Source of the DNA: Fistulifera solaris | Lineage: Eukaryota; Bacillariophyta; Bacillariophyceae; Naviculales; Stauroneidaceae | DNA: 64,000 nt | Direction of reading: 5' to 3' | Assembly (NCBI GenBank): GCA_030295235.1 | Contig: AP026141.1 | Coordinates: forward strand, 124,001 to 188,000 | Part shown: one piece after another, positions 1-64,000 of the stretch | Layout of the letters: each line of letters begins with the position of its first letter | Position numbering within the stretch: position 1 is the stretch's first letter | Made by a program: the position numbers and the translations under genes | Notes under the pieces: generated by a model | The model's input: only the letters and a program-made list of their open reading frames with translations | What the model was told of the DNA's origin: nothing | The model's database searches: none

Positions 1-823
1 TTTCTGATATCAGTTGGGGCGATGAGTCGACGGGAGAACTTTTGTTTATTGCACGGTCCGGGCATTTGACACAATTCGATATCGAAACACAACAATCCAT
101 TCGAACACTACCACTGGAATCACCATCGTCGTCGTTACCCCGTCTGCAATGGGATCCCCACGCGAATGGCCACGCGGTGGCCGTCTCGGCCGGGAAACGG
201 GTGCATCTTTTGGATTGGCGGACCGATACCTCCATTCCGACCGGGACAGTCGATGCCTTTGTGGCACATCGACGACCGGGATGTGTCACGGCCTTGGATT
301 ACAATCCCAATAAACCCTACGTGTTGGCGACTGGAGGGCAAGATGGATTAGTGCAATTTTGGGATTTGCGTTTAACGAATCGGCCTTTGTTGGTGGCGCG
401 GGGAGGGTACGTTCTTTGTCCTGTTGTGTTTGAAAGCCGGTATACGCGTCGACGATGACTCACTTTCTTTAACTCTGGTTGCCGTTTGAATTCAGCCACT
501 CGCACTGGATATCATCTTTGCAATACAATCCATTTCACGATCAGTTGGTTCTTTCGTCCGGAACCGATTCAATCGCCAATTTGTGGCGCATGAGTACCAT
601 TTCCAGTGCACCCTTATTGACCAACGATGCCGATGTTCCCGACGACGACGCATCGGAAACGGCGGGACCCAATGCTCGGATCGCCCGACACGAACACGTG
701 GATGCCATCTACAGTTCTTGCTGGTCCGCGGCGGATGCGTGGGTGTATCTGTCGTTGGGGTATGATGGAAAAGTGCAATGTCATTCGGTGCCGAGTAAAG
801 AGAAGTACAAAATTCTGCTTTAA
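1..823 (+). CDS. EIPR1: EIPR1/TSSC1-like WD40 protein, C-terminal part
   Basis: The reading frame is open at base 3 and the gene starts before the window. Exons are 1-406 and 496-823, with a GT-AG intron at 407-495 (89 nt). Visible WD-repeat pieces are LDWRTDTS, LATGGQDGLVQFWDLR, HSHWISSLQYNPFHDQLVLS and HEHVDAIYSSCWSAADAWVY, ending in SLGYDGKVQCHSVPSKEKYKILL-type residues close to the animal TSSC1 C terminus. In animals EIPR1 binds the EARP and GARP tethering complexes and acts in endosomal recycling and dense-core vesicle sorting; that role is inferred here from family membership. An acidic insertion (DDDASETAG) sits between the last two repeats, as in homologues. No frame break is seen. 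Confidence 0.85.
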
Positions 824-1884
824 TAATTAAAAAAAAGAATAGCTGCTAAACGACAACAGAAACAGTTTACTGCTTGTAGGGGGTTATAATAAAATGTGTC
901 GCTAGTATTGGTGAGCTCTCTGGAGAGGAATTTCGACGTGCATGCCTTATCAAATGCTAAGCAACGTTTTCCTTCCAGTTGACTGAAATGCCAAAAAAGA
1001 AGATGACAGGAAGCGTTAGTATCAGTACGACGATGTTGTCAATTATTAGAATCGATCGAAAGGAACTTCGAACACAATTGAATTTTCCATTTGCTCCGAT
1101 TGCAGTTAAAAAGCTTAATTTTGGTAACCCTCATGGAAAAGGTCAGGCCGAATCAATGGTTTTACCGTTTCGTCCTTGCAAAGAAAAAATACAGAATTGC
1201 TTCGATCGTTCCTTTCAAAGACGATGCATTCTTCGAAAAAAAAGGCGTACCTGTGGCGTTCCTTTTCTTCGATTTTGCTTGTAGTAGATTAGACTCTTCT
1301 CTCTCTTCTAACACGAAGCGGAATTCCGGAGAAACAAATTCATTCCCACGTAATGAATCGAACTCAAAATAAGTACAACGATGACTTGTAATGGCCATTG
1401 AAATTGTCCCGTTACAACGGAGAAAAGCAGCGATAACAAAAAGAAGGCAGACGCAACGACGCCGGCTGCCGTCTGAATTTCCTTCATTCTGTTGTCGTTT
1501 CTACCCTTTGTTTTCGTTTGGTAAATTAAATCGAATTAAATCATATTAGCTAAATTTAACTGATGCGAAGAGGAGGGCAACTCGCATCAAAGCAAAGCAA
1601 TAATCGAATGGGGGTTGTGTTATGCGTTATTTTGCATGTGGTGGTCGCGTCGCTGGTCGCTGCGTTATGGTTAGTTCCGCGACTTGAAATCAATGAGTCG
1701 TGGAAACTCTTTCTGCTTATAGATACCGTAAGTATGCCAAAATGCCGGTTTTACCTGCCACCACGCCTCGAGATGGCGTATAATTTCATTCCTTTTTTCT
1801 TCCCTATCCAACAAGTCATTTGAACGTATATCCTCGGAAACGACTGCGATGAAAAGTGGCCGAAGATGATTGCATACAACGACG
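824..1884. other. intergenic, no gene recognised
   Basis: This AT-rich stretch follows the stop of the WD40 gene. The open frames near 979-1372 lack family resemblance, domain signals or splice-consistent extensions. A frame at 1563-1823 encodes a hydrophobic stretch (VVLCVILHVVVASLVAALWL) and could be the start of a small spliced membrane protein, but no second exon could be joined with confidence. Confidence 0.4.
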
Positions 1885-2420
1885 AAATCAATGGTTCGTG
1901 ACTGATGCAGTCGTGAAAAAGGTAATATACATTTTGGATGATAGTAAAATCAAGCTGAACGATCCGCATGGCTTTTGGATGTGAAAGACAGAAGATTCCA
2001 TTTCAATTGGTATTGTAGACATTGGAAGGGTGATAAAGATATAAAAAATAAAAAAAACAGGTTCGGTGAAGGTATGGCTCGACATATTTACTTCATGACT
2101 GAATTGCAGTCTCGGAGAAAAACCGACGACACATTGGACGATAGTAAATGATGAAGAATACAATCATCAATGCGTATTGATGTAAATTGGCAAAAAATCC
2201 ATATCAAATGCTCGCTGATTTCATTTCATTGACCCATCAACTAATGTAGCCTATCAATCATTTAGAACAAACAGATGGCTTGGTGGCAGTTTGACACGGA
2301 AAATTCATGACTCGTGACTGAATTGCAGTCATGGTTTGCCTGAACCAACACTTTTAGCCTATAGTAAAATTGGAAGTGAACTATGAGCCGTCGGAAATAA
2401 CCTACAAGCTGCGAAAAAGG
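1885..2420 (+). repeat. three copies of a dispersed CATGACTG...CAGTC palindrome element
   Basis: Copies centre near 1897-1950, 2093-2150 and 2305-2370. Each has a short inverted repeat of the form (C)GTGACTGAATTGCAGTC(AT)G. About 25-30 nt later comes a second conserved patch resembling TTTGGACGATAGTAAA. The same pair of blocks recurs at 12233-12256 and 12438-12462 in the opposite orientation, and at 51118-51176 and 51350-51406. Unit length differs between sites, so this is a dispersed family rather than a simple tandem repeat. Confidence 0.6.
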
Positions 2421-2555
2421 CAAAAAGCTGGATTCGATAAGCTCATGCAAGTAGAATAGAAACCACATTTATAATCAGCTACAAAAACGGTAGTATATTC
2501 ATTATGATCAATGCGACAAAACGTTATTTAGAGCCAAAAAGCGTGTTAATCTTCG

Positions 2556-3561
2556 CTAGGAACACGGCAGACAAACGACGGGATACGATCGCACCAGTTC
2601 GTACAACCAATCCAAATTCACTTCATCTTCTGTTGTTCGTGATGACGCGTACAGCAACGCCGGTGGCAGTTGAGTGACGGGATCGATGACATCGTACGAG
2701 ACGGTCACTAGTTGTTTCATGTCGGATTCATTTGTGCTGTGCTGCAACGCGTAATGCAAGGGCAGTCGCTGGTGTCGATGGTCCCGCGTCGTTCTTTGTT
2801 GGTCCACGCGCTGTAACAGATAAGATATCAGTGTCGGCCATGGTGTTCCTTCGTGCCAACGGGGAGGCCGACACGAAGCCGTGGCTTGTGCCGCCGCATG
2901 CAAGAGAAAAGGATACCGTTCTTGTAACACACGGTCATCCAACTTTTTGAACAATATCCGCAACACCAGCGGTGGACACTCGGGCGATTGACACATCGTG
3001 TACACATCGCCTGTCTGCAACAACAGTAACGCGTATTCCAAAAATTGCTGCGGCGATATAATCGTCAACCACGATTGTTGGGTGTCATGGCGAGGCGGTA
3101 GATCGTACAATTCCCAATTCCGGGCCCACTGAAAGCGCAACACATTGTGATAAAGAAGCGTGATGGGTCGATCGCCGTGTTGTGACAAGGCATTGTCGGG
3201 CGTCAGCAGCAATTGCAAGACCTTCCGATCCATGGTCATGGCGTGTTGTAAATAAATGTGCAGTGGCAAATTGCCGTCGAGCATGGGCATTTCCCGCAAA
3301 GACGGCTCAATTTCGAGTAACGCCTGTAGCACGGAAAGAACATGATACGAATTGCGAAAGACGGCGACATGCAGTGGCGTGACACCCGTACTCGGTATTT
3401 GCCATTTAACTGAGTGTTGTTTATGATAATCACGAATGGAATCTCCTGTCGTCGAATGTCGACCTACCAAATGATGCAATTCATAAAGGCTCTCGGAGGC
3501 CCGTTGTCGTACAGCCGTTTCGCTCAAAAAAAGGCGACAATATTCGTTCGCTTGTCAACAT
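2556..3561 (-). CDS. ankyrin-repeat-like protein
   Basis: This frame of about 330 residues carries ankyrin-like pieces: STGVTPLHVAVFRNSYHVLS, DGNLPLHIYLQHA and RLPLHYALQHSTN. The spacing is loose, as in many diatom ankyrin-like proteins. No transmembrane segment or catalytic motif is visible. The frame has no in-frame ATG at its 5' end. A good ATG at 3561-3559 is one base out of frame, separated from the body by a run of seven A at 3528-3534. Dropping one A joins it cleanly, giving a start of MLTSERILSPFLSET. An upstream exon is the alternative. Partners and function are unknown. Confidence 0.6.
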
Positions 3562-3944
3562 GGTGTATTGTTTCTATGAGTTAATGGCAATGATTCTATG
3601 TACATGAGCTGCTTTTGTTTGTTGCGTGTACAATGAGCTAATGATGGAGTAGGTGTTTGTTATGTTTTACGAGGATGCAAAGAACAAAGAATAAGAATGA
3701 GTCACATCCGATGATCCGAATGTTTCCCCATGACGCGCGATCTTGAAACATGAGAAGCCTCTATAGGCGTTCAAGCTTTCCCTTACCTTATTCAATGAGA
3801 ACGAAGAAAAATGCTAGCTAGAGCATCAACAATGTCAGAACCAAGACACTTTTTTTCTCTTTGGTGTGATTGCCGTGATGTTTTGTGGGATGATGAGAAT
3901 CCATCACCCAAATTCGCGACGAAAGACAACGGAAAACGAGAAAA

Positions 3945-3995
3945 TGACGTCAACGACATGTGTATCGCCTTATAGAGTACACAAGAACCACGTCA
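3945..3995 (+). promoter_or_regulatory. CRE and UPRE-like bZIP sites upstream of the ER chaperone gene
   Basis: A perfect TGACGTCA palindrome lies at 3945-3952. CCACGTCA (TGACGTGG on the other strand) lies at 3988-3995, about 380 nt before the HYOU1 ATG. TGACGTGG is the core bound by XBP1/ATF6-type bZIP factors in the animal unfolded protein response. Its position in front of an ER Hsp70 fits stress control, but the link is inferred and the diatom factor is unknown. The rest of 3562-4374 shows no gene. Confidence 0.35.
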
Positions 3996-4374
3996 CCATG
4001 GCAAAAACATCCTTTCGCACTTGGAACGAGCAACGTCGCTCGGTCGACACCGATGCGACCAAACGTTGATTTTAAGTCAGTCATGAGCAGGAATGCGGGG
4101 TCATTCGTTTTGTACACGTGGAACGCACAGACTTGCAACCCCGTTTTTTTTCGTGATGGACCGCGAAAGGAACGTCACAGCCGCTCATTGCATTGTTTGT
4201 TGCATCGCATGATTGGTTGCTTTGCTAACTGTCTCTTTTATTTGGCGCTTCCAGTCTCTAGTTATTAATAAAGATCTGTTGTAGCAGCGATAATAACAGC
4301 AAAAAACGGGATTTTGCAACGACTGACTTTAGAAAAAAGCCTTGACTCCGAAACTGAGAAAATCGGCAACAACA

Positions 4375-7347
4375 ATGTGGAGAATCACGTGGCTTTTATT
4401 AGCGCCTCTGTTACTACTGGGCCAAGCCGAAGCACGCGCAATATTGGGCATTGATTTGGGCAGTGTCTATATGAAAGTCGCCTTGGTGCAATCGGGAAGT
4501 CCGCTCGAAATTGTCACCAATTTACATTCGAAACGAAAAACGGAACAAATGATTCTCTTTGATGGAAAAGATCAGCAACGATTTTATGGAGCCGATGCGG
4601 ATGCTTTGTTGGCACGGAAAGCCGCCAGTACACCCACCAGTATGAGTGTCATGTTGGGACGGGAGGAACAACATCCGGCCGTCAAAGTACGTCTGTTGTT
4701 ACTATATTATAGTATGTTGCGTCGATCTTTCGTTCCTTCTTTCTCACACCATGCCCCCTTTAGGTCCTCGCGGAACGATATTTACCCGTTACGCCCTATT
4801 ACAACGAAACGCGGTTGGGTTTGTCGGTGCAACTCGGCAAGAAAGAGACAGATCCTATCTACACACCCGAAGAATTAGTGGCCATGGTGTTACAACATGC
4901 CGTGGACATTAGTACCGCGTACGCGGCCGAACAGGGTCACGCCAGCATGTTGCCTCCGAAAGATATTGTCATTACCGTTCCATCTTTTGCGACGCAGCGG
5001 GAGCGTATGGCCTTGTTGGATGCCGCGGCGTTGGTGGATTTGAATGTCTTGCTCTTAATTGATGACAATACGGCGGCCGCATTACAATACAGTATGGACA
5101 AGACGTTCGCGGATGCGACCAACGAGCATTCGGAAGATCAGTGGATTCTGTTTTACAATGTGGGAGCGACTTCGGTGCAAGCCACATTGGTGCACTTTTA
5201 TTCGTATTTGCAGCCACAAAAGTACGGAAAGCCGAAGCGTGTCCCCACCGCTGAAGTTGTCGCCAAAGCGTGGGATGCCACCGCCGGTGGCTTGGCCTTG
5301 GATCATGTTTTGGTAGAACATTTGGCCAACGCCTTTGAACAGCAAAATCCGCAAATGCAGGGTCTCCGTGAGAATGTCCGGGCCATGACCAAGTTGCGCA
5401 TTCAAGCCAATAAGATCAAGCACGTATTGAGCGCCAATGCGGATATTCCCATTACTTTGGACGCCTTGCACAATGATGCCCCGTTGCAGCAACACATGAC
5501 GCGTGCGGAATTGGAGACTCTGGCGGCTCCTTTGATTCAACGGGCCGTGCAACCCGCCTTGGATTGTTTGAAGCGCGCGAATAAGACCATTGCGGATTTG
5601 ACGGCCGTCGAATTGATTGGTGGAGGTATGCGTGTTCCAGCCATTCAGAGTGGTTTGCAGGCAGCGTTGGGAGTGGAGGAACTTGGTTTGCATATGAATT
5701 CGGATGAAAGTATGGCCTTGGGAGCGGCGTTTGCGGGTGCCAATCACAGCACAGCGTTCCGTGTACGACACATTGGTCTGGTGGACGTGTGTCCCTTTGC
5801 TTATCAAGTTACTCTCACGGATCTAAACCCTGATAAAAAAAGCCGACGAGTGGAAGAAGCAGACCACCATGTTCAAATCCTTTGGGAAATTGGGCATCAA
5901 AAAGACGATTACCTTCACTCACGAGGCGGATTGTCTGTGCCAGTTGGACTATGCCGAGGATGCGGAGCATGTTGGTTTGCTACCGGAAGGAACGGAGCGT
6001 TCGTTAGTTGAATACTCTATCACGGGCATTGCTGACTTTGCGACCAAAATGAAAGAAAAGGGAGCTCCCAAGGTTTCGTTGCAGTTTGAGTTGACCGCGT
6101 CGGGTATCGCGCACCTCGTCAAGGCGGAGGCGTCTGTCGAGGAAACGTACATGGCACAAGAAGAAATCGAAGTGGACGATGAAGAGGCCGCAACGGAGGA
6201 GGAAGCTGCCGAACCGGCCAAAGACAAGGCCGAAAACGCTGCATCAGGTAAAGATGAAGCTTCGGAAAGTACTTCTGAGAATAAAGATGCCGAAAAAGCG
6301 GACGAGACTGACAAAAGACCGAGGATGATAAGAACAAAGAAAAGTCTAAGGACAAAAAACCAAAAGCAAAGCCTAAGAAACGCATTACAGTAGAAAAGGT
6401 ACGTTCGTATCATGGCAACAATATCTACTCGCTGTGCTCACTGTTTTGACTCACGCACTTAGTTGTTCGGTACCTTCCACAAACCACCCGCCTTTGTTTC
6501 CAAAGGAAAAAACGCGCATCATCAAAGAAACTCTGACCGTGACAGCGCGAAACAAGGGCAAAGTCCAACCCTTGACTCCGGAACTCATGGAAGCGTCGCG
6601 CGCCAAACTCGCGGCTCTGGCCGAAAAGACAAGCTTCGCATCCTCCGAGAGGAAACTCGCAACAAATTAGAATCGTATATTTACAAAATCAAAAATACTA
6701 TCCAAGATGTGGAGGGAATCAAAGAGGTTGCCACCGAAGAACAACTGCAGGAGTGCATGGATTTGGCCTTGGCTGCACAAGAATGGATGGATGACGATGG
6801 GTACGGTGCGGACATTGCTTCGATGGAGCAAAAGTACACGACTGTTTCGGATCCGTTCGAAAAGATTTTGTTTCGATACAAAGAGAAAGAAGCTAGACCA
6901 GCGGCAGTGGCTGCCTTACAAAAGCAACTAACGGATATCGAAAAACTGATGGAAAACTGGTCGACCAGCAAACCCCAAGTAACGGAGGCTGAACGGGCCG
7001 AGGTCTTGGAAGAGGTGGAACTGGTCAAAAAGTGGTTAGCCGAGAAAGAATCGGAACAATCCTCGAAACAACCTCATGAAGAGCCTGCCTTCACAAGCGC
7101 GGAGGTTCCCAAAATGATTCGAACGGCCGAAAAGAAGATTTTACTGCTGAGCAAGAAGCCGAAACCGAAGCCACCAAAGAAAGAGAAGAATGAAACCAAA
7201 GCGGAAAATGAAACCGCCACGGAAGGAGAAAGTTCTGAATCATCCGCCGACGGTTCGGCCGAACAACCAGTGGACGAAAAACCTTCGGAGGATGCTGGTG
7301 AGCCAAAGGCGGACTCGACCGAGGCAGATCCCAGTGATGAACTATAA
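4375..7347 (+). CDS. HYOU1: ER lumenal Hsp70-family chaperone HYOU1/GRP170
   Basis: Start ATG 4375 opens a signal peptide (MWRITWLLLAPLLLLGQAEA). An Hsp70 nucleotide-binding domain follows, with AILGIDLGSVYMKVALV, DDNTAAAL and LIGGGMRVPAIQ, then a beta domain, an acidic Lys/Glu-rich linker and a long alpha-helical domain with RNKLESYIYKIKN. The end is SDEL, an ER-retention signal. GRP170 acts as a holdase and as nucleotide exchange factor for BiP in the ER lumen. Introns: 4687-4763 (77 nt) and, most simply, 6399-6505 (107 nt); an acceptor at 6462 would break the frame. Three single-base frame breaks need bridging: A7 at 5835-5841 (one extra), A4 at 6313-6316 and A4 at 6624-6627 (one missing each). 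Bridging restores a family-length protein, so I favour sequence error over pseudogene. Confidence 0.88.
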
Positions 7348-8652
7348 TCGATAAAAATAATCAATGCTCTTACTATTCTTTTTAGACTTTGTGAATGTGT
7401 TTGTTATCTTTGTCTTTCTAAAGAGATTGTCTCGTCTCCCTTTTGTCGACTATGATGGCAATGGCAAGTGTTTGAGACGTGCAGCGTGCAGTAGCGGAAA
7501 GTCAAGTCTTGTTTACATAGGGATAGCTGACGTAAGTATAGGTAACGGTTGGAAAGCTCGCTATCTTTGGACAGTTTCCGTTGTGTTATCGTGTGTTTAA
7601 ATACGCAAAAAAAGGTTGTTCTATAGCTAATGAAATTGTTCATTTCGACCTAGTGTTCAATGGACTATAGATGGACGTTGTAGTCGTGTTTGTTCCGTTG
7701 AAGAGAAACAAAGAAATTTCCAGAGAGCGTTCTTTCCCACCCCTCATTCCCACTCAAACTCCGCCATTCACCGACGACCTCATCGAGAAACCCCTCCACT
7801 TTCTTTTTCAAGACGACATTTGTCATCGCTTATCATTTGTTTTCAAAGTGTAAGTTTTATTGAATCAATAAATAATCTTTTGAACGACAACGTGCCTTGT
7901 GAAAGAGTGCTGCCATGCTTCAAATCTCGGCTCATCGTGGACGACGGAGGAGTTTGGGTAGGCCGTTGTGAGTACCGTATAAAAATTCATCACTATGGGA
8001 CCGCCGATCCGTTGTTCCAACTAGTCTAAGTAAAAAACGTGGCAACCGATGGAGCCCTCCGATTTTGAAATCGACCATGACGATATTCATCGCGTTTGAC
8101 GCAACTATCCGACCTTTTCATCCAATTCGATTGCAAAAAGCTACACGTGATACATTTGGATAACTCTTGGGCGCTTTACCTTTCGAGTTCATCATTTTTT
8201 CGTCGTATTTTCGTTGTTTCTGCACCCGTGACTAACATTGACCCTCTTTAACCTTTTTTCATCTCTTAATCAACGTTTCCTTCCGTTTTGTCTCTCTCTT
8301 CCGATATTGTATGTGACATAATATTTCACAAAATGAATGGTGGTTTCGTTTGTTTCCGTGGAACTTGTCAACCCACTTTCGATCATGTGTGATTGTTTTC
8401 ACGCGGCGCGGTTTTGAATTTCTACGTGACGGCTGGTACATTTTCTACGACACAACAATGCTACCGTTTCGCAACCGACACACGCTCTGCTGCTCGAAAC
8501 TATTATCACAATTCACATCGCTATCACTTTCATTTATACATTTCCATCCAGTTCTATCCACCCGCCTCATCACCACAACAATCCCTGTCTCTCTTTGGCT
8601 CTCATAATCATTCGGAAAACGCAATTCCTGCTATCATATCAAACAAAACATC
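7348..8652. other. intergenic, pyrimidine-rich before next gene
   Basis: No gene is recognised. The stretch from about 8250 to 8640 is rich in C/T runs, as expected for a promoter or 5' untranslated leader of the following gene. The reading frame open from 8393 begins only with TTG and encodes low-complexity sequence before the conserved part. Confidence 0.35.
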
Positions 8653-10736
8653 ATGCAGACGAAGAATCAGCCCTCGCCCTGTCGTGGCTTTTTCTCTTTC
8701 GGCTCCCCCCGGATTCATGGTTCCTCCCTGCTTAGCCACGGATCCTCTGCAAGGATCACCGGAAAAGCCGATTCGAAATCTCACTGAAGCCTTTGAAGCA
8801 TTGTACAGTGACGACTCGATGGTCTCTCCGACGGGAGTCACCGATGATTTGGAGCAAACAGAGACGAAAGCTTTAACATTTCGACTGCATCCCGATTTGC
8901 AGCGTGATTTGACGGAACATCATTTACAACGAGTTTCCCTTTATAGTCTCGTGCATGATATTAATAAGGAAGCTGCCGCAATGTATGCGCAAGATCCTTT
9001 GTACAGCTCAACGAATCATCCTCCCGAGGAAGGCGTGGATTCTCCTTTGATTCAGTACATCAACGGCGGTACCTATGAACCGAAACAGGATTCGAATCCT
9101 AAGTTTGCCATTATCGACGAAGAGCAATGGCTGCTTTCCACGATAGCACAACGTTCCTCCGAAGAAGTGGCCACTCTCAGTGTCTCGCAGTGTCCTTCAA
9201 CCTTTTACAAGCCATGGGGGAACGAGAATACGAGAATACTCTGGCAACTACTCGAACACAACTGTGGAAACCGAGTCGATCGTGGTGGGAAGCCAAATCG
9301 GGCAAGAATCCTTGGATTGAACCCATTAGTCACAACAAGCGCTGGCGGTACGTTGGCAGGTAGTGTGTATTTCAATCTACATTGTTGACTCTGTTTTCTC
9401 ACTTTTATCAACGCAGATATTTATGGCCGTTGATTCATTACCACAAATTTCTAGCAAAATGCATCAAGAAACTGAGGCGAAACGGTATTGATGTCAAACA
9501 GGCAACCTCTCCGCTGGCGGTCTTTTTGAGGGAGGAAGTTTGTGCCATTTCCGATCATCTGGCCGCAGTTTCTTTGTTTGGTTCGGAAGAATGGATGGCT
9601 TGTCTGGTTCATTTCACGGGATGGATCAATACATCGGAAGAGGTGGAACACCAATATCGAAAACTTGTCTCGAAGATGCCGCTTCGTTCGATCGAGGAAC
9701 CAGGAGATATCAAAAGTCCACTGCTGCGCAGTCAAATTGAGGATCATTTTCTGCGAGCCATCATTGCACATCGAGAACAAATACGTGAGTCTTTCAAGCC
9801 GGAAAAGTCAAAGAATGGAACGGAAAGCACGGTCGAGCCAACATTAGGGGACTCGGCAGTACCCCCACCTCGGGGAGGTTCCATTCCCACACAAATTCAT
9901 GGCGTCCGACGTCCTCGCTATTACACCTGGTGGAATGGGAGTAAATGGGAACAATCCATGCCGGCACCCGACAATTCATCGGTCCACTCGGCGTTGTCGA
10001 GTGATAGTTTTGTACACAATGGCCATTCAACGCAAATGTACGGACTTTATCCCATGCCCCCCTACGCCTACGGTCCTCCACCACCCCACGGGTCGGAGTC
10101 GCAATGGTCCGATGGAACGGACCCGATGGCGTATCCTCCGCCCATGGAGGGCTATTATCCTGTGTACGGACCTGGTTACTATCATCCACACTTTTTGGCC
10201 GCTACACCCCTCACGGAGGAACCTCCCCATTCGCCGGATCAGAGCGATTCCGCATCAACGCCGGAGGAAGCAGTGCTGTATGCTTCGCCCTATTGGGCCC
10301 ACCTGGATCAAGCCACGCTTTCCATGGGACTGGCGACTCCGGGAAAAGCTTCTCCTGCGACACCACGTCGCAAGAATGAAAGTAACGAAAAGCGAGCTGT
10401 CCAAGTTCAAGGGCCACTCATCCGACAGCACTACTATGCTTATGCACCGGTAAGTTATCGTCATAACGATTTTCAACTTATTCTGTCCAGCCTTGCCTAA
10501 CAAAGTCTTTCCAGTATGCTCCGCCTAACGCGTACGGACCGCCCTCTCCCGCCACTCAGTTCATGATGACGCCACAAGCGAGCTTTGCTTATAAGTATGG
10601 TTACGGTACGCCACACCGGCCTCGCTCCACACCTCGTCGTAAGGGGAAATCAAACACGTCACCCAGAGTTGCGTCTCCCTCCGCGGTTCCCACTCCGGAG
10701 AACGTAAAGACTGGATCTGAATCGGAAACGATATAA
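8653..10736 (+). CDS. unknown protein with P/Y-rich tail
   Basis: I do not recognise a named family. Exons are 8653-9347, 9417-10449 and 10515-10736, with introns of 69 and 65 nt. The middle has a compact helical region (KSGKNPWIEPISHNKRWRYL, then HYHKFLAKCIKKLRRNGIDV and SDHLAAVSLFGSEEWMACLV). The C-terminal third is rich in Pro, Tyr, Gly and Ser (YPMPPYAYGPPPPHG, YYPVYGPGYYHPH) and includes RRPRYYTWWNGSKWEQSMP. Such tails are common in RNA-associated proteins, but that is only analogy. The frame breaks at G5 9216-9220 (one G missing). Start 8653 requires one C fewer in C6 at 8705-8710; otherwise the start is ATG 8717 in frame. Confidence 0.6.
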
Positions 10737-10829
10737 GTTTCCACTAGAATAGGATCGATAGTAAATTTTGAAATAGAGTTATAAGAACATAATTGATGGC
10801 TAACAGTTGTATACATTTCTGGAACACGC

Positions 10830-11980
10830 TTAGATAGCGGGCGGTAAACGTGGCTTTTTGTGATGATAACAGCAGCGCTGCCAATGGTGAATCGTTTCGT
10901 TGAGAGCGGGAACCAGTGTCTCGTAGATAGATTCAATCGGTACGCAGACGTGTTGGGCACGTGCCTTTTGTCGTTGTTCCAATGTATCATGCCACAGATC
11001 TTGTACTCCAGTGTCAACGGCATGATAAAAGAGTCCGGCTGCCCCGGTGAGAGATCCATAAAAGCGAGGAACAAAGTAATGTTGCGGAAATATTTCATAC
11101 ACGTGCGCACATTTGGGCAGAAAGGGGATACTGACCAGCTGTGCACCATGAGGACTGATCAATACATCGGTCTGTTGCATGGTTTGTATTTGCTGTTCGA
11201 ACGACGCTCCGTCAAAGGAATCGACCAATTGAACACGCGCGTGCAATTGCGATGCCAGTAATTCTTGCAAGGCCACGGCGTTGTACAAATGCCGACCACT
11301 GGAGACTTCTCGATTCAAAATGGTAATGCGCGGTTGTGGCAATTTCGACAAGTGACCGTGCGGGCCTTGACAACCGGCCATGGCGGGCCATTCGGGATGG
11401 CGTTCGCGGATGATCTCTTGCAGGTAGGCGAAATCACCCGGACTACGAACTTGATAGCCACCGGTAAAGTCCTCAGCATCAAAGGAATAATTCACCAAAG
11501 GATATACAATCGAATGTCCCTCTCGCGTGTCAACAAACTCGACACGAAAGACTTGTTGGAGTGTTTGTAAAAAGCCCGTGACAAAAGGAGATGTATTTTC
11601 GACTGGTGGCCAGAGAAAAATAGTGCGGTTTTTCCGGATTCCGTAACCACCACGAGAAGCATCGATAGATTTGCTGCATAATGTGCGGTAAATGCTTGGC
11701 GTCTTTGGAATGGCGTAAAAATCGGCATGTCGCATCTGTGTCAAGTTTATCATGCCAGTGCTGTAGACCGGGTCCTTCTACGAAATTAGGAACGGGCGAC
11801 GCTCGGGGAAAGTGGAATTCTTCTATTATGGGTTTGCGGTTGCTTTGCTGACAAACTGGTTGTTTATCTTCGTTTTGGGAAAGGGAAACACGTTTGTTGG
11901 GGTTCTGTGGACGGCTCAGCCAATACAATGTTATTATCAAAAGCCGCCGAAACGAAAGATAACTTTCGTTTCAGCGGCAT
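10830..11980 (-). CDS. GT61-family (DUF563) glycosyltransferase
   Basis: The body carries the GT61 hallmark DVLISPHGAQLVSIPFLP. RITILNRE precedes it, as in plant beta-1,2-xylosyltransferases and animal EOGT. These enzymes are Golgi or ER type II membrane proteins that transfer a sugar to glycans. The donor sugar cannot be told from sequence. ATG 11980-11978 begins with basic residues followed by a hydrophobic stretch (LSFVSAALIITLYWL) that fits a signal anchor. Two one-base breaks must be bridged: the A4 run at 11939-11942 and the A5 run at 11717-11721, each with one base too many. If they are not bridged, the longest intact frame starts at 11753 and lacks the anchor. Intron-free as read. Confidence 0.75.
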
Positions 11981-12232
11981 GGCATGGATAATGGAGTTGT
12001 TTCTTGGCATACTCTGATCTTGTGTTGTAATATATTTGACGTTATCAAATTACTTTCATCTTCTATAAAGCCTGATGCCACTAAGGAAAATAGAAGTGCG
12101 CGAAGAATCGATCCCGATGACTTGATTTTGATTGCCTAGGATGACCTTTTATATAAGGAAGATATAATACCGTTGCGATGTATTCTTTATTAAGTGCTGA
12201 TAAGTATACGTCAAAGTGTATGCGACCTTTTT

Positions 12233-12462
12233 CACGACTGCATTTCAGTCATGAATCATGATTTTGTCTAGCCAAAGTGCTCCCGAAAATCCTGTTCATC
12301 TTTCTGGCACGAGAAGCCTTTGATGGCTCTATACGATACTCTTACATCCTCATCAAATGCCTCGGTCACTGATGTCGAGACGACTTGCTAGTCGTAATCT
12401 GTATTTTCTATAAACGAAAGTGTTGATTCTACTAGACCACGACTGCATTTCAGTCATGAATC
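12233..12462 (-). repeat. two inverted copies of the CATGACTG...CAGTC element
   Basis: Copies lie at 12233-12256 and 12438-12462. Read on the minus strand they give TTCATGACTGAAATGCAGTC followed by GTG, matching the copies near 1.9-2.4 kb and 51.1-51.4 kb. The second copy also retains the downstream CAACACTTT and TATAG patches. Confidence 0.55.
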
Positions 12463-12599
12463 ACCGTGTTCAACGGGATTGATATATCCGATGTTCGCAC
12501 CAAATTTATTCTTTACAATGAACATGACATAATCAGTACGAATGTCAGTTGATATTGTTAACGCTAGTATCAAAGATCTCTTGGTTGAGGGCGGTTTGT

Positions 12600-13020
12600 C
12601 ACGGTGTGGACAACTGCACAGATTTTCTGTGGTCTTTTATTTCCATCTGTCCAGATTTTCTGGGAGCGTGAAAACACAACTCGCCCAGATTTTTTGGACA
12701 AGTGAAAACAACAGTCGCCAAGATTTTCTGGACAAGTTAAAACCCAAACCCCCAGATTTTCTGTAAAGTAAAAACACAACTCGCCCAGATTTTCTGGACA
12801 AGTGAAAAACCCACACGCCCAAATATTTAAAAGCCCACCAGCCCAACACTCTCCCAGATTGTCTGGAGAAGTGAGAACACACACCCACAAATTTTTTTGT
12901 GGAGGCGAAATAATCACGCGCAAAGATTTTCCGCTGACGTGAAAACACACTCGCACATAATTCTGTGCACGTGAAAACATCACAAACACAGATTAACTGG
13001 ACAAATGAAACATTGTTTTG
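12600..13020 (+). repeat. palindrome array A (CCAGATTTTCTGG type)
   Basis: About ten degenerate units of roughly 34-60 nt. The core is CCAGATTTTCTGG, followed by ACAAGTGAAAACACAACTCG. Each core is an imperfect inverted repeat, and the spacer is more variable than the core. No conserved reading frame spans the array; open frames here only read through the repeat. Confidence 0.75.
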
Positions 13021-13119
13021 GGTCGTAGCGAAATGCTGGACAAAGTGTTATTGGTCATGCTGCAATTCTTTGGAAGCTCAAGAAATTCTACAGAAGACAT
13101 AATTTCTGTATGATTGAAA

Positions 13120-13455
13120 TACAACTTGTCCAGAATTTCCGGACTAGCTCAGATTTTCTGTAAGAATCAAATATTACTGGTCCAGAATTTCTGGAGCAGC
13201 CCAGATTTTCCGTATGAATGAAATACAACTGGTCCAGAATTTCTGGACCAGCCCAGATTTTCTGTGTGAATCAAATATTACTGGTCCAGAATTCCTGGAC
13301 CTGCCCAGATTTTCCGTATTCCGTATTAATGAAATACAACTGGTCCAGAATTTCTGGACCAGCCCAGATTTTACAACTGGTCCAGAATTTCTGGACCAGC
13401 CCAGAATGAAATACAACTGGTCCAGAATTTCTGGATTTGCTCAGATTTTCTGCAA
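13120..13455 (+). repeat. palindrome array B (GGTCCAGAATTTCTGGACC type)
   Basis: Seven units of about 40-57 nt start near 13130, 13178, 13228, 13280, 13337, 13375 and 13416. The core GGTCCAGAATTTCTGGACC is a near-perfect palindrome. Most units add a second half-site CCCAGATTTTC and then ATGAATGAAATACAA. Units here are far more alike than in array A, which suggests more recent amplification. Confidence 0.8.
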
Positions 13456-13837
13456 TGTTGCCATTTATTATAGGCCGTCTTTGAGTGAAAACTCCACACC
13501 CCGGATTTTTAGGGCAACTCTATGCGATCATGATGTTATTTTCAATTCATTACCTGCCCTACGTTATTTGTTACACAATACAATAATAAACGTCAGCTAT
13601 CATCGCGGCAAACGACAGCGGAAAGTCTGTTATCTTGTAAACGCGATACAGAGAGCACGGTTGCCTTTGGCACTGGGACTGAGCTTCCTACTTTGTCTCT
13701 CCTCAAGACGTAGACTGGTGACTTTCAAACTATTTCGTGCCTTTTTCTACACAATCCAAACAATGTCGACGCCGCGCCGAAGGTAGACACAGCAACATCG
13801 TAACTCTTTCCCTCCATAGACGACCGGGTCATAAAAA

Positions 13838-14610
13838 TCAAGGCACCGAATTCGAACGCGCTCTGTTAACGCACTCGACAGATCCTCTGGTTTTTACTAC
13901 TGTCATGATAACATCCACTTTCTCATTGATCGACAAGAAATGAGCACGAAAGCAAACAAGGACTTGCGGTTCGACACTGAAAATCTTTACCGCGCACTCA
14001 AAGCGGCAGGGTCGGGGCGGACACACGCACTTCTCAGCTCCGTTGGCGAAGGATAGATAAGACCATTCACTCAGTGATCCGCGACGTGCATTCGTGCGTC
14101 ATCGACGACATTGCCAAAATCTGTCACACGATCGTTGGAACAAAAACTCTTGTTGATTTGCAAGGCCAATTTACCGTGTCTTTCATGCCGTCGCGATTGA
14201 AAGCGACAAGGTGAAAACTCTCCCAGGCCACTTATTGGCAAAGACGATTCGGACCTCCCGATCGAGGCACTTGAGAGTTGGATATTTGATTGCGAAACTG
14301 CAAGCAAGCAATCCAGGATAGAATAGGCCATCGGGCGTCGATCCGACCACAATATTCGTCTCAGTATCAAACAATTCCGATGGTTTCTGTCGCATCTGCT
14401 GCTCCGTTGCCTCCTTGCATGCAACTGGAACCTCCCCTTCGTTCCACCGCAGCAGTTTTTAATCAAGGACGATATGTTTCGCCTAGCTCGGTTTTCATGA
14501 AGAAGCATTTCAAGTTATCACATTTTCCTTTCAGCCCTATAGCTTGGGGCCTCACTCACACTATGATCACCGCAAAAGAATTGTTCCATCAACCTCTGAA
14601 ACGAACGAGA
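13838..14610 (-). pseudogene. decayed partial copy of the adjacent multi-module extracellular protein
   Basis: On the minus strand, fragments appear in the same order as in the gene at 14884-18390 but in shifting frames. A piece at 14580-14603 matches gene bases near 16538-16560. VVGSTPDGLFYPG at about 14290-14350 matches gene VVGSTSAGLFYPG. FGNVVDDARMHV at about 14085-14130 matches LGNVTEDGLMHV. MTVVKTRGSVECVNRARS at about 13850-13920 matches VTVVKGACGSVECIEGARS. Frame changes, missing cysteines and internal deletions show that it is not functional. It lies directly downstream of its parent, so it is best read as a tandem duplicate that decayed. Confidence 0.75.
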
Positions 14611-14883
14611 TGGCATGATGCGTGATTTGAAGAGAAACCCGCCCAACAGGCTTTCTGAATTCCACCAGAAGCAGAATAGAGTGTTTATTCTTATTAACGC
14701 ACGACTTTTGATGCACTTAATCAAGGATATGATCTATGAATTTGCATTGACAGATGAAATACTATTGTCTAGGTGAAGCAATTTAACTCTTTAGAGTGTC
14801 TATGGCGTTTTTTGTTTCGTGTATTGCAATTTGTATCTCATTCATTACGCTGCGATCACCTGCCTTTGATGGCACTTCGTTGA

Positions 14884-17800
14884 TTAGAAATAGAATGCTA
14901 AAATCATCGCAAAACCGGCCAAGAGAGAAATTCCTCGAATTGCGCCAACACCCGAGTTTGCCTGAAGCGCACGAACTCTTCGTCCTGGGCTTGGCGTGGG
15001 GACCGAGGTCGATGATGCATCACCCTCTAGTGGGTACACCGGATAACCGTAACCAAACATTTTCGTGCCGTCTTCGTACACCATCAGCACAAATTCGTCA
15101 TCGGATTCCGAGCAGCATGTAGACACAACAATATCATACGTTTCTCCCGCTACAGACGGCCAGGTGAGTGACCTGGGGGAGTAAGATTCAGAACGTGCTC
15201 CTTCAATGCATTCGACGGATCCGCAAGCTCCTTTGACGACTGTTACAGAAACGTCCACCAATTGATTCATTGTCGACTGTGAAATGAAAGTGGAAGCAAC
15301 TAAGGATTTGCCGTTTCCGACGACGCTGAACACCTTCGACCGTGCCCCAGAAACGACGTAGTGTCCTTCGTACTCACAGATGGTTTCGTTACCGTCGGTT
15401 CCGTTACCAGATGATAAATATGACCAACCGTTTAAGGATCCGACGTGCATCAGTCCGTCCTCTGTGACATTGCCGAGAGCTTTCACGTCATTGCACGGAT
15501 CGCCAGAATTTGAACTCTTGCTGAATCGCACAGCAAAGTCGCCGACAGCATTCATGTCACAGCAACCGTGAACGACTAGGTAGAGATTCTGCCCTTCCTT
15601 TCCTTCCCAAGTTACTTGTCGGTAGTCATGTCTTCCATAACATTCGATGCCGCCCGAACCATCGGCTTGGAAAGGGACAACTGAGCCTCGAATCCAAACC
15701 CGGACACGCGAGCAGTAAAGAAGCCTGCTCCTGTGTCAAGTTTGTACACGGTAGCTGGAGAATCGACTGGAGCGTTACAAATGGGCGATCCAGGATAGAA
15801 GAGTCCAGCTGAAGTCGATCCTACCACAAGTTTCGTCTCATTTCCAACGGATTCGATCATTTCTGTTGCGTCTGCTGTTACGTTTCCAGCAACAACTTTC
15901 TTGGCGTGCAGGTTGAACGTCCCTCCACTTCCCCCCGGCACTGCAACAGTCTCCGATTAGAATGGTGTACGTCTCGCCTAATTCGGTTCCCACCAAGAAG
16001 CTGCCTGTATAGGCGTTCGTGGGCAAGCATTCCAAATTATCGCAACCGCCCATTACCACGGTCGCTTGGGGGCTAAAATTGTAAGCTTCACTCACGCTAA
16101 ACATGTATGCACTTCCATCACCAGTTAGAGTGAACGTTGCGGCACGGGTTACCACAGAGGAATATCCATATTCTTGATTACATGAGGTGGGAAGTGAATA
16201 CAAAGGAGCAGAGACCGTACTGCCCTCAAACATCGCGCCCTCGTCTGGAATTGTTCCCAAATCAACTGCGCTTTCATTTTCGCATATCTGCGCCGTATCC
16301 AAAGGCTTCACGTCAACTTGGAAGTTTCCGGTTGAGTACCAGTCATAACTATTGCCAATCAGAACGTGATAGGTGACTCCAGATTTGGCATTCCAGACGG
16401 AAGCGGGAACCATGGGTTCGATCTCATAGCTGCTTGCGCCAGTAAGGCAATCGATGGTATCGCAATCTGTTAAAACTGTCACCTGAGGGTAGAAATTCGA
16501 TTGATCGGCCTTGACCGTGGCCATCATTGGTCCGTCAACCTCTGAAACGAACGAAAAGACACGAGCACGCGAAAAGGCCGAATAAAAGTTGCAGAAGTTC
16601 AACTCCCTGTAAAAGGCAGCTGCTACCATTGTACCGTTGACCGTTCGACCTGCACTACCTACTGTTCCTAGATCAGTTGCATCGGCGCACGGAGTCTTGC
16701 TGGACACAGGGGATAATTTCAAGTTGAAAGACTCCCGATTTTCTGGGTAATCATTGTAGACTGCCAGGTAGTACGTCTCACCGGCCACCGTATCGATTGC
16801 GAGATAGCTATTGTAGTTGTCACCCTGAAGGCATTGTGGCGTCTCGTCGCATGAACCAACATTAAAAAGGGCCAACCTGACTTGTCCGATGTACACATTT
16901 GGGTTTGCATGAACAGCGTAGGCAACATAGGTATTTCCGTCACCTGTAATCTTGTAGATCATCGCCGGGCTATTGATAGGACCTGTCACCGCAACAGAGG
17001 ACGACGAGATCGATGAAGTCTGTTGATCTGGCGCCGACACGGTATAGGTTTCTTCGTAGTAAACCTCCGAGTGGCAAGCAAATAGATCCTTGTACACTTT
17101 CCCTTTCGAAAGGTCGATGGCCGTCGAAAACTCGCCGGAAGAGAGATCCGCCTCTGCAGAGTCTTCGCAAAAATCGCCATACCCGGTAGTATTCACCGTC
17201 AAGCGAAAGTCCGAAACATCGGCAGAGCAGCACGAGTAGACAGAAATGAGATAGGTACTACCGGCTTCCTCGTTGTGGAAGGTAAGCACGTTATTGCTGC
17301 TTCGAGGCATGGATAGATAGTCTCCTCCCGGGACTTCCGTCGGGACTTGGGTAGGATCGGTGACTAAGCCAGCGTCGCCATATACTACCTCCCCGGCTGC
17401 ATTCACGGAATCTTCCGCGTACATTGGGGGATAGCCATATCCGTTGTTCATCGGAGCGGTGCAGGTGTAATTGCTCGCGCAACTTCCTTGATACACCGTG
17501 ACATAGGAATCCCCACCTTCCACAATTACTGAAACAGAAACATCCGGCTCACCAACAGTAACCTTGTACAGTACTGAAGCCGATTGTGACTGGTAGTCAC
17601 ACTGCGGAAGATCCGTGACAAAAACGCTGTTCTCGGGTCCGCCCAGTTTCTGCAAGGAGCCTGTGGTGGAGTTGACCGTCCCGAGATCAATGGGAAGGAC
17701 CGCGCTGTCACCGCCGCAAATGGGATTCGTTTCCACTGTTTCCAGCTGGAGAATAAAGTCGCTAGCCGACAAGCTCATGAACGAATACACAACAATGGTG

Positions 17801-18390
17801 TACAACTGCCCCGCCTTTGCGTGCCAACGGGCGCCCTGATAGTACTGACCGGCAACGCAATTGCTGGACATTGCGGGGTCGATGACCACGCTCTTGCTAT
17901 TCCCATTGCCGTTGTTATTGTTGTTATTATTGTTCCCACTGCCGTTGCCATTGTTTCCACTGTTACCGTTGCCGTTGTTACCCGAACCATCGGTAGCGCC
18001 AGCAGCGGCACCTGTTTCACCGGGGCACCCTTCAAACACAGCCATTTCACTGGCGGATCCGAACGGACCGGAAAGCAAGAAGACATCCAACATCGCCCCT
18101 GTGCCTTCAATCTGGTACACGCTGGCTGGGACGGGGGTTTGCTGATAGAACGAGCAATCCGAGAAGGAGAACATCTTGGAATGAGTTCCGGTAGCAATCT
18201 TGGGATTGCCGTCCGTGGGGACCGTAAGCGCAGTTGTATCTTCACAGAGAGAACCCACTTCGGTGAGAGGGATTCCCACAGGGGCATCAAGAGGCGGCTC
18301 CGTCGAAATCACTTCTTCGGCAGCAGCCGAAGAAAGGACACCACAGAGGATGATCATCGACGCCTTGAGCGAGCGTACGTTGAGAATCAT
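14884..18390 (-). CDS. secreted multi-module (PPC-like beta-sandwich) surface protein
   Basis: ATG 18390-18388 starts a signal peptide (MILNVRSLKASMIILCGVLS). About seven modules of 110-150 residues follow. Each begins with C-E/A-D-A and LGT, has a mid-module Cys, then a C-x-x-x-x-C-L strand, and ends with G-E-T-Y-x-I-x-I-G-x-C-C. This layout resembles bacterial pre-peptidase C-terminal domains; ligand binding or adhesion is inferred. Module 1 contains a Gly/Asn-rich insert. The tail (residues after PTPSPGRRVRALQA) ends in a short hydrophobic stretch with no cytoplasmic part, as in a GPI-anchor signal. Frame breaks: C6 at 15931-15936 (one extra) and near 15671-15676 (one missing). Bridging gives complete modules 5 to 7. 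Confidence 0.7.
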
Positions 18391-20201
18391 GATCTCTGTT
18401 GCAAACTTAGAGGTAAGGTTACTGTGAACAAAGAACGATTTGTTGGGTGAGAGTCTTGCTTCGACGATGATTATTCTCGCTCGTCTCTCAACGTTCTGCA
18501 ACGTCGTTCTCTCTTTCTTTGCGTACCTTTAAGAAACTGTCGAACAAGCGAGCCGTATATTTATGATTATTTGTTTGGTGAAGAAACAGCAACGCAAAGA
18601 TTTGTGAGATTGTGTGAAAAAGGATAAGAACTTGATCAACAGCGCGTGCTTCTTGTGTTTTGTTGCTTTCGAAGGCTTCACATTTTTTTCACGAGGGCAC
18701 GACACGAGTTAAACTCGTTAAGATTTGCAAGTAACGGTCTCTCACTCAATTGTCCTAAGTGTAAAATATCAAATATCACAATGTCTCATTCAGTTGGGTC
18801 ATTTTTTGTGTAGAATTTTAAGGAAATCAGTAAGTACTAGATCCAAACGTGCTTCGAAAATGACTTGATTTGGTATCGATTTCACTTCCGAGTGTCGGCT
18901 TCCGCATCGCTCATAATTTCGGTGCCACGATTGATTTGAAAGTTAGAAAATCTTCAGCTACGAAAAAGACCTAACGGGGTATTTGATTTTAAACAATTTT
19001 GAATGCACCTTTCAAAACACAAGCACAGATGAGTGCTTTCTTAACCGCAATCGTAATGCTTTTGGTTGACGCCGTGGCTTATACGATACCCGCACCTACG
19101 TCATACCCTTGCCCCCACGCCAACAATAAGCTGAATTTCTACAGAATTTCTGTAAGTTCCAGCTGTAACTCAAATTCCTGACGACGGCGCGCGACGGGCA
19201 TCGGCTTGAGTCGTGACGGCTGATCGAAAGCGAATAAAAGAGCTCTCTAGATCGATTCCACTGGCGGGACTTTTCGATGGGCGTAAAAAATCAAGGCTAA
19301 CGGCATACTTTAAATCTCAGATCAGAGAATTAGAAGTAATGTTGACGATTCGAACTTTTCGACTTGTATCGAGGAATTTCAGCCCCTCTGGCTTTGACAC
19401 CTTGTCAATCGCAGCTTCATTAGGTCTACCTTTCCTTCTTGCGTTGTCCTTTCTTGTTCAATCTTGACTCCTCGCAGAATATTCCTCTAATTTAGAATTA
19501 GCGCATTCTCTGCTTTCAATTTAAAATGGAATATCAATCGTACAACCTTGATAGTTTTCACCTTTCATAGTCCATGGCTCAGCTCGCCTGAGAGTTCGTG
19601 ACAGGGCGGTCATTCGTGCGGTGTGCGGTGTGCGCCATGCGCCATGCTCCATACCTGGTACCAGTACCGGTACTTCTTTTCTGTTCTCTTGTTTTGTTTT
19701 ACGTGTCAAAGTGACGTATGCTACTGGGATGTCAACGTTTTCCACGTGTTCTTCCGTGGATTCGCAGGTTGGGGTTGGGGATAGGGGATAGGGTTTCTCT
19801 GTTTCTCTTGTTCAATATTATTTCGTCGTAGTCACGGAGTCACGGTATTTCTTTCCTGGAAGGACGTTAAAATTCTGCCTGTCAGTACAAGTTTCTACGT
19901 AGATCCTACGGCGAGGCAGAATTTTAACGTCGTTTCCTGAAGTTTCCAGTTTTCAAAGGTGCGACCGTAAGTTCGGAAGTTCTTTGTCGCAGACAGCGTA
20001 ATTGAGAAAAGTGTATTTGTAGTGACTATAGATTACATTGTACGAGGTACGAGGTCCAGCTTCCAAACAAGAATAGGATGTACTGTAGGGAGCGGGGCTA
20101 CTCCTACATTTTTTCCTCTTTGAGAAGTTCCTCATGTGGCTTGCAAAACGCTTTTGAGAGGTCCGAGACCTCTTATTTTCAAAATAAAAAGCTCTTTGCG
20201 A
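18391..20201. other. intergenic, no gene supported
   Basis: The 1.8 kb between two divergent genes holds a long hairpin (listed separately). Around 19590-19690 there is a run of short repeats (GCGGTGT twice, GCGCCAT twice, then TGGTACCAGTACCGGTAC). Small frames at 18999-19181 (signal-peptide-like) and 19213-19467 have no recognised relatives and no splice partner. Confidence 0.35.
19863..19931. repeat. 18-bp perfect inverted repeat with 33-nt loop
   Basis: The left arm GACGTTAAAATTCTGCCT (19863-19880) is exactly complementary to the right arm AGGCAGAATTTTAACGTC (19914-19931). The loop includes a smaller CTACGTAG palindrome. No open frame spans it. It could be a hairpin transcript, a miniature transposon remnant or a protein-binding cruciform; the sequence does not decide. 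Confidence 0.7.
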
Positions 20202-21481
20202 ATGCATGCCATTGACACAAAGTTTACAAAAGTTATGTTGCTAAGCAAGGAAATGGCCAATAGCCCGGAAACAACTGGTTTAATTAACCAAACAGTAGAA
20301 GGGAAGGATAGGATTATGTCGCAACCTTGCGTTACCGAGAGGGAAAACCATGAAAATGGCCCTCAAAGTCACGCGGACCTCGTCTCTCACGCATCGTCCA
20401 CTGTCAACGCTGTGGGGGCCCAGAAGACAGCCAACGACGAACCAGCTGCGAAGCGACAGCGCTTGGATGTAGAAACGGGTACCGAACCGGCACCTGCTCA
20501 AGCTGTCGAGACGAGTACAAGTCAAGAGCAACAACGAGGTAAGTTCCGATGGAAAACTATTTTTGCTTATTCATGCCAAGTAACACTAACAATCTACCAT
20601 CTCCCGATCTTTGCAACACACCTACAAAGATGATCATTCCCTTGAGACGCAACAGGCTCTTCTTCGTCAACTATTGGGAAATGGAAATCAAGCCCCATCC
20701 GCTCAAGACCTCGCGAGTGCCGAGATGGCTGCCAATCTTCGCACTATCATGATTCAGCAGCAACTTCTGCTCAGCGGCGGTTACTTTCCGCCTCAATTTG
20801 GAGCGGCGCCTCCATTTCCTCCCCATTGGAACGTTAGATGCTCTGTCTCGATTGGCGTCCTTGTCGGGTTTTGGGTATCCACCGGCTACGATGGTCGATC
20901 CTCTCACTCGATTGCAACTCTTGCAGCAAATGACTTCACAAGTTACCGAGAGTAGCAGAGCAAGTGCAGCCGCAGGAGGTGTTCTTGGTAGTTTGGCAGC
21001 GCCCAGTGTACCCTCTTTGACGCCTCAGTTAACAGGGCGTCCGGCGGTGCCTCTCGCCATTGAAGCGGATCAACGAACTTTGTCCGAGTTTCAGCGTTTG
21101 GTTCGAAAGCATATTGAGCTTTTTGAAGCCAAACAGGAAGACGTCGAATCGAATGCTCAAGGAAGAAACCGCCCAATTGTACTAGGACAGGTAGGCATTC
21201 GGTGCTGCCATTGCGCGCACCTGCCTCCAAAGTTACGCTGTCGAGGATCTACCTATTACCCTACAACTCTTCAAGGACTCTACCAAGCCGCTCAGAACAT
21301 GGCTACCGGTCACCTTTGCAAGCGATGTAACCACATACCATCGGATCTCCGCGAAGAACTCGTTCGACTAAAAGAATGCAAGTCTTCCGCTGGAGGAGGA
21401 AAAACCTATTGGGGTGACGGAGTTCGTTCGTTGGGTGTATTTGAGGCTCCTACTGGGCTTCGTTTTCTTCCTTTACCCTAA
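20202..21481 (+). CDS. CxxC-motif protein of a diatom-type family
   Basis: Exons are 20202-20538 and 20630-21481, with a 91-nt intron. The N-terminal half is disordered, with a basic AAKRQRL patch that could be a nuclear signal. The C-terminal domain has FQRLVRKHIELFEA, GRNRPIVLGQVGIRCCHCAH, STYYPTTLQGLYQAAQNMAT, HLCKRCNHIP and GGGKTYWGDGV. The two C-x2-C pairs probably bind zinc. I recall this domain as recurring in diatom proteins of unknown function, so a regulatory role is speculation. A frame break at C4 20821-20824 (one extra) separates PPFPP from GTLDALSRLASL. ATGs at 20202, 20235 and 20253 are all possible starts. Confidence 0.7.
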
Positions 21482-21911
21482 ATGCGCATTGACTCAGGCG
21501 TGTTTGATTGCAATAATTCAACGCATGAAAGAGTGAATGAGAGATTCACTTTGTAATCATTGTCGTGGGTCATGCGCGGCGGGCCAAACAATAAGTGCGG
21601 AGAAGAATTAATTACGGCAATCGCATTCAGCAACATTTTTCCGTGAGGGACGTAGCGCCTTGCTGACGTCATTTCCGCCTAAAAATTATTCATCATCTTC
21701 ACAGGATCGATTATTGATAACACGCGCAGGCAATATCAAAGTGCAGATTAGTAAATCAGTTATTTTCATACCCGGTACAATGCATTTCATCCCAAATCCA
21801 CTGAAACTACGATAAACCACAGCAAAAGAATGCTAGGTCCATAGTCTAGAGATATACAAACAATATAAACCCAACGTATCGCTTCACCCAGCTTACAACT
21901 TGATTAACTAT

Positions 21912-23072
21912 CTAACCCTCGTAAGTGCAAGCCGATTCCAGAGTGGTACCCGACACTTGAATGATTTGACGGGCCGCCCAGTGGCCAGCCTTGACACAAG
22001 CTTCCATGTCCTTGCCTTGCACTAACTGAGCCAAGAATCCACCAACAAAAGCATCACCCGCTCCGTTGGTATCGACCAACTGTTCCTTGGGCAAGGCCTC
22101 GACCGCATATTCCGTAACGACACCGTTGTGTGCGACCAAAGTCGATTGACTGCCTTGCGTGAAGATGACGGTGCGAGGACGGCCGTTGTCTTTCTTGGGC
22201 AAGGCCGCGACCGCCAAAGCCACTTGTTTCAAGTCCTCCCCGAGTCCGTTCTTCTTGCCGTAGGCCGCTGCTTCACTTTCGTTTCCAAACAAGAAATCGG
22301 CATATTCCATGGCCGTGGCCAACTGATCTCCAAAGAAATCCACAATGAACGGCGCCGACAAATTCAAGCAAAAGACTTTTTTCTCCGCCACGGCATGTTC
22401 GGCGACTTGCACCAACGATTCGACCGAAACGGTCAAAAAGAATCCGGCGCAGTAATAATATTGTGCCGCTTGCACAATGGCTTTGGCGGGTTCCGTCTCC
22501 AAATGCGTCGGTTTGAAATTGTTGGCGGCCGCCAAGTTGGCCACCAACGCCCGTTCACCGCCCAAAATCAAGGCGGCACACGTTCCGGTCGGCGTCGTCG
22601 CATCTTTCATGTAATGCACCGTGACACCATCTTTGGAAGCACAGGCTTCCAACTGTTCTCCGTACGCGTCATTCCCCACACAGCCCAGAAAGGCGACACG
22701 GTTCGGTTGTTGCGCCGCTTTCAACATCCACTGCGCGACCCGCATTGAATTTTGTGTCGCGCCTCCGGCAATGTATTGCACCTCATAGTTTTGCACCAAT
22801 TCTTGATAGAGGGGTTGATGGGGCTCTTCCGCCAAAATGGCTGTATCGAGTTTGACTTGGTATTTGTCGAGCAAATCTTGACCGACATTGGCGCTGATGT
22901 CGAGTAGTGGGTTTCCCATGCCCATTAAAATGATATCTGTTGATTATAGCAAAAGTTATTTGAAACGAGGAGGCGTTTGGGTGCAAAATGATCGTCGAGT
23001 GAGGCAAATTATTCAATACTTTTCGGCCAAACGAGAGTTGCGAGGACAAGGCTTACCCGAATATTGCGACAT
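21912..23072 (-). CDS. ADK: adenosine kinase
   Basis: The protein phosphorylates adenosine to AMP with ATP and belongs to the PfkB/ribokinase family. Visible are MGMGNPLLDI near the N terminus, GGATQNSMRVAQW, NLSAPFIVDFF, and the PfkB signature DTNGAGDAFVGGF, whose Asp is the catalytic base. A small first exon (23057-23072, MSQYS) joins through a 120-nt intron (22937-23056) to exon 21912-22936. This gives MSQYSDIILMGMGNPLLD, matching the usual N terminus better than the internal ATG at 22925. Total length is about 346 residues, normal for the family. It should act in purine salvage and keep adenosine low for methylation reactions. The frame is intact. Confidence 0.93.
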
Positions 23073-23392
23073 GATAACAGTAAGGTAAAGTATTCAGAAG
23101 AGGAATGAGTGAATCTGAGTAGATTTAATATCAAGTAAGAAAGAGGAAAGTGAAAACGACTTCGAAAATGACGATAGATGCGAAAAAAGGTGAAGAAAAC
23201 GCATTGGCGCGACGATGGTGCGTGGTGGCCAATGGCCAATGGATCGCGGATTCTACACAAAAAGCCTATAGTCACGTTCATACATACGGGTTTCTTTAAC
23301 TTTTCCAACCCAACGAGCATTTGGCGACCTAGCCTAGCATTCTTGGCAACATAAAACAATAGTCATCTTATAGCCATCATCACCAGTTCATT

Positions 23393-24736
23393 CTATCGAG
23401 CGGCTTCTCTTTGATACACATAAACGCCCCGTATTTTCCAATAGGCTTCTTCCAGTGCCTCGGGCTCGGACGCCACGTAAGCATTGCAGGTTGCCACCAC
23501 GTCGTCGGGGACGGCAAACTGTGCCGCCAAATCCGGACAATCCTGCACAAAACGATTGCCCGCCACCGTCCCACAAAAGGCCAAGTTGAAAATAAGTCGC
23601 ATATTCGAGAAATGATCCGACGAACACGAACTGTTGGCCCCAATCGCAAAGTAAGCGTACGGCGCTTCGTGCCAGTCGTCGGGATTAGGTGCCACTGGAG
23701 CATCGGAACCCGCCGACACTAGAGCGTGTTCCAAATTCGCGGGATAACCTTGGGATTGTGGAAAGACCCACGATTTTATGTATCCGTGATCGGGATCCCA
23801 GTCGAGTACGTAGATACCACCCCCTTGCTCGTTAAAGCGTGCTCCCAACGTATTGTTATGAGGATGTGTCACGACACAACCTTGATTGCTCCACTGATGC
23901 GGTGCCAGTACCCAACAATTGTCGGCCGGAACACTGGTATTGTGATCCAATAGACCCGTAAATGTGTTCGGAATCCCCGTCGAACGATCCCAATCTCCCG
24001 TTTGAGCGTACGGCGGCACTTGGGCGTACATACTGCACGACTCGGACGTGTGGAGGGCCGTCTTGGCGTAGCTTTGATTGTTGACGCCTTCCACAATATC
24101 AATTTCGCCGTTATAGGGCCAGTGGTCCTCGTCCGTCAACCAAAAGGCCGGCCATGTTCCGCATCCAGCCGGTATGTGGTCGACGTGTAACACAAAAAGA
24201 CCCCGATCAAATCGCCGTTTTCCTTCCAAACGGATCGAAAAGCGCTGTTTGCCGGCATTGGGCGCGGATTTCATGATGAGGGCACCGTCGGAATGGATCT
24301 GAAGTAATTTTAGTTGATGCGCTCGTTTTCGACTCACGTACGTTTGGAAGCCGGCGGAACCGGCGGAATCGGGGCCGTCCAAGAAATCGTAGTAGTTTAA
24401 CAAATCTTCTCCTTGTTGCAATTCGATTAATCGAAAAGGGCCCGTGTAGTGTGTATTGTTATTGTGTGAATGTGTTTTAGGGTTCGATGCCTGTTGTTGC
24501 TGATTCCGAGCATACCATCCGAGCAGAAATGTGGCAATACTCATGAATAAAAATCCTATAGCTCGACTACTACAGAGAACGAGCGTTTGACGATGACGCT
24601 GTTGCGACTTTCGATTGTCTTGACTGTCGATTGACAGATGAATGTCACGATCACATGACGTCGAATCATCGGCTTCTTCTTCGTCCCTCTCATTCTTATT
24701 ACGAGACAGCAGTGCTGTTGATTCGTGTGGTGACAT
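23393..24736 (-). CDS. membrane-anchored GH16 beta-glucanase-like protein
   Basis: The protein has 447 residues and an intact frame. A hydrophobic stretch near residues 60-76 (GFLFMSIATFLLGWYA) after a charged N terminus indicates a type II anchor. The catalytic domain shows WPAFWLTDEDHWPYNGEIDI followed by VEG; the E-x-D-x-x-E triad holds the nucleophile and acid/base of GH16. GH16 enzymes cleave or remodel beta-1,3-glucans. In a diatom the candidate substrate is chrysolaminarin or a wall glucan, which is inference. It is divergent from the O-fucosyltransferase gene at 25192, and the shared 455-bp gap holds palindrome array C. Confidence 0.85.
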   Translation of the reverse strand: MSPHESTALLSRNKNERDEEEADDSTSCDRDIHLSIDSQDNRKSQQRHRQTLVLCSSRAIGFLFMSIATFLLGWYARNQQQQASNPKTHSHNNNTHYTGPFRLIELQQGEDLLNYYDFLDGPDSAGSAGFQTYVSRKRAHQLKLLQIHSDGALIMKSAPNAGKQRFSIRLEGKRRFDRGLFVLHVDHIPAGCGTWPAFWLTDEDHWPYNGEIDIVEGVNNQSYAKTALHTSESCSMYAQVPPYAQTGDWDRSTGIPNTFTGLLDHNTSVPADNCWVLAPHQWSNQGCVVTHPHNNTLGARFNEQGGGIYVLDWDPDHGYIKSWVFPQSQGYPANLEHALVSAGSDAPVAPNPDDWHEAPYAYFAIGANSSCSSDHFSNMRLIFNLAFCGTVAGNRFVQDCPDLAAQFAVPDDVVATCNAYVASEPEALEEAYWKIRGVYVYQREAAR

Positions 24737-24859
24737 TCTGTTCCTTTTTTGGGTATGTTGATTAATAATGTTATTTATTGCAATAAAGAAAAAGAAATAC
24801 GATAATGTTTCATCTTCCTTATCACCATCGACAAACGCGTGTTGCGATAAAAGTGTTCA

Positions 24860-25035
24860 CGTCTCCAGAAAAAATGTGGGCGTGTGCTTTTTTCACATCT
24901 CCAGAAAATGTGTAAATGTTTTATTTTCACTTTCCCAGAAATGTGGGCGAGTGCTTTTTCGCGTTCCCAGAAAATGTGGGCGGGTCTTTGTTTCGCGTGT
25001 CCAGAAAATGTGGGAGTGTGATTGAGGTATCCTGA
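24860..25035 (+). repeat. palindrome array C in a divergent promoter
   Basis: About five units of 30-36 nt have the form CCAGAAAATGTGGGCGTGTG followed by a T-rich stretch ending TTCAC. They are a variant of the arrays at 12.6 and 38.9 kb. The array lies between the 5' ends of the GH16 gene (24736, -) and the O-fucosyltransferase gene (25192, +). A single related unit (CCCACATTTTCTGGGAACGT) sits at about 41512-41532, upstream of the TspO-like gene. Confidence 0.7.
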
Positions 25036-25191
25036 AAGACCGCAATTTTGCTTGTGTGCGACAAAAAGAGTCATTTTCGACACGAGACTCTTTTTGTTAT
25101 CATCACCTGTCCTTATCGCATGCTATAATTACTCGTCTTTACCCTTGTTGTGTTTTGCAGAGCATAATCGAAGAATACTTTGTGAAAACGA

Positions 25192-26997
25192 ATGAGACGC
25201 ACGATACCGACACGGCGGACCGCGACACGCGGCTCCTTGCCGAGCCCCAATACACAAGTCGTTCAGTTGCTTGTGACGGCATCGTTCTGTTTAATTGTCA
25301 TGAGTTTCTTACCCATGATTGTATTGGAAGTATCGGAAGTCAATCACGAAGTCAGTGCTTTGTTAACGCACATGACTGGAGCGAACAATCACGAGGAACA
25401 TCATTCTCCGGTCACGATGAGTTCCGAAGGCGATAGCAAAGTCAGCAAAAGTCGCACAATCCCCAAACAACCACCACCCATGAAAACAACCAAAGACGGA
25501 CGTCACATTTTCGATTTAACACTCGACGATTTAATTCCCGATCCACCGCAATGGGATCAAAAACCCGTCGCACGTGGAATCGCGGGGCGACCTCTTTCTC
25601 AAACGCCACACGTGGCGACCGCCAAGCGGGCTCATTTAGACTGCGGCGACCTGGCGATGGATTCTTTGGCGTACTGGAATGTCGGTGGTGAAATACTCCG
25701 ATCACCCTTTTCGACCAAGAAACCCCATCAATACGTAACATTCAGTCCCGATCGAGGGGGGATGGAACAATGTACGCATGTCGTTGGAAATCATTTTTGT
25801 CATTGCGGCCGCGACGGGACGGACTTTGGTGTTACCACCCAAAGAACCACTGTATTTGATGCATCACGACAAGGCGAATCGGTATCGTGGCTTTGGTGAT
25901 TTCTTTCCTCTCGAACAGTTGCATCCCGTCGTGCCCGTCCTGTCGTTTCAAGACTTTTTTGAGAGTCCGCACCGTCCGCCCGTACCGTCGCACATCGACG
26001 AGGCGGCCATTCAAAAAGCTGCCGATCATTGTGACAAACGAGATGCTTCCGAAAATGCGTGTCGGCATGTCTTTGATTATTTGGAAGCCACGGGGGTTCA
26101 TCAAAATATCAGTGCCGTCCACACGTGTATGATTTTTGACGAAACGGCCTACGTGACGGGGAAGCCACCGACCAATGCGACGATACTGGAACACGTCCAA
26201 CAAGTCTGTGGCCCGACACGGGATCAAGTGTACTTTACCCAAGAAATGAATGATCCGGATATTCTCTTCTTCGCGGCGGGCAACAAAACCTTTCGTTTGT
26301 TGACACATTTCTATGGCATGATTCATTTTACCAATCCAGTTTATGACAACTACTTTCGAAGATTTGTGCGTGATTATTTGCATTATCATGAAGCTATTTA
26401 TTGTGCGGCGGGGAAGATTGTCAAGGCAATTCAAAAAGAGGCGGCCTTGTTGAATGCGAATATCACGGACCCCAAATACGCGGTGCGTGGTGAAGATGGT
26501 TCGGGTGGATATTCGGCGTTACACGTGCGGCGGGGTGATTTGCAGTACAAGAAAGTAAAAATCCCCGCGCAGGAATGGTACGACAATACCAAAGATGTGT
26601 GGTATCCGAAGGAGTTGTTGTATATCGCAACCGACGAACGGGACAAGTCGTTCTTTAATGATATCAAGAAACATCACGAACTGCGCTTCTTGGATGATTA
26701 TTGGGATCTGGCAAATCTGAGTTCCTTAGACCCCAACTACATGGGCATGATTGATACTATTGTGGCCAGTCGGGGGAGGGCTTACGCGGGGACGTGGTTT
26801 AGTACGTTTTCGGGGTATATTAATCGATTACGGGGATATCATGGCTTGAGTATGCAGATTCATGGTACGGCTTCTTGCCCAAGAAAGAAGCCGTCCACGA
26901 GTGGAAATTGGTGAACGAATTCGCCTATGCCTATGAGTGGCCAGATGGTTGGATTGGAATTGATGCCGATGTTTGGCCAGATAGAGATAAGTTTTAA
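25192..26997 (+). CDS. GDP-fucose protein O-fucosyltransferase-like enzyme
   Basis: ATG 25192 opens a type II membrane anchor (residues about 24-47, VVQLLVTASFCLIVMSFLPM). Family motifs are GGWNNVRMSLEIIFVIAAAT near the start of the catalytic domain and SALHVRRGDLQYKKVKI, the GDP-binding His-Val-Arg-Arg segment. YAGTWFSTFSGYINRLRGY follows in the C-terminal half. The enzyme should transfer fucose from GDP-fucose in the ER or Golgi; the acceptor is unknown. Two frame breaks: G6 at 25756-25761 (one extra G), and one base missing near 26855, after which the true C terminus reads WYGFLPKKEAVHEW and ends at 26997. No intron is seen. Confidence 0.8.
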
Positions 26998-27793
26998 ATA
27001 ACAAATCAACTGCGGGTTTGTACAGTACTTCAAGGTGAATGCATTTGATTTGCTTATGTGTGGTCTACCAACAATTGTAGCATACTCCGTAATGGATTGG
27101 AGCTCTACGGAAATTCCATCGATTTTATCGCTGTGGTCAATAAAATCAACAAAAGTGGTTGAATTCGACGTAAGTCCCAAAAGGGAGGAGGATTTTGAGG
27201 AATGAGCTACGAATTGTTATGGTTTATGATCGAAGGTAGTTCTTAAGTCCTCACCGTAATTTTTTGCATTGCAATGTTTGGAATATTAACGAATCCGGGA
27301 TTGAAAAGAAATTTGAGTCGTTGAAAAAGTAATCTACTCTTTACAGCAGTGTCCAAGCATGTCTTGGGTCTTGGGTCACGCAATTGACGCAATTCATCGC
27401 TACGATGTCGTCGGAACCAACAGCACCTTTCAAACTAAGATAATGAAGTGAGATACTTGCATCGATTGGTCAAAATATCTCAGAATGTGGTTTGTTGCAT
27501 TGCCATGAATTTTTACCACTCGGGCCGCCGACACCTTATCAGTCTTGTTTTTATTTTAAAAATCATAGACTAGTGATTCACGCTCATAACCTGTTGCGTG
27601 CAAAACCGTCCATCGGTGGTCTGCCCGACGCACGGAAAGTGGTGGGGAAAACGCGCTTGCTCGATCCTTGCATTTCTTCCCTCTCACATCTCATGCTTCG
27701 AAAGTAGCTGCGATAGTTGCATTACAAGTACATTATAGGAGCAAAAAGGACCATTCCTTATAAACATAATTAACGAAAAGAACAAAAAATAAC
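26998..27793. other. intergenic, nothing recognised
   Basis: Roughly 800 bp between the O-fucosyltransferase and eIF3c genes, both on the plus strand. No frame resembles a protein family, and no tRNA-like promoter boxes with a consistent fold were found. The last part is A-rich just before the eIF3c ATG. Confidence 0.35.
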
Positions 27794-30700
27794 ATGGCTT
27801 CGAAATTCTGGGCAGCAGACGGCAGCTCCGACTCGGAAAGCGACGCCTCCAGCGGATCCAGCTCGGGCTACAGCTCGGACGGGCAGCGCGGAAACAACGA
27901 CAACCGACTGGCTTATGTGTTCAGTGACAGCGACTCGAGTGACGATGAAGGACGCGTCGTCAAGTCGGGCAAGGAACGTGCGTTAGAAAGCTTTCAGACC
28001 CATGGCAAAAATTTGCGAAAGCACATGAAGGACTCGGATTATTGGGAAATTCAACAAGAGTTTGATTTGTTGATGAAAACTATGATCAAAGCAAAGCAGT
28101 ATCTTGCGGAGGGTGTCCCGCGGCCTTTGGTTAAGATCCTCGTTGATTTGGAAGATTATGTCACGGAAAAACTCAAAGATAAAGCCGCTTTCAAAAGTTG
28201 TCTGCTCGCCAAGGTCGTGCTTTGAACCGCATGAAATTGACGCTGAAGAAACACAACAAAGCTTACGAAGTTGTCATTCAAGCGTACCGTCAAAATCCCA
28301 TGGTTTCGGACGACGAAGAGGCGGATGATGATTCCTCGAAGAGTAGTGGCAGCAGTAGTAGCAGTAGCAGCAGCTCCAGTAGTAGTTCCAGCAGCTCGAG
28401 CTCCGACTCGAGCGCGAAGAAAAAGGAAGCGACAAGGACAGCGATTCGGTAAGTTCCCTATTTCGTGCGTTTCAATTGATCCGGCTATACCACAAGGATG
28501 CCCTTCACCTCGCTCGAGGTCGAATTCCTCGTTTCCGATGTCGCGTGGACACGTTCTTGAGCTCGCTGTCAAAGCGATGCGAAGGATCTGTGTCCACGAT
28601 GAATGAGACTAATTCTGTGTAACGAACAGCTACTTTGAGTGATGATTTGCAGTCGAAACATGCTTCTTCTTTATTTCTTGTCGCTCACTTACGTCTTGCT
28701 TTCTACCTTTCCAGGACTCGGATGATGAATCGGATGATAGCGACGTGGATTGGGATGCCGATAGTTCTTCGTCCTCGTCCAGCGACGATGAAGCGGAAGG
28801 AGGTCTTTCTCAGCTCAAGGGACGAGCACTGTGGTTGAAGAAAACAGTCAGCACCAAAAAGAAGGAAAATAAGGTCAAGAGTGACAAGCCGAAAGCTTCA
28901 CAGGACTTGAAAAAAGCAGCGAGGTTGGCAGCGGAAGCATTGACTGCAACCAAGTCAGTAATTCCGGCAGAAGGTCTAACACCCAGTATCTTGGACCGCA
29001 AAGTTAAAGAGCTTGCGGCTCAACGCGGACGTCGTGGCAAAGATAATCGTCAGTTGCTCCGTGAATTGGAAGCGTTGTCGCGCCTTTCCCTCAAATTTGG
29101 ACCACGCGTTGAGGTCCCCATTCTTATGTATGTAATTTCGGCTCAGTTCGGACTCCAGCGTACTATGGAGGATTTCATGGATACGCTAACTTGGAAAGCT
29201 TGCGCTGGATACTTGCAACGTATTGCTGATGTCGTCGATGAAGGATATACTCTTAGCAATGAGGCTGTTGACGAAAGTGACTTGTTCCTCAGTTCAGGGG
29301 GTCACACGAAGATGAAGGCTGCGGCTAATGCGGCCGACGGCGCCATGGCTGCAGTCGCAGCCGATGAGAAGTTGGTCAACCCGCATACTGGTGAGTCTGA
29401 GACTCAAGATGAACGGGCTGAACGATTGCGCTTGGAAAAGAGAAGGCGATGACTGCCGAAGAAAAGAAAGTCATACCTGTAGTGGGTTCTCTTGCTCTAC
29501 ATCTTAGCCGTCTGGAGGAAGAGTACACCAAAAGCTTGCAGAGGACGTCACATCACTCGCAAGAATATATTGCGCGCCTGAGAGACGAATCAAAGTTGGT
29601 GGAGCTTTTGGCTCGATTCCAGTCTTACTTTGAGCAGCAAAATATGCCCAGTGAAGCAGCTGCACTTGCTCAGCTACGAGTTGAACATTTGTATTATCGT
29701 CACGACTCCATTGCACGCGAAGTCGACAAAGCCGCACTTTTCAACGAGCGATTTGGAGACGTCGCTATGCTGCACCCATCGTGTCATGTGGTTGAGGAAG
29801 CCTTCACTGGTCCGCACGATTTCAGCAAAATCCATCCAGGTGCCGTTCAAGGAAAGCCTTCCATTCAAAGTGAATCTGAGACCGATTTTGCAGGGCTTAT
29901 ATCGGATCTTTGCAAGTATGTTTACAAACATGGGACCGATCAGGCTAAAATGCGTGCTGTTATATGCCACGTTTACCACCATGCTATTCACGACAGATTT
30001 TTGGATGCCAGAGATTTGTTGCTTATGTCGCATTTGCAAGACAAGATTCATGACTGCGGCGATACGTCCACGATGATCATGTTCAACAGAATGATGGTGA
30101 ACATTGGCATGTGTGCGTTCCGCCTGGGTCGCATTTACGACGCTCATCAATGTCTTGCCGACATTTGCTCTGTCCGTGTCCGCGAATTGTTGGCTCAGGG
30201 AGTGACTATGGGCAGGTTTAACGAAAAAAGTGCGGAACAAGAAAAAGCAGAGAAGCGTCGTCAGGTGCCTTATCATCAGCATATCAATCTCGATTTGCTT
30301 GAGGCATGCCATTTGATCAGTGCAATGCTGTTGGAGGTTCCTAACATGGCTGGCGAAGCCTCCAATCGCCGTGGACGCGTTATTTCGCGAACCTTCCGTA
30401 AATATCACGATCAATACAACCACCAAGTCTTTACGGGTCCTCCTGAGCAGACACGCGATTTTGTGATGTGTGCGGCAAAGCATCTCATGAAGGGCGAATG
30501 GCAAACATGTGCTGAGCTTGTGTCCAATCTTGATGTGTGGCAGCTCGTTCCAGGAGAAGATGCGGCCAAGAAGATTGGAAAGATGTTGACGGAAAAGGTA
30601 AAGCTAGAAGGTCTCCGCACGTATTTGTTCGCCTTCTCTACGCAATACGATTCGATGTCGCTAGCCCAGCTTTGTGCCATGTTTGAAATGACAAAGAATG

Positions 30701-31137
30701 AAGTGCATAGTGTTGTTTCGAAGATGATGATTAATCGCGAACTGTACGCTAGCTGGGATCAGCCTACGGAGACGATTGTCTTGCAGCGTGTGGAGCCTAC
30801 GGCACTACAAGTCATGGCTCTCCAATTTGCGGAGAAAGCAGGTGTTCTTATGGAAACCAACGAGAGACTACTAGACGCTCAGACCGGAGGACATGGATTC
30901 AAAGACGATCACTGGAAAATGGCGATGGCGATGACCGTTGGCAAGGACGTGGAGGAAATCAACGGGGCCATCAACGTGGAGGCCGCGGCGGGCGCGGCGG
31001 TGGAAACCAACGCGGCCGAGGAGGAGGAGGTTTCCAACGTGGCAAAGATCGTAACCAGGGACGTCGCACAGGTGGTGGCCGCGGTGGCGGCCGTGGTGGT
31101 GACAAGAATCGAGATCGCCGTAATTAGATATAATTGG
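27794..31137 (+). CDS. EIF3C: translation initiation factor 3 subunit C
   Basis: eIF3c is a core PCI-domain subunit that links eIF3 to the 40S ribosome and to eIF1 and eIF5. The start MASKFWAADGSSDSESDAS is typical, followed by acidic/Ser runs, the NRMKLTLKKHNKAYE region, QFGLQRTMEDFMDTLTWKAC, FLDARDLLLMSHLQDKIHD and the PCI segment EGLRTYLFAFSTQYDSMSLA. Exons are 27794-28448 and 28715-31137, with a 266-nt intron. Four or five A-run breaks, each lacking one A, must be bridged: 28193-28196, 28430-28434, 29436-29439 and 30916-30919. Bridging the last replaces an odd hydrophobic tail by an Arg/Gly-rich tail (GRGGNQRGHQRGGRGG), ending at 31137, which fits plant homologues. Confidence 0.9.
28544..28598 (+). 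ncRNA. possible H/ACA-type snoRNA hairpin inside eIF3c intron
   Basis: The 266-nt intron is the longest confident one in the window. CGTGGACAC (28544-28552) pairs perfectly with GTGTCCACG (28590-28598). Inside is a 5-bp stem TCGCT/AGCGA with a 5-nt loop, leaving a two-sided internal loop like a pseudouridylation pocket. An ANANNA match (AGACTA, 28606-28611) follows. A second hairpin ending in ACA is not convincing, so this is only a candidate. Confidence 0.2.
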
Positions 31138-31703
31138 TGCTTACGTCAATTACATCATCTAATCATTCTTGCTACGTTGAGTTGTTTGTGTGATTTGTGA
31201 TCTGTTATGGTACTACCAGCTAAAATAGACCGACCCATCTCTACGGTCTTTATTATTATTTGGGGCAAACGTAGACTCTAGCCAAAAGCTCTCTCGATCG
31301 GATAAGGTTTGGAATGCCGTGCCCGTCTATTGAACGAGGTTGGATTCGATTTAGATGTAGGTCGCCTAACAAATTTTCTGATCCATTATATCCACAATAT
31401 TTTGAAAATGTAATTAGGTAATGAATTAAATCAACGGAAATGAAGGCACGGTTTGAATTGTTTCGTCCTCCTATGATCTCTAATTCCAAATACTCTGAAC
31501 CGAGTAGTATGCGCGGAACTGTAGTCGGGGGGAAGGCGCTTTCCCTCCGAGCCTCCAAGGTTCTTATGCGGCCGCGGTGGGTCTTTTGCAGGTTTGGTGC
31601 AACGAGGTAAGAGTGAGAGTGTATCATCCTTCATTCCAATTGCTTCATTCTTTTCCATTGTATTTTTATTCATTCGCACGCACCGGGAGTACACAAGCAC
31701 AAG
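31138..31703. other. intergenic, nothing recognised
   Basis: Terminator and promoter space between eIF3c and the LRR protein gene, both on the plus strand. Antisense open frames near 31256-31865 have no family features. Confidence 0.35.
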
Positions 31704-34368
31704 ATGATAGTGCGTGCGATTACTGCGGTCTCTTTGCTCGCGCTCGTATCCAGTACGGACGTAAGGCGAAGACGGCGCGTCTCGTTTTTGGATGTCGATC
31801 CGCATGTGGGTGAAGTACTGCATCACCAACAGGATATGTTTTTCGCGATGGAAGAAAGACAACAATTTTTAGACATGTTTCAGTCGAATTCGTTCGGTAG
31901 TTTTTCCATGCCGGTTACGAAAGCGCCAGCGGTAGTTGCACCGACTCCCATTGTTGTACCTACAATCCCTTCTTCTCCTACTCCGTCGACTCCTTCCGTA
32001 ATTGCGCCATCCGCTCCTTCTCCAGTAACAGAGCCGTCGGTTCCGACGATCATTGCGCCGTCGGTGCCTTCTGTACCGACTCCTATAATCACTCCCTCGG
32101 TGCCTTCGGCTCCGACTCCGGATATTACGCCCACTGCTCCGGTAGCAATCCCCACCGTTCCGTCGGCTCCATCGATTATCACCCCGTCGGCTCCTTCGGT
32201 GATTGCACCGACGTCGGATATTACGCCCACAATTCCTTCCGTGCCGACGCCGGATGTTACACCGACCGTCCCTTCGGTGGTAGCCCCCACGCCGGTAGCC
32301 GCGCCCACAGTTCCTTCTCCCGTGATTGCACCTGCAACTCCTTCGGTAATTACGCCGACAACCCCTTCGGTAATTGCACCTACAACACCTTCCGTGATTG
32401 CCCCTGCAACACCTTCTGTAGTTGCTCCGACAGCGCCTTCAGTCATTACACCGACAACACCTTCAGTCGTTGCACCGACCGCTCCTTCAGGTGTCATGCC
32501 CACCGTTCCTACGTCTCCGGCCGTACCGACAATTATCGTTCCGGTGACGGGATCGCCCGTCGTTGCACGCACCGAAGCACCCAGCGATTTTGATTCTCAA
32601 GTACCCAGTGGAAGTGGTAGTTCCGACGTGCCCAATGCCAGCATCGAAACGCTGGTACCCAGTACCAGCACGGGATCGCCGGGAATCTCCGATGCTCCCG
32701 CGCAAGAACGCACCGAAGCGCCCGTGGCGTGCCCGACGTCCCGTCAAGAAGCCTTGTTACAGACACTCAATGGCACGACCAGTACGACATTGCTGCTCAA
32801 TGCATCGTCATCGCAAGGACAAGCCTTTGCGTGGTTGTTGAACAATGATACCACTTACAGTCCTTGCGCAGAAAATATTCCGCAACGGTACGCACTGGCC
32901 GTTTTGAATTATGAATGGCAAAATTTTGCCACTCGCAACAATACCGGGTGGTTGTTGGCGTCTTCGGAATGTGAATGGCAGTATGTCGAGTGTGATCCCA
33001 GTTCGAAGGTCGTGGTGGAATTGGTATTTAGTAAGTTAAATGGAGATGGCATATCGTGCGAATGATCAGGAAACAAGGACATTGGACTAACCCATTCTCT
33101 TATCCTATTTTGCATTACAGATAACTTGGGCTTGACAGGAACGATCCCTCCAGAAATCATTGTATTGTCGAGCTTGCGAACATTGTACCTGTTTGGTAAC
33201 AATCTCAACGGCGCGTTCCCATCGGAATTCGGATCGATGCAAGAACTCACGGAACTCGATGTAGAAGAAAACTCGTTACAGGGCAATCCATGGAGTGTAT
33301 TGAATCCTTTGACCAATTTACGGCGTTTGCGATTGAGTTCCAACATGTTTACCGGTACCCTTCCGAACACGATTGGGGATATGGTAGAGTTGCGTGAACT
33401 GTGGGTTGCCGACAATATGTTTATGGGAACGCTGCCGACGCAACTGGCTCTCTTGTCTTCTCTTCGTAAGTGTATGCAGTGTGGCATTCACTGCGAATCC
33501 CATCATCCAAAAAACTCACCGTATTCGTCTTTACGCATTTGCTCTTTGATTGCAGAATCGCTCATCGTATTCGAAAATAGCTTTACTGGAACATTACCGA
33601 AAGAGCTGGCCAGCTTGGATCTTCTGGAATTCCGTGCTAATCAAAACCAACTCATGGGTACTATACCGACGGAAATAACGCAGAACAGCACCATGCAATT
33701 CCTCAGACTGGACAGTAATCAATTTACTGGTACCATCCCCTCAACAATTGGCGATATGACGGGATTAGTGGATCTTCGTCTGAACAACAACACACTGACG
33801 GGTCCCATTCCTTTCACATTTTACGGGCTCAACCAACTGCGTAAGTCTCATATATTTGCGTCTGTTGTAACAGAGAATGATCTGGTCTGTTTTTACTCAC
33901 ACTTTGAAAATCCCAGTTGTCGTGGACCTCAGTTTTAACGCCCTGACAGGTTCCATTCGTGATAATTTCGGTTTGTTTGAACAGCTGACACACTTTGACG
34001 TGTCAAACAATCAATTAACTGGTGTCATTCCAGCGTCTTTGTTTGACGTCCCCACGATTCGGCTGCTGTATTTGGCCCGCAACCAACTTTTCGGCCCCAT
34101 TCCGAGCAACTACGGTTCCGCCATGTCATTGCGCGATCTGTATATACAAGGTAATCAGTTGCAGGGTACCGTGCCTCCCATTTCCGCTGGAGGTCTAGCT
34201 TCCTTGACGGAATTTTTACTGCATGACAACAATATTGAAGGTCAAATGCCGGCGTCCGTCTGCGCCTTGCTTTCAACGCGGGCACTAGAAGATTTATGGG
34301 CCGATTGCGATGTGGGAGGCCTCATCGAGTGTTCTTGTTGCACTCAATGCAGCAATTTCCCGCTATAG
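31704..34368 (+). CDS. secreted leucine-rich-repeat protein with P/T/S-rich stalk
   Basis: ATG 31704 begins a signal peptide (MIVRAITAVSLLALVSS). Residues about 75-290 are a Pro/Thr/Ser/Val stalk made of near-repeats such as APTTPSVIAP and ITPTTPSV, likely O-glycosylated. A Cys-flanked cap (CEWQYVECD) precedes plant-type LRRs: LGLTGTIPPEI, FTGTLPNTIGDM, FTGTIPSTIGDM and LTGPIPFTFYGLNQL, ending in a Cys-rich cap (CSCCTQCSNF). Four exons: 31704-33030, 33121-33465, 33556-33840 and 33917-34368, with introns of 90, 90 and 76 nt. No C-terminal membrane segment or kinase is present, so a secreted wall or adhesive protein is the natural inference. The frame is intact. Confidence 0.85.
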
Positions 34369-34637
34369 GTTATGAAACAGAGAGACACTGAATGCCAGGC
34401 TTAATTTTATGTTGAAGTAGAGATTATTTTTATTACTCCTTTTGATTTCTTTCTGGAAGCAACGATATGATCGTAAATAGTAAATATTAGAAACAAATGT
34501 GAGCCGTACCGCTTAGCAATGAGCACGGATACTTGAAGAAGAATGGCAAGCAGCGTAAAGCAATCTCAAGCTACACCGTCATCTATCATTATCGAGTACG
34601 AACGTCAGTGACTCCGTACTATCTTGTATTGTCTACG

Positions 34638-36707
34638 TCAATGATGAAATGATTCCTGATAGCTCATTGACTCGGTATCATTGAAATCGTTGCCCAGCAT
34701 CACCGCTCGGGGCACGCGGCTACTACTTCCACTCGGAGACGTTTCGTCCGTATCACTCGTTTTACTCCGGTCACTTTCATAGCGTCGGACCGCTCGAACG
34801 GGCTCACGGTTTCCCGGTGATGCTGGGTACGAACTGCCATGCTTTTCCAAATCCATCGAGTTTTGCATGCGCAGGTTCGGTGTCCGGGTCAGAACGCGTC
34901 GTTGCGCCGAAGGTGTCACAACTTCCGGTGGAGTTTCGATATCATTGCCCATCAGAGATCTCCTGCGAACAAAGACGGGGTTTCCGGAGGGACTTGTATG
35001 AGTGTCGGACGGGTCTACCAACCGTATGGCATTGTGTTGTCTGTCGGATGATGAAAGACCTCGACCGACGGTCTCCTTGATTGCCGTGGATGTACCCGGT
35101 GACAAGAATATTGGAGCAGGTGATAGCTGTCGCGTCGATGTGTTGATTCCGGATCTGCTACTGGTGGCTTGTGAGTGGTCATCACGATTGATCATCATTC
35201 TCCTTCGACTGCCATCCGACCCAGCCGAAGACAGTATGGAACCACGCGAATTGGGAACTCCCAACGAAGCAGACTCGGACTGTGGCGTACTTGGTTCATA
35301 CAACGACCGCGAGCGAGGTGGAATGCGGAAACTGCCACTACGGTCGGAACCATGTCGGGATAAGCCGAATCGTTCTTCAATGCGGGCAATGCTTTCCACC
35401 ATGCGTTGATGCTCTTCCACTTGTCGTGAAACACCCATAATGGAGAATGCCTGTATCAATGTACTTCGCTCCATTCTCAGCGTTTTGCACTCGTTTTGCA
35501 ATTTTCGTATTTCTTCATTCATTGCGGCGTTTTCGGTGGTAAGAGTTTGAATTTTGTTTTCGTAATGGGCTTTTTGCTTAGTATCTCCATCACTGGAGTC
35601 TCGTCTCAATAGATCCAAAGCAATCTGCTGAAAATCAATCCGATGCGAGTCGAACCGCAAGTCAATTTCGACCATGGGACCGAAAGCTTCTAACAAGACG
35701 CGTGCCGACTCGGACGAAATTGGATTGCGTTCTAGAGACACCACATCCAATACACTGACGATTTTCTCCACGAGCGCCAAATCGGCAATACAACTCGCAT
35801 CTTCAATCTGATTACCATTCAATTCGAGCCATTCCAAGGGCGGACGAGCACTTTTCAATGCCGCGACGACTCCTTTCACTCCATTGTCGCGCAAACCCAC
35901 GTCGCGCAATTTGAGGGTGCGCAATTGCCCCAATTGTCGTAAGGCACCACACAAACCGTCGTCTCCCAACTCACTGACACTGATCATAGATCCATCCAGT
36001 ATTAAATGGCGCAATTGCAACGACTGTGTGGCGAGCATCTTCAATCCGGCCCAGGGCAACGTCCCCGAGGCCCATCGCAAGGAGAGTAATTGCGTGCATT
36101 TGGCGACAAAGTCACACGCTTCCATGGCCGATTCTTCTCCGGGGGAACGGACAAAGACTAAATACAAGTCTTCTAATGCATGGAGGGGAACGTGCGTCGT
36201 GAATTCCTTCATACTGCGCGGATCCATGGAAACATGATCCAACAACAACTTGCGGAGACAGGAACAATGTCTGACATGGCGCCATAGGCTTGCGGGTAAC
36301 GTATTTTGACTCAAATTGAGAACTTCCACAGAACTCGTCGTCGTTTTGGGTAATAACGACGATAACAAGATTTCCAGTGACTCGGCATCGATCGGGTTAT
36401 TGCTGTTGTCTTCCGAAGTACAAATATCTTTTAGGGACAATTGCACGACGGATGTCGCAAATTGCGACAAGAACGCGGCCAAACTGCGTGCCGCATCGCG
36501 ATCGCGAAAACGGACGTGAACGACCTTTAAACGATCCGGTTGAATGTTTAGTTCTTGTTCAATGAAATGCGCTGCCGCCCAATTCGCACATTCGGCATCC
36601 ACGAAGCGAGGCAATCGAACCGAAATAATGTTGTCGTGACGATCAATTGTCACGACGTCGACATCGGCACTGCCTTCGACGGCCAATGTTACAGTTCGTG
36701 ATGTCAT
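34638..36707 (-). CDS. RNI-type LRR protein with coiled coil and Ser-rich tail
   Basis: Starting at ATG 36707 (MTSRTVTLAVEG), the first half has about ten LRRs of the ribonuclease-inhibitor type: VEVLNLSQNTLPASLW, LRKLLLDHVSM, LRTLKLRDVGLRDNGVKGVV and LEWLELNGNQIED. A coiled coil follows (YENKIQTLTTENAAMNEEIR, then LQNECKTLRMERSTLIQ). The last 240 residues are disordered, rich in Ser/Arg/Pro, with several SP sites. It is probably a cytosolic scaffold; no catalytic motif is seen. An upstream in-frame extension exists but has no ATG. The frame is intact. About 690 residues. Confidence 0.75.
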   Translation of the reverse strand: MTSRTVTLAVEGSADVDVVTIDRHDNIISVRLPRFVDAECANWAAAHFIEQELNIQPDRLKVVHVRFRDRDAARSLAAFLSQFATSVVQLSLKDICTSEDNSNNPIDAESLEILLSSLLPKTTTSSVEVLNLSQNTLPASLWRHVRHCSCLRKLLLDHVSMDPRSMKEFTTHVPLHALEDLYLVFVRSPGEESAMEACDFVAKCTQLLSLRWASGTLPWAGLKMLATQSLQLRHLILDGSMISVSELGDDGLCGALRQLGQLRTLKLRDVGLRDNGVKGVVAALKSARPPLEWLELNGNQIEDASCIADLALVEKIVSVLDVVSLERNPISSESARVLLEAFGPMVEIDLRFDSHRIDFQQIALDLLRRDSSDGDTKQKAHYENKIQTLTTENAAMNEEIRKLQNECKTLRMERSTLIQAFSIMGVSRQVEEHQRMVESIARIEERFGLSRHGSDRSGSFRIPPRSRSLYEPSTPQSESASLGVPNSRGSILSSAGSDGSRRRMMINRDDHSQATSSRSGINTSTRQLSPAPIFLSPGTSTAIKETVGRGLSSSDRQHNAIRLVDPSDTHTSPSGNPVFVRRRSLMGNDIETPPEVVTPSAQRRVLTRTPNLRMQNSMDLEKHGSSYPASPGNREPVRAVRRYESDRSKTSDTDETSPSGSSSRVPRAVMLGNDFNDTESMSYQESFHH

Positions 36708-37143
36708 TGTTGTTAATTGTGCGTGTATGATTATTTTTAAATGATATAGAAGATCGTTGCATCCTTGAGAATGATTTTTTGATGCGATGACGAAGTAGTG
36801 ATTTTTTTTTTCACGTTTGCCCACGCATTTTCTTGCATCCAACTCCGCTTCTTGTTTTTGTGTCTTGCTTCATCTTGGAGTATGGCGTAAGAAGTTAGTT
36901 TACGGCAGGTAAGACGTTTTGTACTTAGCTAAACGTTTGGCAAGTGACATCATGTAGGACGAAGTATAAGGTTTTGAGTGGAGAAGGACTATGGATGGAC
37001 ATTTTGGCAACCCACGAGTCAGCATGCAGTTCCCGTAAACCTATCGTTTGGTTGAGCATTGAGCATTCCTGAATAGCCATATGGTGTCACGTATTCTATC
37101 TTATTTTCATTATGTTAGCTTACTAAAGTGCCTAACTCTCGTT
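36708..37143. other. intergenic, nothing recognised
   Basis: Promoter side of the LRR coiled-coil gene and 3' side of the following minus-strand gene. Short frames only; no repeats of the window's families. Confidence 0.35.
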
Positions 37144-38473
37144 CTAGCAATCCTCGTCGTCGTCATCCAGATCATCGTAATCGGGAACGAGCATACTTGT
37201 GGTGGGTGCTTTGTGAAAGAATTCGCGCTGTATCGCCCGCACGTCTTCCATGACGGCCAACATGGCAAATCGGGCAATGCAATGCTTCCACCGTGTCATG
37301 ACACTTTGTGCCAAACCATCACCGGGAGCTTCCAACACGAGCAGTTCGGCACTTTCGGCGGTGCGCAACGTCCAACAACGATGCGGTCGGGCGTACGGGT
37401 ATTGGGAAAAACGCCTTGGCAACGCAACAATCCGACAGATATTCAACAACCGCAACCGCCGTGGTCGACTCTCGTTCGGTTTCTTCCACATCAGCGAAGG
37501 TTCCAACATGTCGTGAGGAAGAATGGTGCCCTTTTCGAGCCAGGCACGAATCACCACGGGATGTCCACCGTCGGAAGGATGTAGCTTTAAATCCCAAGTC
37601 ATATTGAAGGATTCTTGTACAATGGCCGCAGTATCCATATTGAGGGACGGTTCGGTCGAAATGTCATTTTCCATGACAACAGGAGTATCGTTTGAAGCAG
37701 AAGTCGCGGTGAAACACACGTCTTCGGGGTCACTATCGTACCCCAAGTCGCTCTTGGAAGGAGCAACAAGGGATTGTTGACGCAGCACATTGATATCAAA
37801 CGACCGCGTTTGCAACACGGAAATGGGCGATGCCCGCAAATCGCCTCGTGCTTCTCGCAAGCGCCGCACTTTCTTCGCGCGTTGACGAAACGTACGATGT
37901 TGTGGACGTCGTTGCGGTGTTGCAACCTGTTGCTGCACCAGACAGAAACATCCGTTCCAGAGGTATTGCAGTTCGCAAGTCGAAGGTTGCGTCACACAAG
38001 CGAGAATATCAAAGACATCGGACTGCACTTGCTCGGATAAATGATCTTCTTCCGCCGACGAGGAAGGTGATATGGAAGGAGAACGCTGTAAATTAGGTAC
38101 GTCACTTTTGTCGTGTTCCCTCGATGGAGTAAAGCAAAAGGAGTCCATGAACTTTCTCCGTCACTCGATCGAGCATCGAGTGTTGTGGAATAATGGCGTT
38201 ATTTTGTGTTTTGAAGCAAGGCCGACAGAGAGGATGAGAAGGAGGAGTTGGAGGGCGTTCGTCACTTCTCTCTATCACTACGATTCTGGTATTATTATGC
38301 AAGAGTTCCTCTTCTTCTTCGTCCTCTTCGTCTTCGTCAGCCATAATATTGAGTAACGACGTGTGCGTGTTGATGGTGATTCTCGATGTTTCCACGCAAC
38401 CGCTTTCGTCGGCGTCTTGCGTGAACAGTATTCCTTCGCTACTCCTCATTTTCCGCACTTCTTCCTCATCCAT
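37144..38473 (-). CDS. unknown acidic protein, PH-like C-terminal region
   Basis: The start MDEEEVRKMRSSEGILF (ATG 38473) leads to a very acidic run, then a central region (SDVFDILACV, LQYLWNGCFCLVQQQ). The C-terminal region reads YPYARPHRCWTLRT, AELLVLEAPGDG and MTRWKHCIARFAMLAV and ends DDLDDDDEDC. The last part resembles the final strands and helix of a pleckstrin homology domain, but I cannot confirm the fold. The two halves lie in different frames; skipping one base near 38159-38165 joins them. If they are not joined, the downstream part can start at ATG 38148. The gene has no recognised partner. Confidence 0.55.
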
Positions 38474-38859
38474 TCGAGGAATTCTCTGCAACAGTCTGTA
38501 TGATAGTTATGATTAGAAACAATAAATGAAACCCTTCGTCGTTTTGCCCCACCGATTTTGAGCGGTTCGGAATTTCCATCCACGAAACAGAGCGGCTGGC
38601 GTTCTAAATTTTCGTCCCCATTCGAACGAACAGTGTTGGGTCCCGTCTTGCTATGTGTGATGAATTTGACACTCTAAGTATGTTGCTTACTATTACTTGT
38701 TTTGTACATTTGAAAACTGGCTGGCTCGCACAGCGCGCGCTCGACGTCAGGAGTCAGGACTTGCTGCCGAAAATTTGACTCCGTTCGGTCAACCGTTTAG
38801 ATTCAAGCGGTAAATGCCGTTCAAGAAATTCTAAAAGTAAGGTGTCTACGGTCTGACAG
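38474..38859. other. intergenic, nothing recognised
   Basis: Upstream region of the acidic unknown protein. No frame with family features; palindrome units begin at its right edge. Confidence 0.3.
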
Positions 38860-39700
38860 AAATCCTGTGAAATTTCCAGAAAAACTGGAAAATCGGTGAG
38901 CCAACAAAACTTCAGTGAGCGTTCCAGAAAATCTGAATTCATCGGTGTTCCAACTTATGTACGACCCAACAATACACCTGGTCCAGAATTTCTGGACCAT
39001 CCACAGAATTTCTGTTTGACAGAATACCGATTCCAGAATTTCTGGAATATGGGAATATGTTTTCTCAAACCCAAAACACCGATTCCAGAATTTCCGGATT
39101 GTGCACAAACCCTCTATGCGACGCAAAGCACTTTAATCCAAAATATCTGGAAGTCTCGCAGAATTGCTGCACGACCCAAAACACCGATTCCAGAATTTCT
39201 GGAAAATGCACAAAACCCTTGTCAGACGGGGAAGCCCCGATCCCGAAATTTCTGAAACGTGCACAGAATCACTGTCTCGCCTCAATCACCGGATCGAAAA
39301 TATCTGGAAGTCTCGCTGAACTTCTGTACGACCCAATACACCTGGTCCAGAATTTCTGGACCATCCACAGAATTTCTGTTTGACAGAATACCGATTCCAG
39401 AATTTCTGGAATATGGGAATATGTTATCTAAAAACACAAACCCCGATTCCAGAATTTCTGGATTGTGCACAGAAGCTCTATGCGACGCAAAGCACTTTAA
39501 TCAAAATATTTGGAAGTCTCGCAGAATTGCTGCACGACCCAAAACACCGATTCCAGAATTTCTGGAAAATGCACAAAACCCTTGTCTGACGGGAAGCCCC
39601 GATCCGGAAATATCTGAAGCATGCACACAATCACTGTCTCGCCTCAATCACCGGATCGAAAATATCTGGAAGTCTCGCAGGCACTCTGTGGCCCAATGGT
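38860..39700 (+). repeat. palindrome array D with a 364-bp higher-order unit
   Basis: Two near-identical blocks start at CCTGGTCCAGAATTTCTGG (38977 and 39341, 364 bp apart). Each holds about seven short palindrome units: CCAGAATTTCTGGACCAT, ACAGAATTTCTGT, TTCCAGAATTTCTGGAA, AAAATATCTGG and others. Spacers are conserved between blocks (for example GACGCAAAGCACTTTAATC). The left flank (38860-38950) contains units in the opposite orientation. Open frames read through but are shared only because the blocks are duplicated. Confidence 0.8.
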
Positions 39701-40007
39701 AACCCCAAGGCTCCCGTCGTCGGGGGCTTGGGAGTTCAAGTCGGATGAAAGAAACTGATATCGAATCCTCCCTCGCCACCGCCATCACACGTGGCAAATG
39801 TGGTGTTTCTGAATTTTTTTCCGCCGTTTAGACACCGCTTCTACTTCTACTGGGTTGAGGATCTGCTGTCTGCTGGGAGATGGGCGATCGGAATCTGTAG
39901 TAATGTAGAATAATCAATTAGTAGAAATGCGGCTAGATGGGTCTATAATGTCAGATTGCCGACATCCGGCATCCCCGGTTGGAGCCAGATTGACGCACAC
40001 TCATTCA

Positions 40008-40150
40008 GAAATTCCGCGGACGTTCCAAACGATCTGGAATCGGTGTTTGGCGTGAGACAGAAATCCTGTGTATTCTGAAAACTCTGGATTTCGTAATATA
40101 GAAATTCTGTTGAAGTTTCAGAAAATCTAGAAATGGTGTTTTGGGTCGTC
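40008..40150 (-). repeat. palindrome array E, inverted relative to D
   Basis: Four or five degenerate units include GTTCCAAACGATCTGGAA, ACAGAAATCCTGT and TTTCAGAAAATCTAGAAA, and the spacer TGGTGTTTTGGGTCGTC is the reverse complement of a spacer in array D. This places two oppositely oriented arrays about 300 bp apart between the same pair of genes. Confidence 0.65.
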
Positions 40151-40392
40151 TCTAAGGTTGCCAGTCGCCGTGAAAAGGCACCTGAATAGTATAAACCCGA
40201 GTGCAATGATTGAGAAAGTTTGGCAATGACTTCGTTTACCCCGCTCAATGAGTTCAAATTATCAGTGAGAAGTTCAACGGCAAGAACCCATTGCTATGTA
40301 GTATAACGTAATACTGATTATAAGAATAGGCCGTTTTGCGCATAGCCGCAACTGCGCGATTTATTGCAACTTCTTAATTTATTTGAATAACT

Positions 40393-41358
40393 TTACGGAC
40401 TTGCCGCATGGAGCGAGTTGGCTGTCACTGTGCCACTCGTGAATACGGAGGCTACCATCGACATGATGGCTCCCCAGCGACACAGCTGGAACTGCAGATC
40501 AATATCTTTTTTCTGTACCGAAAGCTTCTTGTCGAGGGACCACTTCTGCAGGGTATCCGCACACGCGAACAAGGCCCACGAAATGACCGCGCCAAACAAA
40601 GGGGCTTGGCGCGCGACCGTACAAATCAGTCCCAAACCACTAGCTAAAACAGCCGATCCGTGTCCGAGCCAGCGAAGTATTGCCACTGCCTCTTCTCCTT
40701 TCTTTTTCCTGGGATTATTTCGGAACAAAACAGCGTAGACACTACCATTCCAGTTGAGAAGGGATGCCGCACACATCCAGCCAAAATGCAGCGTTAATGG
40801 TAGCCCAAATAACAAATAAGCCGCAACACCCAAAGGGCGCGATAGACTGTACGCTCGATGGGCACGACTCAAGGCATACGCCGTCATGGTTAAGAAAAGT
40901 GGAGCGATCACGGCAGAGGATGCATTCGCCATGTACTTTTTCCGAAATGCCGCGGTCCACAGAATCTGACAGATTTGCGCGACCATAAACGCCGGCCAAA
41001 TCTTGGACAAAGAAAGCGCCGTTCGGGATCTGGATTTCACAAACAATGCTCCTACCGAGGACATAAATTCACCCGCAAAGATCGGTCCCCAAATCGCAAA
41101 GGCCCAACCGGCGGGAAACACCAAGGGTCGCACTCTCGGCAGCATCTTGAGATCCGTAGACTCCCCATCGAGACGTCCGGGTCGAGATGTCGCCAACACA
41201 TTGAGAAGAAAGAGTAACGCATTGCTGGTTTTCAAAACAGACCAGGGAATGCGACCGGACAAACAGGCCTGCTCGAAGGCCGGCAAGACGGAAACAGCGG
41301 CGGCGCCGGCCGAAACGACCAGAGCCGGATTGTTCAACGTTTCGAGAGCAGCCGTCAT
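40393..41358 (-). CDS. TspO/MBR-related multi-spanning membrane protein
   Basis: The protein has 321 residues and at least six hydrophobic segments. FPAGWAFAIWGPIFAGEF and LPLTLHFGWMCAASLLNWNG recall the conserved Trp-rich helices of the TspO/MBR family, whose members bind tetrapyrroles or other hydrophobic ligands in organelle membranes. Other segments are IWPAFMVAQICQILWTAAF and AVISWALFACADTLQKWSL. It is longer than bacterial TspO (about 160), as are several eukaryotic relatives. No clear targeting signal is seen. The frame is intact. One palindrome unit of array-C type lies about 155 bp upstream of the ATG. Confidence 0.55.
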   Translation of the reverse strand: MTAALETLNNPALVVSAGAAAVSVLPAFEQACLSGRIPWSVLKTSNALLFLLNVLATSRPGRLDGESTDLKMLPRVRPLVFPAGWAFAIWGPIFAGEFMSSVGALFVKSRSRTALSLSKIWPAFMVAQICQILWTAAFRKKYMANASSAVIAPLFLTMTAYALSRAHRAYSLSRPLGVAAYLLFGLPLTLHFGWMCAASLLNWNGSVYAVLFRNNPRKKKGEEAVAILRWLGHGSAVLASGLGLICTVARQAPLFGAVISWALFACADTLQKWSLDKKLSVQKKDIDLQFQLCRWGAIMSMVASVFTSGTVTANSLHAASP

Positions 41359-41562
41359 TGATAGTAGGAGAATTAACGTTTATTTGGTTCCAATGGCAGA
41401 CAACAAAATCTTGACGAAAAAAATGACGTTGGTTGTTGTAGTTTATTTCGACGCGCAGTTTAGCGTTTGGGATACCGAAACCACCAAAACGCATGGAATG
41501 AATCGACTTTCCCACATTTTCTGGGAACGTGAAATAATAGCACTTCCTTTTTCGTTGACCTT

Positions 41563-42540
41563 GAATTTTCACTATGAAACGGAGTGTTAGTTTACAACAT
41601 CCAAGACTGAATGATACAGTAGTCATGAACCGAACAGCAAAGGATTCCGTTTTACGTCTCGCGCATCCGTCCATTCTCATTCAACTGCGAATATAATTAT
41701 GATTACGGCCGAATAAAGTCACAATGATGACTCTGAACTACATGTTAAGAGTTTTTATTTCACGTCGAAATAATCCGAGGATCGACAGCATGAATTTTCA
41801 CTATTAAACGGAGTGTTGGTTTACAACATCCAAGACTGGATTGTACAGTAGTCATGAACCGAACAACAAAGGGTTCCGTTTTGCGTCTCTCGCATCCGTC
41901 CATTCTCATTCATCTGCGAATATAATTATGATTACGGGTGAATAAAGTCGCAATGATGATTCTGAACTACTTGTTAAGATTTTTTTATTTCACGTCGAAA
42001 TAATCCGAGGATTGACACCATGAATTTTTCACTATGAAACGGAGTGTCAGTTTACAACATCCAAGACTAAATGGTACAGTAGTCATGAACCGAACAACAA
42101 AGGGTTCCGTTTTGCGTCTCTCGCATCCGTCCATTCTCATTCAACTGCGAATATAATTATGATTACGGCTGAATAAAGTCACAATGATGATTCTGAACTA
42201 CTTGTTAAAAGTTTCTTTTATTTCCACGTCGAAAATATTCGAAGATCGACACCTTGAATTTTCACTATGAAACGGAGTGTTGGTTTACGCCAGCCAAGAC
42301 TGGATTGTACAGTAGTCATGAACCGAACAACAAAGGGTTCCGTTTTGCGTCTCTCGCATCCGTCCATTCTCATTCAACTGCAAAAATAATACTAATTATA
42401 GATAAATAAAGTTGCAACAATGATGATTCTAAACTACTTGTTAAGAGTTTCTTTTAATTTCACGTCGAAAAATTGGAGGATTGACACCCTGAATTTTTCA
42501 CTATGAAACGGAGTGTTGGTTTACACCATCCAAGACTGGA
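41563..42540 (+). repeat. 230-bp satellite, four copies plus a partial fifth
   Basis: Units start at GAATTTTCACTATGAAACGG: 41563, 41792, 42022, 42256 and 42491 (partial, about 50 bp). Spacings are 229, 230, 234 and 235 bp. Conserved blocks include CATCCAAGACTGGATTGTAC, AGTAGTCATGAACCGAACAA, CTCGCATCCGTCCATTCTC and ATTTCACGTCGAAATAATCC. Drift between units is mild and includes small indels. No frame is kept across units. Confidence 0.9.
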
Positions 42541-42554
42541 TGTTTCGAGTCAGA

Positions 42555-42810
42555 CACAGATTCTAGAGGATTTCCAGAAGATCTGGAACCGGGCGTTTCT
42601 TGTCAAATAAATTAGAGATTTTGTAGCTGTTTCAGAAAATCTGGAATGGATCGTTGTTATGTGGGTCATAGAGAGAATTTGTGGTCGTTCTTGAAATTCT
42701 ACTAGTAATTTTTTTTGAGTCATGCAGAAATTCCACATTTCTTCCAGAAAATCTGGATTTGGTGTAATGGTGATACCTGGTACAGAGATTTAGTGGAAGT
42801 TTTAGAAGTT
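42555..42810 (-). repeat. palindrome array F
   Basis: About five units in the orientation of array E: AGAAGATCTGGAACCGGG, TTTCAGAAAATCTGGAATGG, CAGAAATTCCACATTTCTTC, TCCAGAAAATCTGGATTTGG and TTTTAGAAGTTCTGGAA. They abut the truncated last satellite unit. Confidence 0.65.
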
Positions 42811-43237
42811 CTGGAATCGTTGTGGACCCGCGAGCATGGAGCATGGATGGGCATTTATTATGAATACCTGTTTTGTAACTGCTGTTGAGCGCAATTAACA
42901 CCACACCAATGACAAAGAATTGATATAGTCCGATGTTCCCCTCGCAATGCGGAGTTTTCCCTAAAAAATTGCCTAGAGCGGGATTGAAATCGGACGGAGA
43001 GAAAAATTTTGTCAACGATGTATTGAAACCATTGTTGTTCAATCAACAAGATTCTCAGATAGCTTATGCTGGCCATCGCATCTGGAGAGTTTTCGTTTGG
43101 TTCGGCCTGCATGTTGTATCAGATAGTAATAGCGTTCCTTCTCACTTCACGGTTTTCTAGCGCACAGACGCGCTGTTTGCCAAACCAGTCTTCTGTGACC
43201 TGTGTTCATTTTCTTTACAAGTCCTTCGTGTTGGCAT

Positions 43238-44044
43238 TCAATCGACAAATGAGAATGTCTTTTCTTCCTCGGAAAGATCCTCCTTCACCAGATTACGAGC
43301 GACTTCCATGACGCCGGCCACACTTCTTCCATAGTCGATAATGGTCCTTCGTAGCACGTTTTCTCTCAGTCGGACACCTTGAATCGACTTTGCTGTCACC
43401 ACGATTTCGTCAATCTCTTCGTTCGACAGGATGCGATTGCCATCTTTGTCCATAGCCAATGCAACAGTGACGAGATTGTGCAGTAACTCTGCTTTCCTAT
43501 TGCAAGCCATTTCCCTTAACACTTGCTTGGACTCTTCCAAATGTGTTTGAATCTCGTCGAGCGACGCTATATTTAAAGTTTTGACGTCTTCGAGTGTGTG
43601 TTCTAGCTGTGGTAGACTAGAGAAAGGAAAACGTTTAAGAAGTACCTCCTTGCACTCGAAACTGACCATCGTATTGACTTACTGTGAAGCAGAGGCACTC
43701 AATTCCTCCTCCTGGTGCTGCAATCGCGTGTTTTCCACTTGTAGTCTCCCTACCTCATCTTGCATTCGCACATTCGTTTCGGCCAAAACGCGAACTTGCA
43801 CGAGCTTTCGTTGTTGAAACAGAGCGTACGGCGCTAGCAGCATTCCAAATACACTGGACCAGAACACCGATGCTTGTGACGAAAATAGAACTAACAGCAA
43901 ATTTGTTCCGAATCCAAGACCAGCCAATGCTGTAACGATCTTTTCTTTGGACGTAGAACCTTCGGGTATCTCCGGAAGCGGTTCTTGCACAAGCGGGGTT
44001 CCTTCTCCGACCTCTACTCGGTAAAGAACATCTACTGATGGCAT
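43238..44044 (-). CDS. small membrane protein with coiled coil
   Basis: Exons are 43682-44044 and 43238-43616, with a 65-nt intron (43617-43681). Joining gives about 247 residues. After MPSVDVLYRVEVGEGTP there is a hydrophobic region with two likely spans (VTALAGLGFGTNLLLVLFSS and VFWSSVFGMLLAPYALF). A coiled coil follows (VRMQDEVGRLQVENTRLQHQ) that continues across the splice (LPQLEHTLEDVKTLN). A helical end contains DKDGNRILSNEEIDEI, a sequence resembling one EF-hand loop (D-K-D-G-N-R-I-L-S-N-E-E). Calcium binding is possible but unproven. Function is unknown. Confidence 0.65.
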
Positions 44045-44276
44045 TTTCTTTATGTGGAGTGAAAAAGAATCTGTTGGCAAAGACGCAATGAAGTGGGGTA
44101 ACGATGAACGTTGACAAACAATAAAAATGAGCGCAGCTATCGTCGTATATCGCGTTGCGGGTGCGAGTCACGCTTTCAGTCCCGTACAGTGTATCAGTTA
44201 TCAATAATTATTCATTCGCTGCAGCTATGTACCAGGTATGCACTTATTATTCGCAAAACACTATTCGCGTAGCCAC

Positions 44277-44316
44277 TTAAAAGCCCATCGTAAGATAAAA
44301 GCCCATCTTAAGATAA
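44277..44316 (+). repeat. 18-bp tandem duplication
   Basis: AAAAGCCCATCGTAAGAT is repeated once with one change in the gap between two minus-strand genes. No other unit is seen nearby. Confidence 0.5.
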
Positions 44317-44401
44317 TCGGTATAGTACGGTGTAGCATGAACAAAAGGAACATCGCAAAAGCTGTAGCTCTTTTATAGCATTTATCTTATCAAAATTTCA
44401 G

Positions 44402-47400
44402 CTAAATTCGAGACGTTAACGTCATAGCAACAACAATGTTCGACAATCCGTCTTCTTTCGTTTGGTATTTAACATTGAGATGGCAAGGATTTCGGTCGTC
44501 ACTGTTCATTAATACATATTCCTGGATGGATGGCTCTGTTTCAGATACTTTTCCTCGATTATTTTGATCGTTTGCATCGGATGCAAGAATTATTTCCTGT
44601 ATTTTCTTGTCGCTTATTTCAATTTGTGATCCTGGTGGCTTCGTCATGATGCTTTCTACGAGACGTACTTGATGCGGTAGTTTGTTTAACAAGGATCTGG
44701 CTCGTGCTACTTGGACTTCCGCTTCACCAAGTGCTAGACAGGCCCGCCCACAAGCGGCCAAAGATTCGATACTAACGACACTCATCAAGTTTGTAGAATC
44801 CGCCGTCGTTCGGTCTCCAAACGTGGCATCGTGCGCAAGATGGCCCAACGCAGAAACGACGTGCTCTCGAAAGCGTACCAAGCTAGATCGAACCACACTA
44901 ACTGTAACGGCCTCGCCAGCGGAAACAACCAACGTGAAGTACGACATGGCCAAGTTCACTGCCATAACTTGGCAAAGCAAACTCGCCGGGTGAATTGTTT
45001 CTAAGTAATCAATTGCCATCTCAACGGAGGTCGACGCATCAAAAAGTGGAGCCTGGTCGACTGCTGGGATAGGTTTCGCCTCATCCCACGTTCGCGCCCA
45101 AAACTTGCGGATGTCATCGATCACACGAATGGCTTCTGCTGCTTTGTCTGAGTTCATGCCTGGTGACATCGCGGATTCACCATCTAATTTACCGGTAAAA
45201 AAGTCCTTTTGATCAAAGCCTTCAAGCGGATTATCAGGATTGCCGTACCTTAATTTGAATACTTTGAGTCGCAGATCAAAAGAACAAAGTAAAAGAAAGA
45301 GGTTTTGACTTACCAGTTCACAAAATCCTCAAAGACAGCCCCAGGATTAGCTGCCTTAAATGCTTGCATGTCACTTAGAAGTTTAGGATGCTGTAGACGT
45401 TGGGCCACTTCGATACGGTGCTTCATTGTCGAACTTCCTTTGACGTTTTTCTGGCGAGACATCATCGCCCGACGTTGTGCCACTACGTCGTCTGTTAGAG
45501 GCATTGGTCTTTGGAGGTAAGGAGCGTATACCTGATCAGCTCTTCGAATCAAAGTCGACCCCATGACTGGACACCGAACGCCTTTGCGAGCCCCAACTGT
45601 CGCATCTCCATTCGGCTCGACATAACTACCTTCCTCTGCGTCAAAAAACATGGACATCCTTGACATGTGACTCCGATAGGTTGACTGACTACGTGCTGTA
45701 CCATGGCTCCTAACTGTGGAGTCGTCAGCATCCCTCATCGAAGGGAAGTTTTTTCCAGGTAGAGAGTCTACGATAGTATCCTTCATGTAATTACCACCAA
45801 AGCTAATTGTTTGCATAAAAGAATTCTCCGAAATGTCGTCATCATCGTCATCCATTCCTTCATCTAGGTCTTCTATTTCATTCATCTCTTTGTTTATCAT
45901 ACTTTCCACGCAAATATTGAACACCTGGTTGACAATGCCATAGATATGTTGAGGAAACAGAACATGGTTTGCTAGAAGAACCATAATGCAAACGCACGAC
46001 GTACCTGTAGCTTTTGTCCAATCAGGCAATGTAAATCGTCCGGATCTGGTTCAAAACTGTTTATTAATGCAGCAAGCTTCGCACCACTTCCGACCGCAGA
46101 AAAGCATTTCTTTTTATACGACGAATCGAACGGAGGATCGAGTCCAGGCACGAAATTCATATTTGGTAAGTTCTCCCGTCTTTCCCACCGCTGCCTTAGT
46201 TCTTCAATGAATACTTTCCATACAAGGACCATTGATGGTGGAGAATGAACATTTGCCATGCGAACAAAAAGTAAAGACACAAGTCGTCCAGGTGGAGCTG
46301 ACTTTTGCAATGCAGTCCAATCTTCAGTTTGCAGCTCAAACAAATTTCTGGTTGGGGGCGTCGGAAATGACAAGGCTATTCGACCATCTAGAACTTCCCT
46401 GACGATGGCTTCTGCTTGGTCTCGGTCAATCATACTCTCGATAGCATTCTTCCAATCCATTGCAGTAACTTTTTTAATTGAGAAGAAACAAAATGAGAAA
46501 CTTTTTAGCCCCTGCTCCATCCGCGTGTTCGGTTCCACTTACCCAAAGCTTTCGTCGAATCGTCAACGCTCGCGCGAACCGCCACGGAATGTGCGATTCG
46601 ATTTCCCGCCTCAATATCCCAATTGGAAATCACTGATTCGGTTATTAAATGCGTCAGTAGAGTCTCTCGCGGCAACGTCGAAGCGCGGATAAGGGCAGCG
46701 AGGACACAGCGCTGTGTGGCCGCCAATGACGCTTCGGAAGTCTCTGCGTCGTAAAATACCTTGAAGTGAAACGTGGTCGGCCGACTTTTATCGAGAACAC
46801 TCTGTTCAATGGATCGTTCCATTTCTAAACGGTCATCCCGAGTCACAGTTGATCTTGTCTTCAACGGTAAAGTCACTAATGGTATGCGGTCACCCGATAC
46901 ATCCCGGCTTTTGGAACTAGAAAATGGCGAAGGACTGTTCCACGTAATAATTGCATGCATTGATCCTATTGGATCATCTCTGGGTCCCCAACTTGGATTT
47001 GTACCCGACGAACCCGAAAAGCGCTCCAGCAGACGAAGCGCCGTCAATCTAGACTCATGTCGGTAGGATTCAATCGGCTCTCGGGGAAGTGAGTCGGGAG
47101 GTTGCTCTCGCCATGACTGTACGTCTCGAAAGCGATCCCCCAACCCTGCGAGAAAGCTCTGAGACTTTTTGGTGGCTGGTTTGTACCACGAATAAATATG
47201 CCGCGCCGCCCACAATTGCACCGTGTCATCGGCACGACAGTGTTGGAGGAGTACAGAACCCCATGTCGTCCACCGTATATCATCGAGCCATTTCTTTTCT
47301 CGATCGAGTGATGTGCACCAAAAGGTCGCCATACACTCGTTGGATCGCACTTGTCCCGATACCATCGGTGGCATTTGACGCTCATTGCAGTGCGCCGTTA

Positions 47401-48157
47401 GCTGTCGTCCTTTGGGAAGGTATGGCTCCACGGTCTTGCACGGCAATGAATGCATCCAAGTCGGTAATATGGACAATACCGGAGTGGTGTGTACTACCGG
47501 TGGCAGCATGGCGTCATGCGATGCTCGAGAAGGGTTGTAGGAGCCCCACACCCCAATCAAAGGAAAGCAACAATGACAGAAACTCGCCGCAATATTCAGT
47601 GCCGATTGCAACCAACCCGACAGAATACTCTGCAAAATATCCTGACTCGTTCTCGACTTTTCGTGTCGTTGCAATATGGATTGATACAAATGAATCAACA
47701 AATCTTCGGGAAGTTGTTCCGGGTTGACTGGTGCTAACGTAATGTGTTGTCCAATGCCAAAGACGTGAGAAAAATTCTCCATACTATCGAGTGGCAGATC
47801 GATGCCGGCCGTGACACGTTGCAGTGAAAACGGAAGATGATCGTGTTCATCATTGGCTGGCACGGATCGTGATTGGGGTGCATCCCAGAGACACAATTCT
47901 AAATTGATTTGGGTGGCAATTCTTTGACCGGAGAGTAAATGAAAGGACAAGGCCCACACAATGGAGTCCGATCGAATCAATGCGACACGGTGTCGATCTT
48001 CTTTGCTTTCAGAGGTTTTGGAATGTACGGAAACGTGTCGATCACTGCCCTGATCGACATGCCACGCCCGCAATCGCGTTTCAACATCCCGAGCAAGGCG
48101 TTCGAGTGATGTGGAACACGAATAGTCAATGTATTCGTCATGAGCGTTCGATTGCAT
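44402..48157 (-). CDS. RAB3GAP1: Rab3 GTPase-activating protein catalytic subunit
   Basis: Four exons (46543-48157, 46005-46468, 45314-45924, 44402-45248) join through introns of 74, 80 and 65 nt into an uninterrupted 1178-residue frame. The N terminus YIDYSCSTSLERLARDVETR fits the family start. The conserved core reads VYAPYLQRPMPLTDDVVAQR, then LLSDMQAFKAANPGAVFEDF followed by VNWYG, diagnostic of Rab3GAP1. With RAB3GAP2 the animal protein acts as GAP for Rab3 and as exchange factor for Rab18, in vesicle traffic and ER-lipid-droplet biology; the diatom role is inferred. An acidic linker (DEGMDDDDDD) lies in exon 3. It is divergent from the JTB-like gene, 557 bp away. Confidence 0.88.
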
Positions 48158-48713
48158 TTTTGCTGCTTCTGCTTTGAGTTGTCAAGTTCGTTTTTGAAGG
48201 AAGAGCACCGTTATTATTTCGAAAATGGCTTTCGAACGCAAAACAGGAAAGAATGCTTTTCTTTTTTCTTATCGAGAAACGTTAACGCTCTGGATTCTTC
48301 TTCAGATTCATCGACCGCCGCAGCCCTTCCCTGATGCGACAATTGCGTTCCTTTTATTGTAAACAGTGGTTTGTCGACGCTCTTTCTGTTTCAATCAAAC
48401 AAAAACAGTAGTTGAAGGCAAAACGTCATCGATCATTATCGATCCTATCTTCATTCATTCAAGCGTTCAAGCGCAACAAACTCACGTTGCTGGAAAACCC
48501 CGCACCGGTTTTTGTGCATTAGTCAAGAAACATCATTCTTTAGATACGGGATTTAGTACCGAACGACACAGTATTTCTAGAGCGTAGGCTCTACCGCCAT
48601 GTTTCTCGCGAAACAAAAAACAACAATTAACAATTACACGGAGTAATAACGTCAACACCTTTCATCATCTCTTATGCTTCCTGTTCTTCTTCACTTTATC
48701 ATTTGCTAAAACA

Positions 48714-49206
48714 ATGAACTCATTTTCAATAATATCAGTAATAACACTTTGTTTTTTTTGGTGAAATCGCCACTGCACACGACAGCTGCACCGTCCTCGA
48801 ATCGTGTCATCGCTGTACGGACGGAGATCGACGCGATCATCCCGAATGTCAATCGACCGGTATTATTTCCATTACGAAGTGCTCTACGGAAGAAGAGGAA
48901 TCGGTCATATATCAAGTATGCCAACGAACGAAAGCGGATGATGAATTTTTAATGATTCAATTGCAAATGTTCTGTTTGCTGTTGGGCGTGGTGTCCTTCC
49001 TCTCGGTCCGGCGACAACGAACGACCGCATCGAGTTTATTTGATCAGCGGCAGCGCATGAAAACTCCCAGGGCTGCTACTGCAGGTACCATTGAATTAGG
49101 AACGGCGAGTAAGACGCGAAATAATAATCATGAGGGCGTTCTTTCGCGCATGAATTCGCGAGACGAAGAAAAAGTGCCTCTCACACAACCCGTTGATGTA
49201 ATTTAG
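48714..49206 (+). CDS. JTB-like small type I membrane protein
   Basis: The lumenal domain shows ESCHRCTDGDRRDHPECQST and GIISITKCSTE, then YQVCQRTKADDEF. This is the C-x2-C ... PEC-x2-TG ... C ... C pattern of the JTB family (human JTB has the same order). A transmembrane helix follows (FCLLLGVVSFLSV) and a basic, Ser-rich cytosolic tail. In animals JTB is linked to mitochondria and cytokinesis; nothing is known here. ATG 48714 gives a signal peptide (MNSFSIISVITLCFF) if one T is removed from T8 at 48752-48759. Otherwise the frame has no start before 48952. The gene is convergent with the plastid protein gene, 108 bp apart. Confidence 0.65.
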
Positions 49207-49314
49207 CTCGAATGTATACATTTATTATAGAAACCACCATGGCAGTACAAGAAGATATTTGCAAGTAAGGATATGCTTTGAAGCCAACAAAATATACTAT
49301 TGATTTTTAACGAG

Positions 49315-50952
49315 TTATTTAAAGCAATACGCGGCCGCTTCTTTTAGCTGTTGCAGACTTGATTCTTCATTTTCATTCAGAATAGTAAACTCAAAGACAC
49401 CACTGGAAATACCATATTCGACTTCTTTCACGACTTCACGAATTTTGTTGCGAATGGTGCTTTCCCGGGTTTCCTCTTCGTCAATCACAATGGCTCCAGA
49501 ATCAATCGCGTCCCCCAAACGTTTCTCAAATTCATCCACACTGTTCAAACCTACCCATACTCCAATAATACGAAGACCCGGAATTCGTGTCAGTTTCTTG
49601 GATAACTCGACGCTGGCATCCACAATGACAACCGATTGGTTTTGCGCCGCGGCCGCCGCCGAAGAAAGAAGTCCTTCTTTCGTCATGCCTCCTTCCGTCA
49701 AGAGCTCACCCCGTTGTGCCAGTCGCTCATAGGTGGCGGGATCGGACATGGGATCGATTTTGCTCGGCTCCACAAAACGACCTTCTCCTTCGGCCAAAAG
49801 ACGCTTCACTAATTCGCTGCGACCCGTCGCTTGCGGGCCCGATACCAAAAGAATGGTGGGCAAGCCAGCATTGGAGGTAGTTTCTACAGCTCTCGTGGAG
49901 GATTGCGCCAACTGGAGCGCCATTCCGACACTTCCGGGTACTTGCAGTCCTGTATCATTCTGATTGGTAGTGTCTGTGAACGCTTCCTGCAGCTGAACAG
50001 CAAAGAGTGGTAAACGGTACGTCAAGAAACCCAACATCGCCGCACCAAACTGTTCGGCCGTCACATAATCAAACGTTCCTTTCCCGGCGACCGGACTCGC
50101 TGCTCCACGACTCTGATTGTACAAGGCTACGCCGACCAACACAATCAAGGGCATGGCAAATCGCAAATTCGATATCCCTTTGCCCATTTTCGCTTCGGGG
50201 GAAGCAATCGTGTCTGTCTTGACCGACAGTAAAAAGAGATACACTAAACTACTAAGCGCACCCGCACAATAAATGGCCGCATCTTCCGTGCCTTTTACGA
50301 AATCGACGACGACCGTGCCGGCGGCACCCGTGAGAGCGACAAATTTGAATATTTTGGTTTTGATCGATCCGTACAGTTCCCAATCTTGCGCCACCACATC
50401 GGTGTTAACAATCCGGACCGGTCCCGTATAATCGTCCAGGTCGTAGGTTTCGGCCCGCACTTTGGGCACTCGATTGGGGCCCATGGGCAATTTGAAGGCA
50501 TTTTCACTTTGCACGAAACTGGCTAAAATGGGACTCACGGCATCAATGTCACGCAATACCTTTTTTCCTCTCCGTTGTTGGGACGAATATTCGGCAAAAT
50601 ATCCGTCTCCGACATCTTCAAGAGGCGTCACTTCAATCAACCATCCAGTTGTGCCTCCGGGTTGAATGAAGGAAATCTTCCCCACCAACGCTTGTCCATC
50701 GACACGACCGCCATCGAGATCGTAATAACGCACAATATCCCCAATTGCTGGATGTAATGACTTTTTGGCAGTTTTTGTTGCTTGGCTACTTTCTTCTCGT
50801 TGCGGAACGTACGCCGCGTAAATGACGCGTGGCTTTCGAAACGTTTCAACAATGGTGACGGCTGTTTTTGTCAACAGTGGCGATAGGGTAAAGGCAAGGC
50901 ACGATGGCGCCCATAACAGAGAAAGGATCCAGCAGTGTCGTATAGCTGTCAT
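49315..50952 (-). CDS. plastid-targeted membrane protein with guanylate-kinase-like domain
   Basis: ATG 50952 begins a signal peptide followed by an A-F site (SCLAFTLSP), the bipartite plastid presequence of diatoms. A middle region has PAIGDIVRYYDLDGGRVDG (SH3-like). Several membrane spans follow (TEDAAIYCAGALSSLVYLFL, and FAMPLIVLVGVALY). The C-terminal 190 residues resemble a nucleotide kinase: LLVSGPQATGRSELVKRLL, then GEGRFVEPSKIDPMSDPATY and IREVVKEVEYGISSG. The P-loop has Arg where Lys is expected (G-x4-G-R-S). The fusion of membrane and kinase-like parts is unfamiliar to me, so no substrate is proposed. The frame is intact, 545 residues. Confidence 0.65.
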   Translation of the reverse strand: MTAIRHCWILSLLWAPSCLAFTLSPLLTKTAVTIVETFRKPRVIYAAYVPQREESSQATKTAKKSLHPAIGDIVRYYDLDGGRVDGQALVGKISFIQPGGTTGWLIEVTPLEDVGDGYFAEYSSQQRRGKKVLRDIDAVSPILASFVQSENAFKLPMGPNRVPKVRAETYDLDDYTGPVRIVNTDVVAQDWELYGSIKTKIFKFVALTGAAGTVVVDFVKGTEDAAIYCAGALSSLVYLFLLSVKTDTIASPEAKMGKGISNLRFAMPLIVLVGVALYNQSRGAASPVAGKGTFDYVTAEQFGAAMLGFLTYRLPLFAVQLQEAFTDTTNQNDTGLQVPGSVGMALQLAQSSTRAVETTSNAGLPTILLVSGPQATGRSELVKRLLAEGEGRFVEPSKIDPMSDPATYERLAQRGELLTEGGMTKEGLLSSAAAAAQNQSVVIVDASVELSKKLTRIPGLRIIGVWVGLNSVDEFEKRLGDAIDSGAIVIDEEETRESTIRNKIREVVKEVEYGISSGVFEFTILNENEESSLQQLKEAAAYCFK

Positions 50953-51009
50953 GATTTGTGGCAGGAGTTGCAGAGTAGTTTGCAAAAATAACACCTGCTG
51001 ATGATAAAA

Positions 51010-51490
51010 TAAATAATGAAATGAAGTGAGATGCGTGTCATAACACGCAAAAAAAAAAAAGCGGTGAGTTTTTTATTGAGGCGTTATTCAGTGATGCATT
51101 AGGGTTCGATGTAACAACATGACTCAATCCAGTCTTGTCGAATCGAAAAACGGACAACACTTTGGACCACAGTAAACTCGTAGCCTTCAATACGGAGTGT
51201 GAAAGATAGCTGTCATGATGAATTTCAGGAGTTGAGTGACAGCTTTTGATTAATAACGGAATGAGTGAGATGTCAACAAAATAAAAGCTGTGCGTTTCGA
51301 AGCGATCGTTCCGAGCTGCAATAAGGTTCAGTGTACATCATGTACAAACTCATGATTGAAATCCAGTCTCGGTGAAAACGGACAACATTTTGGACCATAG
51401 TAAGCGTTTGGGTCCCCAATACGAAGTATACGAAAGACTTGGACGTAGTTTGAATTGATATTTGAATTGTAGACATAGCGTTTCATTGAA
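51010..51490 (+). repeat. two tandem copies of an element related to the gene 5' end
   Basis: Two blocks (about 51010-51240 and 51245-51490) share the CATGACTCAATCCAGTC / GACAACA / TTTGGACCA-AGTAA pattern of the dispersed family. At 51207-51240, TAGCTGTCATGATGAATTTC then AGGAGTTGAGTG closely repeats the first-codon region of the plastid protein gene at 50944-50975. The tandem unit therefore appears to include the gene's own start region. Confidence 0.6.
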
Positions 51491-51561
51491 TACAGGATAA
51501 GAAATTGTTCCTAAGTGCGGCATTCACAATCTCAGGCTTTAACTACCGTGCTGCCTCATCA

Positions 51562-52452
51562 TCACGACGTTCCGTCCCACCAAATGGCGACATTCCTCCC
51601 GTCAAATGGCAGAATTGACTGCTGAATGCGGGGATGTTTGTTCATCAAATATTGACAAAATTGTTCGTACGAACGAACGGGTACTTCCCGTTCGTTGCCT
51701 TCCTCGTCGCGGACTCGAATGGTCCGCGTATGAAATAATGTGGGAAAGACACAACACGGCACCACACAAAATGGCTTCTTGTAACGAAGAGCCGTGTCTA
51801 CAATGGCTTCCGTGGCTCCATCGGCGTGCATTCCGACCAGTAATGCAGCTTTTTCAATCAAGGCTCCCACTTCGGGATGCGTCGCCGCCGTATCGTCTTG
51901 GAAATACATTTGATACTGCTGAAATCGTTCTTGAAACGTCTTTTCCAATATGTGGGCGTCTTCTTGTTGACGTCGCTGGAAGCGACATCGCCACACGGCG
52001 GGTAATTTGGGTAACACGGTCTTTTCAAAACACAACGGCACGTCTGATTCCCGAGGATCAATCATCACCACGCGGAGTCGTTGACAAACAATGAGCCGTG
52101 CCGCCAGTTCACCTTTGCCTCCGGCAATGTCTATCACTAAAGGTGTTGACTCAAGTGGCGTCTCTGTAGGTTGTCGATGCAGTGTTCCGTCGGGTTGAAT
52201 GTCTTGTGATTGCGTACGGGGAACGTGGAGTTGCGGAAACGTTTGCAGAAGCCAATTGATAAAGTATTTTGTTTTGTGTTGATTCTTGACCCCACTATAT
52301 GATCGATTCTTTTTTGAAGAAGAAGACGCGATGGTTGCATCTTGTTGCTTTTCATCGAATGGTTCTTGGTTGTCTTTGTGGATTGAGGAGCCTCTCTCGT
52401 CGTTTAATTCTTCGCCGATAATTCGACAATCCCCTCCGGCCAGAATTGTCAT
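51562..52452 (-). CDS. SAM-dependent methyltransferase (PF13679-like)
   Basis: The protein has 296 residues and an intact frame. The SAM-binding motif I is LVIDIAGGKGELAARL, with the acidic end of the next strand at VVMIDPRE. The later block LLVGMHADGATEAIVDTALR, then PFCVVPCCVFP, matches a eukaryotic methyltransferase family in which G-x-H-x-D/C-x-A-T is conserved. The end PFDGRNVAIWW is also typical. The substrate is unknown; tRNA or protein is possible. The N-terminal 60 residues are charged and disordered. It is divergent from the rhodopsin kinase gene, 628 bp apart. Confidence 0.65.
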   Translation of the reverse strand: MTILAGGDCRIIGEELNDERGSSIHKDNQEPFDEKQQDATIASSSSKKNRSYSGVKNQHKTKYFINWLLQTFPQLHVPRTQSQDIQPDGTLHRQPTETPLESTPLVIDIAGGKGELAARLIVCQRLRVVMIDPRESDVPLCFEKTVLPKLPAVWRCRFQRRQQEDAHILEKTFQERFQQYQMYFQDDTAATHPEVGALIEKAALLVGMHADGATEAIVDTALRYKKPFCVVPCCVFPTLFHTRTIRVRDEEGNEREVPVRSYEQFCQYLMNKHPRIQQSILPFDGRNVAIWWDGTS

Positions 52453-53080
52453 ACCTAATTATGCGGCAATTTTTTTAACTTGTTAGAGGGGATGACAGTG
52501 TGGGAGCTAACTAGTTCACTCATTCAACACTTTTATTGGACGACAAAGAACGGCGGAGGAGAATTAACGAAAATGCGACGCGGGTGTGCGGCGGTGGATG
52601 GCGATTATTTTGGCTGGTTTGATTTCCCGTCCTACCGTGAATGAATAATCGTAAGTACTTAATTCTTTAGTCTAACAAGGGTTATTCCTTTTCTGTACCA
52701 GGTATTGTTGATTGTTGATCTCACATCTCACAGCGTTTTTTAGAGAACGTCTCGTTTCTCGTTTCTCATCTGTTTTTATAGTCGATGTAGTCTACGTCAT
52801 TCTTTACGGTCATATGATGAGTATTGTGTCTAAAGTGAAGGATAGCTTCGCCATTCATATCATTTCCGGTCATTGGTCATTTACCGGATTCGTCAGATAC
52901 TGAATTCATCACAGTAGACAGTATCGCGTGTCGTAGGTGACATCTCATGCCGCAGGCCGTCGGCCGTCGGCCGTCGACGTTTTTCTCGGTCGCCGTCGTT
53001 GAAGGAGAAGGAGTGGATGATCATGACTATGATGTAATAATTTTATTCGTTCGACCATTTGAACTCTTTCATGCTTGTTC
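52453..53080. promoter_or_regulatory. divergent promoter gap between methyltransferase and rhodopsin kinase
   Basis: The gap contains no gene. A short direct repeat GCCGTCGGCCGTCGGCCGTC lies at about 52956-52976. No specific transcription-factor site can be named from sequence alone. Confidence 0.3.
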
Positions 53081-55976
53081 ATGATTATGAATGTTGACCT
53101 CCCTTTGGAAACAATGACGAAGGAAGAGGTAGTTGAAGAAGAAGCGGCAGAGCAACTAAAGCGGGAAGATATTGCAGAAGAACAGAGCCAGCAAAATGAG
53201 AGCAATACGAAAGCTGATGATGCATGGGATGCGGCGTCAGTCGACGCATTATTTCCAAAAGCCGCCGCTCTTTCTATTGTAATATGGCTCCTTCTTGTTG
53301 TTCTTGTTTTGACACAAACACCGCCCGAGTATCATGAAGTACTGCGGGAGGAAGAACGAGTCGCAACATTTCTGGCGGCCGTCGTCATGTTTGTGACGCT
53401 TCTGGCGTTGTTGATGCCCTCATTACTCTTCAAAACGTCCTATCCCAGTGGGATTGTCATCGCCGGTACGGCCGTCTGCTTTGTCGCCATGTGCACCAAT
53501 CTAATCCTGTGTTTGCGTCCCACGGTGGTCGTGGTCGATCCGGTCACCAAAGCGCGCGTCTTTCTGCTCCGTTGGTGCGAATGGATCCCACTCGGTGGTC
53601 TCATGACGTTCCTCTCCGAAGCCGTCTATGTCAGTGACGACACGGGAGGCATGGAGGGAGCGTTGTTCTCGACACTGTGCCAAACGCTGTCCATTGTTAA
53701 TGGTATGATCCTGCCCCTCTGCAAGGATGTGGTGGTCTGGCGGTGCGTATTTGCCTTTAGTTTCTTGTCCTATACCGATATATTCCGTCGTGTATATATC
53801 AAACGAAAAGCCTATTTAAAAAAGCATTCAAAAGAGTGACGGCGTTCAGGATCAAAAGCTTCAAGATCAAGTCAAGTTCGCTTATTTCCTTCTATTGGCT
53901 TGCAGTATTGTGTGGTCGGTACTGGTGGTTTTATATTGTATCAATGTATGGATCCACACCCTGTCGGATTTGGAAACTAAGTGGTACTACCGGGAGTCTC
54001 TTGCCATGATCGTAGATACGTCTTTTGATGTGCTGGCCAAATCCATCTACATGAAGTTGATTACCGATATTCATCAAGCGCTCTTTGATGAAACGTATCA
54101 ATGGAGAAAGCAGCTCACGGAAATGCGGCAACTGATCAGTGTCATGTGGGATTCGAGTTCCGATGTCATTCTCATTTCCATTCGAACCAACCAAGGGTTA
54201 TCGGCCATCTTATCACCGGCTTTCTTTCCGCTAGTGGGCGCCAAGCTGCCAGAATCGTTGCATCGAGAGGGCTCCGAAGTGGCGTTAATGTGTTCCGTCA
54301 GTAGTTCGGGGAAAATCAAATGCGATTATGTCGAGACAAATGATATACTCGTGGATCCACATCGCAATCATAAAATACTACAGAGTGCCGAAAATCGAGA
54401 ATCGGTATTGAAAGGGGCGCAAGAGCTTTTGGAAATGACTTGGAATAATACGGTAGCCAAGGGAGTGTCCACGCCATTGTTAGAACACCCGCTTCACGGA
54501 GAAGACGGTACTATTCGACAATCGGAGATAAAAATCTCATACTATTCCGAATCTGCCCGAGTAGGAGTTATTCGGGATGTTTCCGAACGGTATCTTCGGT
54601 TGGAAGCGGAACGAAAGGCGCACATGGAAATGGTGGCGCGACAAAAGGACGCTCAAGCTGTCAATCGCTTCACCCGGCATGAGGTAAAAAACGGTTTATT
54701 GGAAGGGATTGAGCTGTGTGATAGCCTTCGTTCGGCTGTAGAAGATCTTGTCGCTCAGTCTTCTTTGGCGCCAAGTCCGTCCAACCCATCCCAGAGGAAA
54801 AGAAATGGCAGCGTTGGAGAAGAGTCCGATCGCGAAGTTGGTAGTCGCGCGGTCAGTGCTCTGACACGACGTTTTATCGAGGATCTTGATTACAATCTGC
54901 ATAGCGTATTGGACTGTGTTCTCGCGGAGGCGATGGCAAGAGACGTGATCCATGGTGATTACAAACCGAGGCATGAACGGATTGATGTAAAGGGAGTGCT
55001 TTCACATCCTGGACTTGGGATTGGATTTACAGACAAATTCCCGATTGAAGTTTTGGGCGGGTCATTACCGTACGTAAGCTTGGATGCCCAACTGCTACGG
55101 CACATTCACCGAAATGCGCTGTCAAATGCATGCAAGTATGGCAAGGCAGGAGGAAAGGTTGTGACACAACTATCGTTTGATTCACTGAGTAAGACGTTCA
55201 CTATCAACGTGATCAACGAGCCGGGAGAAATGCATTCGAAGCTCGTCAGCATGGGAGAATCTGCAAAGGCGGCCGTCTTTCAACAAGGTGCTAGATTACA
55301 TTCTCACTTGAATCTTGAAACTGGTCATATTTCTTCTGGCGATGGCGCATGGATTATGCAAAAATGTGCCAAAACACTCGACGGGGAATGTCAGATTGAG
55401 TTTTTGGAAGACAAGACAGTATTCACATTTTCTTGTCCAGCTCAGCCGCTTGTAGTTACGGATTGGAGCAAAACACAAGACTTTGAGGTTCCATCCAACA
55501 CTTGGGGGATTGCGATTGATGATTCAAAAATTCAAAGACGGCTGCTGTCACGTATCTTTTTGTTCGCTGGCGTTCAGGAATCTAAAACTGTTGTTCTGGG
55601 GGAATCGTATTCGGAAGTAGCAGAATTCAAAGAGAAGGTCCTTTCAGTCGTTAAAGAATATCCCGACGATAGGATATTGATTTTGGTCGATGAAAACCTG
55701 GACTTTGGAAAAAGCAACGAAAAGCCTCACGTCATGTCTGGGTCATTGCTGATGCAAGATATCTTGAAACTAATGTCACCAACCGAGGAGCAGCATGTTC
55801 TTGCTCTTGTTCGGTCAGCAAACGATTCGGCAGAAGAAACCGAACTATATTGCGCACGGACGCATGGTTTCTTCCCCAAGGGCCCCTTACAACGCGATCG
55901 AGTACGAGAGATTCTGGCCCCTCTCTGGGCCGACCGATTTATGAGAACCGACCTACTAACCGCATCATCGTCGTAG
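53081..55976 (+). CDS. histidine kinase rhodopsin (enzymerhodopsin)
   Basis: The protein has about 964 residues after bridging one frame break (A6 at 53818-53823, one extra A). Eight membrane segments: an extra N-terminal helix, then A to G. Helix C has RWCEW (R164, E167, W168), matching bacteriorhodopsin R82, D85 and W86. Helix F has VWS. Helix G has SFDVLAKSIYM (D316, K320), the exact D-x3-K spacing of the D212 counterion and the K216 retinal lysine. A coiled linker and PAS-like segment follow. Next come HisKA (FTRHEVKNGLLEG, H533), an ATPase with N-box RNALSNACKYGKAGGK, and a receiver-like domain (IAIDDSKIQ, ILILVDENLDF). Expected role: light-regulated phosphorelay. The helix C positions of T89, T90, P91 and D96 are not kept, so it is sensory rather than a pump. 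Start ATG 53081 or 53087. Confidence 0.82.
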
Positions 55977-56360
55977 ACTTCAGCACTGTGCGATAGGGCG
56001 TACAAGCTGTAAGTGTTCGAACGATCGAACGTTGCCTCCAGTGGATACATGGAAGTTTCTTCCTTGCTCGTTTCGAGAAATCGAATTAGCAAGGGAATCT
56101 TTTCTCCCGCAATTTTTGCAGTTTTTGTTTAAGATTCCGCCAGTCGCTGTTCACCTTTCGTAAATGAAACACAGGCAATGCGCTCCATGGCGGGACCTGA
56201 ACCTTTGTGCAGCAGCACGATAAAGCGTAATTAATAATTAAAGTATGATCCTGTTATCAGTTTGTTATTTGTTTATTTCTGATACATCATCAATTCTTCT
56301 TCATTCAGAATCCAGATTGGCCAAGTTGTGTCGCTCCAACAAAATCAGATCTGGCTTGTC
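55977..56360. other. intergenic between convergent genes
   Basis: The 3' ends of the rhodopsin kinase (+) and selenoprotein W (-) genes face each other here. A hairpin with stem TATCAG/CTGATA lies at 56255-56260 and 56279-56284. On the minus strand it is preceded by ATGATG and has an A-rich loop, so it is a weaker alternative SECIS candidate. Confidence 0.35.
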
Positions 56361-56409
56361 GTCAAAAATGGACCTACGCCGCTCGAGCGGGTGATCTCCA
56401 TTTCGTCAT
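56361..56409 (-). promoter_or_regulatory. candidate SECIS element in 3' UTR
   Basis: About 70 nt after the selenoprotein stop on the minus strand, ATGAC (56409-56405) is followed by GAAATGGA. This pairs with TCCATTTT (56372-56365), immediately followed by TGAC (56364-56361). The opposed UGA/UGA steps could form the G.A tandem of a SECIS core. The apex holds a CCGC-TCGA-GCGG mini-stem. The usual apical AA is missing, with only a CC in the region, and helix II is short (8 bp), so confidence is limited. Confidence 0.35.
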
Positions 56410-56478
56410 TCCTCCAAAAAAAAGGTAAATCTAGATCGTATCCAATTATCAGCAACGAGGTCAATAATTCACTCCTTC

Positions 56479-56836
56479 TTATTCCTCCAAAATCTCTACG
56501 AGTCGCGTGACAATGGCTTCCCGCTCTCGCAACGATTCCGCTTTTCCTTGTCCTCCGTGTTTCTTCGAATGCACGACTTCACCCGTCTCGATGACGGTCA
56601 CTTCGAAATTTCCCGTCACCATGGGATCTTCCTTTCCGATCACAGCGACGCGATCGATTAATTTGGGTTGTTTCGAAAGATAATCTTTCAACGCCCGGAA
56701 CTGTTTCCCGTAGCCTGCATGGAAACAGGAACGGCGCGCGGTCATGAGATTAAAATGAACATATTTCGCAACGAATTTGTCTTATCTTACCTCATCCGCC
56801 TCAATACTGCACTTGAATAGTAATAGTAGAGGTCAT
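56479..56836 (-). CDS. SELENOW: selenoprotein W-like (Rdx family) with two Sec codons
   Basis: Exon 1 (56791-56836) and exon 2 (56479-56714) flank a 76-nt GT-AG intron. Read with TGA as Sec, the start is MTSTITIQVQY-U-GG-U-GYGKQF. TGA codons at 56803-56801 and 56794-56792 fall exactly on the two positions of the family's C-x-x-C/U motif (usual VEYC-x-x-C/U-GY). The rest fits SelW: FRALKDYLSKQP, DPMVTGNFEVTVIETGEVVH then SKKHGGQG, and EAIVTRLVEILEE. Length 93 residues, normal. Without TGA readthrough the conserved thioredoxin-like fold loses its first strand and active site. Frame, splice phase and motif all agree. SelW proteins are small thiol redox proteins that bind glutathione or 14-3-3. 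Confidence 0.8.
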
Positions 56837-56871
56837 TGTCTAATGAACGATGGTAATATTATGAGTGTTTA

Positions 56872-57951
56872 GGGCCTTTATTATCGGGCAGAATTACCGT
56901 CCATTAGAGCGTCCATTAGAATTTTTCGTCTGTTCTCGTCCGGATAATAATTTTTCGAGCGTTGACGTGAACAGGACCAACGTTCACGTGAACGAATTCG
57001 TTCATTTCGTTTTTTGATGTCCATTATGACGTTTTGGCGCCCAAAGGCGAAAAAACTCCACCCCTTCGCATTTTGTCGCGGTAACAAACATTTGTTTCAC
57101 ACTTCTTCTTTGCACAAATACAAGTGAAACTATTCAAATACAAGTCTAATTCATTCCATTATGACAGATAGTAACAAAGAAAACAGCGACTGTGACAGCG
57201 TGAACACCGCAATCCTCGAAGCGATTGCGAATGGCGATATAATCATGTCGACAAAAGGCAACGTGTCGTCTGTTACCGCGACATCTCCCGTTGAAGTCGC
57301 GCTTCCTGCTCCAGCACCTCCCACGCCTCTTGCAACAACCATTTCCGGCGGAATGTAAAGCATCGGGTCGCCAGTTGAATTGAAAGATTTCGTTTCGTCA
57401 ATGACGATTTTTTCTCCAAGATGATGTACCAGATATTGAAATGACGAGTACGTCATATGATATCTGTTCGCGAAGCCAGAATCACGACATTCGTAAAGGT
57501 GTGTATTGAATATCTTTCGGGCGATGTGACGCTTTGGGTCTCGCCTCTTTGGTTGTCGCTGACGTCGTCGACGAAGTCTCCGCACCGCCAAAACATTCAT
57601 TTAAATCTGCAGTTGAACTATTTGCAACAACACTAAGTCTTCCATTGTTTCAACAGGATGAGATATCAAGAAACAAATGAATGACCTGTTCTGGGCGACG
57701 AATGATTGATGAAATGATATAACGAATGAATGCTTTCGATTGCAAAAAAATGATGCCATTTTTCAAGGCATTGGTAAGGGAAAAAAGAAGATTTATACTT
57801 AGCATCCTTTGATGTCGTAGAGATATTGCTCTAATGAACACGTAACCAAAATGGACGCAACACCTTTCGGTAATATTGTCCGTTCATTTGGGTGTGTCCA
57901 TTTTGAAATGAACGCTCTAATGGACAGTAAAAATTTCGATAATATGAGGCC
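56872..57951. mobile_element. Harbinger/PIF-like DNA transposon remnant
   Basis: The element is 1080 bp, flanked on both sides by TTA (56869-56871 and 57952-57954), the TWA-type target duplication of Harbinger elements. The left end GGGCCTTTATTATCG and the reverse of the right end GGCCTCATATTATCG match. A second shared block, GTCCATTAGAGCG, lies further in. A perfect palindrome CGTTCACGTGAACG is at 56981-56994. It encodes only a truncated transposase, so it is non-autonomous now. Confidence 0.7.
57151..57600 (-). pseudogene. truncated Harbinger-type transposase N terminus
   Basis: The start MNVLAVRRLRRRRQRQPKRR is very basic. It is followed by RDSGFANRYHMTYSSFQYLV, then HHLGEKIVIDE and MLYIPPEMVVA. 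These match the N-terminal helix region of PIF/Harbinger transposases (F-x-x-x-Y-x-M-x-x-x-x-F) and the PPE/VA step before the catalytic core. After MVVARGVGG the resemblance is lost and no DDE catalytic domain follows before the element ends. Probably inactive. Confidence 0.5.
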
Positions 57952-58019
57952 TTACGCAAAAGAGGTTTGCAATACAACAAGAAGAAAAAGCAAAGGACGA
58001 CGACGAAAGAAACTCGTTC

Positions 58020-58255
58020 ACGACTACATTCGAAGCCCAGTCACCGATCTACATTTAAGCACTATATACTTCTATTAGCTATAAGATATAAAGTAGTGAT
58101 TCACGACTACATTCAAAACCCAGTCACGCGAAAAGTAATCTACATTTAAGCACTATATATCTCTATTGGCTATAAGCTATAAACTAGTCACGCAAAAAAG
58201 TAATTTACATTTAAGCACTATATACTTATATTGGCTATAAGATATAAAGTACTGA
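58020..58255 (+). repeat. three tandem AT-rich units
   Basis: The unit is about 75-85 bp: CAGTCACGCGAAAAGTAATC, then ACATTTAAGCACTATATA and ATTGGCTATAAGATATAAA. Unit starts are near 58026, 58108 and 58190. The joint TTCACGACTACATTC ... CAGTCAC resembles a decayed form of the window's CATGACTG...CAGTC family. Confidence 0.65.
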
Positions 58256-58478
58256 TGTTGTCGCAGTTTATTGTTACTGCGAGAGTTTTGACTTTTGACC
58301 ATGGCGACGACGACGAGATGCATCCGACCTGAAACAGCGTGAAATGGCAGCAATAATGAAAGTACCAGGGTAAATCGATATTGATTCGATTTCTCCGATA
58401 AACTATTTCTCTCCTCGTTATGTAAGAGCAGAATAGTTACGGCATATTGCCGCTGCGACGAAAAATATCTTGCAATGC

Positions 58479-58703
58479 ATGCCTTTTAAATCTTTACGAG
58501 ATCAATCGATCTTATTCTTTCAATTAAAAAAAGCTTTTTCTGGCCTTTTGAGATACTATATGTATTGTCTGGCGCTGAGCTTTTTACTTGCGAGTGTTTA
58601 TTTGATCATGCTACCTCGAAAATTGATGGTTGTCAGACGCGTCTATTTGAGCCGTCAACAACTCCGTGAACGCCGTTTGCATGCATTTGTGCATCACCTT
58701 TGA
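58479..58703 (+). CDS. possible small membrane protein
   Basis: An ATG-started frame of 74 residues has one or two hydrophobic segments (YYMYCLALSFLLASVYLIML) and a basic end (RQQLRERRLHAFVHHL). No relatives are recognised. It sits 250 bp upstream of the transketolase gene. It could be a chance frame or an upstream ORF. Confidence 0.22.
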   Translation: MPFKSLRDQSILFFQLKKAFSGLLRYYMYCLALSFLLASVYLIMLPRKLMVVRRVYLSRQQLRERRLHAFVHHL

Positions 58704-58951
58704 GACAGTGAGGCGGAAAAGGAACTGCTATATGATGCCGGATCCAAGGCCGGATCACTTTTTTTACCGTCGATTATGCCAACCTGTACCGGGTTTCTGA
58801 TCTCCATTATTTATTTTAAACTATGAGAACCCTCTCCAGGAGCCGCGAAGTCGTCAAATTCGAAAAAAGATTCTCGCGACGAAGGAAATGGCCGCGGAAT
58901 TCCATCGACGAGAAGTCCATATGTTGATTTAAGTGAACTAAAATTTCGTTC

Positions 58952-61135
58952 ATGCGTCAAGTTTGCACAAAGAAAATGAAATCCATCATGCCGTCGTTTG
59001 AATTGAAATGCATCAACACCATTCGGGCTCTGTCCGCGGATCAGGCGGAAACGGCGGCGGCGGGACATCCCGGCGCACCAATGGGCTGTGCCCCCATTGC
59101 GTATCTGCTTTGGAGTGAGGTCATGAAGTATTCGTCGAAAGATCCGAATTGGATGGATCGTGATCGCTTCGTGTTGAGCAATGGTCATGCCTGTGCGTTG
59201 CAATACTCGATGCTGCATTTGACGGGTTACGATCTGTCGATTGAGGATCTGAAGCATTTTCGAAGCATCGATTCCAAGACTCCCGGACATCCCGAATCCT
59301 TCCAGACACCTGGTGAGTATGGTGGCTGTGAACTGGCATGTGCATGCTTGTCATCCTGTCAGGTACGGCACCTAACACGCTTTATTTTGTCTTTCCGATG
59401 AATATGCTAGGCGTCGAGCTTACGACTGGACCGTTGGGCCAAGGGATATCCAATGCGGTTGGTCTAGCCATTGCCGAGAGACACTTGGCCTCGCACTTCA
59501 ACGAATCAGACCTGCCTATCTTTGATCATTATACCTATGTTCTTTGTGGGGACGGATGTCTACAGGAAGGAATTAGCGGAGAATCGGGATCATTGGCGGG
59601 TCACCTAGGTCTGGGAAAGTTAATTGTCTTGTACGACGACAATCAGATCACCATTGACGGTGATACAGCTCTCAGTTTCACGGAAGATGTACTGAAACGA
59701 TACGAAGCCTATGGATGGCACACACAAACAGTTACCGATGTTGAAGAAACGGTTGGGAGTCTCCGAAAAGCTATTGAAACGGCAAGGAGTGTAACGGATA
59801 AGCCGTCCATTATCAAAATCAAGACGATCATTGGTTATGGAAGTCCGGGTAAACAGGGTACGAAAGGAGTTCACGGTGCTCCGCTTGGAAAAGATGAGCT
59901 AAGAAAGGCCAAAGAATTTTATGAACTTCCCCCCGGATGAGATGTTTTACGTCCCGGAAGATGTCCAGAACTTTTTCAATGATGTCGCTGCAAAAGGAGA
60001 CACAAAGCGTAAAGACTGGGAAGACATGTTTTCGAAATACTCTTCCAAATTTCCCGACAAAGCCTCTGAGATCTCACGCCGCATGGCTCGAAAGCTTCCT
60101 GAAGGTCTGTTCGATAAGCTTCCCACTTTTAAAGCCGGAAAGGACAAGGACCTAGCGACTCGAAAACACAGCCACCAGATATTGGGTGCCATTGCTCCCA
60201 ACATGCCTGAGTTGATTGGTGGCTCAGCGGATTTGACGCCGTCCAACTTGACCGATTATGATGATGCTGTTGATTTTCAAAAGGACACCCCAGAAGGTCG
60301 TTACATCCGCTTTGGTGTACGTGAGCACGCCATGGTGGCCATCTCGAATGGAATATTCGCTCATGGTGGTCTGCGTCCGTACTGCGCAACATTCCTAAAC
60401 TTTGCCGGCTATTGCGCAGGAGCTATCCGTTTGTCTGCACTTTCCAAGTTCGGCGTAATTTTCGTCATGACCCACGACTCGATCGGTCTCGGTGAAGACG
60501 GACCAACGCATCAACCGATTGAAACGCTAGAAATGTTGCGTGCTACACCTAATTTGAACGTCTACCGACCGGGTGATGGGAACGAGACATCGGCAGCGTA
60601 CAAGAGCGCGTTGGAGCACACTGATACCCCAACGGTGATTCTCTATCTCGGTCGACAGTCAAGGCAATTCCAAACAGTTCAATTGAAAAAAGCCTGCAAG
60701 GGAGCCTATGTTGCCCAAGATGTCGATAACCCTTCTCTGATTATCATTGCCACCGGATCGGAGGTGGGACCATCACTCGAAGCTGCTTCTCATCTATCTG
60801 CCGAAGGTGTCCCCACGCGAGTCGTTTCAATGCCCTGTCAGGAGGTGTTCCTGACTCAGCCAGAATCCTACCAACGCGAGGTCCTTCCTGGAAATATTCC
60901 TACGTTAGCTGTTGAGGCTTCGGCCGTGCACGGTTGGCATCGCTTTTCGCATACTTCCGTTAGTATAAGTACCTTCGGCATGAGCGGCCCAGGAGAGAAA
61001 GTTATGAAATTGTACGGTTATTCTGCAGAAAACATAGCAGAGAAAGGGAAGAAGCTCGATCAGTTCTACAAGGACAACCCCGTTCCCTCTTTGCACAACC
61101 ATCCAGACCCGTTCATTGTTAATGTACGCGAGTAA
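58952..61135 (+). CDS. TKT: transketolase
   Basis: A thiamine-diphosphate enzyme moving two-carbon units in the pentose phosphate and Calvin cycles. Visible: [35 protein letters not shown], the ThDP motif [30 protein letters not shown] with the conserved Glu, and [17 protein letters not shown]. The C-terminal domain ends HWHRF-like ([10 protein letters not shown]) and PFIVNVRE. Exons are 58952-59312 and 59411-61135 (98-nt intron). C6 at 59929-59934 has one C too many; removing it joins [12 protein letters not shown]. No plastid presequence is present at ATG 58952 or visible upstream, so a cytosolic form is likely unless an upstream exon was missed. About 695 residues, normal. Confidence 0.95.
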
Positions 61136-61359
61136 GATCTTAACATCCATTCACTGTACAATCAGTAAAATCTTTTTCGTCGCATAATGAGAAAGCGATA
61201 ATTCCGTACTATCTCCGTTTGATACGTTATTGCTTACATATAGCCTTTAATTGCACTACAAATATCAACAAGCCAGCCAGACCTAGTTTTCTTATCAGCA
61301 ACAGAAGAGCAATTGTTTAAACCATCGCCCTTCGATACCTTTAAGATTTTATATCTAGA

Positions 61360-62302
61360 TCAACAAAAGGGAAACAAAGCACCTTTGACTTGACCTTTCC
61401 ATTGTTGATACTTTGCCTGCTTGCCATACTTTTCAGCTTGTCGCACTTCTAGTTTCCTTGTAGCGCCTTGCATGATCGTGAAGATGCCATACAAACCGAC
61501 GGAACTTGCCGCCCAGCCTGCAATAGAATCACCAAAGCAACTCGCTCCCGCCAAATATAGACCCAACCAAAACAAAACCTCTCCCGTATAATTGGGGTGG
61601 CGGGTAATCTGATACACTCCCGAGGTCGGTCCTTCGAAGATTCCCGATAGCGCTTCGCCCTGCTTTTGCTTCACTGCATACTTCTGGAAATCAGCAATGG
61701 CTTCCACGATTGCTCCCACCCATGCCAAAAAAGACACCAGCCTGAGACAATGGAACAAGAATCGATGTTTCGGAAAAGTTGCTCATGACGTAAAGCAGTG
61801 GTGTCGTCAAAAACGCGTAGAAGATAGCCAGGCTAATGGCGAAAGGGACACGTTGCAAGCGATCCCCCGACTCGTCCGGTGGTAACTTCTTATAGCTCGT
61901 CTGGTCTCGAAGGAGAAGAAAGCTACCTAAGCGAAGTCCATAGAAGACGGTAGCATAGGCCAGGGACGTCGGAAGAGCCGAAGACGTCTCTCCATACGTA
62001 GTCAACAACGTAACTCCAATGGCCGCCACCGAGAAGCCGTAGGCAACACCAATTCCGTACAGTTTCTTGATCTGCGTCAAGGGAACGCAAACGGCACTGG
62101 CAATACACGTCAATGAGAGAACGCCATAAGGACCTGGTTGCAAATTTTCCATGACCATGGAACTGATCTCGGCCGGAGACATCAAATAGAGTGACGATGT
62201 ACCCCCGCGGACGTGCAACGCAGCTGTGTTGGGTGCTTTACTGACAAAAGCATTCCCCAATGGAGCGCAAAGTAGTAGCAGCAGTAGCTTCGTGGCATGC
62301 AT
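61360..62302 (-). CDS. plastid-targeted DUF1295/steroid-reductase-like membrane protein
   Basis: ATG 62302 gives a signal peptide (MHATKLLLLLLCAPLG) with an N-A-F site (GNAFVSKAP), a plastid bipartite signal. Several hydrophobic segments follow. The family end is ITRHPNYTGEVLFWLGLYLA, then KLEVRQAEKYGKQAKYQQW. R-H-P-N-Y is shared by DUF1295, isoprenylcysteine methyltransferase and sterol reductases, and binds a cofactor. The exact reaction cannot be assigned. A frame break at A6 61727-61732 (one extra) lies between LVPLSQAGVF and LAWVGAIVEAIADF; bridging gives about 313 residues. The gene is convergent with transketolase. Confidence 0.75.
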
Positions 62303-62631
62303 GTTATCGTTTTGAGGTCCTCTCTGGTTTTTATGGCTCGATAAATGTGATGTTCGACGACGTTTTCGCGATGTTGATGTTCAACGAACTACTTCGAAGA
62401 AACGCGATGTCGGGGTTCTCATTCACCGCGTCGTTGCGGTTTTGCGATAAAACCCCTCATTGCTGCAATCTGCAATGGAGAAAGCCAATATTTTAGTATT
62501 GTTTAGAATTCACGTTAACCAAATAGCACTCTCTAGTAGATCATTATCTGACAAGTTCATGAATTGCATTTCACAAACACATCAAGCCATCAGAAATCAA
62601 CCATCCGAGACTGGGTTGCATTTCCGCCTCC
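62303..62631. other. gap between minus-strand genes
   Basis: Only 329 bp separate the DUF1295-like start from the kinase stop. CATTTCACAAACACATCAAG and a GACTGGGTTGCATTTC patch resembling the dispersed palindrome family lie at the left edge of the kinase gene. No gene is seen. Confidence 0.3.
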
Positions 62632-64000
62632 TTACTTGATCAACCAAGGATGTTGTAGCACTAGCTGAATACTGGGACGCATATCTGGATTGGGGTTTAG
62701 CATATATACAATCAAGTCACGCGATTCGCGGCTCGACTTGGAGGGGAAGAACCAGTGCGGCCCCAGAAAGTTCTTTTCCTCGGCATCCGTAATGTTGGGA
62801 TTCAAGGCACCCATCAAAGTACTGCGGCGGCTACGGCCGGAGGACTTTTGAGTTTCTTCATACCATTTGTGATAAGATTGGAACCGAGGGCATCGCAACA
62901 AGTCCTCACCGAAAGGGAGAGATCGAAATAGCATGGCGTACAATATCACCCCGGCACTCCATACGTCGGCCTTAGTGCCGTCGTAACCCTTTATTACTTC
63001 TCGTTTCTCTCGTTTATTTTCGCTCTGCAAAATGATTTCGGGTGCGACATAATGTGGAGATCCTACAATTGAGGTCATGCGTCGCAAGGGAGAAGGTCCT
63101 CCCCGTCCGCACCATCTATTCGCGGTCTGCACATGATGTCCTCCACAGAACCACAGGTCAAAAATGACAAAGCATTTCCGCCCGCCACGAGGAATCGATC
63201 CATCTGCACTTTAATCGGCGACGGGCTTGGCGGGACGCCCTCTCTTTCTCGATCGCGTAATCTCGCGGAGTCTGGCGTGTTTAAAACAGAATTTGGTGGG
63301 CCGCCGACAAGCGATTCGACGACGGTATCATTATCGTTTGGGGCACTGGTTCCAAATTCAGCAGAAAGACCAAAATCGGCAATTTTCAAAACGCAGTCTC
63401 CATTTGGGCTGTTGTGAACAAGGAGGTTCTCCGGTTTCAAGTCACGGTGCGCAATGCCGTTACAGTGACAATAATGTATTCCACTCGCCAGCTCTAAGAA
63501 AAACTTCCTCATCACCGTCTCGGACTCTGTGAATCCTTCGGGTATCCGATCTGACTGAGAGATTTTCGCTGAGTTACTGCTAATCAGATCAAAGAGTTCT
63601 CCGCCACGAACTAACTCGAGAATGAGGAACATCGTTGACTTGTTCTCTTGAATCAGTTCGAGAACTTCGAACAAATGAACGACATTTCTGTGGCGTCCAA
63701 TCATCATCATGTTACGGATCTCCTTCGTTGCTGCTCGCCGTTGTCTTAACCATTTCAAATATTTAGACGGAACAGCAGGGATTGCGATGTATGCTTTGAG
63801 CTCCTCGCAAAAGACACTTTGTCTTTCTGTATACGCGGCTCTGTAAATTCCACTAGTAAATAACTCAAAATGTTAGTGATTTCTCGGCAACACGAATTGT
63901 TAGGGGGACCAACGATGACTCACGTTCGTTTCGCATTCATTGGCGTAGGATCCGAAATACTTATTTCTTCGAGACTGTCCATCTGAAAATCACGCGGTTC
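62632..64000 (-). CDS. CAMK-like Ser/Thr protein kinase, N terminus beyond window
   Basis: Exon A (63924 to the window end) may contain the start (MDSLEEISISDPTPM) or continue upstream; a 71-nt intron (63853-63923) leads to exon B. Kinase motifs: HRNVVHLFEVLE, ELVRGGELFDLI, GIAHRDLKPENLLV, LKIADFGLSAEFG, SIVGSPHYVAPEI, KADVWSAGVILYAM, and a final MRPSIQLVLQHPWL. Two oddities. About 85 residues rich in Ser/Pro are inserted between DFG and the GSPHYVAPE activation segment. The beta-3 VAIK position reads YIAIPAVPSKYL, with Pro where Lys is expected. A frame break at C4 63101-63104 (one base missing) lies in the insert. CAMK-like by HPWL end and HRD context. Confidence 0.8.

Follow-up and report, generated by a model that had tools for sequence, protein, structure and literature searches.

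The window analyzed here, a 64,000-nucleotide stretch of the Fistulifera solaris genome, contains a gene that probably encodes a diverged diatom histidine-kinase rhodopsin which the Pfam rhodopsin model does not see, and whose product is predicted to bind retinal and to respond to light. The gene belongs to a family of five copies in this genome, namely the window gene on contig C38, its homoeolog on C39, a tandem pair on C13 (C13a and C13b, loci L020 and L021), and one copy on C14 (L022). All five share a layout of eight hydrophobic segments, a linker, an H-box, an ATPase, and a receiver (Table 1). The original prediction had read the gene as a retinal-based light sensor feeding a phosphorelay; by profile homology and kinase motifs this is still the best reading, although the rhodopsin family model PF01036 is silent. 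To our knowledge, retinal-based rhodopsin-kinase light switches have so far been a matter mainly of green algae. If the family binds retinal, then type-1 rhodopsin kinases reach diatoms and have been missed by standard annotation, and a link between light and diatom two-component signaling becomes directly testable.

Table 1. Features of the window gene. Residue numbers follow our own count, in which K318 corresponds to K320 of the original prediction, whose count begins two residues earlier; BR, bacteriorhodopsin.
Feature	Positions in the window	Strand	Details
Whole gene, 8TM-linker-DHp-ATPase-receiver hybrid histidine kinase	53087..55976	+	Stop codon TAG 55974-55976
Extra N-terminal helix TM0	53264..53314	+	W67 at 53285-53287, kept in 5/5 copies
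Helix C fingerprint R-W-C-E-W	53570..53584	+	R162, E165, W166, matching BR R82, D85, W86 by alignment
Single-base frame break	53816..53824	+	Within TTAAAAAAG; homoeolog one base shorter and open across
Helix F Trp W276	53913..53915	+	5/5 copies; candidate counterpart of BR W182
Helix G F-D-V-L-A-K	54024..54041	+	D314, K318, matching BR D212, K216 (retinal lysine) by alignment
Linker with PAS-like region, probably helical at its end before the H-box	54090..54620	+	Named by eye
H-box FTRHEVKNG	54669..54695	+	Putative phosphoacceptor His (H531) 54678-54680
HATPase_c domain	55083..55445	+	N-box RNALSNACKYG; GDGAWIMQKC box; NEPG replaces the usual DxGxG
Receiver-like domain	55494..55940	+	DD 55518-55523, Asp 55689-55691, Ser 55815-55817, Lys 55878-55880

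The assembly searched comprises 51.7 Mb in 61 contigs. It contains 23 matches to the silicon transporter family (best, 741.7 bits), which bears out the diatom host that had been suspected from the letters of the DNA. Many loci are paired on neighboring contigs, the HisKA loci among them lying on C38/C39, C23/C24, C40/C41, and others; this recalls the allopolyploidy of F. solaris, described as having 42 homoeologous chromosome pairs (PMC5935921). Elsewhere in the window we observed a repeat array (41558-42542; unit length 229 bases, 4.2 copies, 89% matches), a tandem array with the near-palindromic stretch CTGGTCCAGAATTTCTGGACCAG (13103-13449), and, on the minus strand at 49318-50994, a protein matching the CGL160 C-terminal domain (36.4 bits), which we take to belong to a family of chloroplast ATP synthase assembly factors. 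The start of the rhodopsin-like gene had been set at 53,081; translation probably begins at a Met at 53,114 that is common to the C39 homoeolog, and this start is likelier than 53,081 or 53,087.

The membrane domain has the eight helices that were first proposed, including an additional N-terminal one such as enzyme rhodopsins have. Hydropathy peaks are strong (~2.0 to 2.2) for TM0 and helices A, B, and F and weaker (~1.0 to 1.4) for helices C, D, E, and G. An AlphaFold model, built from an input alignment of ten rows that are mostly fragments, places helices at all eight positions and in the expected order, with B and C separated by single bridge residues; its confidence is low (pLDDT 45.2, pTM 0.40), too poor to judge a retinal pocket.

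The residue signature of the domain agrees in most respects with that of microbial rhodopsins. The R-x-x-E-W motif of helix C is present as predicted, as is D-V-L-A-K in helix G (54,027-54,041), with the spacing of four between Asp and Lys that characterizes D212 and K216 of bacteriorhodopsin, both of which are invariant in an alignment of nine rhodopsins. K318, aligned with K216, is kept in all five copies, and so are the carboxylates at positions 165 (Glu, helix C) and 314 (helix G), the latter being Asp in C38 and C39 and Glu in the three paralogs C13a, C13b, and C14. Within the helix boundaries, a count that leaves out the helix ends (positions 90, 263, and 327), the positions charged in every copy are R162, E165, D/E314, and K318, which are the ones aligned with R82, D85, D212, and K216. 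The V-W-S motif noted in helix F is found at 53,910-53,918, but only its Trp is shared among the copies; W276 pairs with W182 in the nine-rhodopsin alignment and falls a few residues off in the alignments with the 89-rhodopsin profile described below. Tyr57, Tyr185, and Pro186, which are invariant in the nine-rhodopsin alignment, have no counterparts, Asn138 and other residues aligning there. Counted along the helix from E165, the position of the bacteriorhodopsin proton donor D96 is occupied by Leu176; the absence of a donor Asp thus holds, and a proton pump is unlikely.

Pfam does not recognize the domain. A PF01036 search, proposed as a check along with the original prediction, gave no match in any of the stretches scanned, namely C38 (whole domain and halves), C14, and parts of C13b and C39; bacteriorhodopsin as the positive control scored 250.6 bits. 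Nothing rhodopsin-like was retrieved when the membrane domain was compared with PDB chains (by C14 sequence and by family alignment) or with NCBIfam. Searches of the genome with PF01036 and with a cyanobacterial rhodopsin as query, both run without a positive control, found nothing, and no relatives of the gene were confirmed in viral contigs and prokaryote genomes. The first hydrophobic helices of C38 match DUF2208 at 23.6 bits (E 4.7e-05), below the cut-off of 24.3.

Profile-profile comparison with controls, rather than Pfam, is what makes a probable homology to rhodopsins detectable. As reference we used 89 type-1 rhodopsins from 80 prokaryote loci, one viral locus, and eight plasmid loci. 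In global mode the five-copy profile aligns to this set end to end and covers helices A to G, with RWxEW (RWCEW in C38) placed on RYADW and F[DE]VxxK (FDVLAK in C38) on LDVSAK. The score is 22.5, compared with a maximum of 12.4 and a median of 2.9 for 200 shuffles in which blocks of 12 columns were left intact, and with 5.2 for the reversed profile. As further controls served six-frame ORFs of at least 150 residues with at least four hydrophobic segments, some of which may not be real genes; 85 of the 123 had local scores above 60 and were taken as rhodopsins, and the other 38 (two of them from the window and all others from fetched loci, with no member of this family) reached at most 12.1 in global and 20.6 in local mode when scored singly. 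The like-for-like comparison with these ORFs is that of C38 alone, both being single sequences, and C38 scores 18.3 globally, in an unchanged register, and 27.8 locally.

The individual copies are uneven. C39 scores 29.1 locally and 16.0 globally, the latter for an alignment that is only an end-to-start overlap; C13a scores 5.8 globally and 22.0 locally. C13b (4.8 global, 19.9 local) and C14 (0.5 global, 20.4 local) lie locally at the background level set by the other ORFs. The claim of homology therefore rests on the family profile together with C38 and C39, and the C13 and C14 copies are carried by their homology to these. The local profile score of 28.0 (100 shuffles, maximum 23.4) comes from an alignment that spans helices A to E only; against the nine-rhodopsin set the local score is 30.4, and the alignment extends to the lysine. 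Profile P-values are modest (0.00028 global, 0.0026 to 0.0036 local), the hhalign probability is 9 to 18%, and the five copies score only 1.2 to 8.9 bits under a rhodopsin HMM run without filters.

An unlikely alternative is an eight-helix sensor, derived from or resembling a rhodopsin, that has lost the ability to bind retinal, or else a membrane sensor module of unrelated origin; either would feed the same phosphorelay in response to another stimulus. The silence of PF01036, the missing tyrosines and proline, the background scores of C13 and C14 copies taken singly, the poor AlphaFold model, and sub-cut-off matches to other membrane families such as DUF2208 would all fit such a sensor. What it leaves unexplained is the conservation of K318, the carboxylates at positions 165 and 314, R162, and W166 across sub-families whose membrane domains are only ~29% identical (C13/C14 proteins compared with the window protein; the kinase part is ~40% identical), as well as a dN/dS that is lowest precisely in helices F and G (see below). 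Moreover, a buried lysine with counterions would not evidently be needed in a protein that does without retinal. We prefer the histidine-kinase rhodopsin. Carotenoid oxygenases of the RPE65 family, which includes retinal-forming enzymes, have 13 matches in the genome, each at most a candidate for such an activity.

The reading frame of the window gene is broken by one base: a single extra base in the A-run at 53,818-53,823 puts the gene in two frames. The C39 homoeolog, 90.3% identical over 2,856 aligned bases, lacks this base and is a single open frame between helix D and the beginning of the receiver, with the ATPase inside it. The two genes differ by four single-base indels, the window's break and three bases elsewhere that are present in C38 and absent from C39; every other indel within the aligned coding sequence has a length divisible by three. 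At least one break occurs in each of the five family copies, which makes sequencing error the simplest cause of the breaks, the one at 53,818-53,823 included, where a real mutation is also possible. Conserved genes of this assembly are repeatedly frame-split (L019, L020, L021, and L022, as well as silicon-transporter and RPE65 matches), and the recurrence suggests uncorrected indel errors of the assembly, which raise the risk of missed gene models. RNA structure at the break is no better than that of shuffled sequences (z 1.13) and lends no support to a structure-driven programmed frameshift.

The homoeolog pair is under purifying selection, with a dN/dS of 0.124 overall, 0.114 in the membrane domain, 0.045 in helices F and G (the lowest value), 0.071 in the DHp and ATPase domains, and 0.06 in the receiver; the N-terminal tail stands at 1.475. 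These values bear on the very improbable case that the gene is a pseudogene, or that helices E and F are spliced out, so that no complete sensor would be made. That case could draw on the frame-breaking base of the window copy, on the three further C38 bases that C39 lacks, and on a GT-AG pair at 53,743-53,905 (helices E to F), the best placed of 63 such choices that would restore the frame. The homoeolog, however, is without the extra base and open there, which makes an intron unlikely, and 18 of 162 bases differ between C38 and C39 within the would-be intron, 13 of them at third, 4 at first, and 1 at second codon positions. The intron at 53,743-53,905 was rejected on these grounds. Splicing out of the helix F-G region, which the original prediction had named as an outcome speaking against it, is accordingly unlikely for the best GT-AG pair. 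Together, the low dN/dS and the third-position bias point to a working gene including helices E to G. Decay is also made less likely by the other indels in multiples of three and by the recurrence of breaks in all five copies and in genes for silicon transporters and carotenoid oxygenases, a pattern to be expected of sequencing errors left uncorrected.

Rhodopsin-like domain and cytoplasmic enzyme thus lie in one polypeptide in the open frame of C39, and their order is the same in C13 and C14. The membrane domain does not run straight into HisKA, as was first thought: H531 comes 213 residues after K318, and a linker of ~200 residues separates the two parts. The PAS-like character that we assume for this linker goes by its motif, and a Pfam search of the window protein gave no match there. 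Of the HisKA assignment the H-box motif (HEVKN) stands, with H531 presumably as the phosphoacceptor, whereas PF00512 has no match to the protein. The ATPase domain with its N-box is present. HATPase_c scores 23.1 bits in the window, below the cut-off of 26.4, and 26.2 and 30.2 bits in C14 and C13a, the copies as a whole ranging from 23.0 to 30.2 around the cut-off. The boxes are named (N-box, G1, and GDGAWIMQKC box) as we presume them to correspond, and the G1 box is atypical in having NxPG in place of DxGxG, so that catalysis is not certain.

The receiver-like domain likewise has no match in a Pfam search, but its residues D, D, S, and K are kept in all five copies, and we take their roles, including that of the phosphoacceptor Asp, to be the customary ones. 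Aligned with receiver loci of the same genome, 10 of 20 of which were used (the others, with a stop in the translation, were excluded), the receiver obtained a local score of 24.6 over 30 columns only, against a maximum of 20.7 in 100 shuffles; the test is a weak one. The genome as a whole has 32 HisKA and 42 receiver matches. Pfam reported no guanylyl cyclase domain in the window protein.

C38 and C39 end after the receiver; the C13 and C14 paralogs have an extra C-terminal tail containing LHALKGD, which by this motif may be read as a histidine phosphotransfer (HPt) domain, none being reported by Pfam in the tail. Next to the C14 gene lies what is left of another tandem copy, now decayed (L147:506-799, C14:885405-885698), in which the HPt-like motif reads LHALKAD. 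Two paired HPt-like loci, L145 and L146 (C1:687402 and C2:658473), lie at the Pfam cut-off and are the only such loci in the genome at E values up to 1; by sequence, they are candidate shared phosphotransfer proteins.

In the mechanism that we propose, an opsin-like bundle of seven helices, with TM0 packed alongside, would carry retinal on the helix G lysine K318; E165 and D314, the latter replaced by Glu in three paralogs, would lie at the Schiff base. On illumination the retinal would isomerize and thereby shift the C-terminal helix G, and the linker with its PAS-like region would relay this change to the DHp helices, altering autophosphorylation of H531. From H531 the phosphate would pass to the receiver Asp and then to a histidine phosphotransfer step, provided by a separate protein in the case of C38 and C39 and by their own HPt-like tail in the case of C13 and C14. 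Retinal binding, the light response, the sign of regulation, and phosphotransfer are all inferred in this scheme. More tentatively, and as a possibility to which we give less than even weight, the family may represent an unrecognized branch of diatom enzyme rhodopsins, invisible to Pfam, that feeds a multistep phosphorelay. The carboxylate in helix G would then divide the branch into two spectral types, one with a Glu/Asp pair like that of Rh-PDE (C38/C39) and one with a Glu/Glu pair like that of NeoR and an HPt-like relay tail of its own (C13/C14). If true, such a branch would give diatoms a second, retinal-based color sense beside phytochromes, aureochromes, and cryptochromes.

The published classes of enzyme rhodopsins are histidine-kinase rhodopsins (HKR), RhoPDE, and RGC (PMC8815786, PMC12558739). 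Diatom rhodopsins in print, FcR1 and PngR, are described as xanthorhodopsin-type proton pumps (PMC10627834, PMC10308239); in contrast to these type-1 rhodopsins, the window protein is an enzyme fusion without a carboxylate at the D96 site. Within the open-licence literature on diatom or stramenopile rhodopsins and histidine kinases, the matches listed contained no diatom enzyme rhodopsin in the parts consulted. By its description, the Rh-PDE of Salpingoeca rosetta resembles the window protein in having eight helices, a Trp in TM0 (here W67), a Glu at the D85 site, and an Asp at the D212 site, together with a TM7 lysine and ~20% identity to other rhodopsins (PMC7644710); its output is a phosphodiesterase, while that of the window protein is a histidine kinase. 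The carboxylates of Rh-PDE at these two sites are Glu164 and Asp292; since Glu164 is reported to stay protonated at all times, with Asp292 as the only counterion (PMC7644710), the assignment of the helix C Glu as Schiff-base counterion in the original prediction does not follow. The C13/C14 paralogs share Glu at both the D85 and the D212 site with NeoR of the heterodimeric rhodopsin-cyclases, in which these residues are E136 and E262 (PMC8815786), although the third NeoR carboxylate, D140, falls by the same count on Leu169 in the window protein, and the output domain differs. Three HKRs had been characterized according to a 2022 review (PMC8815786), and light is stated to inhibit the kinase of known HKRs (PMC12558739). 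Compared with their published descriptions, the window protein is set apart by its diatom origin, its invisibility to the Pfam rhodopsin model, a PAS-like linker before the kinase, the lack of a Pfam-reported guanylyl cyclase, and paralogs (C13/C14) with an HPt-like tail. Like the green-algal HKRs Chlamydomonas HKR1 and Ostreococcus Ot-HKR, it joins an opsin-like domain, a histidine kinase, and a receiver in one chain (PMC12558739, PMC12704426, PMC6798134).
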